Part shown: positions 1 to 33,559 of the stretch, in pieces
Position numbering within the stretch: the first letter of the stretch is position 1
Layout of the letters: each line of letters begins with the position of its first letter
Source: a bacterium
Lineage (GTDB): Bacteria; Cyanobacteriota; Vampirovibrionia; Gastranaerophilales; Gastranaerophilaceae
Length of the DNA: 33,559 nucleotides
Direction: 5' to 3'
NCBI GenBank assembly: GCA_017633675.1
Contig: JAGBOW010000013.1
Location: 1-33,559 of the forward strand
The notes under the pieces: generated by a model
Database searches by the model: none
Told to the model about the DNA's origin: nothing
The model's input: only the letters and a program-made list of their open reading frames with translations
Translations under genes and position numbers: made by a program

Positions 1-2
1 AT

Positions 3-467
3 ATAAAATATATTAAAAAAATGAAAAAATCTTTTGATTATAAAAAAAGTTATGATGATTGTTCTTTTTCTTGTGTAATTACTAAAAAAAGTGTTATGGA
101 TAAAATTGGAAAATTTGATGAAATATACACTCCTGCATTTTGTGAAGATGATGATATAAAATGTAGAGTTATTGGTATCGGTTATAATATATATGTTTCA
201 TATAAAACTTGTTTTTTTCATTATGTTTCAACAACTTCTCAACATTTTACGGATACACTTGACAGAAATAAAAAATATTTATATAAAAAATATCCTTATG
301 AAATGTACATACATAATCTAAGAGAAGAATACTGGAATTTTCTGTTATTAAAGAAAACTAAATGGTTTCAGGTTTATAATTTTTTCAGACGTATAAACAT
401 GTTTTATAAATGCCAAATAAAACGCAAAATATTTCATATTGACGATAATTTAAACAATAAACAATAA
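3..467 (+). CDS. GT2-family glycosyltransferase, C-terminal part (5' end outside window)
   Basis: The reading frame is open to the left edge, so the ATG at 21 is probably internal and the gene starts outside the window. The visible part has the C-terminal half of a GT-A fold family 2 glycosyltransferase. After a hydrophobic strand (about codons 14-21 from the ATG) comes the typical 'GKFDE...F.EDDD..CR....GY' arrangement; the acidic cluster CEDDD at codons 41-45 corresponds to the ED motif that supplies the catalytic base in this family. A conserved His-rich stretch (FFHYVSTTS) follows. The tail is basic and lacks membrane helices, so a soluble or peripheral enzyme adding sugar to a surface glycan is the likely role. 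Donor and acceptor cannot be read from the sequence. A rhamnosyl/Wbb-type transferase is the closest general class. Confidence 0.75.
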   Translation: MKYIKKMKKSFDYKKSYDDCSFSCVITKKSVMDKIGKFDEIYTPAFCEDDDIKCRVIGIGYNIYVSYKTCFFHYVSTTSQHFTDTLDRNKKYLYKKYPYEMYIHNLREEYWNFLLLKKTKWFQVYNFFRRINMFYKCQIKRKIFHIDDNLNNKQ

Positions 468-578
468 AAAGTTTGTAACATGCATTTTAATGCACGGATA
501 AGAATATCGTATAGAACTTGTTATAATTAAATAATAATAGAACAAAGCAAATGCTTTGCCCTATTATCTACCCTTTAG

Positions 579-614
579 TCGACAAGCTTCGAACTTGGTT
601 AATGGAAAATGTTG
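579..614 (+). repeat. Left direct repeat flanking the RHH-ParE cassette
   Basis: Positions 579-614 read TCGACAAGCTTCGAACTTGG and then TTAATGGAAAATGTTG. The same sequence recurs at 1203-1234 just after the toxin stop, with one substitution (G to A) and lacking the 4 nt AATG. The pair brackets the toxin-antitoxin genes and their promoter. Confidence 0.8.
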
Positions 615-633
615 TCTAAAAATTTCAGACATC

Positions 634-680
634 TTGAAATTTGTAACACAATATATTATAATATAATTAGATGTAACACA
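634..680 (+). promoter_or_regulatory. Promoter and probable operator of the RHH-ParE operon
   Basis: A -35 TTGAAA (634-639), a 17-bp spacer and a -10 TATAAT (657-662, with a second overlapping TATAAT at 662-667) form a near-consensus sigma-70 promoter. The 9-mer TGTAACACA occurs twice, at 642-650 inside the spacer and at 672-680 around the expected start, exactly 30 bp (three helical turns) apart. This is the geometry expected of a ribbon-helix-helix antitoxin autorepressing its operon. Promoter and repeats are seen directly; their use as an operator is inferred. Confidence 0.7.
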
Positions 681-692
681 AAGGAGTATTGT

Positions 693-920
693 ATGGCAGA
701 ACAGTTTTCATTAAGACTTCCTAAAGGTACAAAAGATAGGCTACAAGAACTTGCTGATGCGACAGGCAGAACAAAGGCTTTTTTGGCTCAAGATGCAATT
801 GAAAAATATTTAGAACTTGAATCCTGGCAAATAAGAGCCATTCAAGACGGTTTAAAAGATGTCGATGAGGGTAGAATTATCTCATACCAAGATATAAAAA
901 AAGAATGGAATATTGAATAA
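693..920 (+). CDS. CopG/RHH-family antitoxin
   Basis: A 75-residue protein with an N-terminal ribbon-helix-helix fold: the strand 'FSLRLPKGTKDRLQELA' followed by 'TGRTKAFLAQDAIEKYLE' matches CopG/ParD-like antitoxins, which bind DNA as dimers through the N-terminal strand. The C-terminal half (DVDEGRIISYQDIKKEW) is the kind of tail that wraps the ParE toxin. The ATG at 693 is preferred over the in-frame ATG at 609 because AAGGAG sits at 681-686, and because the longer form would run back through the promoter. It overlaps the toxin start by one base (TAATG), so translation is coupled. The antitoxin should neutralise the toxin and repress the operon. Confidence 0.88.
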   Translation: MAEQFSLRLPKGTKDRLQELADATGRTKAFLAQDAIEKYLELESWQIRAIQDGLKDVDEGRIISYQDIKKEWNIE

Positions 921-1198
921 TGCCATACGATATTGTATTTACCGTTTCTGCGCAAGAAGATTTGAGAGCCATAAAGAAGTATATTTGTTGTGATAATTTT
1001 TCTGCGGCTCAGGAAGTCGTGAAACGCATTTTGGAAAGTATTGAAAAATTAAAAGATAATCCATCTATCGGCAGAGCAGGTAGAATATTGAGAACAAGAG
1101 AACTTGTTATCTCAAAATATCCGTATATTGTGTCATATCAGGTAAGAGATAATAATATTTATGTATTGAGAGTTTTGCATACCTCTCGCAAATGGTAG
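920..1198 (+). CDS. ParE/RelE-family toxin
   Basis: A 92-residue protein of the RelE/ParE superfamily. It starts with the usual 'YDIVFTVSAQEDLRAI' strand-helix and has 'NPSIGRAGRILRTRELVISKYPYIVSYQV', ending in 'ILRVLHTSRKW'-like sequence (here VLRVLHTSRKW), the signature C-terminus of ParE-type toxins that target gyrase or of RelE-type ribonucleases. Length is standard. The start overlaps the antitoxin stop by one base, so synthesis depends on antitoxin translation. The whole cassette is enclosed by direct repeats (579-614 and 1203-1234), which suggests it arrived as a unit. ParE rather than RelE is favoured because the partner is an RHH protein; the molecular target is not provable from sequence. 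Confidence 0.88.
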   Translation: MPYDIVFTVSAQEDLRAIKKYICCDNFSAAQEVVKRILESIEKLKDNPSIGRAGRILRTRELVISKYPYIVSYQVRDNNIYVLRVLHTSRKW

Positions 1199-1202
1199 AA
1201 AA

Positions 1203-1234
1203 TCGACAAACTTCGAACTTGGTTGAAAATGTTG
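1203..1234 (+). repeat. Right direct repeat flanking the RHH-ParE cassette
   Basis: TCGACAAACTTCGAACTTGG followed by TTGAAAATGTTG begins five bases after the toxin stop codon and matches 579-614 except for one substitution and a 4-nt gap. Confidence 0.8.
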
Positions 1235-1318
1235 CTTCATAATAATTAATAAACTAGTAAAAATTTTTATATTGAAGCTTTATCGTACTATACAATTTAA
1301 AACGAATCAGATAATTTT

Positions 1319-1645
1319 ATGAAGAAAACGTATATATATACAAAAGAAGAACAAAAAAGAAAAATTGCAGATAATAAAATTGAAAAACAATTAATAGAAA
1401 CAAGAAAAAAAAATAAAAATAGATTTGAATCTATTAAATATCAAACTTCTCCTTATAAGGCAAAATATTTATCATATACAAATGCAATTAGTGATTTAGA
1501 TGAAAATTGTTATAATATTGGGCAAATTGCTATTTTATTAAGAGTTCCTTTTTGGTATATAGAAGAAGAGCTTGAACGAAAATATAATGGTAAAACTACA
1601 GGATGTTTATGGTATTCAACAATAAATACTGGAATACCCAAATAA
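1319..1645 (+). CDS. Hypothetical protein, Lys-rich N-terminus and possible HTH near C-terminus
   Basis: A 108-residue ORF that I do not recognise. The first 45 residues are very rich in Lys, Glu and Asn (charged helix). Residues about 66-89 (NIGQIAILLRVPFWYIEEEL) have the hydrophobic spacing of a helix-turn-helix and resemble helices seen at the ends of ImmA/IrrE-like proteins, but no metallopeptidase HExxH motif is present. There is no clear Shine-Dalgarno; the ATG follows an AT-rich run (ATAATTTT). It lies between the toxin-antitoxin cassette and tRNA-Arg, in the accessory part of the window. It could be a truncated remnant; coding status is moderate. Confidence 0.45.
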   Translation: MKKTYIYTKEEQKRKIADNKIEKQLIETRKKNKNRFESIKYQTSPYKAKYLSYTNAISDLDENCYNIGQIAILLRVPFWYIEEELERKYNGKTTGCLWYSTINTGIPK

Positions 1646-1732
1646 TCAAAACATTATAAATAATAAACTTGTAGATCAGATAATAGCCTGACAAAGAGTA
1701 CATTCAAAGAGATTGTCTTATTCAGCCATAAA

Positions 1733-1765
1733 TATAACAGGGTAGGATTAACCTACCCTGTTATA
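1733..1765 (-). terminator. Strong hairpin at the 3' end of tRNA-Arg
   Basis: TATAACAGGGTAGG (1733-1746) pairs perfectly with CCTACCCTGTTATA (1752-1765) around a 5-nt loop. It lies 2 bp past the tRNA 3' end, in the position of a transcription terminator for the minus-strand tRNA. The T-run after it on that strand is short (TTTATGG), so a processing role is also possible. Confidence 0.65.
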
Positions 1766-1767
1766 TC

Positions 1768-1841
1768 TACGCCTGGCGCGATTCGAACGCGCGACCCTCT
1801 GCTTAGAAGGCAGATGCTCTATCCAGCTGAGCTACAGACGC
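1768..1841 (-). tRNA. tRNA-Arg (anticodon UCU)
   Basis: On the minus strand this 74-nt gene folds as a standard cloverleaf: a 7-bp acceptor stem (GCGUCUG with CAGGCGU, including two G-U pairs), D arm GCUC...GAGC with AGCUGGAUA, anticodon stem UCUGC/GCAGA around loop CUUCUAA (anticodon UCU), 5-nt variable loop and T arm GCGCG-UUCGAAU-CGCGC. The discriminator is A. CCA is not encoded, which fits the presence of a CCA-adding enzyme gene (6984-8099) in the same window. Confidence 0.96.
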
Positions 1842-1851
1842 TTACAAGTCT

Positions 1852-1879
1852 ATGTTAGCATGAAAATTTTTTTCTGCAA
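1852..1879 (-). promoter_or_regulatory. Probable promoter of tRNA-Arg
   Basis: On the minus strand a -35 TTGCAG (1874-1879), a 16-bp spacer and a -10 TAACAT (1852-1857) end 10 bp before the tRNA 5' end. Confidence 0.5.
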
Positions 1880-1892
1880 CTGTTTTTCATAA

Positions 1893-2036
1893 TTATTTTT
1901 TTGACCATTCATCATAGTCAACACCATTATATTTATCAGGCATCATACAATATATAGGAAACATTATAATAAATTTTAATATAGATTTTATTATTTTTAA
2001 TGTATTTATAGCAAATTTTTTTAACCAAATATTCAT
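1893..2036 (-). CDS. Small 47-aa hydrophobic/basic protein
   Basis: A 47-codon ORF with a good ribosome binding site (CAGGAG, 6 nt before the ATG). The product starts MNIWLKKFAINTLKIIKSIL, continues through a hydrophobic stretch (KFIIMFPIYCMM, about residues 21-31) and ends in an acidic-polar tail (DYDEWSKK). It reads as a short amphipathic or single-pass membrane peptide, similar in build to type I toxins or small membrane modulators, but I see no recognisable family. It lies between the tRNA-Arg promoter and the divergent XRE regulator at 2099, with which it shares a 62-bp intergenic region. The ribosome binding site is the main reason for calling it. Confidence 0.5.
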   Translation of the reverse strand: MNIWLKKFAINTLKIIKSILKFIIMFPIYCMMPDKYNGVDYDEWSKK

Positions 2037-2098
2037 AAACACTCCTGTGATGTATTACTTCATAGTGTTACTCATAATAATACTCAAAAATTGTTATT

Positions 2099-2320
2099 AT
2101 GCAAGGCGTTGAGTCAAATTATTATAAAATTATTGCTAAAAATATTAAATTACTAAGACTGGGCAAGAAATTATCACAAGAAAAATTTGCCGAAACAATT
2201 TCTTGTTCGCGTGAATATATTAGCAGATTAGAAAATAATAAAGAGAAAATTAGTCTTGCAATGTTATTACATATTTCAGAAATTTACCAATTAAAACCGG
2301 AAGATTTTTTTAAACATTAA
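2099..2320 (+). CDS. XRE-family HTH regulator
   Basis: A 73-residue single-domain Cro/CI-type DNA-binding protein. Residues about 10-68 carry the five-helix HTH: 'IAKNIKLLRLGKKLSQEKFAE' then recognition region 'SCSREYISRLENNKEKISLA' and 'LLHISEIYQLKPEDFF'. No partner or effector domain is present. No Shine-Dalgarno is visible; TAATAC at 2078-2083 would give a leader of about ten nt. It is divergent from the 47-aa ORF (1893-2036) and may control it. Its stop is 74 nt before the alaS start, and the alaS promoter sits in that gap. Confidence 0.85.
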   Translation: MQGVESNYYKIIAKNIKLLRLGKKLSQEKFAETISCSREYISRLENNKEKISLAMLLHISEIYQLKPEDFFKH

Positions 2321-2332
2321 TAATTTTTATAG

Positions 2333-2394
2333 TATAATTTTCTTATAGAAAAGTAGGTTGGGGGGAACCCGACAATTAACAGGAAGTGGAAATT
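2333..2394 (+). promoter_or_regulatory. alaS promoter and leader with G-rich hairpin
   Basis: A consensus -10 TATAAT is at 2333-2338; the -35 region is poor. The leader contains an unusually G-rich segment for this genome: GTTGGG (2357-2362) can pair with CCCGAC (2368-2373) around GGGAA. The hairpin is followed by AGGAAG (2381-2386), the ribosome binding site for the ATG at 2395. No T-box consensus (GGGTGG...) or anti-terminator is visible. Confidence 0.45.
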
Positions 2395-5094
2395 ATGCTA
2401 ACCGGAAATCAAATCAGAAAATTATACTTAGATTATTTTAAAGATAAACATCAGCACACTATTGTTGAAAGTTCAAGTCTTGTGCCTGACAATCCGACAG
2501 TTTTATTAACAACTGCGGGAATGTTACAATTTTTACCGATATTTTTAGGAATTGTAAAATCACCTTATGACCCTGCCAGAGCTACATCTTGCCAAAAATG
2601 CGCCAGAGCGGGCGGAAAAGATAGTGATATCGAAAATGTCGGAAGAACTCCGCGACATCATACATTTTTTGAAATGTTGGGTAATTTCTCTTTCGGTGAT
2701 TATTACAAAAAAGAAATTATTCCTTGGGCTTGGGAATTTGTTACGGAAATCTTGAAACTCGATAAAGACAGACTTTGGATTACAATTTTTGAAACTGATG
2801 ATGAAGCTTATGAAATTTGGAGAAGTGTCGGCGTTCCTGCTGAAAGAATTAAACGTAAAGGCAAAAAGGATAATTTCTGGGGACCTCCCGGTGCATCAGG
2901 TTCTTGCGGGCCATGTTCCGAAATTCACTATGACTTAGGTGAACAATATTCCTGCGGACACCCGAACTGCGGTATCAATACTTGCGAATGCGACCGCTGG
3001 GTTGAAATTTGGAACTTAGTTTTCACTGAACTTTATCAGGACGAAGAAGGAAACCAATCACCTTTGGAATCTAAAAACGTTGATACAGGTATGGGCTTGG
3101 AAAGAATTACAATGGTTTGTCAAGGTGTTGCATCAACCTTTGAAACTGATTTGTTAAAACCGATTATGGATAAGGTTTCAGAGATGAGCGGTGTTTTATA
3201 TTCCAAACATAACCCCTCATCCGCCCTTCGGGCACCTTCTCCCACAAGGGGAGAAGGAAATATATCCTTTAAAAATGGGACTGAAAAAACCGATATCTCA
3301 CTCCGTATCATAACAGACCACGCAAGATGCGTAACTTTCCTTATTTCTGACGGTGTAATACCGGGAAATGAAGGCAGAAGCTACGTTTTGAGAATGATTT
3401 TGCGCCGTGCATTAAGGCACGGAAAAATTCTCGGCATGGATTTGCCGTTCCTGTATAAACTTGTTGACGTTGTTATCGAAAACTACGGTGAAGCTTATCC
3501 TGACTTGATTAAGAACAAAGAAAAAATCAAAGATGTTATCCAAAAAGAAGAAAACCGTTTTAAAGAAACTCTTGACAGGGGTTACAAAATGCTTGATGAA
3601 TTTATTGCCGAAAAGAAAGATATTGACGGTGAAAGCGCATTCAAACTCTATGATACATTCGGATTTCCTCTTGAATTAACAAAAGAAATCGCGGAAGAAA
3701 ACAATTTAAAAGTTGATGAAGAAGGCTACAAAACAGCAATGCAGGAGCAAAAAGACAGAGCAAAAGCAGCAACTGCAAAAATCAGTGTTACAGGTGATAT
3801 TAAATATGCAAAAGTCGAAAATGAAGTCGGTTCAACAGATTTTGTCGGCTATACAGAGAACGAATGTGATGCAAAAATCCTTGCAACTATTGACGGTGAA
3901 GGCTTTGTAGATGTTGTTTTAGACAAAACTCCATTCTATGCTGAATGTGGCGGACAAGTCGGCGATTCGGGAATAATAGAGGACAAGAGGTCAGGAGGTC
4001 AGGAGGTCAAGCTTGAAGTACTGACTACCTTCAAAGTTAACAAATTGTTTGTACATCGTTGTAAAGTTATCAATGGTGATGATTTGACAGGATGCGAAGT
4101 CCACGCAAAAATCGACCTTGCAAGGCGTGAAGAAATCAGGGTTCATCACTCATCTGCACACTTGTTGCAGGCTGCTTTGATAAAAGTTTTGGGTGATGAA
4201 GTTCATCAGGCAGGTTCGCAAGTCGAAGAAAACCGCATGAGATTTGACTTTACGTTCTCAAGAGCCATGACTCAAGACGAAATTTTCAAGACTGAAGAAA
4301 TCGTAAACAAATGGATTGCAAAAGGTTTGCCAATTATAACACAAGAAATGGATATTGAACAGGCAAAATTGACAGGTGCAACAGCACTTTTCGGTGAAAA
4401 ATACGAAGATGTCGTAAGAGTTGTTTCAATGGGCGAAGGTGAAAACTGTGTTTCTAAAGAATTTTGCGCAGGAACTCATGCAAGAAACACTCGTGATTTA
4501 AGATTGTTCAAAATTGTTTCGGAAGGTGCAATTTCAGCGGGTACAAGACGTATCGAAGTTGTTGTTTCAAATTCCGCATTCGATTTTATGAACGAAAAAG
4601 TTAAAGAACTCGACAAACTTTCCTTGATGTTCAAAGCTCATTCGAATGAAGTTGTTGAACGTGTTGAAAAACTTCAGGAAGAAAATAAAGAACTTTCAAA
4701 ACAAATAGAGAAATTGGAAGAAGAAAATTCTAAGGCGAAATTTGCAACATTCCTCTCAAAAGCTCAGGATATAGAAGGCGGAAAACTATTTATCACCAAA
4801 GCAGATGACAGCATAAAACCTGTCGGATTGAAGATTGGTGTTGAATATTTATCAGCAAAACTTAAAGACAGCATAATTGTCCTTGCAAACAGCAAAACCG
4901 TTATTGCTAAAGTTTCCGATAACTTTGTAAAACAGGGTATTCAGGCAGGAAAAATAGTCGGAGATATCGCACGTGCAACAGGAGCAAACGGTGGCGGACG
5001 TCCGAATTTTGCACAGGGCGGTATAAAAGATGCATCAAAACTTGATGAAATTTTGGCAAAAATCGAAGAAGATATTAAAACAATTAAAGTATAA
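2395..5094 (+). CDS. alaS: Alanine-tRNA ligase with two in-frame repeat insertions
   Basis: An 899-residue class II aminoacyl-tRNA synthetase that charges tRNA-Ala with alanine and edits mis-charged Ser/Gly. Motif 2 is 'TFFEMLGNFSFG', motif 3 'GMGLERI'. The editing domain has the zinc ligands HHSSAH and CAGTH, and a coiled coil (about residues 765-800) leads to the C-Ala domain with GGGRPNFAQGG. The ATG at 2395 is chosen over the GTG at 2386 because AGGAAG lies 8 nt upstream of the ATG and overlaps the GTG. Two peculiarities: residues about 269-299, in the linker between the catalytic and tRNA-recognition domains, are encoded by a palindromic repeat (NPSSALRAPSPTRGEG), and residues about 529-539 of the editing domain come from an octamer array. 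Both keep the frame, so the enzyme is probably functional. Confidence 0.97.
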   Translation: MLTGNQIRKLYLDYFKDKHQHTIVESSSLVPDNPTVLLTTAGMLQFLPIFLGIVKSPYDPARATSCQKCARAGGKDSDIENVGRTPRHHTFFEMLGNFSFGDYYKKEIIPWAWEFVTEILKLDKDRLWITIFETDDEAYEIWRSVGVPAERIKRKGKKDNFWGPPGASGSCGPCSEIHYDLGEQYSCGHPNCGINTCECDRWVEIWNLVFTELYQDEEGNQSPLESKNVDTGMGLERITMVCQGVASTFETDLLKPIMDKVSEMSGVLYSKHNPSSALRAPSPTRGEGNISFKNGTEKTDISLRIITDHARCVTFLISDGVIPGNEGRSYVLRMILRRALRHGKILGMDLPFLYKLVDVVIENYGEAYPDLIKNKEKIKDVIQKEENRFKETLDRGYKMLDEFIAEKKDIDGESAFKLYDTFGFPLELTKEIAEENNLKVDEEGYKTAMQEQKDRAKAATAKISVTGDIKYAKVENEVGSTDFVGYTENECDAKILATIDGEGFVDVVLDKTPFYAECGGQVGDSGIIEDKRSGGQEVKLEVLTTFKVNKLFVHRCKVINGDDLTGCEVHAKIDLARREEIRVHHSSAHLLQAALIKVLGDEVHQAGSQVEENRMRFDFTFSRAMTQDEIFKTEEIVNKWIAKGLPIITQEMDIEQAKLTGATALFGEKYEDVVRVVSMGEGENCVSKEFCAGTHARNTRDLRLFKIVSEGAISAGTRRIEVVVSNSAFDFMNEKVKELDKLSLMFKAHSNEVVERVEKLQEENKELSKQIEKLEEENSKAKFATFLSKAQDIEGGKLFITKADDSIKPVGLKIGVEYLSAKLKDSIIVLANSKTVIAKVSDNFVKQGIQAGKIVGDIARATGANGGGRPNFAQGGIKDASKLDEILAKIEEDIKTIKV
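3212..3257 (+). repeat. Palindromic REP-like element inserted in frame in alaS
   Basis: Two adjacent hairpins: GCCC-TTC-GGGC at 3223-3233 and CCTTCTCCC/GGGAGAAGG (9-bp arms, 5-nt loop) at 3235-3257, preceded by CCCTCATCC. The GC content stands out sharply from the surroundings. The sequence belongs to a type of dispersed palindrome seen in many bacterial genomes, where it reads as ALRAPSPTRGEG on one strand and PSPLVGEGARRADEG on the other. Here it lies in a protein-coding gene in the open frame, as described for Rickettsia palindromic elements. Confidence 0.85.
3980..4011 (+). repeat. Four-unit octamer array inside alaS
   Basis: Period-8 array: AGGACAAG (3980), AGGTCAGG (3988), AGGTCAGG (3996), AGGTCAAG (4004). 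Its 32 nt sit in the editing domain between GDSGIIE and the following strand (KLEVLTTF), encoding approximately EDKRSGGQEVK. Confidence 0.75.
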
Positions 5095-5109
5095 CCCATA
5101 AAAGTTATA

Positions 5110-5316
5110 TTATAAAAAAGCTTTGTGATATCCGTCTTTGCAATAAGGGAGGATTATATCCGATAAATCGTACTGCCAATTTTTCAATTGGTACAAAATC
5201 GGGTATGGTATTTCTTCAGTCATTTGATAATAAATGTTGTTAAGAAAAATATATACAGATGCCGAAAACATTTTTTCATCTAAATCCATAAAAAATTCTA
5301 ATAAATTCCAAATCAT
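5110..5316 (-). CDS. Small hypothetical protein (68 aa)
   Basis: A 68-residue acidic/aromatic ORF (MIWNLLEFFMDLDEKMF at the start; QYDLSDIILPYCKDGYHKAFL at the end) with no family that I recognise. AGAAAGG lies 6 nt before the ATG, which supports translation. It is divergent from the mini-XRE pair at 5415 and shares with it a 98-bp region holding repeated TACTATACTT sites, so it may be a target of those regulators. It converges on alaS, with only 15 nt between the stops and a weak hairpin (TATAAC...GTTATA, 5090-5109) there. Confidence 0.55.
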   Translation of the reverse strand: MIWNLLEFFMDLDEKMFSASVYIFLNNIYYQMTEEIPYPILYQLKNWQYDLSDIILPYCKDGYHKAFL

Positions 5317-5338
5317 ATAAACCTTTCTTACATTATAT

Positions 5339-5407
5339 TACTATACTTGTATATTAAAATACTATACTTAGTAATAATTTAAAAACAAGTATTATTAAGT
5401 CTATAAT
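5339..5407. promoter_or_regulatory. Divergent operator/promoter region of the mini-XRE pair
   Basis: TACTATACTT occurs at 5339-5348 and 5360-5369, exactly 21 bp apart (two helical turns). An imperfect inverted repeat, CTTAGTAATA (5367-5376) with TATTATTAAG (5390-5399), follows. TATAAT at 5402-5407 ends 7 nt before the ATG at 5415, so the plus-strand transcript would start at or next to the start codon. The spacing suggests binding of a small dimeric repressor; the regulator is inferred to be one of the adjacent XRE proteins. Confidence 0.55.
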
Positions 5408-5414
5408 TTTCAAT

Positions 5415-5618
5415 ATGATTGTTTGTAAATTAGATGATTTGTTATGGCAAAACAGAACTAATGCAAAGGATTTGTCAAAAGCGACTGGTATAAGTACAAA
5501 TACTCTATCACGTTTGAAGAACAATAAAAATATTGCTTATGAAGCCAGAACCATAGATTTGATTTGCAAATATTTTAAATGTAAAATTGGAGATTTTCTG
5601 GAATATATTCCTGATTAG
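5415..5618 (+). CDS. Mini-XRE regulator, first copy of a tandem pair
   Basis: A 67-residue single-domain HTH protein of the short Cro/CI type (YozG-like size): 'MIVCKLDDLLWQNRTNAKDL', then the HTH 'KATGISTNTLSRLKNNKNIA', then 'ARTIDLICKYFKCKIGDFLEYIPD'. There is no Shine-Dalgarno; a TATAAT box ends 7 nt before the ATG, as for a leaderless mRNA. Six nt after its stop begins a paralogue (5625) with the same length and motif order. A stretch of about 40 nt encoding EARTIDLICKYF is identical in both, so the pair is a recent tandem duplication. The recognition helices differ (STNTLSRLKNNKN versus SESTLSDLRSNLT), so their DNA targets may have diverged. Confidence 0.85.
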   Translation: MIVCKLDDLLWQNRTNAKDLSKATGISTNTLSRLKNNKNIAYEARTIDLICKYFKCKIGDFLEYIPD

Positions 5619-5624
5619 TATTGT

Positions 5625-5843
5625 ATGATTATTTGCAAATTAGATGATCTTATTTGGCAAAACAGAACCACAGCTAAGGATATACATGAAAAAACAGGGC
5701 TGAGTGAAAGTACATTATCCGATTTAAGAAGTAACTTAACTAAAGGATATGAAGCCAGAACCATAGATTTGATTTGCAAATATTTTAATTGTAAAGTTGG
5801 AGATTTGTTAGAGTATATTCCTGATAAGAACTTAAGCTCTTAA
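5625..5843 (+). CDS. Mini-XRE regulator, second copy
   Basis: A 72-residue paralogue of the protein at 5415-5618, sharing 'KLDDL.WQNRT.AKD' and 'YEARTIDLICKYF.CK.GD.LEYIPD' with changed recognition-helix residues. It is co-transcribed with copy one (6-nt gap, no separate ribosome binding site). Its last codons and stop (AAC TTA AGC TCT TAA) lie inside a period-8 array (5831-5862), so the C-terminal tail KNLSS was probably created by the array; copy one ends at the equivalent YIPD. It converges on trpS, 23 nt away. Confidence 0.85.
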   Translation: MIICKLDDLIWQNRTTAKDIHEKTGLSESTLSDLRSNLTKGYEARTIDLICKYFNCKVGDLLEYIPDKNLSS

Positions 5844-5862
5844 GCTCTCAGGCTCTTAATAT
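5831..5862 (+). repeat. Period-8 array at the end of the second mini-XRE gene
   Basis: CTTAAGCT twice (5831, 5839), then CTCAGGCT (5847) and CTTAATAT (5855). The array supplies the stop codon of the upstream gene and ends 4 bp before the trpS stop. Confidence 0.7.
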
Positions 5863-5866
5863 CTTT

Positions 5867-6952
5867 TTATTGAAATCTTTTTATTTGTTCATCAATCAAA
5901 GATCTATCATCAAAATAGTTTATTTTCATAGCATTTTTCATTTCTGACAGTGTCTGTTGTGCTTTTTTTCTTGCAACGATACTGCCCTTTTCAAGCATTT
6001 TATAGACTGACGGAATATCTTTTGAAAATTCTGTTCTTCTTTCTCTGATTGGTTTCAGGGTTTCTTCAAGAACATTATTTAAGAATTTTTTAACCTTAAC
6101 ATCACCTAAACCACCACGCTCATAATGTGCTTTTAATTCTTCAAGATTTTTATATTCGGGTAAATATTTAGAAAAATGTTCATCATTAGAAAATGCTTCC
6201 AGATATATAAATACAGGGTTTCCTTCTGTTTTTCCGGGATCTTCCACCCTCAAGTGGTCAGGATCGGTAAACATTGACATAACTTTTTTCTTAACATCTT
6301 CCGCAGTATCAGAAAGATAAATACAATTTCCCAAAGATTTACTCATCTTTGCTTTGCCGTCAAGTCCCAGTAATCTCATACAATACTGATTATCAGGAAG
6401 CATTATATCGGGTTCTACAAGGGTTTCCCCGTAAACATGATTAAATCTGTGAACAATTTCTCTTGTCTGTTCAATCATCGGAGCCTGATCTTCTCCGACA
6501 GGAACGATATTTGCCTTAAATGCGGTAATATCGGCAGCCTGACTAATCGGATATGTAAAAAATCCGACAGGAATACGTTCTTCAAAATTTCTCATCTGAA
6601 TTTCCGTTTTAACGGTCGGGTTGCGTTTTAATCTTGCTACAGTAACCAAATTCATATAATAAAAAGACATTTCACAAAGTTCGGGGATTTGCGACTGAAT
6701 AAACATGGTTGATTTTTCGGGGTCAAGTCCGCAAGCCAAATAATCCAATGCAACTTCAACAATATTTTGGCGAACTTTTTCAGGATTTTCCATATTATCG
6801 GTTAATGCCTGTGCATCAGCAATCATAATATAAATTTCGTCATATTTTCCGGAATTTTGTAATTCAACTCTTCTTTTTAAAGATCCGACATAGTGTCCTA
6901 AGTGTAGACAACCTGTCGGTCTGTCACCTGTTAAAATAATTTTCTTATCCAT
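5867..6952 (-). CDS. trpS: Tryptophan-tRNA ligase
   Basis: A 361-residue class I aminoacyl-tRNA synthetase that activates Trp and attaches it to tRNA-Trp. The HIGH motif appears as HLGH (residues 17-20, after GDRPTGCL), the KMSKS motif as KMSKS near residue 203, and '[17 protein letters not shown]' matches the conserved GEDQ region of bacterial TrpRS. Slightly longer than the usual ~330 residues but otherwise complete. It follows cca by 31 nt on the same strand. No Shine-Dalgarno is visible; TATTAT ends 6 nt before the ATG, so it may also be made from its own leaderless transcript. Confidence 0.97.
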
Positions 6953-6983
6953 ATTTCAATAATATTAGACGAAAAAATATTTG

Positions 6984-8099
6984 TCAAACATTGAATTTTA
7001 GCCGTAAAAAATCAATTTCATTTTTTTTCGTCATATTCGGGTTTTTAAGTTTCTCTTTCAATATTTCGTTAAAAATCTCCTGATATTTTGGAGAGGGTGG
7101 AATTCCAAGATTTTTTAAATCATTTCCGTTTGTTTCTGTTTTTATTTGACGTAAATTATCCAAATAATGCCTTGCAATTCTTTCATTTTTCAAAATTGCA
7201 TATAGTAAAATACTTTCTATGTGAATATTTTCAAACATTTTATATATTTCAAAATCTGTTTCAGGTTCAAATTTCGGAACATCATCAAGAATTTTTTGTT
7301 CGGTTTTTGTTAACGGAAGTCTGCACAAATCACCTAAAACTCCGACATAAACAAGCCAGATACAAAATTGAAAATTATTAAACTTTCCACTACTTAAAAC
7401 ATACTTATTAACCAATTCCTCAATATTCACTTTCGGCAACTCAACATCTTTTGGTGTAACAAGCTTATATATTTTTTCATTTATAAATTTTTCAAATGCC
7501 TTTTGAGAATTTAGGTTAAAAGTTTCAATAAGCTCTTTTTTCAAGCGTTTGTAGCTCATATCATAATTTATATCTGCCAAATACTCATCTTGAAGTTTTT
7601 TTGTATGTTCTTCTAAATCAAACCCGAAACGAACGGAAAATTTTAATCCTCTGATAATTCTTGTCGGATCATCAATAAAACTTTCATCATGTAAAACTCT
7701 CAATTTTTTATTTCTCAAATCTTCAAGACCGCCTGTATAGTCAATTATTTCGCCTGTTGAAACGTTTTTTGCAAGCGCATTTATGGTAAAATCCCTGCGC
7801 AAAACATCTTCCTTTAAAGAACAACCTATTTTTTCAACAACCGGAAGGTGTCCTTTTTTTGGGTAACTTTCCGAGCGAGTTGATGCAAAATCGACTATTT
7901 TTCCGTTTACATTAACTCTAACTGTTCCAAAATCAGGGTTTTTCTGAATAACTTCACCGAATTTTGAACAATATTCAATGGCATTTCCAACATAAGTGAT
8001 ATCTATATCGAAAGAATTTAATCCAAGAATTTCATCTCTGACAATTCCGCCGATATAGTATAAATTATTTGAATTATCGTTTATATTGATGATGTCCAT
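6984..8099 (-). CDS. cca: tRNA CCA-adding enzyme / poly(A) polymerase family nucleotidyltransferase
   Basis: A 371-residue class II tRNA nucleotidyltransferase that adds or repairs the 3' CCA of tRNAs. Head domain: GGIVRD (residues 17-22) and the metal-binding DID (31-33). The neck has the 'RRDFTINALA' motif and 'DPTRIIRGLKFSVRFGF', followed by a helical tail domain without an HD motif. An enzyme of this kind is required here, since the tRNA-Arg gene lacks an encoded CCA. The specificity (full CCA, CC-only or A-only) cannot be told by eye; split CC/A enzymes occur in some lineages. TAAAAT ends 7 nt before the ATG, consistent with a leaderless start. Divergent from the helicase gene at 8147. 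Confidence 0.93.
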   Translation of the reverse strand: MDIININDNSNNLYYIGGIVRDEILGLNSFDIDITYVGNAIEYCSKFGEVIQKNPDFGTVRVNVNGKIVDFASTRSESYPKKGHLPVVEKIGCSLKEDVLRRDFTINALAKNVSTGEIIDYTGGLEDLRNKKLRVLHDESFIDDPTRIIRGLKFSVRFGFDLEEHTKKLQDEYLADINYDMSYKRLKKELIETFNLNSQKAFEKFINEKIYKLVTPKDVELPKVNIEELVNKYVLSSGKFNNFQFCIWLVYVGVLGDLCRLPLTKTEQKILDDVPKFEPETDFEIYKMFENIHIESILLYAILKNERIARHYLDNLRQIKTETNGNDLKNLGIPPSPKYQEIFNEILKEKLKNPNMTKKNEIDFLRLKFNV

Positions 8100-8146
8100 G
8101 ACCTGAATTTTAGCTTAAAATAGAAAAAAATGAAATAGGAGTACCA

Positions 8147-11100
8147 ATGTTACAGGAAGCATCAAGAGCACTAAATTCGGCATTTAATAACAGTTTTATA
8201 AAAAAATTAAGCCAGTATCTTCACGATTGCGTAAGGGAAGAAGTTAAAAGTTCGACTTTCAGAAACCTCAAAGGGGACAAAGATAACAAATGGATTTTTC
8301 TTGAAGGTGAAGAAAAGTTGTTTTCTAATACTGACGATTATTTATCATTGGACGGAAGTAACCCGAAATTAACCGAATTAATGATTCAGAGCGATCTTGG
8401 TGCAAAAGACAAATATTTGATTTATGGTTATCTGTTTTTGGTCGGAAAAAGTTCCAAAACAAAGAAACAGAATGAATTTTTAACCCCGCTTTTGTATATG
8501 CCGTGTAAACTGGAACGCAACGGAGTAAATATAAACTGTTTTAAACTGGAAGAAATGCTTTCATTAAACACAGGTGCACTTACTGCATTGATGAGCAAAC
8601 ATGATGATGAAGATGAAGTTGATTTATTGTTGGAGGGAATATTGGACGTTGTTCCCGATTTACCGATTACAAAAGAAAAATTAGACATCTTTTTAACAAC
8701 TTTAAAATCTCTTGTTCCTGATTTGGAAATTGCCGAAAATATAGGTGATTTTAAAGAAGATGACAATATTTCAAAATCAAAGGATTTTTATAAAGAAAAA
8801 ATTGACGGTGAAAATTTAGACGAAATTATTGAGGAAGAAGAAAGAGAGCAGGAAAAACAAAAAGTAAAACTTGAAAAAGTCGGGTTAACCTATCAAAGCG
8901 CAATTATTTTAACAAAAAGACCGTCTGTAACAGCAGGTGTTCTGCACGAACTTACCCAAATTGCCGAAAAACCGTCAGGAATTTATCGTGAAACTGCTCT
9001 GAGTATAATTAATGAAGAATACGCACAGAGCAGAGAAAAATCTGTTCCCGTAAAAGATTTGAACAAAATAACCGATTTTTATCCGATTACTCCGCTATCT
9101 TTAAGTGACAGCCAGTTACAGGTGGTTAAAAATATCGATAACAGCAAGTTTGTAGCCGTTCAAGGACCTCCCGGAACCGGTAAATCTCAAACTATCGTGA
9201 ATTTAGTTTCTCACTTGGTTGCGAACGGAAAAACCGTCCTTGTGGCTTCACGCATGGATAAAGCTGTTGATGTTGTTGCGGAAAGATTAAATGAGCTTGG
9301 TGCAAGCCATATGGCACTTCGTGCAGGTCGTTTGAATTATCAAAGACAGTTGAGTGAGGAATTAAACAACCTCTTATCAAATAACAGTGCGCTTGATGAA
9401 GGTGTTGAAGATATTATGCTTGTCGACACAAAAGACATGAAAGACCATCTTGATTTATTAAAAAATCTTGAAAATAAGTCTGAAAATATTATTAAACTCG
9501 AAAAAGACTGGCACGATAAACTTTTAGAAGTTGAGGAACAGGAAAAAGTTGTCGGTGAAAGATTTTTTATTAAAACATCACTCAAAAAAGGTGAAATTGA
9601 TATAATTTCAGGCATTATAAAAATTTTGGAAGATAATATAGAAAAAGCAGGATTTTTCGCTAAAATAGCCAATTTTGCAAGTTTAAATCAGTTAAAAAAA
9701 ATATTAAATCTGAAAGATTTTGAAGTGAATTACGAAAATTTAGGCAAATTAAAGCAGGAACTTGAATTTTCAACACTTGAATGGTCTTTGAGAAAGATTG
9801 AATCCGATATCCAAAAAATCGGAAATCTCCACATGCTCTCCGAACAAATCAGGACAATGAAACGCAAACAGAAAACTCTTGCGGTAAATATATTGAAAAG
9901 CAAACGAAGAGAAGCTTTAAAAGAACTTCTTCGAGATGAAAACAAACGCAGAAGATTAAAAATTCACTCAAAATCACTTATAACAAACAGAAAACGGCTG
10001 CAAAATACAATCCTTGAAGATGAAGATTTTAAACCGCTTTTAGAGGCATTTCCCTGCTGGTGCGTTACGACTTATGCGGTTTCTGATTCTCTGCCTTTGA
10101 AACCGGGAATGTTTGATGTTGCAATTATTGATGAGGCATCTCAATGCGATATCGCAAGCTGTTTTCCGATACTTTTCAGGGCAAAACGTGCAGTAATCGT
10201 GGGTGATGACAAACAATTACCTCATCTTTCATTCTTGGAAAAAGCCAAAGAACAATCTTTCCTGAGCCAGTATAATATTCCCGAAAAATACCAATTGATT
10301 TGGAGGTTCAGGACAAATTCAATGTTCGATTTGGCGGATTATTATTCAATGAATTCCGTTATGCTTGATGAACATTTCAGAAGTTTACCGCCGATAATCA
10401 ATTTTTCTAACCACGAATTTTACAATGACAGAATTCGTGTGATGAGAAAAGATAATGGAGAGGACAAAGTTTTAGAACTTGTCGAAGTATTGGACGGCAA
10501 AGTTGATTTTGATGCGACAAGAAATTTGCCCGAAATTGAGGCATTAGTAAAAAGATTACACGAAATAATTATAGAAGATGAACGCAAAAACCCCGACAAT
10601 CCTGTTTCTGTCGGTATAATTTCACCGTTCAGAGCGCAGGTGGAACAGTTGAAAGTTTCTGTTTCAAAAGTTTTATCGGATTATATGATTAAAAAACATC
10701 AGATAGAAATAGGTACGGCACATACGTTTCAGGGTGATGAACGTGATATTATGATGATTTCATGGGCAATTGCCGATAACAGCTTTACTCAAAGTTTGAT
10801 ATTTATGCAAAAACCGAACTTGTTTAATGTCGCAATAACAAGGGGCAGAAATAAGGTTATAAATTTTGTTTCCCGTAACCCGAGAGAGTTGCCCGAAGGG
10901 CATTTCAGAAACTATGTTTCTTATATGCAGGAATACCAAAACAAAAAAGATGCCGTTTTGTCCGGTGAAATTGATGAAAATATTTACAAAAACCAGTTTG
11001 AACGTGAAGTTGCCGAAAAAATCAGGGAATTGGATCATAAAGTATCGGCAGGCACGGATATTGCAGGTTTAAGTGCGGATTTGTTTGTTGACGACAAATT

Positions 11101-11266
11101 TGTTATAGAAATTGACGGTGTTGAAGACAAAGTTAAGTCAAATATTTCAAACATGAAAAAACAAGCAATATTAGAGCGTTCCGGTTATAAAGTAAAACGC
11201 ATAACTTACCGTGAATGGCAATATTCACCGAAGGCATGTTTGGATAGAATTTTATTAGAGGGTTAG
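8147..11266 (+). CDS. Large SF1 helicase (UPF1/Dna2-like) with C-terminal restriction-type nuclease domain
   Basis: A 1039-residue protein. The N-terminal ~300 residues resemble DUF4011-like regions of big helicases (YLIYGYLFLVG...LTPLLYMPCKLER) and include an acidic linker. The SF1 motor follows: Walker A 'VQGPPGTGKS' near residue 338, a long helical insertion (about 420-620), Walker B 'IIDEASQCD' near 662, 'IVGDDKQLPH', motif V-like 'GTAHTFQGDERDIMM' and motif VI 'NVAITRGRNKV'. The last ~90 residues (from FEREVAEKIRELDH) fold like a PD-(D/E)xK/Vsr-DUF559 nuclease: SADLFV and FVIEIDG supply acidic residues, followed by a helix and 'KVKRITYREW'. AGGAG is 5 nt before the ATG. Similar helicase-nuclease fusions occur in phage defence and DNA repair; which applies here is open. 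Confidence 0.88.
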   Translation: MLQEASRALNSAFNNSFIKKLSQYLHDCVREEVKSSTFRNLKGDKDNKWIFLEGEEKLFSNTDDYLSLDGSNPKLTELMIQSDLGAKDKYLIYGYLFLVGKSSKTKKQNEFLTPLLYMPCKLERNGVNINCFKLEEMLSLNTGALTALMSKHDDEDEVDLLLEGILDVVPDLPITKEKLDIFLTTLKSLVPDLEIAENIGDFKEDDNISKSKDFYKEKIDGENLDEIIEEEEREQEKQKVKLEKVGLTYQSAIILTKRPSVTAGVLHELTQIAEKPSGIYRETALSIINEEYAQSREKSVPVKDLNKITDFYPITPLSLSDSQLQVVKNIDNSKFVAVQGPPGTGKSQTIVNLVSHLVANGKTVLVASRMDKAVDVVAERLNELGASHMALRAGRLNYQRQLSEELNNLLSNNSALDEGVEDIMLVDTKDMKDHLDLLKNLENKSENIIKLEKDWHDKLLEVEEQEKVVGERFFIKTSLKKGEIDIISGIIKILEDNIEKAGFFAKIANFASLNQLKKILNLKDFEVNYENLGKLKQELEFSTLEWSLRKIESDIQKIGNLHMLSEQIRTMKRKQKTLAVNILKSKRREALKELLRDENKRRRLKIHSKSLITNRKRLQNTILEDEDFKPLLEAFPCWCVTTYAVSDSLPLKPGMFDVAIIDEASQCDIASCFPILFRAKRAVIVGDDKQLPHLSFLEKAKEQSFLSQYNIPEKYQLIWRFRTNSMFDLADYYSMNSVMLDEHFRSLPPIINFSNHEFYNDRIRVMRKDNGEDKVLELVEVLDGKVDFDATRNLPEIEALVKRLHEIIIEDERKNPDNPVSVGIISPFRAQVEQLKVSVSKVLSDYMIKKHQIEIGTAHTFQGDERDIMMISWAIADNSFTQSLIFMQKPNLFNVAITRGRNKVINFVSRNPRELPEGHFRNYVSYMQEYQNKKDAVLSGEIDENIYKNQFEREVAEKIRELDHKVSAGTDIAGLSADLFVDDKFVIEIDGVEDKVKSNISNMKKQAILERSGYKVKRITYREWQYSPKACLDRILLEG

Positions 11267-11335
11267 ATGAGTAGATGAATAGATGATTAGTCTTTTAACG
11301 TAAATAGCTAATCCTCTGTTCATCTATTCATCTAA
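11263..11335. repeat. Inverted pair of period-8 arrays after the helicase gene
   Basis: The left arm (11263-11290) is three octamers TTAGATGA, GTAGATGA, ATAGATGA plus TTAG. The right arm (11308-11335) is its near-perfect reverse complement (28 nt, few mismatches) with a 17-nt loop. The helicase stop codon (TAG, 11264-11266) lies in the first unit. The right arm ends 1 bp before the -35 box of the ncRNA promoter. It may act as a terminator-like cruciform. Confidence 0.75.
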
Positions 11336-11336
11336 T

Positions 11337-11365
11337 TTGACAATATTAATAATATGTCATAAAAT
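11337..11365 (+). promoter_or_regulatory. Near-consensus sigma-70 promoter of the structured RNA
   Basis: Perfect -35 TTGACA (11337-11342), exactly 17 bp of spacer and -10 TAAAAT (11360-11365). It is the best promoter in the window and drives no protein gene. The predicted start is about 11372, the first base of GTAGGGTA. Confidence 0.8.
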
Positions 11366-11371
11366 TGTTTT

Positions 11372-11572
11372 GTAGGGTACGCAAACCAACCCCGTTACAC
11401 ACAATTTTCGTAGAAATTGAACGGAAGCAGGTACCAACTATGGTAAAGCAAATAATAATGCTATTACTGGCATTCTCTATAGCAGTAATAGCATTAAATC
11501 TTAAGTCGTAGGGTATGAAGAAATCCTTGGGAACTACCACTTAAATATTTCTCAAGGATACCCTGCATTTAT
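11372..11572 (+). ncRNA. Candidate structured small RNA of about 200 nt
   Basis: No convincing ORF in any frame, but dense secondary structure. H1: CCGTT/AACGG plus CAATTT/AAATTG with a 5-nt bulge (11392-11424). H2: TACCA/TGGTA (11432-11445). H3: a perfect 13-bp stem, AATGCTATTACTG/CAGTAATAGCATT (11457-11495). H4: GTAGGGTA (11508-11515) with TACCCTGC (11559-11566), enclosing TCCTTG/CAAGGA. The 5' end at the predicted start site is also GTAGGGTA (11372-11379), so the 3' strand TACCCTGC can close either the whole molecule or only H4. An A/T tail (ATTTATATTATTT) follows. Size and end-to-end closing stem are reminiscent of 6S RNA, but the side hairpins are not typical and I recognise no riboswitch, SRP, RNase P or tmRNA consensus. 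Confidence 0.65.
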
Positions 11573-11603
11573 ATTATTTACCATGTTTCATATTTTGTCA
11601 ACC

Positions 11604-11798
11604 CTAGAACAATTTATTTATAAACTTCACTTCTTGTTGCAGTTTCTTTAAAAAATCAAGACAATCAGTTATTTGCGGAGATTAATCCTGTCTGTATTCC
11701 AGAGCATCATTAACTACCAATATAATATTATAAATTTTCAATATTTTTCTATCTATTATATCAAGTTTTTGTTTATCAGTAAATTCATTATAACGCAT
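11604..11798 (-). pseudogene. Small ORF with in-frame TAA (38 aa, or a 64-codon broken gene)
   Basis: Minus-strand ATG at 11798 with AAGGAA 6 nt upstream. The product starts MRYNEFTDKQKLDIIDRKIL and runs 38 codons to a TAA at 11682-11684. The same frame then continues as plausible coding sequence (SPQITDCLDFLKKLQQEVKF...) to a TAG at 11604-11606. Either this is a 38-aa protein or a 64-codon gene broken by one nonsense mutation. No family recognised. It is divergent from the AbrB-like gene at 11894 across a region with inverted TTACTAT repeats, so the two probably form one regulated unit, perhaps an antitoxin with a decayed partner. Confidence 0.45.
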
Positions 11799-11808
11799 TT
11801 TTATTTCC

Positions 11809-11863
11809 TTACTATTTAATAGTAATAAAATAGTAATTATATGTCAAGATATTATGTTACTAT
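11809..11863. promoter_or_regulatory. Inverted TTACTAT repeats between the broken small gene and the AbrB-like gene
   Basis: TTACTAT-TTA-ATAGTAA (11809-11825) is a perfect 7-bp inverted repeat. Another ATAGTAA lies at 11830-11836 and another TTACTAT at 11857-11863. Four half-sites in 55 bp between divergent genes suggest an operator, most simply for the AbrB-like protein. Confidence 0.55.
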
Positions 11864-11893
11864 AAAATAATAATTTTATTATAATGAGGTTTT

Positions 11894-12055
11894 ATGGTAA
11901 AGAAATCATTAAGAGCAATCGGTGGCAGTTACGGAATTATAATTCCCAAAATTTACCTTGAAGAAATGGGGATTAATCCTGTTTTACATGACGTCGAACT
12001 TGAATTGAAAGACAAAATTCTACACGTAAAAAAATCTGAAAAAACAGATAAATAA
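11894..12055 (+). CDS. AbrB/MazE-like DNA-binding protein (53 aa)
   Basis: A 53-codon gene with GAGG 4 nt before the ATG. The product, starting MVKKSLRAIGGSYGIIIPKI, matches the swapped-hairpin AbrB fold: the 'R.iG.S.gi.IPK.yle..gi' signature, then 'DVELELKDKILHVKK' strands. Such proteins act as transition-state regulators or as antitoxins (MazE, SpoVT types) that bind their own promoter. No toxin gene follows on the same strand; the only close partner is the divergent broken ORF at 11604-11798. It lies directly before the proposed origin region. Confidence 0.75.
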   Translation: MVKKSLRAIGGSYGIIIPKIYLEEMGINPVLHDVELELKDKILHVKKSEKTDK

Positions 12056-12058
12056 TAC

Positions 12059-12300
12059 TGTAGAAAAAATTGTTCATAATTGGAAAATTATTGTAGAAAA
12101 TTTTTTAGTTTTCTACAATTATTTTTATAGTTATTAGTTTTATACAATTTTGGAATTTTTTATACTTTTTTTCTACAATTTTTTATACAATAAAATTATC
12201 GGTTATAATAATACTTTCAACCACTTTTCTACAAATATTTTGAGCTTATTATTACTATTATATTATTTATATTAATTTATATACTATATAATAATAGTTA
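12059..12300. other. Candidate replication origin (oriC) upstream of dnaN
   Basis: This 330-bp gene-free stretch is extremely AT-rich and carries a repeated 9-mer. TTTTCTACA occurs at 12109-12117, 12169-12177 and 12225-12233 on the plus strand and at 12059-12067 and 12092-12100 on the minus strand. The variant TTTTATACA is at 12138-12146 and 12181-12189. Two copies form a perfect 10-bp inverted repeat around 8 nt (12091-12118). TTTTCTACA differs at one position from TTTTCCACA, the DnaA box used in cyanobacteria, where oriC is often next to dnaN. A pure A/T stretch (about 12240-12300) next to the boxes could be the unwinding element. dnaA itself is not in the window. Confidence 0.6.
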
Positions 12301-12391
12301 CTTTAACTTTGAAAAAAAGTAAATTTTTCTTACAATTTTGTTTATTTTATTTTGTGATTGAAATATAATAATTTCAAGAGGGAGTATTTTT

Positions 12392-13528
12392 ATGAAATTT
12401 GTTGTTAAGAAAGAAGATTTATATAACGGTATAAAAATTGTAGAAAGAGCTACATCCGTAAAAGCATTACAGCCTGTTTTGATGAATATTTTGCTGGAAA
12501 CCGTTGATACGGGAAAAATCAAACTTGTTGCAACAGACCTTGATTATACGGTTATAGCAGAAGTTGATGCGCAGGTGGAAGAACAGGGAAAAATTACACT
12601 TCCTTCAAAAACTCTGAACGAAATAGTTTCAAAACTTGGTGATAAATTAATTACCTTTAATATGAATGAAGGTCAAACAACGGTTAATATTACCTGTCAA
12701 AAATCAGAATTTGATATTATAGGTATTTCAGCATCAGAATTTCCTCAAGAATTTACCAATATAAATCTTGAGGATAAAGAAGGTTTTGAAATTGAAATAA
12801 GACCGTTGGTAAAAGCAGTTAAAAAAGCAGGTTTTGCGGCTGCAAGTTTTGAAACAAGCAATCTTTTATCAGGTATTGTTTGCGATATATCTTCATCTGT
12901 TATGGAAATTGCATCTACTGACGGAAATAGATTAGCTCGTGACAGAGAAAATATTGACAACAAAGATAATCATTCAAAACAATTGATTATTCCTTCTAAA
13001 ACGCTTAATGAATTTATTAAAATAAGTTCATTTATAGATGATGAATCAGCAAAAATATATACGGAAGGTTCTAAAATAATTATAAAAACTGAAAGAACAA
13101 CTACGATTTCCAGATTATTGGAAGGCCAATATCCGAAATATAATCAATTAATTCCTCAGGAAAGTCCAAAAACAGCAACAGTAAAAGTTTCTCAACTTAT
13201 ATCGGCATTGGAACGTGTTTCTATCATGGTTGATGAAAAAACAAGTATTGTTAAGTTTGAATTTAGCAATAATAATTTAAAACTGAATGCAGATACTCCG
13301 GATTCCGGAAAGTCTGAGGAAAATATTGATATTGATTATACAGATGAAGAACTAACAATTGCATTTAATTACAAATTTGTTCTTGATGCATTGAAACATA
13401 TTGATTCGGAAAATATCAAAATCGGTTTGAATACACCTTTATCCGCTACAATGTTCAGACCTGAAAATGAAGAAGATTTTGTTTGCCTGATTATGCCGGT
13501 GCAGATAAGAACAAAGGATTTATCTTAA
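12392..13528 (+). CDS. dnaN: DNA polymerase III beta subunit (sliding clamp)
   Basis: A 378-residue protein with the three tandem clamp domains of bacterial DnaN: N-terminal 'MKFVVKKEDLYNGIKIVERA', middle domain beginning near 'GFEIEIRPLVKAVKKAGFAAA', and C-terminal end 'CLIMPVQIRT', which is the conserved 'liMP.r' terminus lining the partner-binding pocket. It forms the ring dimer that tethers polymerase to DNA. GAGGGAG lies 8 nt before the ATG. The gene follows the candidate oriC and overlaps the convergent membrane-protein gene by 9 bp (13520-13528), with no terminator between them. Confidence 0.97.
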   Translation: MKFVVKKEDLYNGIKIVERATSVKALQPVLMNILLETVDTGKIKLVATDLDYTVIAEVDAQVEEQGKITLPSKTLNEIVSKLGDKLITFNMNEGQTTVNITCQKSEFDIIGISASEFPQEFTNINLEDKEGFEIEIRPLVKAVKKAGFAAASFETSNLLSGIVCDISSSVMEIASTDGNRLARDRENIDNKDNHSKQLIIPSKTLNEFIKISSFIDDESAKIYTEGSKIIIKTERTTTISRLLEGQYPKYNQLIPQESPKTATVKVSQLISALERVSIMVDEKTSIVKFEFSNNNLKLNADTPDSGKSEENIDIDYTDEELTIAFNYKFVLDALKHIDSENIKIGLNTPLSATMFRPENEEDFVCLIMPVQIRTKDLS

Positions 13529-15244
13529 TTTAAAAACCGTATATTTGATTGAATTATCAATTTCTGAATTATTGTCAATAAATTCTGCTTTGTTGTAGTT
13601 TTCAATAATAAATTGACAAAAATCAAGAGCATAATCCTGACAAATATATTTAAAATAATAATCTTTCATATTTAAATTACTGAGAATTATATATTCAGGT
13701 TTTTCTTTAGAAAAATATTCAATAATTTTATCTTCTCCAAAAGTTTCGGTATACAAAGGAATAAGAGAATTGTAAAAATCATCTGATTTTCTGTTTGTAA
13801 GGAAATTAATCATCATACCTTCCGGAAAAATTAAAATTTTATCGTTTGGCTGAGTATTTTTGTTAATATATCCTATTAAATCTTTTGTACTTTCTGATTG
13901 TGTAAGTCTTGTGAATATTTTTCCGCGCTTGGTTTCAATTTTTTGCATATTAATGTTGCTGAAATTATTAAATACAAAAAATATTCCGATAAACAATATA
14001 ATAAAACCGGTAATTTTTTCGTATTTTTTGTGTAATACACTGAAAAGTAATGCGAGTGCGGTAATTAAAGCAACAGAAATATAATATGTTCCGTAACCGT
14101 TTATCAAAACAGCCCAAAAAACCTTTGCACAAGCAAAAATTGTTGATACGGTTAAAATACAAAGTTTGGAATTTAGTTTTTTAAAAATTGCAAGTGAAAA
14201 AATAAGTATAAAAGGCAATACGAAATCAAACAAATATTCGGATTTGATTTTTAGTAAAACAAAAAGGAAAATAAATGACGATATGAATAATATGACAGAT
14301 AAAATTTTTATAAAAATGTTTTTTCTTTCAAATGATTGGTAACTAAAAATTGCACCGCTGAATGGTATTAGTAATAATAAAAAAGAAAAAATATCATGCG
14401 GTATAACTTTCGGTGAAAAATAAATCCCGCTGTTTATATAAAAATATTTAAGAGTATTTGTTCCTGCTATATTTTTTGATATATCCAGTGCATTTAATAA
14501 ATCGGAAAAACTTAATCCTTGTAAAAATAAAGTACCGTAACTTATAAAAGGAACGGATAAAAAGCATAATAATGCTTTCAGATTTTTATTTTTGATAATA
14601 AAAAACAATACAACAAGCGAATATAACAAAAAATCATATTTACAGGTAATACTTATACCTGCAAAAAATGCACTGATACAGAGATTTATTCCGTCTGCTG
14701 ATGCAGAAGAATTTTGGAGTGAGATTAATTTAATCAAAAAGTATAATGAAACCAAAAACGCAAATAACCCGTACACCATAGCCCATGAATACGGAAAATG
14801 AAAATTAAAAATACTTGTAGTTGCAACTCCGACAGATATTGTAAAAAATCCGATTGTAAAACTTAAAAATTCAGATAAAAATTTTTTTGCAATTAAATAA
14901 ATTCCCGAAACAATTCCGACAGAACAAACAGAACCTGCAAAATAAAGTGTTGAAAGTTTTATTCCAAATATTTTGTATAACAATGCATTTATCTGATAAC
15001 TCAAGGGGCCATAGATATTGAATAAATCTTTATACAGAACCTTTCCTTGCAACATTTGTTCGGGATAATAAACTTCTCTTCCGAAATCGATTAATATTCC
15101 CGAATAATGTCCCAGAAAAAAACAGAGTGAAATAATTGCTAAGGACAATAGGGCAATAAGGCTATAGGGCGATAAGGCCTTATAAGAAAAAAGTTTTTCC
15201 AAAAATTTTATAAAATTGTTTTTATGAAACAATCCTGTCGCCAT
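13520..15244 (-). CDS. Polytopic membrane protein, GT39/ArnT-like glycosyltransferase
   Basis: A 574-residue integral membrane protein with about 10-12 predicted helices and a soluble C-terminal domain. After TM1, 'IDFGREVYYPEQMLQGKVLY' followed by 'KDLFNIYGPLSYQINALLY' matches the first periplasmic loop of family 39-type polyprenol-phosphate-sugar transferases, where the Asp near the start of the loop is the catalytic base. The C-terminal part (KILIFPEGMMINFLTNRKS...) resembles the usual soluble domain. The role is transfer of a lipid-linked sugar on the outer face of the inner membrane; the acceptor is unknown. Codons about 22-35 lie in a period-8 array whose inverted partner sits just upstream of the ATG, so the N-terminus may have been remodelled. 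AGGG is 4 nt before the ATG. Confidence 0.8.
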   Translation of the reverse strand: MATGLFHKNNFIKFLEKLFSYKALSPYSLIALLSLAIISLCFFLGHYSGILIDFGREVYYPEQMLQGKVLYKDLFNIYGPLSYQINALLYKIFGIKLSTLYFAGSVCSVGIVSGIYLIAKKFLSEFLSFTIGFFTISVGVATTSIFNFHFPYSWAMVYGLFAFLVSLYFLIKLISLQNSSASADGINLCISAFFAGISITCKYDFLLYSLVVLFFIIKNKNLKALLCFLSVPFISYGTLFLQGLSFSDLLNALDISKNIAGTNTLKYFYINSGIYFSPKVIPHDIFSFLLLLIPFSGAIFSYQSFERKNIFIKILSVILFISSFIFLFVLLKIKSEYLFDFVLPFILIFSLAIFKKLNSKLCILTVSTIFACAKVFWAVLINGYGTYYISVALITALALLFSVLHKKYEKITGFIILFIGIFFVFNNFSNINMQKIETKRGKIFTRLTQSESTKDLIGYINKNTQPNDKILIFPEGMMINFLTNRKSDDFYNSLIPLYTETFGEDKIIEYFSKEKPEYIILSNLNMKDYYFKYICQDYALDFCQFIIENYNKAEFIDNNSEIDNSIKYTVFKLR

Positions 15245-15270
15245 ATTTCCCTATAGTCCTATCACCTTAA
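15141..15270. repeat. Period-8 arrays bracketing the start of the GT39-like gene
   Basis: The left array (15141-15180) has octamers AAGGACAA, TAGGGCAA, TAAGGCTA, TAGGGCGA, TAAGGCCT. The right array (about 15250-15270), read on the minus strand, is TAAGGTGA, TAGGACTA, TAGGG. The two are in inverted orientation with 69 bp between them, and the minus-strand ATG at 15244 lies in that interval. The left array is translated (approximately YKALSPYSLIALLS). Confidence 0.7.
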
Positions 15271-15366
15271 TTATATTACAAAACTTAACAAAAAATTACA
15301 AAAAAGACAATTATTTATCAAAAAAATACTTTACATACATGTGTAAAAGGTTGAAAGGTTATTTTT

Positions 15367-15858
15367 ATGACAACAAATTGGGCATATAATTTGGATATGT
15401 TGGCACAGAACGGTGTGTTGGATTTTGATGCTCCTTCATTTGTAATGGGACAAAATCCGAGATATGTCGGCAGACCAATGCGTCCGCCTTCACCTTATGC
15501 AGGACAAATTCCTCCGGCTCCCGCAATAAATCAGCCGGAAATAGATGAATTTAAAATGCAAAAAACAAAACAACCAAGTGTTGAAAAAACGGAAAATGCA
15601 GATGAAATAAAAAATCCTGCTTGGAAAAAATGGTTATTCGGTGCTTTAGCAATCAGCGGATTGGTTCTTCTTGGATTTAAAGGTAAAACGATATATAATT
15701 GGGTAAAAAGTGTTCCGTCAAAAATAAGCAACAAGTTTAAAAATTTCAGCTTTAAAAAGGCAAAAAATTATGTGGTTGATAAAGCAAAAAAATTCGGAAA
15801 TTTTGTAAAAAAATGTTGGAATAAATTTATCGGGCTGTTTAAAAGTAAAAAACCTTAG
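15367..15858 (+). CDS. Hypothetical single-pass membrane protein with basic tail
   Basis: A 163-residue protein of no recognised family. Residues 1-55 are polar and Pro-rich (RPMRPPSPYAGQIPPAPA). One transmembrane helix (WLFGALAISGLVLLGF, about residues 89-104) follows, then a strongly basic amphipathic C-terminus full of Lys and Phe (SNKFKNFSFKKAKNYVVDKA and on). The layout is that of an inner-membrane-anchored protein with a cationic segment able to bind membrane, nucleic acid or wall polymer. GAAAGG lies about 9 nt before the ATG. An imperfect palindrome, TTTACA...TGTAAA (15330-15347), lies just upstream and may be a regulator site. Probably lineage-specific. Confidence 0.65.
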   Translation: MTTNWAYNLDMLAQNGVLDFDAPSFVMGQNPRYVGRPMRPPSPYAGQIPPAPAINQPEIDEFKMQKTKQPSVEKTENADEIKNPAWKKWLFGALAISGLVLLGFKGKTIYNWVKSVPSKISNKFKNFSFKKAKNYVVDKAKKFGNFVKKCWNKFIGLFKSKKP

Positions 15859-15874
15859 ATTATTAAATTTATCC

Positions 15875-15918
15875 GAATAATTATTGTTTTTGAAAAATTT
15901 TTTAAACAATTATTATTC
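15875..15918 (+). terminator. AT-rich hairpin after the one-TM protein gene
   Basis: GAATAATTATTGTTT (15875-15889) pairs with AAACAATTATTATTC (15904-15918) with two mismatches. A T-rich stretch follows about 20 nt later. A weak terminator candidate because the stem is almost all A-U. Confidence 0.35.
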
Positions 15919-16044
15919 AACAATTAAACTATTTTATTTTTTTATGAATTATGCTATTATAAAGAAAATTCTTAACGGGAACTTTCTTTATAAAAAAACA
16001 TCATTATAAAGAGAGAAGCAGTTGAGGATATTTTGGAGGAAATA

Positions 16045-17265
16045 GTGAAAAAAATTATGAAGAAAAGTTTAATATTTTTTGGAGCATTTTTGTTCCTGAC
16101 AGGCTGGGTAATCAGAGATGATGTATTTGCATATGGTCCTGCGGATTTGTATGACAATGTTTGGAGATTAATAAACAACAAATTTGTTGATCAGACAAAC
16201 AACAATCAGGATTGGTCACAATGGCGGCACAAATATGATGACAAAATTCAAACCAATGAAGATGCTTATGTCGCAATTAATACTATGGTTGCAAGTTTGA
16301 ATGACCCTTATACAAAATTTTTGGATCCGAAAGAATTTGCAGATGAAACAAGTTCCATAAAAGGTTCTTTAAAAGGTATCGGTATTCAAATCGGTGTTAA
16401 AGACGGAAAATTAATGGTTATTGCACCAATCGAAGATACTCCTGCAGAAAGAGCCGGACTTTTGGCAGATGATGAAATTTTGGAAATAGACGGTGTCAGT
16501 ACAAAAGGAATTACCGTAGACAAAGCTGCCGATAAAATCAGAGGTAAAGAAGGAACGCAGGTAACTTTACTTATCAAACGTAAAGATGTCGAACCGAAAT
16601 CTTATACAATTACCCGTGCAAATATTGAAATTAAATCAATTTCGCAAAAATTGCCCGAAGGTGTTAATTTACCGAATGATTTTTGTTACATAAGATTGAG
16701 TTCTTTCATCAGCAGAAATGCGGCAAGTGAATTTGGTACAATTTTGAATAATAATAAAGATAAAAAAGGTTTTATTATTGATTTGAGATCAAATCCCGGC
16801 GGACTTTTGACGAATGCAATTTATATTTCCGATATGTTTTTGGACGGAGGAACTATTGTAAGTACGGTTGACAGAGATAGTTATAAGGAAACAAGCAGAG
16901 CTTCATCAGGAGTTTACACAAATAAACCTGTTGTAATATTGATTAATAAAGGTTCGGCATCTGCATCAGAAATTTTCTCAGGTGCTATGAAAGACAACAA
17001 AAGAGCAATAATTGTCGGAGAACAGTCGTTCGGAAAAGGTCTTGTTCAGGAGATTAACAAACTTCCGTATGAATCAGGGGTAAATATTACCATTCAAAAA
17101 TATTTAACTCCGAACGGAACGGATATTAACAAAAAAGGTATAACACCCGATATAGAAGTAAAATTAACCGAAGAAGATATTAAAAATAAAAATGACGTTC
17201 AATTAAAAAAAGCGATAGAAGTGCTGAGCAAAATGACATCAAGGCAGTCAATTGCGGTGCATTAA
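16045..17265 (+). CDS. S41 C-terminal processing protease
   Basis: A 406-residue periplasmic serine protease of the CtpA/Prc family. An N-terminal hydrophobic signal/anchor (KKSLIFFGAFLFLTGWVI) is followed by a helical pre-domain, a PDZ domain (about residues 95-185, with GIGIQIG and the GLLADDEILEIDG pattern) and the S41 catalytic core. The core has the nucleophile in 'GSASASEIF' (residues 303-311) and the Lys of the Ser-Lys dyad in 'SFGKGLVQ' (K331). The family trims C-termini of envelope proteins or degrades them. The GTG at 16045 is chosen because GGAGG sits at 16035-16039, 5 nt away; the TTG at 16033 would overlap nothing useful, and the ATG at 16057 is too far. Its stop touches the repeat element at 17264. 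Confidence 0.92.
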   Translation: MKKIMKKSLIFFGAFLFLTGWVIRDDVFAYGPADLYDNVWRLINNKFVDQTNNNQDWSQWRHKYDDKIQTNEDAYVAINTMVASLNDPYTKFLDPKEFADETSSIKGSLKGIGIQIGVKDGKLMVIAPIEDTPAERAGLLADDEILEIDGVSTKGITVDKAADKIRGKEGTQVTLLIKRKDVEPKSYTITRANIEIKSISQKLPEGVNLPNDFCYIRLSSFISRNAASEFGTILNNNKDKKGFIIDLRSNPGGLLTNAIYISDMFLDGGTIVSTVDRDSYKETSRASSGVYTNKPVVILINKGSASASEIFSGAMKDNKRAIIVGEQSFGKGLVQEINKLPYESGVNITIQKYLTPNGTDINKKGITPDIEVKLTEEDIKNKNDVQLKKAIEVLSKMTSRQSIAVH

Positions 17266-17390
17266 GTGAAATGTGAAAAGTGAAAAGTGAAAGGTGAGTG
17301 GTGAAAAGTCCATTTCGGCACTTCGTGCAAAATATATTTTTCGAGCGAAACGAGCAAAAACAGACTCTTCACATTTCACTTTTCACTTAA
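17264..17390. repeat. MITE-like element, copy 1 (heptamer arms, GGCACTTCGTGC core)
   Basis: The left arm (17264-17310) is made of heptads of the type GTGAAAR. The right arm (17363-17388) is the reverse complement of most of it. The core holds the hairpin GCAC-TTC-GTGC (17318-17328) followed by AAAA. The core CGGCACTTCGTGCAAAA is identical in copy 2 (24117-24230). The element begins at the stop codon of the protease gene and supplies the TGA stop of the convergent gene (17383-17385). Confidence 0.85.
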
Positions 17391-17751
17391 TCAACCCTTC
17401 CGTTTCGTTATACATAACCATATAAAAATCCGGACTTGTCATGTTCGGGTTTTTTTTCATAAATTTTTTTATGTCAAATCTTTCCAGATATTTATCTAAA
17501 TTTTTTACGATTTTTTCATTGTCACTGTTTTCGGATTTTAATTTAGCAATATAACTTTTAACCATTGCACTAACTTCATCTTCCGTTAAAATAGGACGTC
17601 CGCCAATTTTCACTTCATCAGGTTCTTCTTCGTCTATATATTTTTTTAATTCTTTTTTAGGTTCTTCTTTTTGATGTTTTCCGTTGCTGTCGGAAGATGT
17701 TGAAGATGAAACCGATTTTTGTGCAAAAGGGTTGTTCACATTATTAAACAT
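17383..17751 (-). CDS. Hypothetical charged cytoplasmic protein (122 aa)
   Basis: A 122-residue protein I do not recognise. The first 45 residues are low-complexity (Ser, then Lys/Glu: DSNGKHQKEEPKKELKKYID). The C-terminal ~75 residues (from GGRPILTEDEVSAMVKSYIA) look like a compact helical domain ending in 'KKNPNMTSPDFYMVMYNE'. There is no signal peptide. AGAGG lies 7 nt before the ATG. The stop codon TGA is contributed by the right arm of the repeat element 17264-17390 (AAG TGA), so the original C-terminus may have been different. Confidence 0.65.
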   Translation of the reverse strand: MFNNVNNPFAQKSVSSSTSSDSNGKHQKEEPKKELKKYIDEEEPDEVKIGGRPILTEDEVSAMVKSYIAKLKSENSDNEKIVKNLDKYLERFDIKKFMKKNPNMTSPDFYMVMYNETEGLIK

Positions 17752-17840
17752 AAAGATACCTCTTTTTAATTTATAACGGAAAATTTTTTATTAAACTTTA
17801 ATAATATCGTTTATTTGTATGAATAAAAAAATACAAACAC

Positions 17841-17867
17841 AAAAAAACCTCATACTGAGGTTTTTTT
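17841..17867 (-). terminator. Bidirectional rho-independent terminator after rpmB
   Basis: AAAAAAACCTCA-TAC-TGAGGTTTTTTT: a perfect stem flanked by an A-run and a T-run, so it works in either direction. It lies 22 bp past the rpmB stop. Confidence 0.9.
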
Positions 17868-17889
17868 GTATTCCAAAAATTTTTTAAAG

Positions 17890-18081
17890 TTAAACAGCTT
17901 TCTGAACTTTTCCTGCTCTCAAACAAGATGTGCAAACCATAATTCTTTTTACTGTTCCGTTAACATTAACTTTTACTGACTGCAAATTTGGTTCCTGAGT
18001 ATGAACAATTTGTTTATTTGAGAATGTTCTCTTTGCTGCTTTAACAGGTTCTTTTCCGCATATTTCACAATGTTTTGCCAT
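17890..18081 (-). CDS. rpmB: 50S ribosomal protein L28
   Basis: A 63-residue L28 of the zinc-binding (C+) type: CEIC (C5, C8) and CTSC (C50, C53) are the two CxxC pairs. The core 'KRTFSNKQIVHTQEPNLQSV' and 'KRIMVCTSCLRAGKV' is typical of the family. The ATG at 18081 gives MAKHCEICGK and has AAGGA 8 nt upstream; a longer in-frame reading from 18117 has no support. Followed by a strong terminator at 17841-17867. Confidence 0.96.
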   Translation of the reverse strand: MAKHCEICGKEPVKAAKRTFSNKQIVHTQEPNLQSVKVNVNGTVKRIMVCTSCLRAGKVQKAV

Positions 18082-18240
18082 ATTTATATTTCCTTTTTTA
18101 CTTGTGTATAAGCCCATGATATATGAAAAATTAAAAAAATCAAGAACAAAAAATATATATTAAGTATTGTAACAAAACTGTTCAAAATACTAAAGTTTTC
18201 AATAAAAAATGCCGAATAAAATAATAAGGAAACAAGGGAA

Positions 18241-18729
18241 ATGAACGTAAACGCACAGTACAAATTAGGAATTGACACAACAACATTACAGCAGGTTTCA
18301 AAGGAAATCTTAAAACGTGCAGCAGAAAAAAACGGACAGTATAATGCTGATACGTCAAAGATTAATACGGTTTTTAAACCTGCAGATATCGGTATTGATT
18401 TGTACAAAGGTAATGTTGATACAAAAATTGCACGTCAGATTGCTCTTAACAATTCGGGTTTACAAATTCAATTAAATCAAGATGTTCTGAATTCAATCAA
18501 ATATTTAAACACACAAGCGGCACAAAACGTTCAAAAAAATGTTGAAGGAAAAATTACGATTGCTTTGAATGAAGGTGTCGGAAATGTTGAAAAAAAAGAA
18601 AAAGCACCCGAAAATAACAGCATAATGAGTCTTGCTGCAGGAAAAGATAAAAACGGTTCAGCACCATCTTACAGAGGTGAATTTTTATTCATAAAACGTC
18701 AAAAAGAACAAGAAGAAAATGTTGCATAA
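18241..18729 (+). CDS. Hypothetical protein (162 aa)
   Basis: A 162-residue soluble protein with no recognised domain. The N-terminus (MNVNAQYKLGIDTTTLQQVS) lacks a signal. The middle is Asn/Gln-rich and predicted mixed helix, and the C-terminus is charged (FLFIKRQKEQEENVA). AAGGGAA directly precedes the ATG, and a strong terminator (18749-18776) follows, so it is a single-gene transcription unit divergent from rpmB. Probably conserved only among close relatives. Confidence 0.65.
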   Translation: MNVNAQYKLGIDTTTLQQVSKEILKRAAEKNGQYNADTSKINTVFKPADIGIDLYKGNVDTKIARQIALNNSGLQIQLNQDVLNSIKYLNTQAAQNVQKNVEGKITIALNEGVGNVEKKEKAPENNSIMSLAAGKDKNGSAPSYRGEFLFIKRQKEQEENVA

Positions 18730-18748
18730 TAAAAAGGTTTTATAAAAC

Positions 18749-18776
18749 AAAAAGCCCGAAATTTCGGGCTTTTTTT
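18749..18776 (+). terminator. Rho-independent terminator
   Basis: AAAAAGCCCGAAA paired with TTTCGGGCTTTTTTT: a GC-rich core with A- and T-runs on both sides. It separates the convergent genes at 18241 (+) and 18784 (-) and can serve both. Confidence 0.93.
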
Positions 18777-18783
18777 AATTAAT

Positions 18784-19620
18784 TTACATAATCATTAACA
18801 ATTCTCTGATAACCTTTGCAGCAACAGCTGTTGAAACTCCTGATGCATCATAGTCGGGAGCAAGTTCAACGACATCAGCTCCGACAACATCAAAACTTTT
18901 TAAATATTCAAACCAGTCGACAAGTTCGTTAAACTGCATTCCGCCGCTTTCAGGTGTACCTGTTCCGGGCATTACGGATGGGTCAAGGCAGTCCAAATCA
19001 ACGGTTACGAATATTTTTTTACCTTTTAAACAGTCCAAATCGGAATATTTATGACAAAGCGTATTATTTTGTTTCATAAATTCCCATTCATCTTTCATGC
19101 CTGAGCGGATTCCGATTTGTTTTAGGTTTTGTGCGCCGACAATTTTTGATGCATGACGAATTACGGCACTATGCGACATTTCTTCGCCCAAATATTCTTC
19201 TCTTAAATCAGTATGAGCATCAAAATGCACAATCGCCAAATCCTTATAAAACTTTGAAACAGCCTTAATTTCAGGGAGAGTAACCAGATGTTCACCACCG
19301 ACTCCGAACACTCTTTTTCCGTCTTTGTATATTTCTTCGACATTTTTTTGGATTAAATCAAGTGACTTGTATGTGTTTCCCAGAGGAAATTCCAAATCCC
19401 CCGCATCATGAAAATTCACGTCCTGCAAGTGTTTGTCAAACTTTGGCGAATAATCTTCCAATCCCCAGCTTGCTAGTCTGATTTGTTCGGGTGCAAAGCG
19501 TGAGCCGGAACGGTAAGAAACAGTTCCGTCAAACGGTAAACCAAGCATTATTATATCCGAACTGTCGTAATCTTCATTTTGTCCCATCCAATTTCTGTCT
19601 AAAAACGGTCCTGATAACAT
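18784..19620 (-). CDS. speB: Agmatinase (ureohydrolase family)
   Basis: A 278-residue binuclear-manganese ureohydrolase: GGEH (108-111), HFDAHTD (132-138), SH (149-150) and DLDCLDP (208-214) are the metal-binding motifs in the right order. Length and 'VSYRSGSRFAPEQIRLAS' fit agmatinase, which hydrolyses agmatine to putrescine and urea; arginase or guanidinobutyrase activity cannot be excluded by eye. AAGGAG lies 5 nt before the ATG. No other polyamine gene is adjacent. Divergent from the secreted protein at 19689. Confidence 0.9.
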   Translation of the reverse strand: MLSGPFLDRNWMGQNEDYDSSDIIMLGLPFDGTVSYRSGSRFAPEQIRLASWGLEDYSPKFDKHLQDVNFHDAGDLEFPLGNTYKSLDLIQKNVEEIYKDGKRVFGVGGEHLVTLPEIKAVSKFYKDLAIVHFDAHTDLREEYLGEEMSHSAVIRHASKIVGAQNLKQIGIRSGMKDEWEFMKQNNTLCHKYSDLDCLKGKKIFVTVDLDCLDPSVMPGTGTPESGGMQFNELVDWFEYLKSFDVVGADVVELAPDYDASGVSTAVAAKVIRELLMIM

Positions 19621-19688
19621 TATTTACTCCTTACGAAAATGCTAACAAAAATACTTGCTTTTTTCAACCGAATAATTAAAATAAGAGT

Positions 19689-20258
19689 ATGAAAAAGATA
19701 ATTTTGGTTTTATGTTTGATATTATCAGGTACGGGTGCTTTTTGCGGGGAAGAAATTAATAATTATGAGCAGATATACAGAGATTTGGAACCTGCAAATT
19801 TTTCCTATGTTCATAATATTGATCCCGGTGAAATGTATGATGTTCAAAACAATATGTGGTCACCTTACCCGCTTTTCAGATTAATGTCGCCTTTGTATTT
19901 TAAAAATGTGGCGGTTGAACCCGGATATTATCTTTTGACACCAAGAGAACACAAGGGAAAGTGGTATATTTTGTTTAAAGAAGCCGGCAGGGTAAAATAT
20001 ATTGTACCTGCTTATGACAGAAAAATTGTTCCTATGGGTTTTTATGAAGAGAATTTACCTAAAGTAAAAATGACACCAACTCAGTCAATCCATGTAAAAC
20101 TACTGGATTTTATGGGAAAACACGTAAAATCTTCTCAGAGAAAGCCTGCTCCGAATACCTTTTTGGAAGCGACGGATTTGGATAACAACTATATTTCAAT
20201 TGTTGTTTATTGGGGAAATTATAAATACTACATGATTTTGAGAACAATTCAGTTATAA
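19689..20258 (+). CDS. Secreted hypothetical protein (189 aa)
   Basis: A 189-residue protein with a clear Sec signal peptide (MKKIILVLCLILSGTGAFCG; cleavage after AFC or nearby, and the Cys at 19 is not in a good lipobox). The mature part is rich in Tyr, Pro and Trp and appears beta-structured (GYYLLTPREHKGKWYILFK). No family recognised. The promoter TTGCTT-N16-TAAAAT ends 6 nt before the ATG (19677-19682), implying a leaderless mRNA. It converges on the LapA-like gene with a single base between the stops. Confidence 0.7.
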   Translation: MKKIILVLCLILSGTGAFCGEEINNYEQIYRDLEPANFSYVHNIDPGEMYDVQNNMWSPYPLFRLMSPLYFKNVAVEPGYYLLTPREHKGKWYILFKEAGRVKYIVPAYDRKIVPMGFYEENLPKVKMTPTQSIHVKLLDFMGKHVKSSQRKPAPNTFLEATDLDNNYISIVVYWGNYKYYMILRTIQL

Positions 20259-20259
20259 A

Positions 20260-20625
20260 TTAATTCCGCTTTTTCAAAGCATCATCTAATGCTTTTTCAA
20301 GTACGGTAATTTTATTTTCCAAAACACTGATTTTGGCTTCTGCAGAGGTGTTTGAAATAGAACCGCGTTCTAATTCCCGTTTGTAAGCTTCAAATTTTTC
20401 TTTTAAAGATGAATATAAAGGTACAAAGAAAAATAATACCGATAATATTCCCAGTAAAAAAATCAAAAATGTATAAATTGCCAAGTCAAACGTAAATGTC
20501 TGTTCCGAAATGTGTATTAGTGCTGAAAACTTTCTGCTTAACAGATTAACAGTTATACCGTTATGATAATTCATTAATACTAAAAATCCTGCGCATAGTG
20601 CCGATAATATTGATAAAATTTGCAT
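20260..20625 (-). CDS. LapA-like two-TM protein with C-terminal coiled coil
   Basis: A 121-residue protein with two transmembrane helices (about residues 3-18 and 49-74, FLIFLLGILSVLFFFVPLY in the second) followed by a coiled coil (SLKEKFEAYKRELE and ISVLENKITVLEKALDDALK). The build matches LapA-domain proteins, whose E. coli member helps LPS assembly. The identity is by architecture, not by strong motif. It is translationally coupled to the rluD-like gene: its ATG is 1 nt after that gene's stop, and GAGGAG lies inside the end of the upstream gene. Confidence 0.65.
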   Translation of the reverse strand: MQILSILSALCAGFLVLMNYHNGITVNLLSRKFSALIHISEQTFTFDLAIYTFLIFLLGILSVLFFFVPLYSSLKEKFEAYKRELERGSISNTSAEAKISVLENKITVLEKALDDALKKRN

Positions 20626-20626
20626 T

Positions 20627-21523
20627 TTAGCTCCTCAAATATTTTAAAACTTTTTCTGTTTTATCGTCAGGTTTAATTTCCAACTCTATTATTTCATCTT
20701 CAAAAGGTTTTGTAAACCTTAAATAATAAGATTGCAAAACCTGTTCGTCTGTCTTAACTTTTCCCTGTCCCGCACCGTATAAAGTGTCATTATAAACAGG
20801 GTGATTTATATATTTCATATGAACTCTTATTTGGTGTGTTCTGCCTGTTATAAGTGTAAGTTCAACAAATGTGTGTTCTTTAAACCTTTCCAAAACCTTA
20901 ACAATTGTCTTGCTCGGTTTTCCGTCATTTTTTATCATCATTTTATGCGGTTGATTAGGGTTTCTTCCGATTGGAGCATTTATTTCAAACTCATCTTCTT
21001 TTATAATCCCTTTTACAACTGCACGATATTTCTTTGTAATTTTATGATTTTTAATTTGTTCCGCCAAAAATTCGTGAGTTTTATTGTTTTTGGCAATCAT
21101 CAAAAGTCCTGATGTATTTCTGTCCAATCTGTGAAGAATTCCCCGTCTGTATTCACCGTTTATATCTGATAAATTTTCACTGTATTTATACAGAAGTGCA
21201 TTGACCAAAGTGTTTTCTCTCTCAATTGTTGTAGGGTGAGTAAGCATGCCTGAGGGTTTGTTTACGACAAGCATATTTTCATCTTCATAAATAATTTCAA
21301 GCGGAATGTTTTGGGGTTGAATTTTAAGTGTTTGCGCTTCAGAAATTTCAAAATCAATTTTATCGCCCTCTTTTAGAATATAAGACGGTTTTTTGATTGT
21401 TTCATTAATTTTTATATCGCCCGATTTTATTAATGATTGAATTTTAGAACGCGAAAAATCAGTTATTTCCGATAGGAAACTGTCAAGCCGTTTTTCGTCA
21501 TTTTCGTCAACAGTAATAATCAT
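20627..21523 (-). CDS. RluA-family 23S rRNA pseudouridine synthase (RluD-like)
   Basis: A 298-residue enzyme that isomerises uridine to pseudouridine in rRNA. An N-terminal S4 RNA-binding domain (KRLDSFLSEITDFSRSKIQS...GDIKIN, about residues 11-60) is followed by the RluA catalytic domain: 'VVNKPSGMLTHP', the active-site motif 'HRLDRNTSGLLM' with D134, and 'GRTHQIRVHM'. With the S4 domain and this length it fits RluD/YlyB-type enzymes; the modified position cannot be told from sequence. An 8-bp perfect inverted repeat (GTAAATCA-TAAA-TGATTTAC) lies 8 nt upstream of the ATG. Confidence 0.92.
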   Translation of the reverse strand: MIITVDENDEKRLDSFLSEITDFSRSKIQSLIKSGDIKINETIKKPSYILKEGDKIDFEISEAQTLKIQPQNIPLEIIYEDENMLVVNKPSGMLTHPTTIERENTLVNALLYKYSENLSDINGEYRRGILHRLDRNTSGLLMIAKNNKTHEFLAEQIKNHKITKKYRAVVKGIIKEDEFEINAPIGRNPNQPHKMMIKNDGKPSKTIVKVLERFKEHTFVELTLITGRTHQIRVHMKYINHPVYNDTLYGAGQGKVKTDEQVLQSYYLRFTKPFEDEIIELEIKPDDKTEKVLKYLRS

Positions 21524-21612
21524 ATTTTCAGTAAATCATAAATGATTTACACAGGCAAGATGAAAAACGGAAGTAACTAAGATGTTAGGACGATAAGCAG
21601 CAGGCTTGTTCA

Positions 21613-21828
21613 TTATTCTATATCAAGTAAATCTTTTATTTTTACTTTCAATGCTTTTGACATTTTATATAATAGCATAAAAGACGGATTATTTTTTCCA
21701 CCCTCAAGTTTGCCGACATATGTAGGATGAATACTTAATTTTTCTGCCAGAATTTCTTGTGTATAACCTGCCTCTTTTCTTGCAAGTTTTATTTTTTTAC
21801 CTAATCTTTCAAGCACTTTAGTATTCAT
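21613..21828 (-). CDS. XRE-family regulator of module 1
   Basis: A 71-residue Cro/CI-type HTH: 'LGKKIKLARKEAGYTQEILAE' then recognition region 'SIHPTYVGKLEGGKNNPS' and 'LLYKMSKALKVKIKDLLDIE', which is the usual single-domain length. The ATG at 21828 (MNTKVL) is preferred to the TTG at 21837 because TATATT ends 7 nt before it, giving a leaderless mRNA. It is divergent from the deleted HAD gene (21942) across two 23-bp direct repeats that cover both promoters, so it is probably the autoregulated repressor of that gene. Confidence 0.85.
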   Translation of the reverse strand: MNTKVLERLGKKIKLARKEAGYTQEILAEKLSIHPTYVGKLEGGKNNPSFMLLYKMSKALKVKIKDLLDIE

Positions 21829-21837
21829 TATTGACAA

Positions 21838-21885
21838 TATAGACTATGACGCTTATTATTTGTATAGACACATGCGCTTATTATT
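21838..21885. promoter_or_regulatory. Two 23-bp direct repeats between the XRE gene and HAD copy 1
   Basis: TATAGACTATGACGC + TTATTATT (21838-21860) and TATAGACACATGCGC + TTATTATT (21863-21885) are near-identical, 25 bp apart. They overlap the XRE -10 and the -35 (TAGACA, 21865-21870) of the HAD promoter (18-bp spacer, TATAAT at 21889-21894). This layout suits an operator acting on both directions. Confidence 0.7.
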
Positions 21886-21941
21886 GGCTATAATAACTAT
21901 AAATAAAGAGTTTAATAATTATTTTAAATACGGAGAAAATT

Positions 21942-22076
21942 ATGTATGTAAAAAAATTTTTAATAGACCTTGACGGGGTTTTGAATAAGTACGGAAAAGA
22001 AAAATTTGATGAAAATTATATTCCGGAAATAAAAAATTTTAAAGTATATTTAAAAAAAGTAAACTATTTTGTTTAA
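21942..22076 (+). pseudogene. HAD-like gene copy with in-frame internal deletion (44 aa)
   Basis: This ORF keeps a ribosome binding site (GGAG, 6 nt from the ATG) and a promoter, and encodes 44 residues. Residues 1-30 (MYVKKFLIDLDGVLNKYGKE and on to PEI) are almost identical to the full-length HAD protein at 22368. Residues 31-44 (KNFKVYLKKVNYFV) correspond to its last 12 residues (KNFKAYWKNNFI). About 73 codons are missing, in frame. The nucleotide sequence ATAAAAAATTT at the joint is also present before the end of the full copy, so slippage or recombination at a short homology can explain the loss. Only HAD motif I (DLDG) remains, so phosphatase activity is not expected. It may be a dead copy or a short dominant/regulatory peptide. 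Confidence 0.75.
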
Positions 22077-22092
22077 CTAAAAGTTCAAACTG

Positions 22093-22305
22093 CTAAAAAT
22101 TTAAAAATTCTGATAATGTCATATCAAATGCCTCTGCAATTTGATTTAGCTTTGTAAATGTTATATCGTTTTGTGCAGTTTCAATATTACCTAAAGTTGA
22201 CCTTGCAATATTGGTTTTAAAAGACAAATCATCTTGTGTGAATTTGTGCAATTTTCGCAATTCTTTAATTCTTTTTGCCAGTTTTTCTAATAATGACTTG
22301 TCCAT
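22093..22305 (-). CDS. XRE-family regulator of module 2
   Basis: A 70-residue single-domain HTH protein: 'LAKRIKELRKLHKFTQDDLS' and recognition region 'NIARSTLGNIETAQNDIT', ending 'IAEAFDMTLSEFLNF'. It is only distantly similar to the XRE protein of module 1 although the HAD genes next to them are nearly identical at the 5' end. No Shine-Dalgarno. Divergent from the full-length HAD gene, 62 bp away, with TATAAT at 22321-22326 facing that gene. It converges on the deleted HAD copy (16 bp between stops). Confidence 0.85.
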   Translation of the reverse strand: MDKSLLEKLAKRIKELRKLHKFTQDDLSFKTNIARSTLGNIETAQNDITFTKLNQIAEAFDMTLSEFLNF

Positions 22306-22367
22306 TTTTTAATTGTCCGCTATAATGACAAAGTAACAAACCGCCACACGGACAGAAGGATAGTTTT

Positions 22368-22715
22368 ATGTATACAAAGAAATTTTTAATAGATTTAGAC
22401 GGGGTTTTGAATAAGTACGGAAAAGAAAAATTTGATGAAAATTATATCCCTGAAATCAGGGAGGGAGCTAAAGAATTCTTGAAAGAACTTTCAAAAGAAG
22501 GAGAACTCTATCTTTTTACAACCAGAAACTTAAAACTTGCAACAAAATGGTTAATTGATAACAAAATTGATAAATATTTTAAAGATGTTACGAATGTCAA
22601 AATTTCAGCATACTTGCATATTGATGACAGAGCGGTTTGTTTTAACGGGGACTATAAAAAAGCAATAGAAGATATAAAAAATTTCAAAGCATATTGGAAA
22701 AATAATTTTATTTAG
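22368..22715 (+). CDS. Small HAD-superfamily hydrolase
   Basis: A 115-residue capless HAD protein. Motif I is 'LIDLDGVL' (nucleophile D9 and acid/base D11), motif II is TT in 'LFTTRN' (51-52), and motif IV is the acidic 'HIDDRA' (D86, D87). The size and motif spacing fit the short phosphatase-like HAD proteins found near phage or regulatory genes rather than a central metabolic phosphatase. The substrate is unknown. GAAGGA lies upstream of the ATG. The gene is divergent from its own XRE regulator, and a deleted copy lies in module 1. Its stop overlaps the convergent lspA by 8 bp. Confidence 0.8.
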   Translation: MYTKKFLIDLDGVLNKYGKEKFDENYIPEIREGAKEFLKELSKEGELYLFTTRNLKLATKWLIDNKIDKYFKDVTNVKISAYLHIDDRAVCFNGDYKKAIEDIKNFKAYWKNNFI

Positions 22716-23169
22716 TCCTTTTTATAATTATCAATATTATAAGTGCGATTACACCGATATTTATGAATATATCAGAAATGTTAAACACAGGGAAATTTAC
22801 AAAATTCAACTGGAAATAATCTCTTACATATCCAAAAACAATTCTTTCATGCAGATTTCCCGCAATTCCGCCTGACAAAAGTGCTATAAAAAAACATTCT
22901 TTCAGAGATATTTTTTTAATATGTTTAATCACATACAGTATCAGCAAAACAAGTGCAATAACCGCAAGAATAATTAAAAATTCTCCGGCATCTTTTAATA
23001 TACTGAAAGCGGCACCTGTATTTTTTACGTAATTAAGTGAAAATACGGGATTATCAATTTTTAATCCGTTAGTTATATTTTCGACAACAATACTTGAAGT
23101 ATAAATATTTACAAAAATAAAAAACACATAACAAAATACAAAATATATATATTTACTTGCTTTGCTCAT
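22708..23169 (-). CDS. lspA: Lipoprotein signal peptidase (signal peptidase II)
   Basis: A 153-residue inner-membrane aspartyl protease with four TM helices that cleaves prolipoprotein signal peptides. Family motifs: NTGAAFS (50-56), 'GGIAGNLHERIVFGYVRDYF' with catalytic D117, and 'FPVFNISDIFINIG' with catalytic D133. GNLHER replaces the more usual GNxxDR, a tolerable change. The start lies within the upstream gene (17-bp overlap), with AGAGG before it, so translation is coupled to the secreted protein at 23153. The 3' end overlaps the HAD gene by 8 bp. Confidence 0.93.
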   Translation of the reverse strand: MSKASKYIYFVFCYVFFIFVNIYTSSIVVENITNGLKIDNPVFSLNYVKNTGAAFSILKDAGEFLIILAVIALVLLILYVIKHIKKISLKECFFIALLSGGIAGNLHERIVFGYVRDYFQLNFVNFPVFNISDIFINIGVIALIILIIIKRTK

Positions 23170-24061
23170 TTTTTGCCTCTGATTTTATGTATTTATTTTC
23201 AGGAATAACATTTATTCTTGTCATAATAAAACCTAAACCGCTCATATAAACTTTTACATGTTCTTCATCATAATTTTCCGTATGTGTTAAACCTACTGAT
23301 GCAACGGCATATTCATTAATGTTATCTGAATTTGATTTGAATACTCTTTCCAAATTATCACCGGTTAATCTTCTGAAAGCATCTTCCGATTTTGTCTGAG
23401 GATAAATTATTTTTTCGTTACTGATAGATGCAACGGCAACAGTATCTTTAGGTAAATCAACTTTTAATTTTACCGTATAGTATTTATCGGAACCGATTTG
23501 TTTCGGAGTATCAAGTTCAAAATCAACATATCTTGCCTCACCGTATTTTAAGGTTGATGTTTCTTCAATAATTTTTTCCGAGCTTATAAGCCAATTATTT
23601 CCGTATCTTTCAAGATGATAAACACATTTTGAAACAGAATGAAGTTCACCGACAGTCGAATAGCCGCCAATTTCTTCTTTTGGTGCGGCAACAGCAACTT
23701 CTTTTACAAAAACGGTTGCATAATTATCGTTAAATTCAATATTTTTAATTTCTGTTGTATAAGAAATATCAGGATAAACTTCCCATGTTTCTTTTATAAG
23801 TTTAAAATAAACTTCTTTGTTAAATCCGTCCGAATTTACAAAATTATCCGAATAAAGCTTGTACAAACCGTCATAATCATACTTATTCGCCAATTTATCC
23901 TGTGTTAAGATAACATTTTTTATATCCCGTAAAGTTGATTTGTAATTTCTCTTTTGTTCGATTTTTGCTTTTTGTTTAGCAATAATTCCTGCATCAGACG
24001 GCATTTGTATGCCAAAGTTCATAAATAACGCAATAACCAATAAAACATATATCTTTTTCAT
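23153..24061 (-). CDS. Secreted NTF2-like protein
   Basis: A 302-residue protein with an N-terminal signal peptide (KKIYVLLVIALFMNFGIQM). The middle has the pattern of an NTF2/SnoaL-like fold: 'KYDYDGLYKLYSDNFVNSDG' at the start and 'TEIKNIEFNDNYATVFVKEV' strands, then 'VYHLERYGNNWLISSEKIIE'. A second beta domain follows. The function is unknown; such domains often serve as scaffolds or small-ligand pockets. The ATG at 24061 (MKKIYV) is preferred to an in-frame ATG 42 nt upstream because it starts a proper signal peptide and TATAAT ends 7 nt before it (leaderless). Overlaps lspA by 17 bp. Confidence 0.75.
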   Translation of the reverse strand: MKKIYVLLVIALFMNFGIQMPSDAGIIAKQKAKIEQKRNYKSTLRDIKNVILTQDKLANKYDYDGLYKLYSDNFVNSDGFNKEVYFKLIKETWEVYPDISYTTEIKNIEFNDNYATVFVKEVAVAAPKEEIGGYSTVGELHSVSKCVYHLERYGNNWLISSEKIIEETSTLKYGEARYVDFELDTPKQIGSDKYYTVKLKVDLPKDTVAVASISNEKIIYPQTKSEDAFRRLTGDNLERVFKSNSDNINEYAVASVGLTHTENYDEEHVKVYMSGLGFIMTRINVIPENKYIKSEAKNEQSK

Positions 24062-24116
24062 GATTAATATTATACATGAAAAATTATAAAAATAAAGGCA
24101 CAAATTAATAGAAAAT

Positions 24117-24230
24117 TTTGTGAAAAGTGAGATGTGAAAAGTGAAAAGACCTTATCGGCACTTCGTGCAAAAATAATATTTTGTGCGATAGCACCGTAAA
24201 CGACTTTTCACTACTCACTACTCACTTTTT
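24117..24230. repeat. MITE-like element, copy 2
   Basis: The left arm (24120-24148) and right arm (24202-24230) consist of heptads GTGAAAA/GTGAGTA in inverted orientation. The core repeats CGGCACTTCGTGCAAAA exactly as in copy 1 (17264-17390) and then has a second hairpin, GTGC-GATA-GCAC. The right arm abuts the stop codon of the TPR gene. Confidence 0.85.
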
Positions 24231-25986
24231 AAGATATTTCCCTGATCATTTCCTGTGCTTCTTCACATTCGGGGAGAATTTCTACGATTTTGTCCAATGT
24301 TTCAATGGCTTTATCTTTATCATTCATTTTTTGATAACATTTTGCCATATTAAGTAAAATATTTATATTCATTGGATTTTCTTCAAGAATATGTTTGAAA
24401 ATATTGTTTGCCTGTTCATATTCTCCCAGTTCAAAGTAACAAAGACCAAGCATTTGTTCTATATCACTTGCTTTTTCAAGTTCATACGATTTTATAAAAT
24501 ACATTTTTGCATCATCATATTCTTTTTGCAAAAACTTGATTTTGCCTGCTATGAATAACATAAACGAGTCATTACTCAAATGATGCAGAACATGTTCCAT
24601 CTGTTCCCAAGCAGTATCCAAATCACCCATAAGCATTTTATTTAAGGCGCAAAAACCTAATGCTTCCATATTATGCGGGTCAATTTCTAAAGCTTTTGTA
24701 TAATATTCATCAGCTTTTACAAAATCTGTTGTAGAGTGCAGAAAGTTTGCATATTCAAATAAAATTTCGAAGTTATCGGGTTCGGTTTTTAAACCTTGTA
24801 AAAATTCATCTTCAGCATAATCAAACAATCTTTTTGTCATATAAATTACACCTAAATCTTTGTGTGCTTTTGCAAATTCAGGATTTAGTTCAATAACTTT
24901 TTTCAGGATTTTTTCGGCTTTGTCGGTGTCTTGTGATTTCAGACAGACTTGTGCATATTCATAATAAATGTCATGAGATACACTTCCCTGTTTGATAATT
25001 TTTTCATAAAGTTCTTTGGCATTTAAAAATTTTCCGACTTTTATATAAATCGTTGCAAGTTTTCTTATCATGGAAACGGATTTCGGATTCATCATGACAA
25101 GTTGTGCCAAAATAAGTATGGCATTTGCATATTGCCCCACAGCATCATAACAACATGCAAGATTATATTGAAAATTCGGTTTTTCGGGATGATGTGTTGC
25201 AAGTATTTTGTAATGTTGAATGGCATTTTCAAATTTTTCCGATTTAACTTCCGAAAGAGCAAGCGCTGTTAAATAATTATCCTGATTATCCAGATTGTAT
25301 GCATGTTCAAAGAATTCACAAGCCTTGTCATGTTTGTTCTGCATTTGGAGAATAGAACCGATATTAAAATATGTTATTGCATTTTTCGGATCAAGCTTGC
25401 TGGCATGAAAAAAATTTTCATAGGCGGCTTCAAGATTTCCGAGTGTAACATGACATGTTCCAAGATTGTTATAAAGCTGGGAATGATTAGGGTTTAATTC
25501 GATTGCCTTTTCAAAGAATGTTGTAGCCTGATTAAAATCTTTGAGTGCCATATAGGCAGTTCCGGTTATATAATAAACGGAATAATCGTCTTTTACATAA
25601 TCTAATGCTTTTTGAGCCGTTTCAACAGCTTTTTGCGGTTCTTTATTTTTTATATAAACAATTGCAAGATTTTTATATGCATCAGGATACTCACTCCTCA
25701 TTCTTAAAACTTCTTCGTAACAAGATATTGCATGAAGATAATCACCCTGATTATCGTAACAATTTGCCAGATAAAACCAACTTGTGGCATCATCATTATA
25801 CTTTACTACCGTTTCAAAAATATCCTGTCCTTCTTTATATTTTCCCAGATTTACATAACATAACCCTAAAAGTTTTAAGGCCTCCGTATCTTTTTCATTT
25901 TCTTTCAGATAAGTTAAAAGCTCATCTGCTGCCTGTTTAAATTCCTTATCTGCCACCAGTCCCTGTATATAATCTAAAATTTCCAT
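24229..25986 (-). CDS. Tetratricopeptide-repeat protein
   Basis: A 585-residue protein composed almost entirely of about 15-17 TPR units (examples: 'ALKLLGLCYVNLGKYKEG', 'YNNLGTCHVTLGNLEAAYEN', 'AHKDLGVIYMTKRLFDYAED'), each with the W/L-G-Y-A-F/P spacing. No signal peptide, membrane helix or catalytic domain, so it is a cytoplasmic protein-protein scaffold. The ATG at 25986 (MEILDYI) is chosen over an upstream ATG because TATAAT ends 6 nt before it (25993-25998), again a leaderless arrangement. Repeat element copy 2 begins at its stop. Confidence 0.9.
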   Translation of the reverse strand: MEILDYIQGLVADKEFKQAADELLTYLKENEKDTEALKLLGLCYVNLGKYKEGQDIFETVVKYNDDATSWFYLANCYDNQGDYLHAISCYEEVLRMRSEYPDAYKNLAIVYIKNKEPQKAVETAQKALDYVKDDYSVYYITGTAYMALKDFNQATTFFEKAIELNPNHSQLYNNLGTCHVTLGNLEAAYENFFHASKLDPKNAITYFNIGSILQMQNKHDKACEFFEHAYNLDNQDNYLTALALSEVKSEKFENAIQHYKILATHHPEKPNFQYNLACCYDAVGQYANAILILAQLVMMNPKSVSMIRKLATIYIKVGKFLNAKELYEKIIKQGSVSHDIYYEYAQVCLKSQDTDKAEKILKKVIELNPEFAKAHKDLGVIYMTKRLFDYAEDEFLQGLKTEPDNFEILFEYANFLHSTTDFVKADEYYTKALEIDPHNMEALGFCALNKMLMGDLDTAWEQMEHVLHHLSNDSFMLFIAGKIKFLQKEYDDAKMYFIKSYELEKASDIEQMLGLCYFELGEYEQANNIFKHILEENPMNINILLNMAKCYQKMNDKDKAIETLDKIVEILPECEEAQEMIREIS

Positions 25987-26006
25987 AACAGGATTATAAC
26001 ACAAAC

Positions 26007-26036
26007 TTTACAGAATATTGAATAATATGGTATAAT
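26007..26036 (+). promoter_or_regulatory. Promoter of the gene at 26085
   Basis: -35 TTTACA (26007-26012), 18-bp spacer and an extended -10, TGG-TATAAT (26028-26036). It is back to back with the leaderless promoter of the TPR gene. Confidence 0.65.
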
Positions 26037-26084
26037 ATTAGTGCCTTAACAAATTCATTAAATTTTGTCCGGAAAGGATAAAAT

Positions 26085-26735
26085 ATGGGAAAAACATCAA
26101 GTTACCCTGCGTATACCGGCGGTACTGTCAATGTCAACGGTCAGACTAAGTCTGCTCTTTATAAGAGAGGAAATAATATTGTATCCGATTACAATATGTC
26201 TGATACGGAAAAACAAATTTATGACTATGCTCAAAAATCTTTTGCGGATTCTTTGTCAAAAGTTAATGTTTTTGATGAAAACACTCAAAGAGAATTAAAA
26301 AATCAACTTAATGCTTATACAAGAAACGGACAAAAAATTATTGATGACATCTATACTCCTATGTTAAATAATTTGAAATCGGATATCGCATCAAGATTTG
26401 GAAATTATGACAATTCCGCATTTTTGGATAAACTGGATTCGATAGAATCAAAAAGAGCCGATTCAATGAGCGGTCTTGCGCAGGATATATTGGCAAAGGG
26501 AGATGAATTAAAGAAAAACGAACTTGCAGACAGATATACATATTTAGGATTTTTGCAAGATATTCAAAGTCAGGTTGATTCAAATATACTGAATTATATT
26601 AATGCCGCAAGGCAAAACAGTTCATCAGGTAACAATTATAATGCATCATCTTACAGAGCAAATAATTCTCTGTCAAATGATAACTGGTCAACTTATGCAA
26701 ACCTTGCGGCTTCAACAGCGTTGATGTTCCTGTAA
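26085..26735 (+). CDS. Hypothetical Asn/Ser-rich helical protein (216 aa)
   Basis: A 216-residue protein without signal peptide. The N-terminus (YPAYTGGTVNVNGQTKSALY) is glycine/threonine-rich, the middle (about 40-170) is a long helical region with heptad-like spacing, and a low-complexity Asn/Ser stretch (SSSGNNYNASSYRANNSLS) precedes a hydrophobic end (LAASTALMFL). The build recalls phage internal or injection proteins and some structural proteins, but I find no decisive motif. GGAAAGG precedes the ATG; it has its own promoter (26007-26036) and terminator (26745-26776), so it is monocistronic. Confidence 0.65.
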   Translation: MGKTSSYPAYTGGTVNVNGQTKSALYKRGNNIVSDYNMSDTEKQIYDYAQKSFADSLSKVNVFDENTQRELKNQLNAYTRNGQKIIDDIYTPMLNNLKSDIASRFGNYDNSAFLDKLDSIESKRADSMSGLAQDILAKGDELKKNELADRYTYLGFLQDIQSQVDSNILNYINAARQNSSSGNNYNASSYRANNSLSNDNWSTYANLAASTALMFL

Positions 26736-26744
26736 ATTATACAG

Positions 26745-26776
26745 AAAGCTGAGTCGTTCACCGGCTCAGCTTTTGT
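26745..26776 (+). terminator. Rho-independent terminator
   Basis: AAAGCTGAG (26745-26753) pairs with CTCAGCTTT (26765-26773) around an 11-nt loop, followed by a T-rich run (TTTGTATTTTTATTTT). Confidence 0.85.
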
Positions 26777-26814
26777 ATTTTTATTTTGTCCTGCGGATAA
26801 AATTTTACAAACAA

Positions 26815-27645
26815 CTAAACATCAGAAACAGGCGGTAAATCAATTCTTTTTAATCTCTGTTCAATACGTCTGTACCATTTTAAATGCTGTTTAAACAAGA
26901 AATTATATTTTGAAACATCTCCGTGAGAAATTTCATAAGCTTGTTCATCACAAGTTTGTTCAAGCGCTTTTTCAAGAGTATGGGTTAATGATTTTCTGTC
27001 ATAATTGTTTGAACGGTCAAGTTCAATGCGTTTTCCGAAATCAACAATAACTTCCGGTCTGTTATCTCTAAAGAAACAATAATCAAAAGCTACAGGAATT
27101 AAATTTACTTTCCCGTATTTTTTTACGGCATTTTCCGCAATATAAGCAAGTCCTGTCTGAAATTCGATAGGTCTGTAATGAGGAGGTCTTATTATTCCCT
27201 GCGGAAAAATACATAACATATTTCTTAAATCTCCCATTACGTCAACGGAATATTTAAGAGCCTGCATTACCGATTGGGAAGAACTTTTATTAACCGAATA
27301 TCCGCCCCCATGATTAAGAATCGGAAATCTGTTTAATTCTTCAATCATAAGACGAACTTCTTTATGAAAAATTCTGTGAGTAATATTATAAAAAACTATA
27401 CCGTCCCACCAGTTACAATGCGGTGCAAACAATATTGTCGGAATTTTTGTATCACCGTCAAAATAATTCTCTGCTCCTCTGTATCTGAAAGCATAGAAAC
27501 GGTTTTGAAGCATATTAAAGAAAAAGAAACTTGCAACCCAAAGCCAAAATTTACTTGTCTTTGCGGGAGTGAATTTTTCTTCTTTGTTTCTAAGTTTTGT
27601 AGGAGGGATGTCAGAATATAATTCTTCTTTTTCCTTAGTAACCAT
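26815..27645 (-). CDS. PlsC-like 1-acyl-glycerol-3-phosphate acyltransferase
   Basis: A 276-residue lysophospholipid acyltransferase-family protein. Motif I is HCNWWD (H76 and D81, the HX4D catalytic dyad) and motif III-like 'IFPQGIIRPP' (147-150 FPQG, instead of the usual FPEG). A hydrophobic segment near residues 33-47 probably anchors it to the inner membrane. The family acylates lysophosphatidic acid in phospholipid synthesis; the Glu-to-Gln change and the absence of neighbouring lipid genes leave the acceptor uncertain. No Shine-Dalgarno; TAGAAT ends 6 nt before the ATG. Confidence 0.82.
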   Translation of the reverse strand: MVTKEKEELYSDIPPTKLRNKEEKFTPAKTSKFWLWVASFFFFNMLQNRFYAFRYRGAENYFDGDTKIPTILFAPHCNWWDGIVFYNITHRIFHKEVRLMIEELNRFPILNHGGGYSVNKSSSQSVMQALKYSVDVMGDLRNMLCIFPQGIIRPPHYRPIEFQTGLAYIAENAVKKYGKVNLIPVAFDYCFFRDNRPEVIVDFGKRIELDRSNNYDRKSLTHTLEKALEQTCDEQAYEISHGDVSKYNFLFKQHLKWYRRIEQRLKRIDLPPVSDV

Positions 27646-27815
27646 AAGACAATTCTACTTCATTATCCGAAAATAGGCAAATATAATAAGGTTTATTTTA
27701 AGAAAAATTAACCAAAATTATAATTTCAGATACGATTTATTATTTGTAATATGTTTTAACTTGCTATCTCGTTATTTTTGTCATAGAATTTTTTCATAGA
27801 ACTAAGGAGATAAGT

Positions 27816-29279
27816 ATGAATGAGCTTTTAAAAAAATCGGCTGCAGAACAGAGTAAAGCCCTTAAAAATAAAGAAATTTCCGCATGCGAATTGACGAATG
27901 CCGCATTCGAAAGAATTAACGAACTTGATGAAAAATTGGGTGCGTTTAATTCTTTGACAAAAGAAACTGCACTTGAAACAGCAAAAAAAGTTGATGAAAA
28001 AATAGCTAAAGGTGAAGAATTACCGCTTTTGGCAGGTGTTCCTTTAGCTCTGAAAGATAATATGAATTTGGTCGGTTCAAAAACAACCGCATCATCAAAG
28101 ATTTTGGAAAACTTCGTATCACCGTTTAATGCTACGGTTACGGAAAAACTTTTAAATAACTTAATTCCGATTGTCGGAAAAGCAAATTTGGACGAATTTG
28201 CAATGGGTTCTTCAAACGAAAACTCAGCATTTAAAAAAGTTCATAATCCGTGGGATTTGAAAAAAGTTCCGGGAGGTTCATCAGGCGGTTCTGCTGCAAG
28301 CGTTTCTTCCTGCGAAGCTACATTGGCACTAGGTTCAGACACAGGCGGTTCTATCAGACTTCCGGCATCATTCTGCGGTATTGTCGGCATGAAACCGACT
28401 TACGGAAGGGTTTCAAGATACGGTTTGATAGCTTTTGCATCATCTTTAGACCAGATTGGACCTTTTGCAAGAACTGTTGAAGATGCAGCAAATTTGCTGG
28501 AAGTTATTTCGGGACATGACAAAAAAGATTCAACATCTCTGAATTTGCCTGTAGAACATTATTCCGCAAACCTAAACAACGATATTAAAGGTTTAAAAGT
28601 CGGTGTTATAAAAGAACTTATGTCGGAAGGTTTGTCTGATGATGTTCAGAAAGCTATGCAAAAAGCAATTGACGATTACAAAAAATTGGGATGTGAAATT
28701 GTTGAAATTTCTCTGCCGAATTTGAAATATTCGATAGGAATTTATTATATTTTGGCAACAGCCGAATGTTCTTCGAATTTAGCACGTTTTGACGGTGTAA
28801 AATACGGTTACAGAACGCCTGATGCAAAAAATTTGATGGAAATGTACACAAAAACAAGGGCAGAAGGTTTCGGAGCTGAGGTTAAACGCCGTATAATGCT
28901 CGGAACTTACGCATTGTCGTCAGGTTATTATGATGCATATTACAAAAAAGCCCAACAGATGAGAGCATTGGTTACAAAAGATTTTGTTGAAGCTTTCAAA
29001 AAAGTTGATGTGTTGATTTCTCCGACCTGTCCGAATACTGCATTTGAACTTGGTGCAAAATCGTCAGATCCTCTTGCAATGTATTTGACGGATATTGCAA
29101 CGATTTCGGCTAACCTTGCAGGAATACCGGGTATGAGCGTTCCTGCAGGATTTGACAAAGACGGTATGCCGATAGGTTTGCAAATTCTTGCTCCGCAATT
29201 GCAGGAAAGTAAATTATTTAATGTTGCTCATAAATTTGAAAGAGCAAACGATTATTATCTGCAATTGGCAAATATATAA
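27816..29279 (+). CDS. gatA: Aspartyl/glutamyl-tRNA amidotransferase subunit A
   Basis: A 487-residue amidase-signature enzyme that frees ammonia from glutamine for conversion of Glu-tRNA(Gln) and Asp-tRNA(Asn) to the amidated forms. The Ser-cisSer-Lys triad is visible: K80 in 'LALKDN', S155 in 'GGSSGGSA' and S179 in 'GSDTGGSIRLP'. The C-terminal half has 'GVKYGYRT', typical of GatA rather than other amidases. AAGGAG lies 6 nt before the ATG. gatB and gatC are not in the window, so the subunits are encoded separately. The presence of gatA implies indirect charging of tRNA-Gln and/or tRNA-Asn. Confidence 0.96.
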   Translation: MNELLKKSAAEQSKALKNKEISACELTNAAFERINELDEKLGAFNSLTKETALETAKKVDEKIAKGEELPLLAGVPLALKDNMNLVGSKTTASSKILENFVSPFNATVTEKLLNNLIPIVGKANLDEFAMGSSNENSAFKKVHNPWDLKKVPGGSSGGSAASVSSCEATLALGSDTGGSIRLPASFCGIVGMKPTYGRVSRYGLIAFASSLDQIGPFARTVEDAANLLEVISGHDKKDSTSLNLPVEHYSANLNNDIKGLKVGVIKELMSEGLSDDVQKAMQKAIDDYKKLGCEIVEISLPNLKYSIGIYYILATAECSSNLARFDGVKYGYRTPDAKNLMEMYTKTRAEGFGAEVKRRIMLGTYALSSGYYDAYYKKAQQMRALVTKDFVEAFKKVDVLISPTCPNTAFELGAKSSDPLAMYLTDIATISANLAGIPGMSVPAGFDKDGMPIGLQILAPQLQESKLFNVAHKFERANDYYLQLANI

Positions 29280-29355
29280 ATTTGAGTGCGTCATTTGATG
29301 CATTCAGCAATCTGTAGGTTTGTATTGCTATGCCGACGATAGTATGGAGACAAAA

Positions 29356-29769
29356 ATGACAATCAGTACGGAATATCTTGAAAAATGTATAGAAACTTTG
29401 GAAAAATCTTATTCTTTAATAAAAACCGTTGAAGAAAACTCCATTGACTATGAAATATACAGAAATTCGCTTGTTAAAGGGTTTGAGATGACTTTGGAAC
29501 AAAGCGGAAAATTGTTGCGTAAAAAACTTGAGCTTTATTTTTCAAGTAAAAAAGCGGTTGATGCTTTGACTTTTAAAGACTTATTCAGAAACGCCAATAA
29601 GTTTGGACTTTTATCCACTGAAGAAGTAAATCGCTGGTTTGAATACAGAGATAACAGAAACAGTACTGCACATGATTACGGGCAGGCATTTGCCGAAGAA
29701 ACTCTAAAATTGATGGATAAATTTTTGCTTGATGTTAAAAATTTGAAAGTGATAGTTGATAATGGGTAA
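29356..29769 (+). CDS. HEPN-domain protein (HI0074-like), toxin of a HEPN/MNT pair
   Basis: A 137-residue helical protein of the HI0074/nucleotidyltransferase-substrate-binding type. The HEPN signature R-x4-6-H is present as RNSTAH (R101 to H106) inside 'YRDNRNSTAHDY', the ribonuclease active site of such toxins. The ATG at 29356 is chosen because GGAG lies 6 nt upstream; in-frame ATG 29344 and TTG 29320 lack this. It overlaps the following MNT gene by 8 bp, so they are translated together. In known pairs of this kind the MNT partner AMPylates the HEPN protein and silences it. Confidence 0.87.
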   Translation: MTISTEYLEKCIETLEKSYSLIKTVEENSIDYEIYRNSLVKGFEMTLEQSGKLLRKKLELYFSSKKAVDALTFKDLFRNANKFGLLSTEEVNRWFEYRDNRNSTAHDYGQAFAEETLKLMDKFLLDVKNLKVIVDNG

Positions 29770-30058
29770 ATTGTTTATTGAGCCTGAGTATTTGAAAATG
29801 CTGACTGATATTTTTGATAATTATTGTCCAAATGCTAAAATTTGGGCTTACGGAAGTCGTGTCAAAGGAAATGCGCATTCGGGAAGTGATTTGGATTTGG
29901 TTGTCAAAAGTTTTAATTCGGATAACCTAAAACTGTGTGAATTACGACAACTTATTAATGACAGTAATATCCCGTTTTTGGTTGATATAAACGAATTTGA
30001 TAAATTACCCGAATCATTTCGGGAAGAAATCGAAAAAATTTATGTTGAAATTTATTAA
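29762..30058 (+). CDS. MNT-type minimal nucleotidyltransferase, antitoxin partner
   Basis: A 98-residue minimal nucleotidyltransferase: 'YGSRVKGNAHSGSDLDLVV' holds the GS (31-32) and DxD (D43, D45) motifs of the pol-beta fold, and the third metal ligand is probably the Asp in 'FLVDINEF'. The ATG at 29762 overlaps the HEPN stop by 8 bp. With the HEPN protein it forms a two-gene toxin-antitoxin unit (type VII in the AMPylating cases). A bidirectional terminator follows at 30095-30130. Confidence 0.88.
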   Translation: MGKLFIEPEYLKMLTDIFDNYCPNAKIWAYGSRVKGNAHSGSDLDLVVKSFNSDNLKLCELRQLINDSNIPFLVDINEFDKLPESFREEIEKIYVEIY

Positions 30059-30094
30059 TTTATATTGATTTTTTGTTTATGACAAATTTATAAC

Positions 30095-30130
30095 AAAAAA
30101 CTGACACCATATAAAGTGTCAGTTTTTTTT
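30095..30130. terminator. Bidirectional rho-independent terminator
   Basis: AAAAAACTGACAC (30095-30107) pairs with GTGTCAGTTTTTT (from 30116) and is flanked by A- and T-runs. It separates the convergent MNT and SLH genes. Confidence 0.92.
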
Positions 30131-30151
30131 GTGTTTTCGGAAAAAATATTT

Positions 30152-32158
30152 TTATTCGTTACATCCGAAAGCGATTGTAATATGTTCTTTCGGGTTTACT
30201 GCAGAGATTTTGTAACCTCTTGGGTCTACAAGATAAGCAAATTCATCACCTGTAGTCTGGAACAAGCCCATTGTACCCGATAATGCAGTTCTTGTTACGT
30301 CAACGGGAGCTTTAACGGTTTCCCATAATCCGTCACCCAAGTTACGTGCTGCTGCACCGAATTGCCCCTGGAATGCGTGTCCCAACATATAACCTGCGTC
30401 ATTTGATACGTTTTCAACAGCGTTACCTACATTAGCAATTGCGCCGCCTACTGTTCTGCCTGTTACACCGACTAAAGAACCTGCCAATGTAAACGGCATT
30501 TCAACCAATCTTGCGACAGGATTAACCTGTTTTGATTTGTTTACCTGAGCCTGCAAGATTTGTTTAGGTAAGTTGGTTTTGCAATCACCGTTTTTAATTT
30601 CTGTGAATGACAATTTTAAAGCACCTTTATCACAGCCGGAAGGTCTGATAACTTCAACAACCTGACCTGTTACTGTTGAACCGCATGGGTATGTAACACC
30701 GTTAATTGTTACGTCTTCAAGAGTGTTAGCTCTGAAATATTGTCCTACGTGAGATGATTTTGATGTTAACTGGTCAATCATTTTTATTTTTAATGTAGGA
30801 ATTTTAACGATTTCTTCGTTTTCTATGAAAGCATTTTGATCAATCGGACATGCCGGACAGATGTTGTTTGCTGTTTTCGGGTTAGTGTCATAACCTAATG
30901 CCACACGAACGGTCTGCATCATTGATGCAACTTCGGCACGGCTTGCTTCTTTGTTAGGCATAATCATATTCGGATTAGGCATATCTTTCAAAGCACCGTT
31001 TTGTAATGATTTTGCTATAGGAATTCTTGCCCAGTCAGGAACTGATGCACCGTCGGAATAATGGCTTAAGATTTCATCAGCCTGACATTTATCCATATCA
31101 CAGGTCATACCTTGAGCGATAGATGTCAAAGCTTCTCCTCTTGTTACGGAATGATTTGGCCTGAATTTGCCGTCAGGATAACCTTTTAGTAAATTTTCAT
31201 CAACGGCTTTGGCAATAGAACGATTTGCCCAATTGCTTTTCGGAACATCTTTGAACATGCCTGAACGCGGCATATCACATTGATCTAAATTGAAACCTTT
31301 AACCAAAATTGTTGCAAATTCCGCACGTGAAATATTTTTGTTTGGTTTGAAATATCCGTCAGGATAACCGACAACAACGTCATTAATAGCTAATTTGTCA
31401 ATGTCGCATGCTGCCCAAAAACCGTTTGGAACGTCAGGGAACTGACAACCGCCAAGATTTGCTGCCGCACCTGTGGTTTGCATTAATTGGTTAGGGATTT
31501 CGTAAGGAACGAAAGACTTTTTTATTGCATCAATAGAATTTGATGATTGAAAATCTATCGGGCAGTTGTTTCCGTCCATTAATCTTTCGTTTCTTTCAAT
31601 CGGAATACCGTTATGTCTTGACGGTAATTCGTTTAAACAAGGCATTTGTGCCGCAGCACCCGTAATATTTCCGTCTGTGGCAACAGTTGCACCGCTAATT
31701 TCAGAAGATAATACTCTTGGAGTTGATGCAAGAGGAGTATCTGTAGAGAAAATAGAGTTTGCAGGCTGACCTACATAATTGTTTGTGCCGTAAATCGCAT
31801 TTGGATAGCCGTAAACTTGTTTCATATCTCGTCTGTCAGGTTTACCTGTCTGCGGACATAAAGCACATGCCGGTTGTGCCGGTTTGTCACAGCTGATTTC
31901 ATCAGGGCAACCGCAATCGGCTCTTTCTTCTTCGCACGGGTCTTTCTTTTGGCAGTCACAGTCAGGTAAAGCCTTTTTACATTTTGAACAGGTATTCGGT
32001 TTTACATTTTCACACGGACATGCCGGACCTGTTACAACCGGTAAACTTTCAGGACACGGAGTAGCAGGTGTTGAACACGGACAAGCAGCCATTGCCGGAG
32101 AATACGAAGCTATTGCAAAGGCAATTGCAGCTGCCGCAGAAAGTTTTTTTATAGTCAT
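30152..32158 (-). CDS. Secreted Cys-rich protein with three SLH domains
   Basis: A 668-residue envelope protein. The signal peptide MTIKKLSAAAAIAFAIASYS ends at AMA-24; the following AC could also be read as a poor lipobox (MAAC). Residues about 26-105 are packed with roughly 19 Cys and many Pro (CPCSTPATPCP, CSKCKKALPDCDC). Three SLH repeats follow (about 236-288, 301-350 and 363-420) with conserved 'FPDVP..W', 'GYPDGYFKPNKNISRAEFA' and 'GYPDGKFRPNHSVTRGEAL'. They should bind peptidoglycan-linked polymer, as in cyanobacterial outer-membrane proteins. The C-terminal ~220 residues contain a beta domain and a Gly/Ala-rich segment (GGAIANVGNAVENVSND) but no porin-type beta barrel that I can see. 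AAGGAGG lies upstream of the ATG, and an A/T hairpin lies just before that. Confidence 0.85.
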   Translation of the reverse strand: MTIKKLSAAAAIAFAIASYSPAMAACPCSTPATPCPESLPVVTGPACPCENVKPNTCSKCKKALPDCDCQKKDPCEEERADCGCPDEISCDKPAQPACALCPQTGKPDRRDMKQVYGYPNAIYGTNNYVGQPANSIFSTDTPLASTPRVLSSEISGATVATDGNITGAAAQMPCLNELPSRHNGIPIERNERLMDGNNCPIDFQSSNSIDAIKKSFVPYEIPNQLMQTTGAAANLGGCQFPDVPNGFWAACDIDKLAINDVVVGYPDGYFKPNKNISRAEFATILVKGFNLDQCDMPRSGMFKDVPKSNWANRSIAKAVDENLLKGYPDGKFRPNHSVTRGEALTSIAQGMTCDMDKCQADEILSHYSDGASVPDWARIPIAKSLQNGALKDMPNPNMIMPNKEASRAEVASMMQTVRVALGYDTNPKTANNICPACPIDQNAFIENEEIVKIPTLKIKMIDQLTSKSSHVGQYFRANTLEDVTINGVTYPCGSTVTGQVVEVIRPSGCDKGALKLSFTEIKNGDCKTNLPKQILQAQVNKSKQVNPVARLVEMPFTLAGSLVGVTGRTVGGAIANVGNAVENVSNDAGYMLGHAFQGQFGAAARNLGDGLWETVKAPVDVTRTALSGTMGLFQTTGDEFAYLVDPRGYKISAVNPKEHITIAFGCNE

Positions 32159-32175
32159 TTTTTACCTCCTTGTGG

Positions 32176-32194
32176 GGTTTTTTTCAAAAAAACC
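32176..32194 (-). promoter_or_regulatory. Poly-T/poly-A hairpin in the SLH gene leader
   Basis: GGTTTTTTT-C-AAAAAAACC is an almost perfect palindrome about 9 nt upstream of the AAGGAGG ribosome binding site. In the transcript it could form a hairpin next to the Shine-Dalgarno or stabilise the 5' end of what is probably an abundant mRNA. Confidence 0.4.
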
Positions 32195-32343
32195 TCAAAA
32201 ACATCTAAAAAAACTGATACTAAATTATGTACTTTATTTTTGGTTGTAAACATTACCCCAAGAGGTTATTCAATCAGGCTATTTCTTAAAATTGAAAACA
32301 TATAATATTTTTTATTAAGATTATTTTGATGTATAATCGTTCT

Positions 32344-33318
32344 ATGAAAATTTTGGTAATAAATTTTGGCGGAATTGGAGATGAAATATTTTTTTTACCG
32401 ACAATTATTTCTTTAAAAAAAGAGTTTCCCGATGCTAAAATTACTCTTGCACTTGAGCCAAGAAGCAAAAGCGTTAAAGATTTGACCGATAAAATAGATA
32501 ATTTGTTTTTGATTGATATAAAAGGGAAAAACAAATATTTTGAGCTTTTAAAACTTGTGTTACTGGCATGGAACGGTCATTTTGACATTGTTATCTCATC
32601 AGGCGGAAATAAGTTAATCAGTATTCTTTTATTTTTGACGGGGATAAAAAAGCGTTACGGCTATGATACGGGAAAATTAAGCCGGATTTTATTTACAAAA
32701 GCTGTTCCGCTGAACAAAAATCAGTATGCCTGCGCAATGTATCATGACCTTATTTCACCGATTACGGATTTTAAGACCGATTTGCCTGAAATAAATGTTG
32801 AACCGCAGGAAAAAATACCTAATTCTGTTCTTATTCATCCCGGTGTGAGCAAAATGAGTGTTCAAAAAGGTATGACAAAAACGATTTCTGCGAAAATTTG
32901 GGCAGAAACTATTGAATTGCTTATTAAACAGGGTAAACATGTTATACTTGCAGGCGGGCCTGATGATGAAGAAGTGATTGAAATTATTCGCACAAATGTT
33001 TCAGGATTTGATGACTATTATGGCAAAACAAAGAACCTCAAAGATTTGGCTGTTTTAATCGGCAAAGCGGAAAAATTTATTTGTTCTGATTCTGCGCCTT
33101 TGCATATAGGGGTAGCTATGAAAACAAAGACTTATCCGATTTTCGGACCTACTGATGATAAAAAATTAATACCGCAATCAGATTTGGTCGTTCCGATTAA
33201 AGCAAATGACAATTGCCCAATAAAACCCTGCCTTTGGGAGTATCGTCAAACTACTTGCGAAAACCTTGATTGCTTGAAAATTTCAGCGGAAGATATAGTT
33301 AAAATAGTTTGCGATTAA
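32344..33318 (+). CDS. GT9-family (heptosyltransferase-like) glycosyltransferase
   Basis: A 324-residue GT-B enzyme of family 9. The N-terminus 'MKILVINFGGIGDEIFFLPT' has the GD near the acceptor site. The C-terminal domain has 'LIHPGVSKMS', 'VILAGGPDDEEVI', and 'FICSDSAPLHIGVAM' with the donor-binding Asp and His. This family adds heptose or other sugars to the LPS core, which supports an outer membrane. Cys residues near the end (NCPIKPCLW) match the 'C....C' of many heptosyltransferases. The ATG at 32344 (MKILV) is preferred to that at 32326; TATAAT ends 6 nt before it, a leaderless layout. The sugar cannot be assigned. Confidence 0.86.
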   Translation: MKILVINFGGIGDEIFFLPTIISLKKEFPDAKITLALEPRSKSVKDLTDKIDNLFLIDIKGKNKYFELLKLVLLAWNGHFDIVISSGGNKLISILLFLTGIKKRYGYDTGKLSRILFTKAVPLNKNQYACAMYHDLISPITDFKTDLPEINVEPQEKIPNSVLIHPGVSKMSVQKGMTKTISAKIWAETIELLIKQGKHVILAGGPDDEEVIEIIRTNVSGFDDYYGKTKNLKDLAVLIGKAEKFICSDSAPLHIGVAMKTKTYPIFGPTDDKKLIPQSDLVVPIKANDNCPIKPCLWEYRQTTCENLDCLKISAEDIVKIVCD

Positions 33319-33418
33319 ATGTTTTTCCGTGAGAATGTATTTTTAATCTCCTTAATATCCAACAATTACCGAATTTTCCTTCCTTGCTATCCAGACAATA
33401 ATTTAAAGGCGAGATGGG

Positions 33419-33559
33419 TTGAAGTGTACCCCTAAAAAAGTAATCAATCAGTAGGACAAAAATTGTTTTCAGAGATGTTAGTATGTAAAGGAGGTAACAA
33501 TGAAACGAAAACAAAAATGTCTTACAGATGAACAAATTAAAGATCTTTTAAATTCAAAA
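33419..33559 (+). mobile_element. Probable left end of an IS3-type insertion sequence (truncated by window)
   Basis: TTGAAGTGTACCCC at 33419-33432 followed by TAAAAAAG resembles the left terminal repeat of IS3-family elements (TGT/A...G-ACCCC-AAAA pattern). About 70 bp later a well-translated ORF starts (33500). The other end is outside the window, so this is an inference from end sequence plus ORF position. Confidence 0.5.
33500..33559 (+). CDS. N-terminus of a probable IS3-type OrfA (partial)
   Basis: Only 20 codons are present (MKRKQKCLTDEQIKDLLNSK), preceded by the strong ribosome binding site AAAGGAGG 5 nt from the ATG. The start recalls the HTH-containing first ORF of some IS3-family transposases (basic start, then a 'LT.EQI..L..N' helix) but is too short to be sure. 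A phage or other gene is possible. Confidence 0.4.
   Translation, partial: MKRKQKCLTDEQIKDLLNSK

What the first reader, a model, noticed from the sequence alone, without database searches (positions are those of the whole stretch)
11337..11572. Strongly promoted, highly structured RNA of unknown class
The best promoter in the window (TTGACA-N17-TAAAAT) drives about 200 nt without a plausible ORF but with four nested or adjacent stems, including a perfect 13-bp hairpin. The first bases at the predicted start (GTAGGGTA) pair with the 3' end (TACCCTGC). The size and closing stem recall 6S RNA; the internal hairpins do not. It could be a divergent 6S RNA or an undescribed family.
Basis: partly seen in the sequence, partly recalled or inferred. 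Interest (0 to 1): 0.85.

Follow-up and report, generated by a model that had tools for sequence, protein, structure and literature searches.

The report
Candidate RNA-controlled toxic peptide family
The structured RNA is the messenger for a tiny membrane-spanning peptide paired with an opposing antisense RNA, the layout of a self-toxin held in check by RNA, and it belongs to a large, apparently undescribed family found in gut relatives of cyanobacteria.

Summary
The promoter and structured RNA are real, but the RNA is neither 6S-like nor non-coding. It carries a 23-codon ORF (11440-11511, MVKQIIMLLLAFSIAVIALNLKS). Facing it is an equally strong minus-strand promoter (11601-11573). Together they form a convergent mRNA/antisense-RNA module, best read as a type I toxin-antitoxin locus. 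About 60 related elements were collected, mostly from Candidatus Gastranaerophilales genomes, often several per genome, sometimes in tandem arrays. They share both promoters, Shine-Dalgarno, start codon, a 5'UTR stem and a 5'-3' closing stem with compensatory changes, while the hydrophobic peptide varies widely. The 'perfect hairpin' lies inside the ORF and looks like the antisense RNA's terminator: it is stronger than synonymous recodings, with its T-run on the antisense side. A model of the 5'UTR alone found new loci in other genera; all 20 checked had an antisense promoter-like site at the predicted place and 19 had the ORF. No Rfam, Pfam or NCBIfam family matches. Transcription, repression and toxicity are untested. 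The window copy has a weakened Shine-Dalgarno (GCAGG for GGAGG) and may be decaying. Verdict: new variant of a known kind.

The parts
11337..11365 (+). promoter of the peptide mRNA (TTGACA-N17-TAAAAT)
   Evidence: relatives have a promoter-like pair at the same distance upstream of the 5' GTAGGG (mean score 8.8 vs 7.0 for shuffled upstream sequence)
11372..11580 (+). inferred peptide ('toxin') mRNA, about 200 nt, start at GTAGGG, end in the U-rich stretch after the 3' hairpin (ends inferred)
   Evidence: no transcript data
11372..11379 (+). 5' GTAGGGTA; pairs with the 3' end (TACCCTGC); repeated at the stop codon
   Evidence: pairs kept in 97% and 88% of cells, with double changes; predicted P>0.5 in 43 of 49 elements
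11392..11424 (+). 5'UTR stem-loop just upstream of the Shine-Dalgarno
   Evidence: all five pairs of the lower stem show compensatory changes
11427..11431 (+). Shine-Dalgarno-like GCAGG, weakened from the family's GGAGG
   Evidence: alignments A1/A2
11440..11511 (+). ORF of the candidate toxin, MVKQIIMLLLAFSIAVIALNLKS* (one hydrophobic, probably transmembrane, helix)
11447..11496 (-). hairpin within the ORF (11456-11496) plus T-rich tail (11455-11447 on the minus strand): inferred intrinsic terminator of the antisense RNA
   Evidence: more stable than synonymous recodings; T-run on the antisense side; compensatory changes
11508..11515 (+). second GTAGGGTA, overlapping the TAG stop; alternative partner of the 3' end
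   Evidence: 92% paired across 45 elements
11508..11566 (+). 3' hairpin region of the mRNA and, on the other strand, 5' hairpin of the antisense RNA
11447..11566 (-). inferred antisense RNA ('antitoxin'), about 120 nt, complementary to the 3' UTR and most of the ORF; it stops short of the Shine-Dalgarno
   Evidence: promoter and terminator positions; no transcript data
11573..11601 (-). promoter of the antisense RNA, TTGACA-N17-AATAAT, with conserved GTAAATAATATAAATG; best-conserved part of the element
   Evidence: 13 copies of TTGACA-N-GTAAATAAT in the genome, 0 of the reversed pattern; invariant columns in A1 (these partly reflect how the elements were collected)

Best explanation
The locus is a chromosomal type I toxin-antitoxin-like module. 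The plus-strand RNA is the mRNA of a 23-aa membrane peptide. A strong promoter facing it makes an antisense RNA of about 120 nt that covers the 3' UTR and most of the ORF and ends at an intrinsic terminator whose hairpin is encoded by the peptide's own codons. The antisense RNA pairs with the mRNA and lowers peptide synthesis, by duplex formation and degradation, by blocked elongation, or by refolding. The mRNA's 5' GTAGGG pairs with its 3' end, giving a closed, presumably stable and poorly translated primary transcript, as in AapA/IsoA and par. If the antisense RNA (assumed shorter-lived) is lost, the peptide is made and acts on the cell's own membrane. Shown from sequence: the two promoters, ORF, Shine-Dalgarno, embedded terminator, closing stem and covariation, across many genomes. 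Inferred: transcription, repression by pairing, toxicity.
For: Convergent promoters. 47 of 60 elements carry Shine-Dalgarno + start + 20-32 codons + hydrophobic core, 0.16 expected from shuffles; start codon mostly 157-166 nt from the antisense -35, range 145-177 with one peptide class at about 190. ORF hairpin beats synonymous recodings, mean z -2.9, 45 of 51 elements with at most 10 of 200 recodings as good; the 9 nt after it on the antisense side hold 5.9 T on average against 3.4 on the other side, p 1.8e-9. Covariation in 5'UTR stem, ORF hairpin and closing stem. Out-of-sample test: loci found by a 5'UTR-only model had an antisense promoter-like site in 20 of 20 and the ORF in 19 of 20. 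Multi-copy and tandem arrays, plus degenerate copies, as for other chromosomal type I systems. The architecture matches published type I features.
Against: No RNA-seq, toxicity or repression data. Codon statistics alone do not prove coding: pN/pS is 0.78 and confounded by the hairpin. In the models the Shine-Dalgarno is only partly hidden (mean unpaired 0.35) and the 3' end does not change that, so the 5'-3' stem does not obviously block the ribosome site. The T-run after the ORF hairpin may partly come from A-rich N-terminal codons. The window copy's Shine-Dalgarno is weakened. Some promoter-selected sites have no qualifying ORF: decayed copies or other promoters.
Confidence: 0.82

Rival explanations
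1. A small, non-toxic membrane peptide (regulator of a transporter or of the membrane) whose expression is tuned by a cis-antisense RNA.
For: The same data support any hydrophobic peptide under antisense control; peptides differ strongly between elements while hydrophobicity is kept.
Against: Many copies per genome with unrelated peptides, tandem arrays and decayed copies fit toxins better than a specific regulator.
Confidence: 0.12
2. A divergent 6S RNA or other non-coding regulatory RNA.
For: About 200 nt, closed by a 5'-3' stem with covariation.
Against: No Rfam match at gathering score; conserved ORF with Shine-Dalgarno; opposing promoter; several copies per genome and patchy presence.
Confidence: 0.03
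3. A selfish repeat (MITE-like mobile element) whose promoters and hairpins serve its own spread.
For: Multi-copy, tandem arrays about 320 nt apart, inverted GTAGGG/CCCTAC ends, mostly different flanks.
Against: ORF, Shine-Dalgarno, near-fixed promoter spacing and compensatory changes point to function of the RNAs; no exact match of the antisense promoter in viral contigs and no peptide match in phages or plasmids.
Confidence: 0.03

Closest known systems
par/Fst (RNA I/RNA II) of Gram-positive bacteria
   Same: Convergent promoters, short membrane peptide, antisense RNA, repeats transcribed in opposite directions, an mRNA helix closing the extreme 5' end (PMC7472228).
   Different: Peptide has no Fst match; the antisense terminator lies inside the ORF rather than in a shared bidirectional terminator; the repeat is at the 5' end and stop codon, not around the Shine-Dalgarno.
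AapA/IsoA of Helicobacter
   Same: Several chromosomal copies, peptide of about 20-30 aa, cis-antisense RNA of about 80-120 nt, 5'-3' long-distance interaction in the mRNA (PMC6733600).
   Different: Different phylum; predicted Shine-Dalgarno hiding does not depend on the 3' end here. Peptide similarity to AapA was not tested.
TxpA/RatA and Hol_Tox peptides of Firmicutes
   Same: Short hydrophobic peptide with an antisense RNA; in TxpA/RatA the duplex is cut by RNase III.
   Different: No Hol_Tox (PF16935) match to these peptides.
MsoT1/MsoA1 of Microcystis (Cyanobacteria)
   Same: Candidate type I system in the same phylum; antisense RNA at the 3' end of the ORF and 3' UTR (PMC12390103).
   Different: 63-aa toxin with two predicted helices; the family described here was found in the sampled phylum only in one family.
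Ldr/Rdl and Ibs/Sib of enterobacteria (from general knowledge)
   Same: Tandem and multi-copy arrays of tiny hydrophobic toxin genes with antisense RNAs.
   Different: Different sequences and antisense placement; not tested here.

Membership tests
Type I toxin-antitoxin system (functional class) | short hydrophobic peptide encoded on a structured mRNA | tested here: met
   ORF 11440-11511 and relatives; fold z -4.9; mRNA stability not testable
Type I toxin-antitoxin system (functional class) | antisense RNA with its own promoter overlapping the toxin mRNA | tested here: met
   conserved promoter and embedded terminator, by sequence only
Type I toxin-antitoxin system (functional class) | untranslatable primary transcript (hidden ribosome site or 5'-3' interaction) | tested here: inconclusive
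   5'-3' stem covaries; Shine-Dalgarno partly hidden but independent of the 3' end
Type I toxin-antitoxin system (functional class) | peptide is toxic and the antisense RNA relieves it | not testable with these tools
   needs expression tests
Fst/Ldr superfamily | Fst toxin profile PF13955 | tested here: not met
Fst/Ldr superfamily | shared bidirectional terminator downstream of the toxin ORF | tested here: not met
   inferred antisense terminator lies within the ORF
Hol_Tox (PF16935) / TxpA-like | Hol_Tox profile match | tested here: not met
AapA/IsoA | 5'-3' long-distance interaction in the toxin mRNA | tested here: met
AapA/IsoA | AapA-like peptide sequence | not tested
   no AapA profile was compared
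6S RNA (RF00013 and relatives) | Rfam covariance-model match | tested here: not met

The most novel reading that the evidence does not exclude
A previously undescribed superfamily of type I toxin-antitoxin modules, confined to one family of Gastranaerophilales, in which the same nucleotides encode the peptide's membrane helix and the antisense RNA's transcription terminator, and in which the RNA frame is conserved while the peptide is repeatedly replaced.
Probability: 0.6. Interest if true: 0.72.

Novelty: new variant of a known kind. Interest (0 to 1): 0.62.

Why it matters
Type I systems have been reported from few phyla, and a 2025 paper presents the first cyanobacterial candidate (PMC12390103). 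A many-copied family in non-photosynthetic gut relatives of cyanobacteria would widen that range. It would also give a large natural data set for how an RNA control frame stays fixed while the peptide changes, and a testable case of a terminator overprinted on a coding sequence.

Tried and rejected
6S RNA and all other Rfam families: no match. First named-genome scan with an exact 23-base core: no hit, too strict. Coding test by pN/pS: 0.78, uninformative because the hairpin constrains synonymous sites. A first window-based terminator finder failed on many elements and was replaced. RNAalifold on the mixed alignments found few pairs, so the structure was tested pair by pair. Shine-Dalgarno hiding by the 3' end: not supported. 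Pfam, NCBIfam and PHROGs for the peptides: nothing significant. Phages, plasmids, viral contigs: no match. The broad promoter pattern alone overstates the range, since it also hits single conserved promoters (e.g. L105), so the 5'UTR model was used for distribution.

Full report
What is there. The RNA from about 11372 folds far better than shuffles (-57.9 kcal/mol, z -4.9). Two things were missed. There is an ORF of 23 codons at 11440-11511, and a second, equally strong promoter at 11601-11573 points back at it from the minus strand. The 'perfect hairpin' (14 pairs) lies inside that ORF.

Relatives. Similar DNA occurs in many genomes of the same genus, often more than once. Reading the hits showed the same layout each time: GTAGGG start, a 5'UTR hairpin, GGAGG, a start codon, a tiny hydrophobic ORF, and an opposing promoter TTGACA-N17-AATAAT. 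The opposing promoter is the best-conserved part; its pattern occurs 13 times in the window's own genome and the reversed pattern not at all. A scan of named genomes gave 39 loci; most with an informative title are Candidatus Gastranaerophilales or Melainabacteria, so the window is most likely from that group (two loci carry a Muribaculaceae title).

The peptide. Of 60 distinct elements collected by the opposing promoter, 47 carry a Shine-Dalgarno, start codon, 20-32 codons and a hydrophobic core, against 0.16 expected from shuffled sequence. Start codons lie mostly 157-166 nt from the antisense -35. Peptides fall into several classes, for example M(V/I)DKIIMLLLAFSIAVIALKL, MTKQQIKTAIIAVIAVLKFILALL, MRKAIIKDALALIGHLLQIISLFL and MENFNIALFLIFLIVFIIKNDTHQLR. 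No Pfam or NCBIfam family matches, and six-frame searches of the genome with the Fst and Hol_Tox profiles do not pick out this ORF. pN/pS is uninformative.

The embedded terminator. Folding the antisense of each ORF gives a hairpin more stable than synonymous recodings (mean z -2.9; 45 of 51 elements with at most 10 of 200 recodings as good). It persists when the peptide class changes, and a T-run follows it on the antisense side (5.9 against 3.4 T in 9 nt, p 1.8e-9). The simplest reading is that the antisense RNA ends there, giving about 120 nt covering the 3' UTR and most of the ORF. A-rich N-terminal codons may contribute to the T-run.

The mRNA fold. On an alignment of 45 elements, the lower 5'UTR stem shows compensatory changes at all five pairs, and the 5'-3' closing stem is kept in 97% and 88% of cells with double changes; four of the five whole-structure measures exceed every shuffle, the fifth (number of pair types) does not. 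The repeat at the stop codon can pair with the same 3' end (92%). The closing stem is predicted with probability above 0.5 in 43 of 49 mRNAs, but the Shine-Dalgarno's accessibility does not depend on it. So the closing stem is well supported, its effect on translation is not.

Out-of-sample test. A covariance model of the 5'UTR alone was run on 194 genomes of the phylum. All 44 genomes with matches belong to the window's own family and span 15 genera. Twenty of the new loci were read: 20 had a promoter-like site on the opposite strand at about the predicted distance (one of them weak, L133), and 19 had the ORF starting at the predicted codon. The exception (L127) is a decayed copy, and a few of the twenty had been seen before in other records (e.g. 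L127 as L094). Tandem arrays of up to seven promoters about 320 nt apart occur.

Interpretation. Convergent promoters, a tiny membrane peptide, a cis-antisense RNA and a 5'-3' closed mRNA are published marks of type I toxin-antitoxin loci (PMC12390103, PMC7472228, PMC6733600). It works like par/Fst and AapA/IsoA but is not a member of Fst or Hol_Tox by the tests made. The step from 'antisense-controlled membrane peptide' to 'toxin' is inferred. The window copy has GCAGG where the family has GGAGG, so it may be weakly expressed or decaying. I found no paper on type I systems in Melainabacteria in the library searched; subscription papers and small-protein catalogues were not searchable.

Noticed in passing
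window 11894-12055 (+): Small ORF beginning MVKKSLRAIGGSYGIIIPK, which reads like an AbrB/MazE-type antitoxin or regulator, just downstream of the element and before dnaN (12392-13528).
   Followed up: no
window 8147-11266 (+): 1039-aa superfamily 1 helicase with a C-terminal MTES_1575 nuclease domain, a possible defence protein, directly upstream.
   Followed up: no
window 11264-11337: Long inverted repeat built of ATGAGTAGATGAATAGATGA-like units between the helicase gene and the promoter; only one other near copy of the unit in the genome.
   Followed up: partly
L110 (G119:C28), L111, L112, L114: Tandem arrays of two to seven of these modules about 320 nt apart, with near-identical promoters and diverged peptides.
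   Followed up: partly
L079, L081, L094/L127, L046: Apparently decayed copies: lost stop with a poly-G tract in the leader, lost start or leader, frameshift. The poly-G tract could also be a phase-variable switch.
   Followed up: no
L136, L137, L139, L113: A separate 32-aa peptide class ending KEKAPELELLELFLNS (or near it) under the same leader and antisense promoter, with the -35 about 190 nt from the start codon; less hydrophobic and strikingly conserved at its C terminus.
   Followed up: no
L105 (G000:C92): Same promoter pattern without a peptide module; near-identical single copies occur in other genera of the family, so it is probably the promoter of a conserved gene.
   Followed up: no
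L066, L076: Two loci titled Muribaculaceae carry the module; most likely a mis-titled or contaminated assembly.
   Followed up: no
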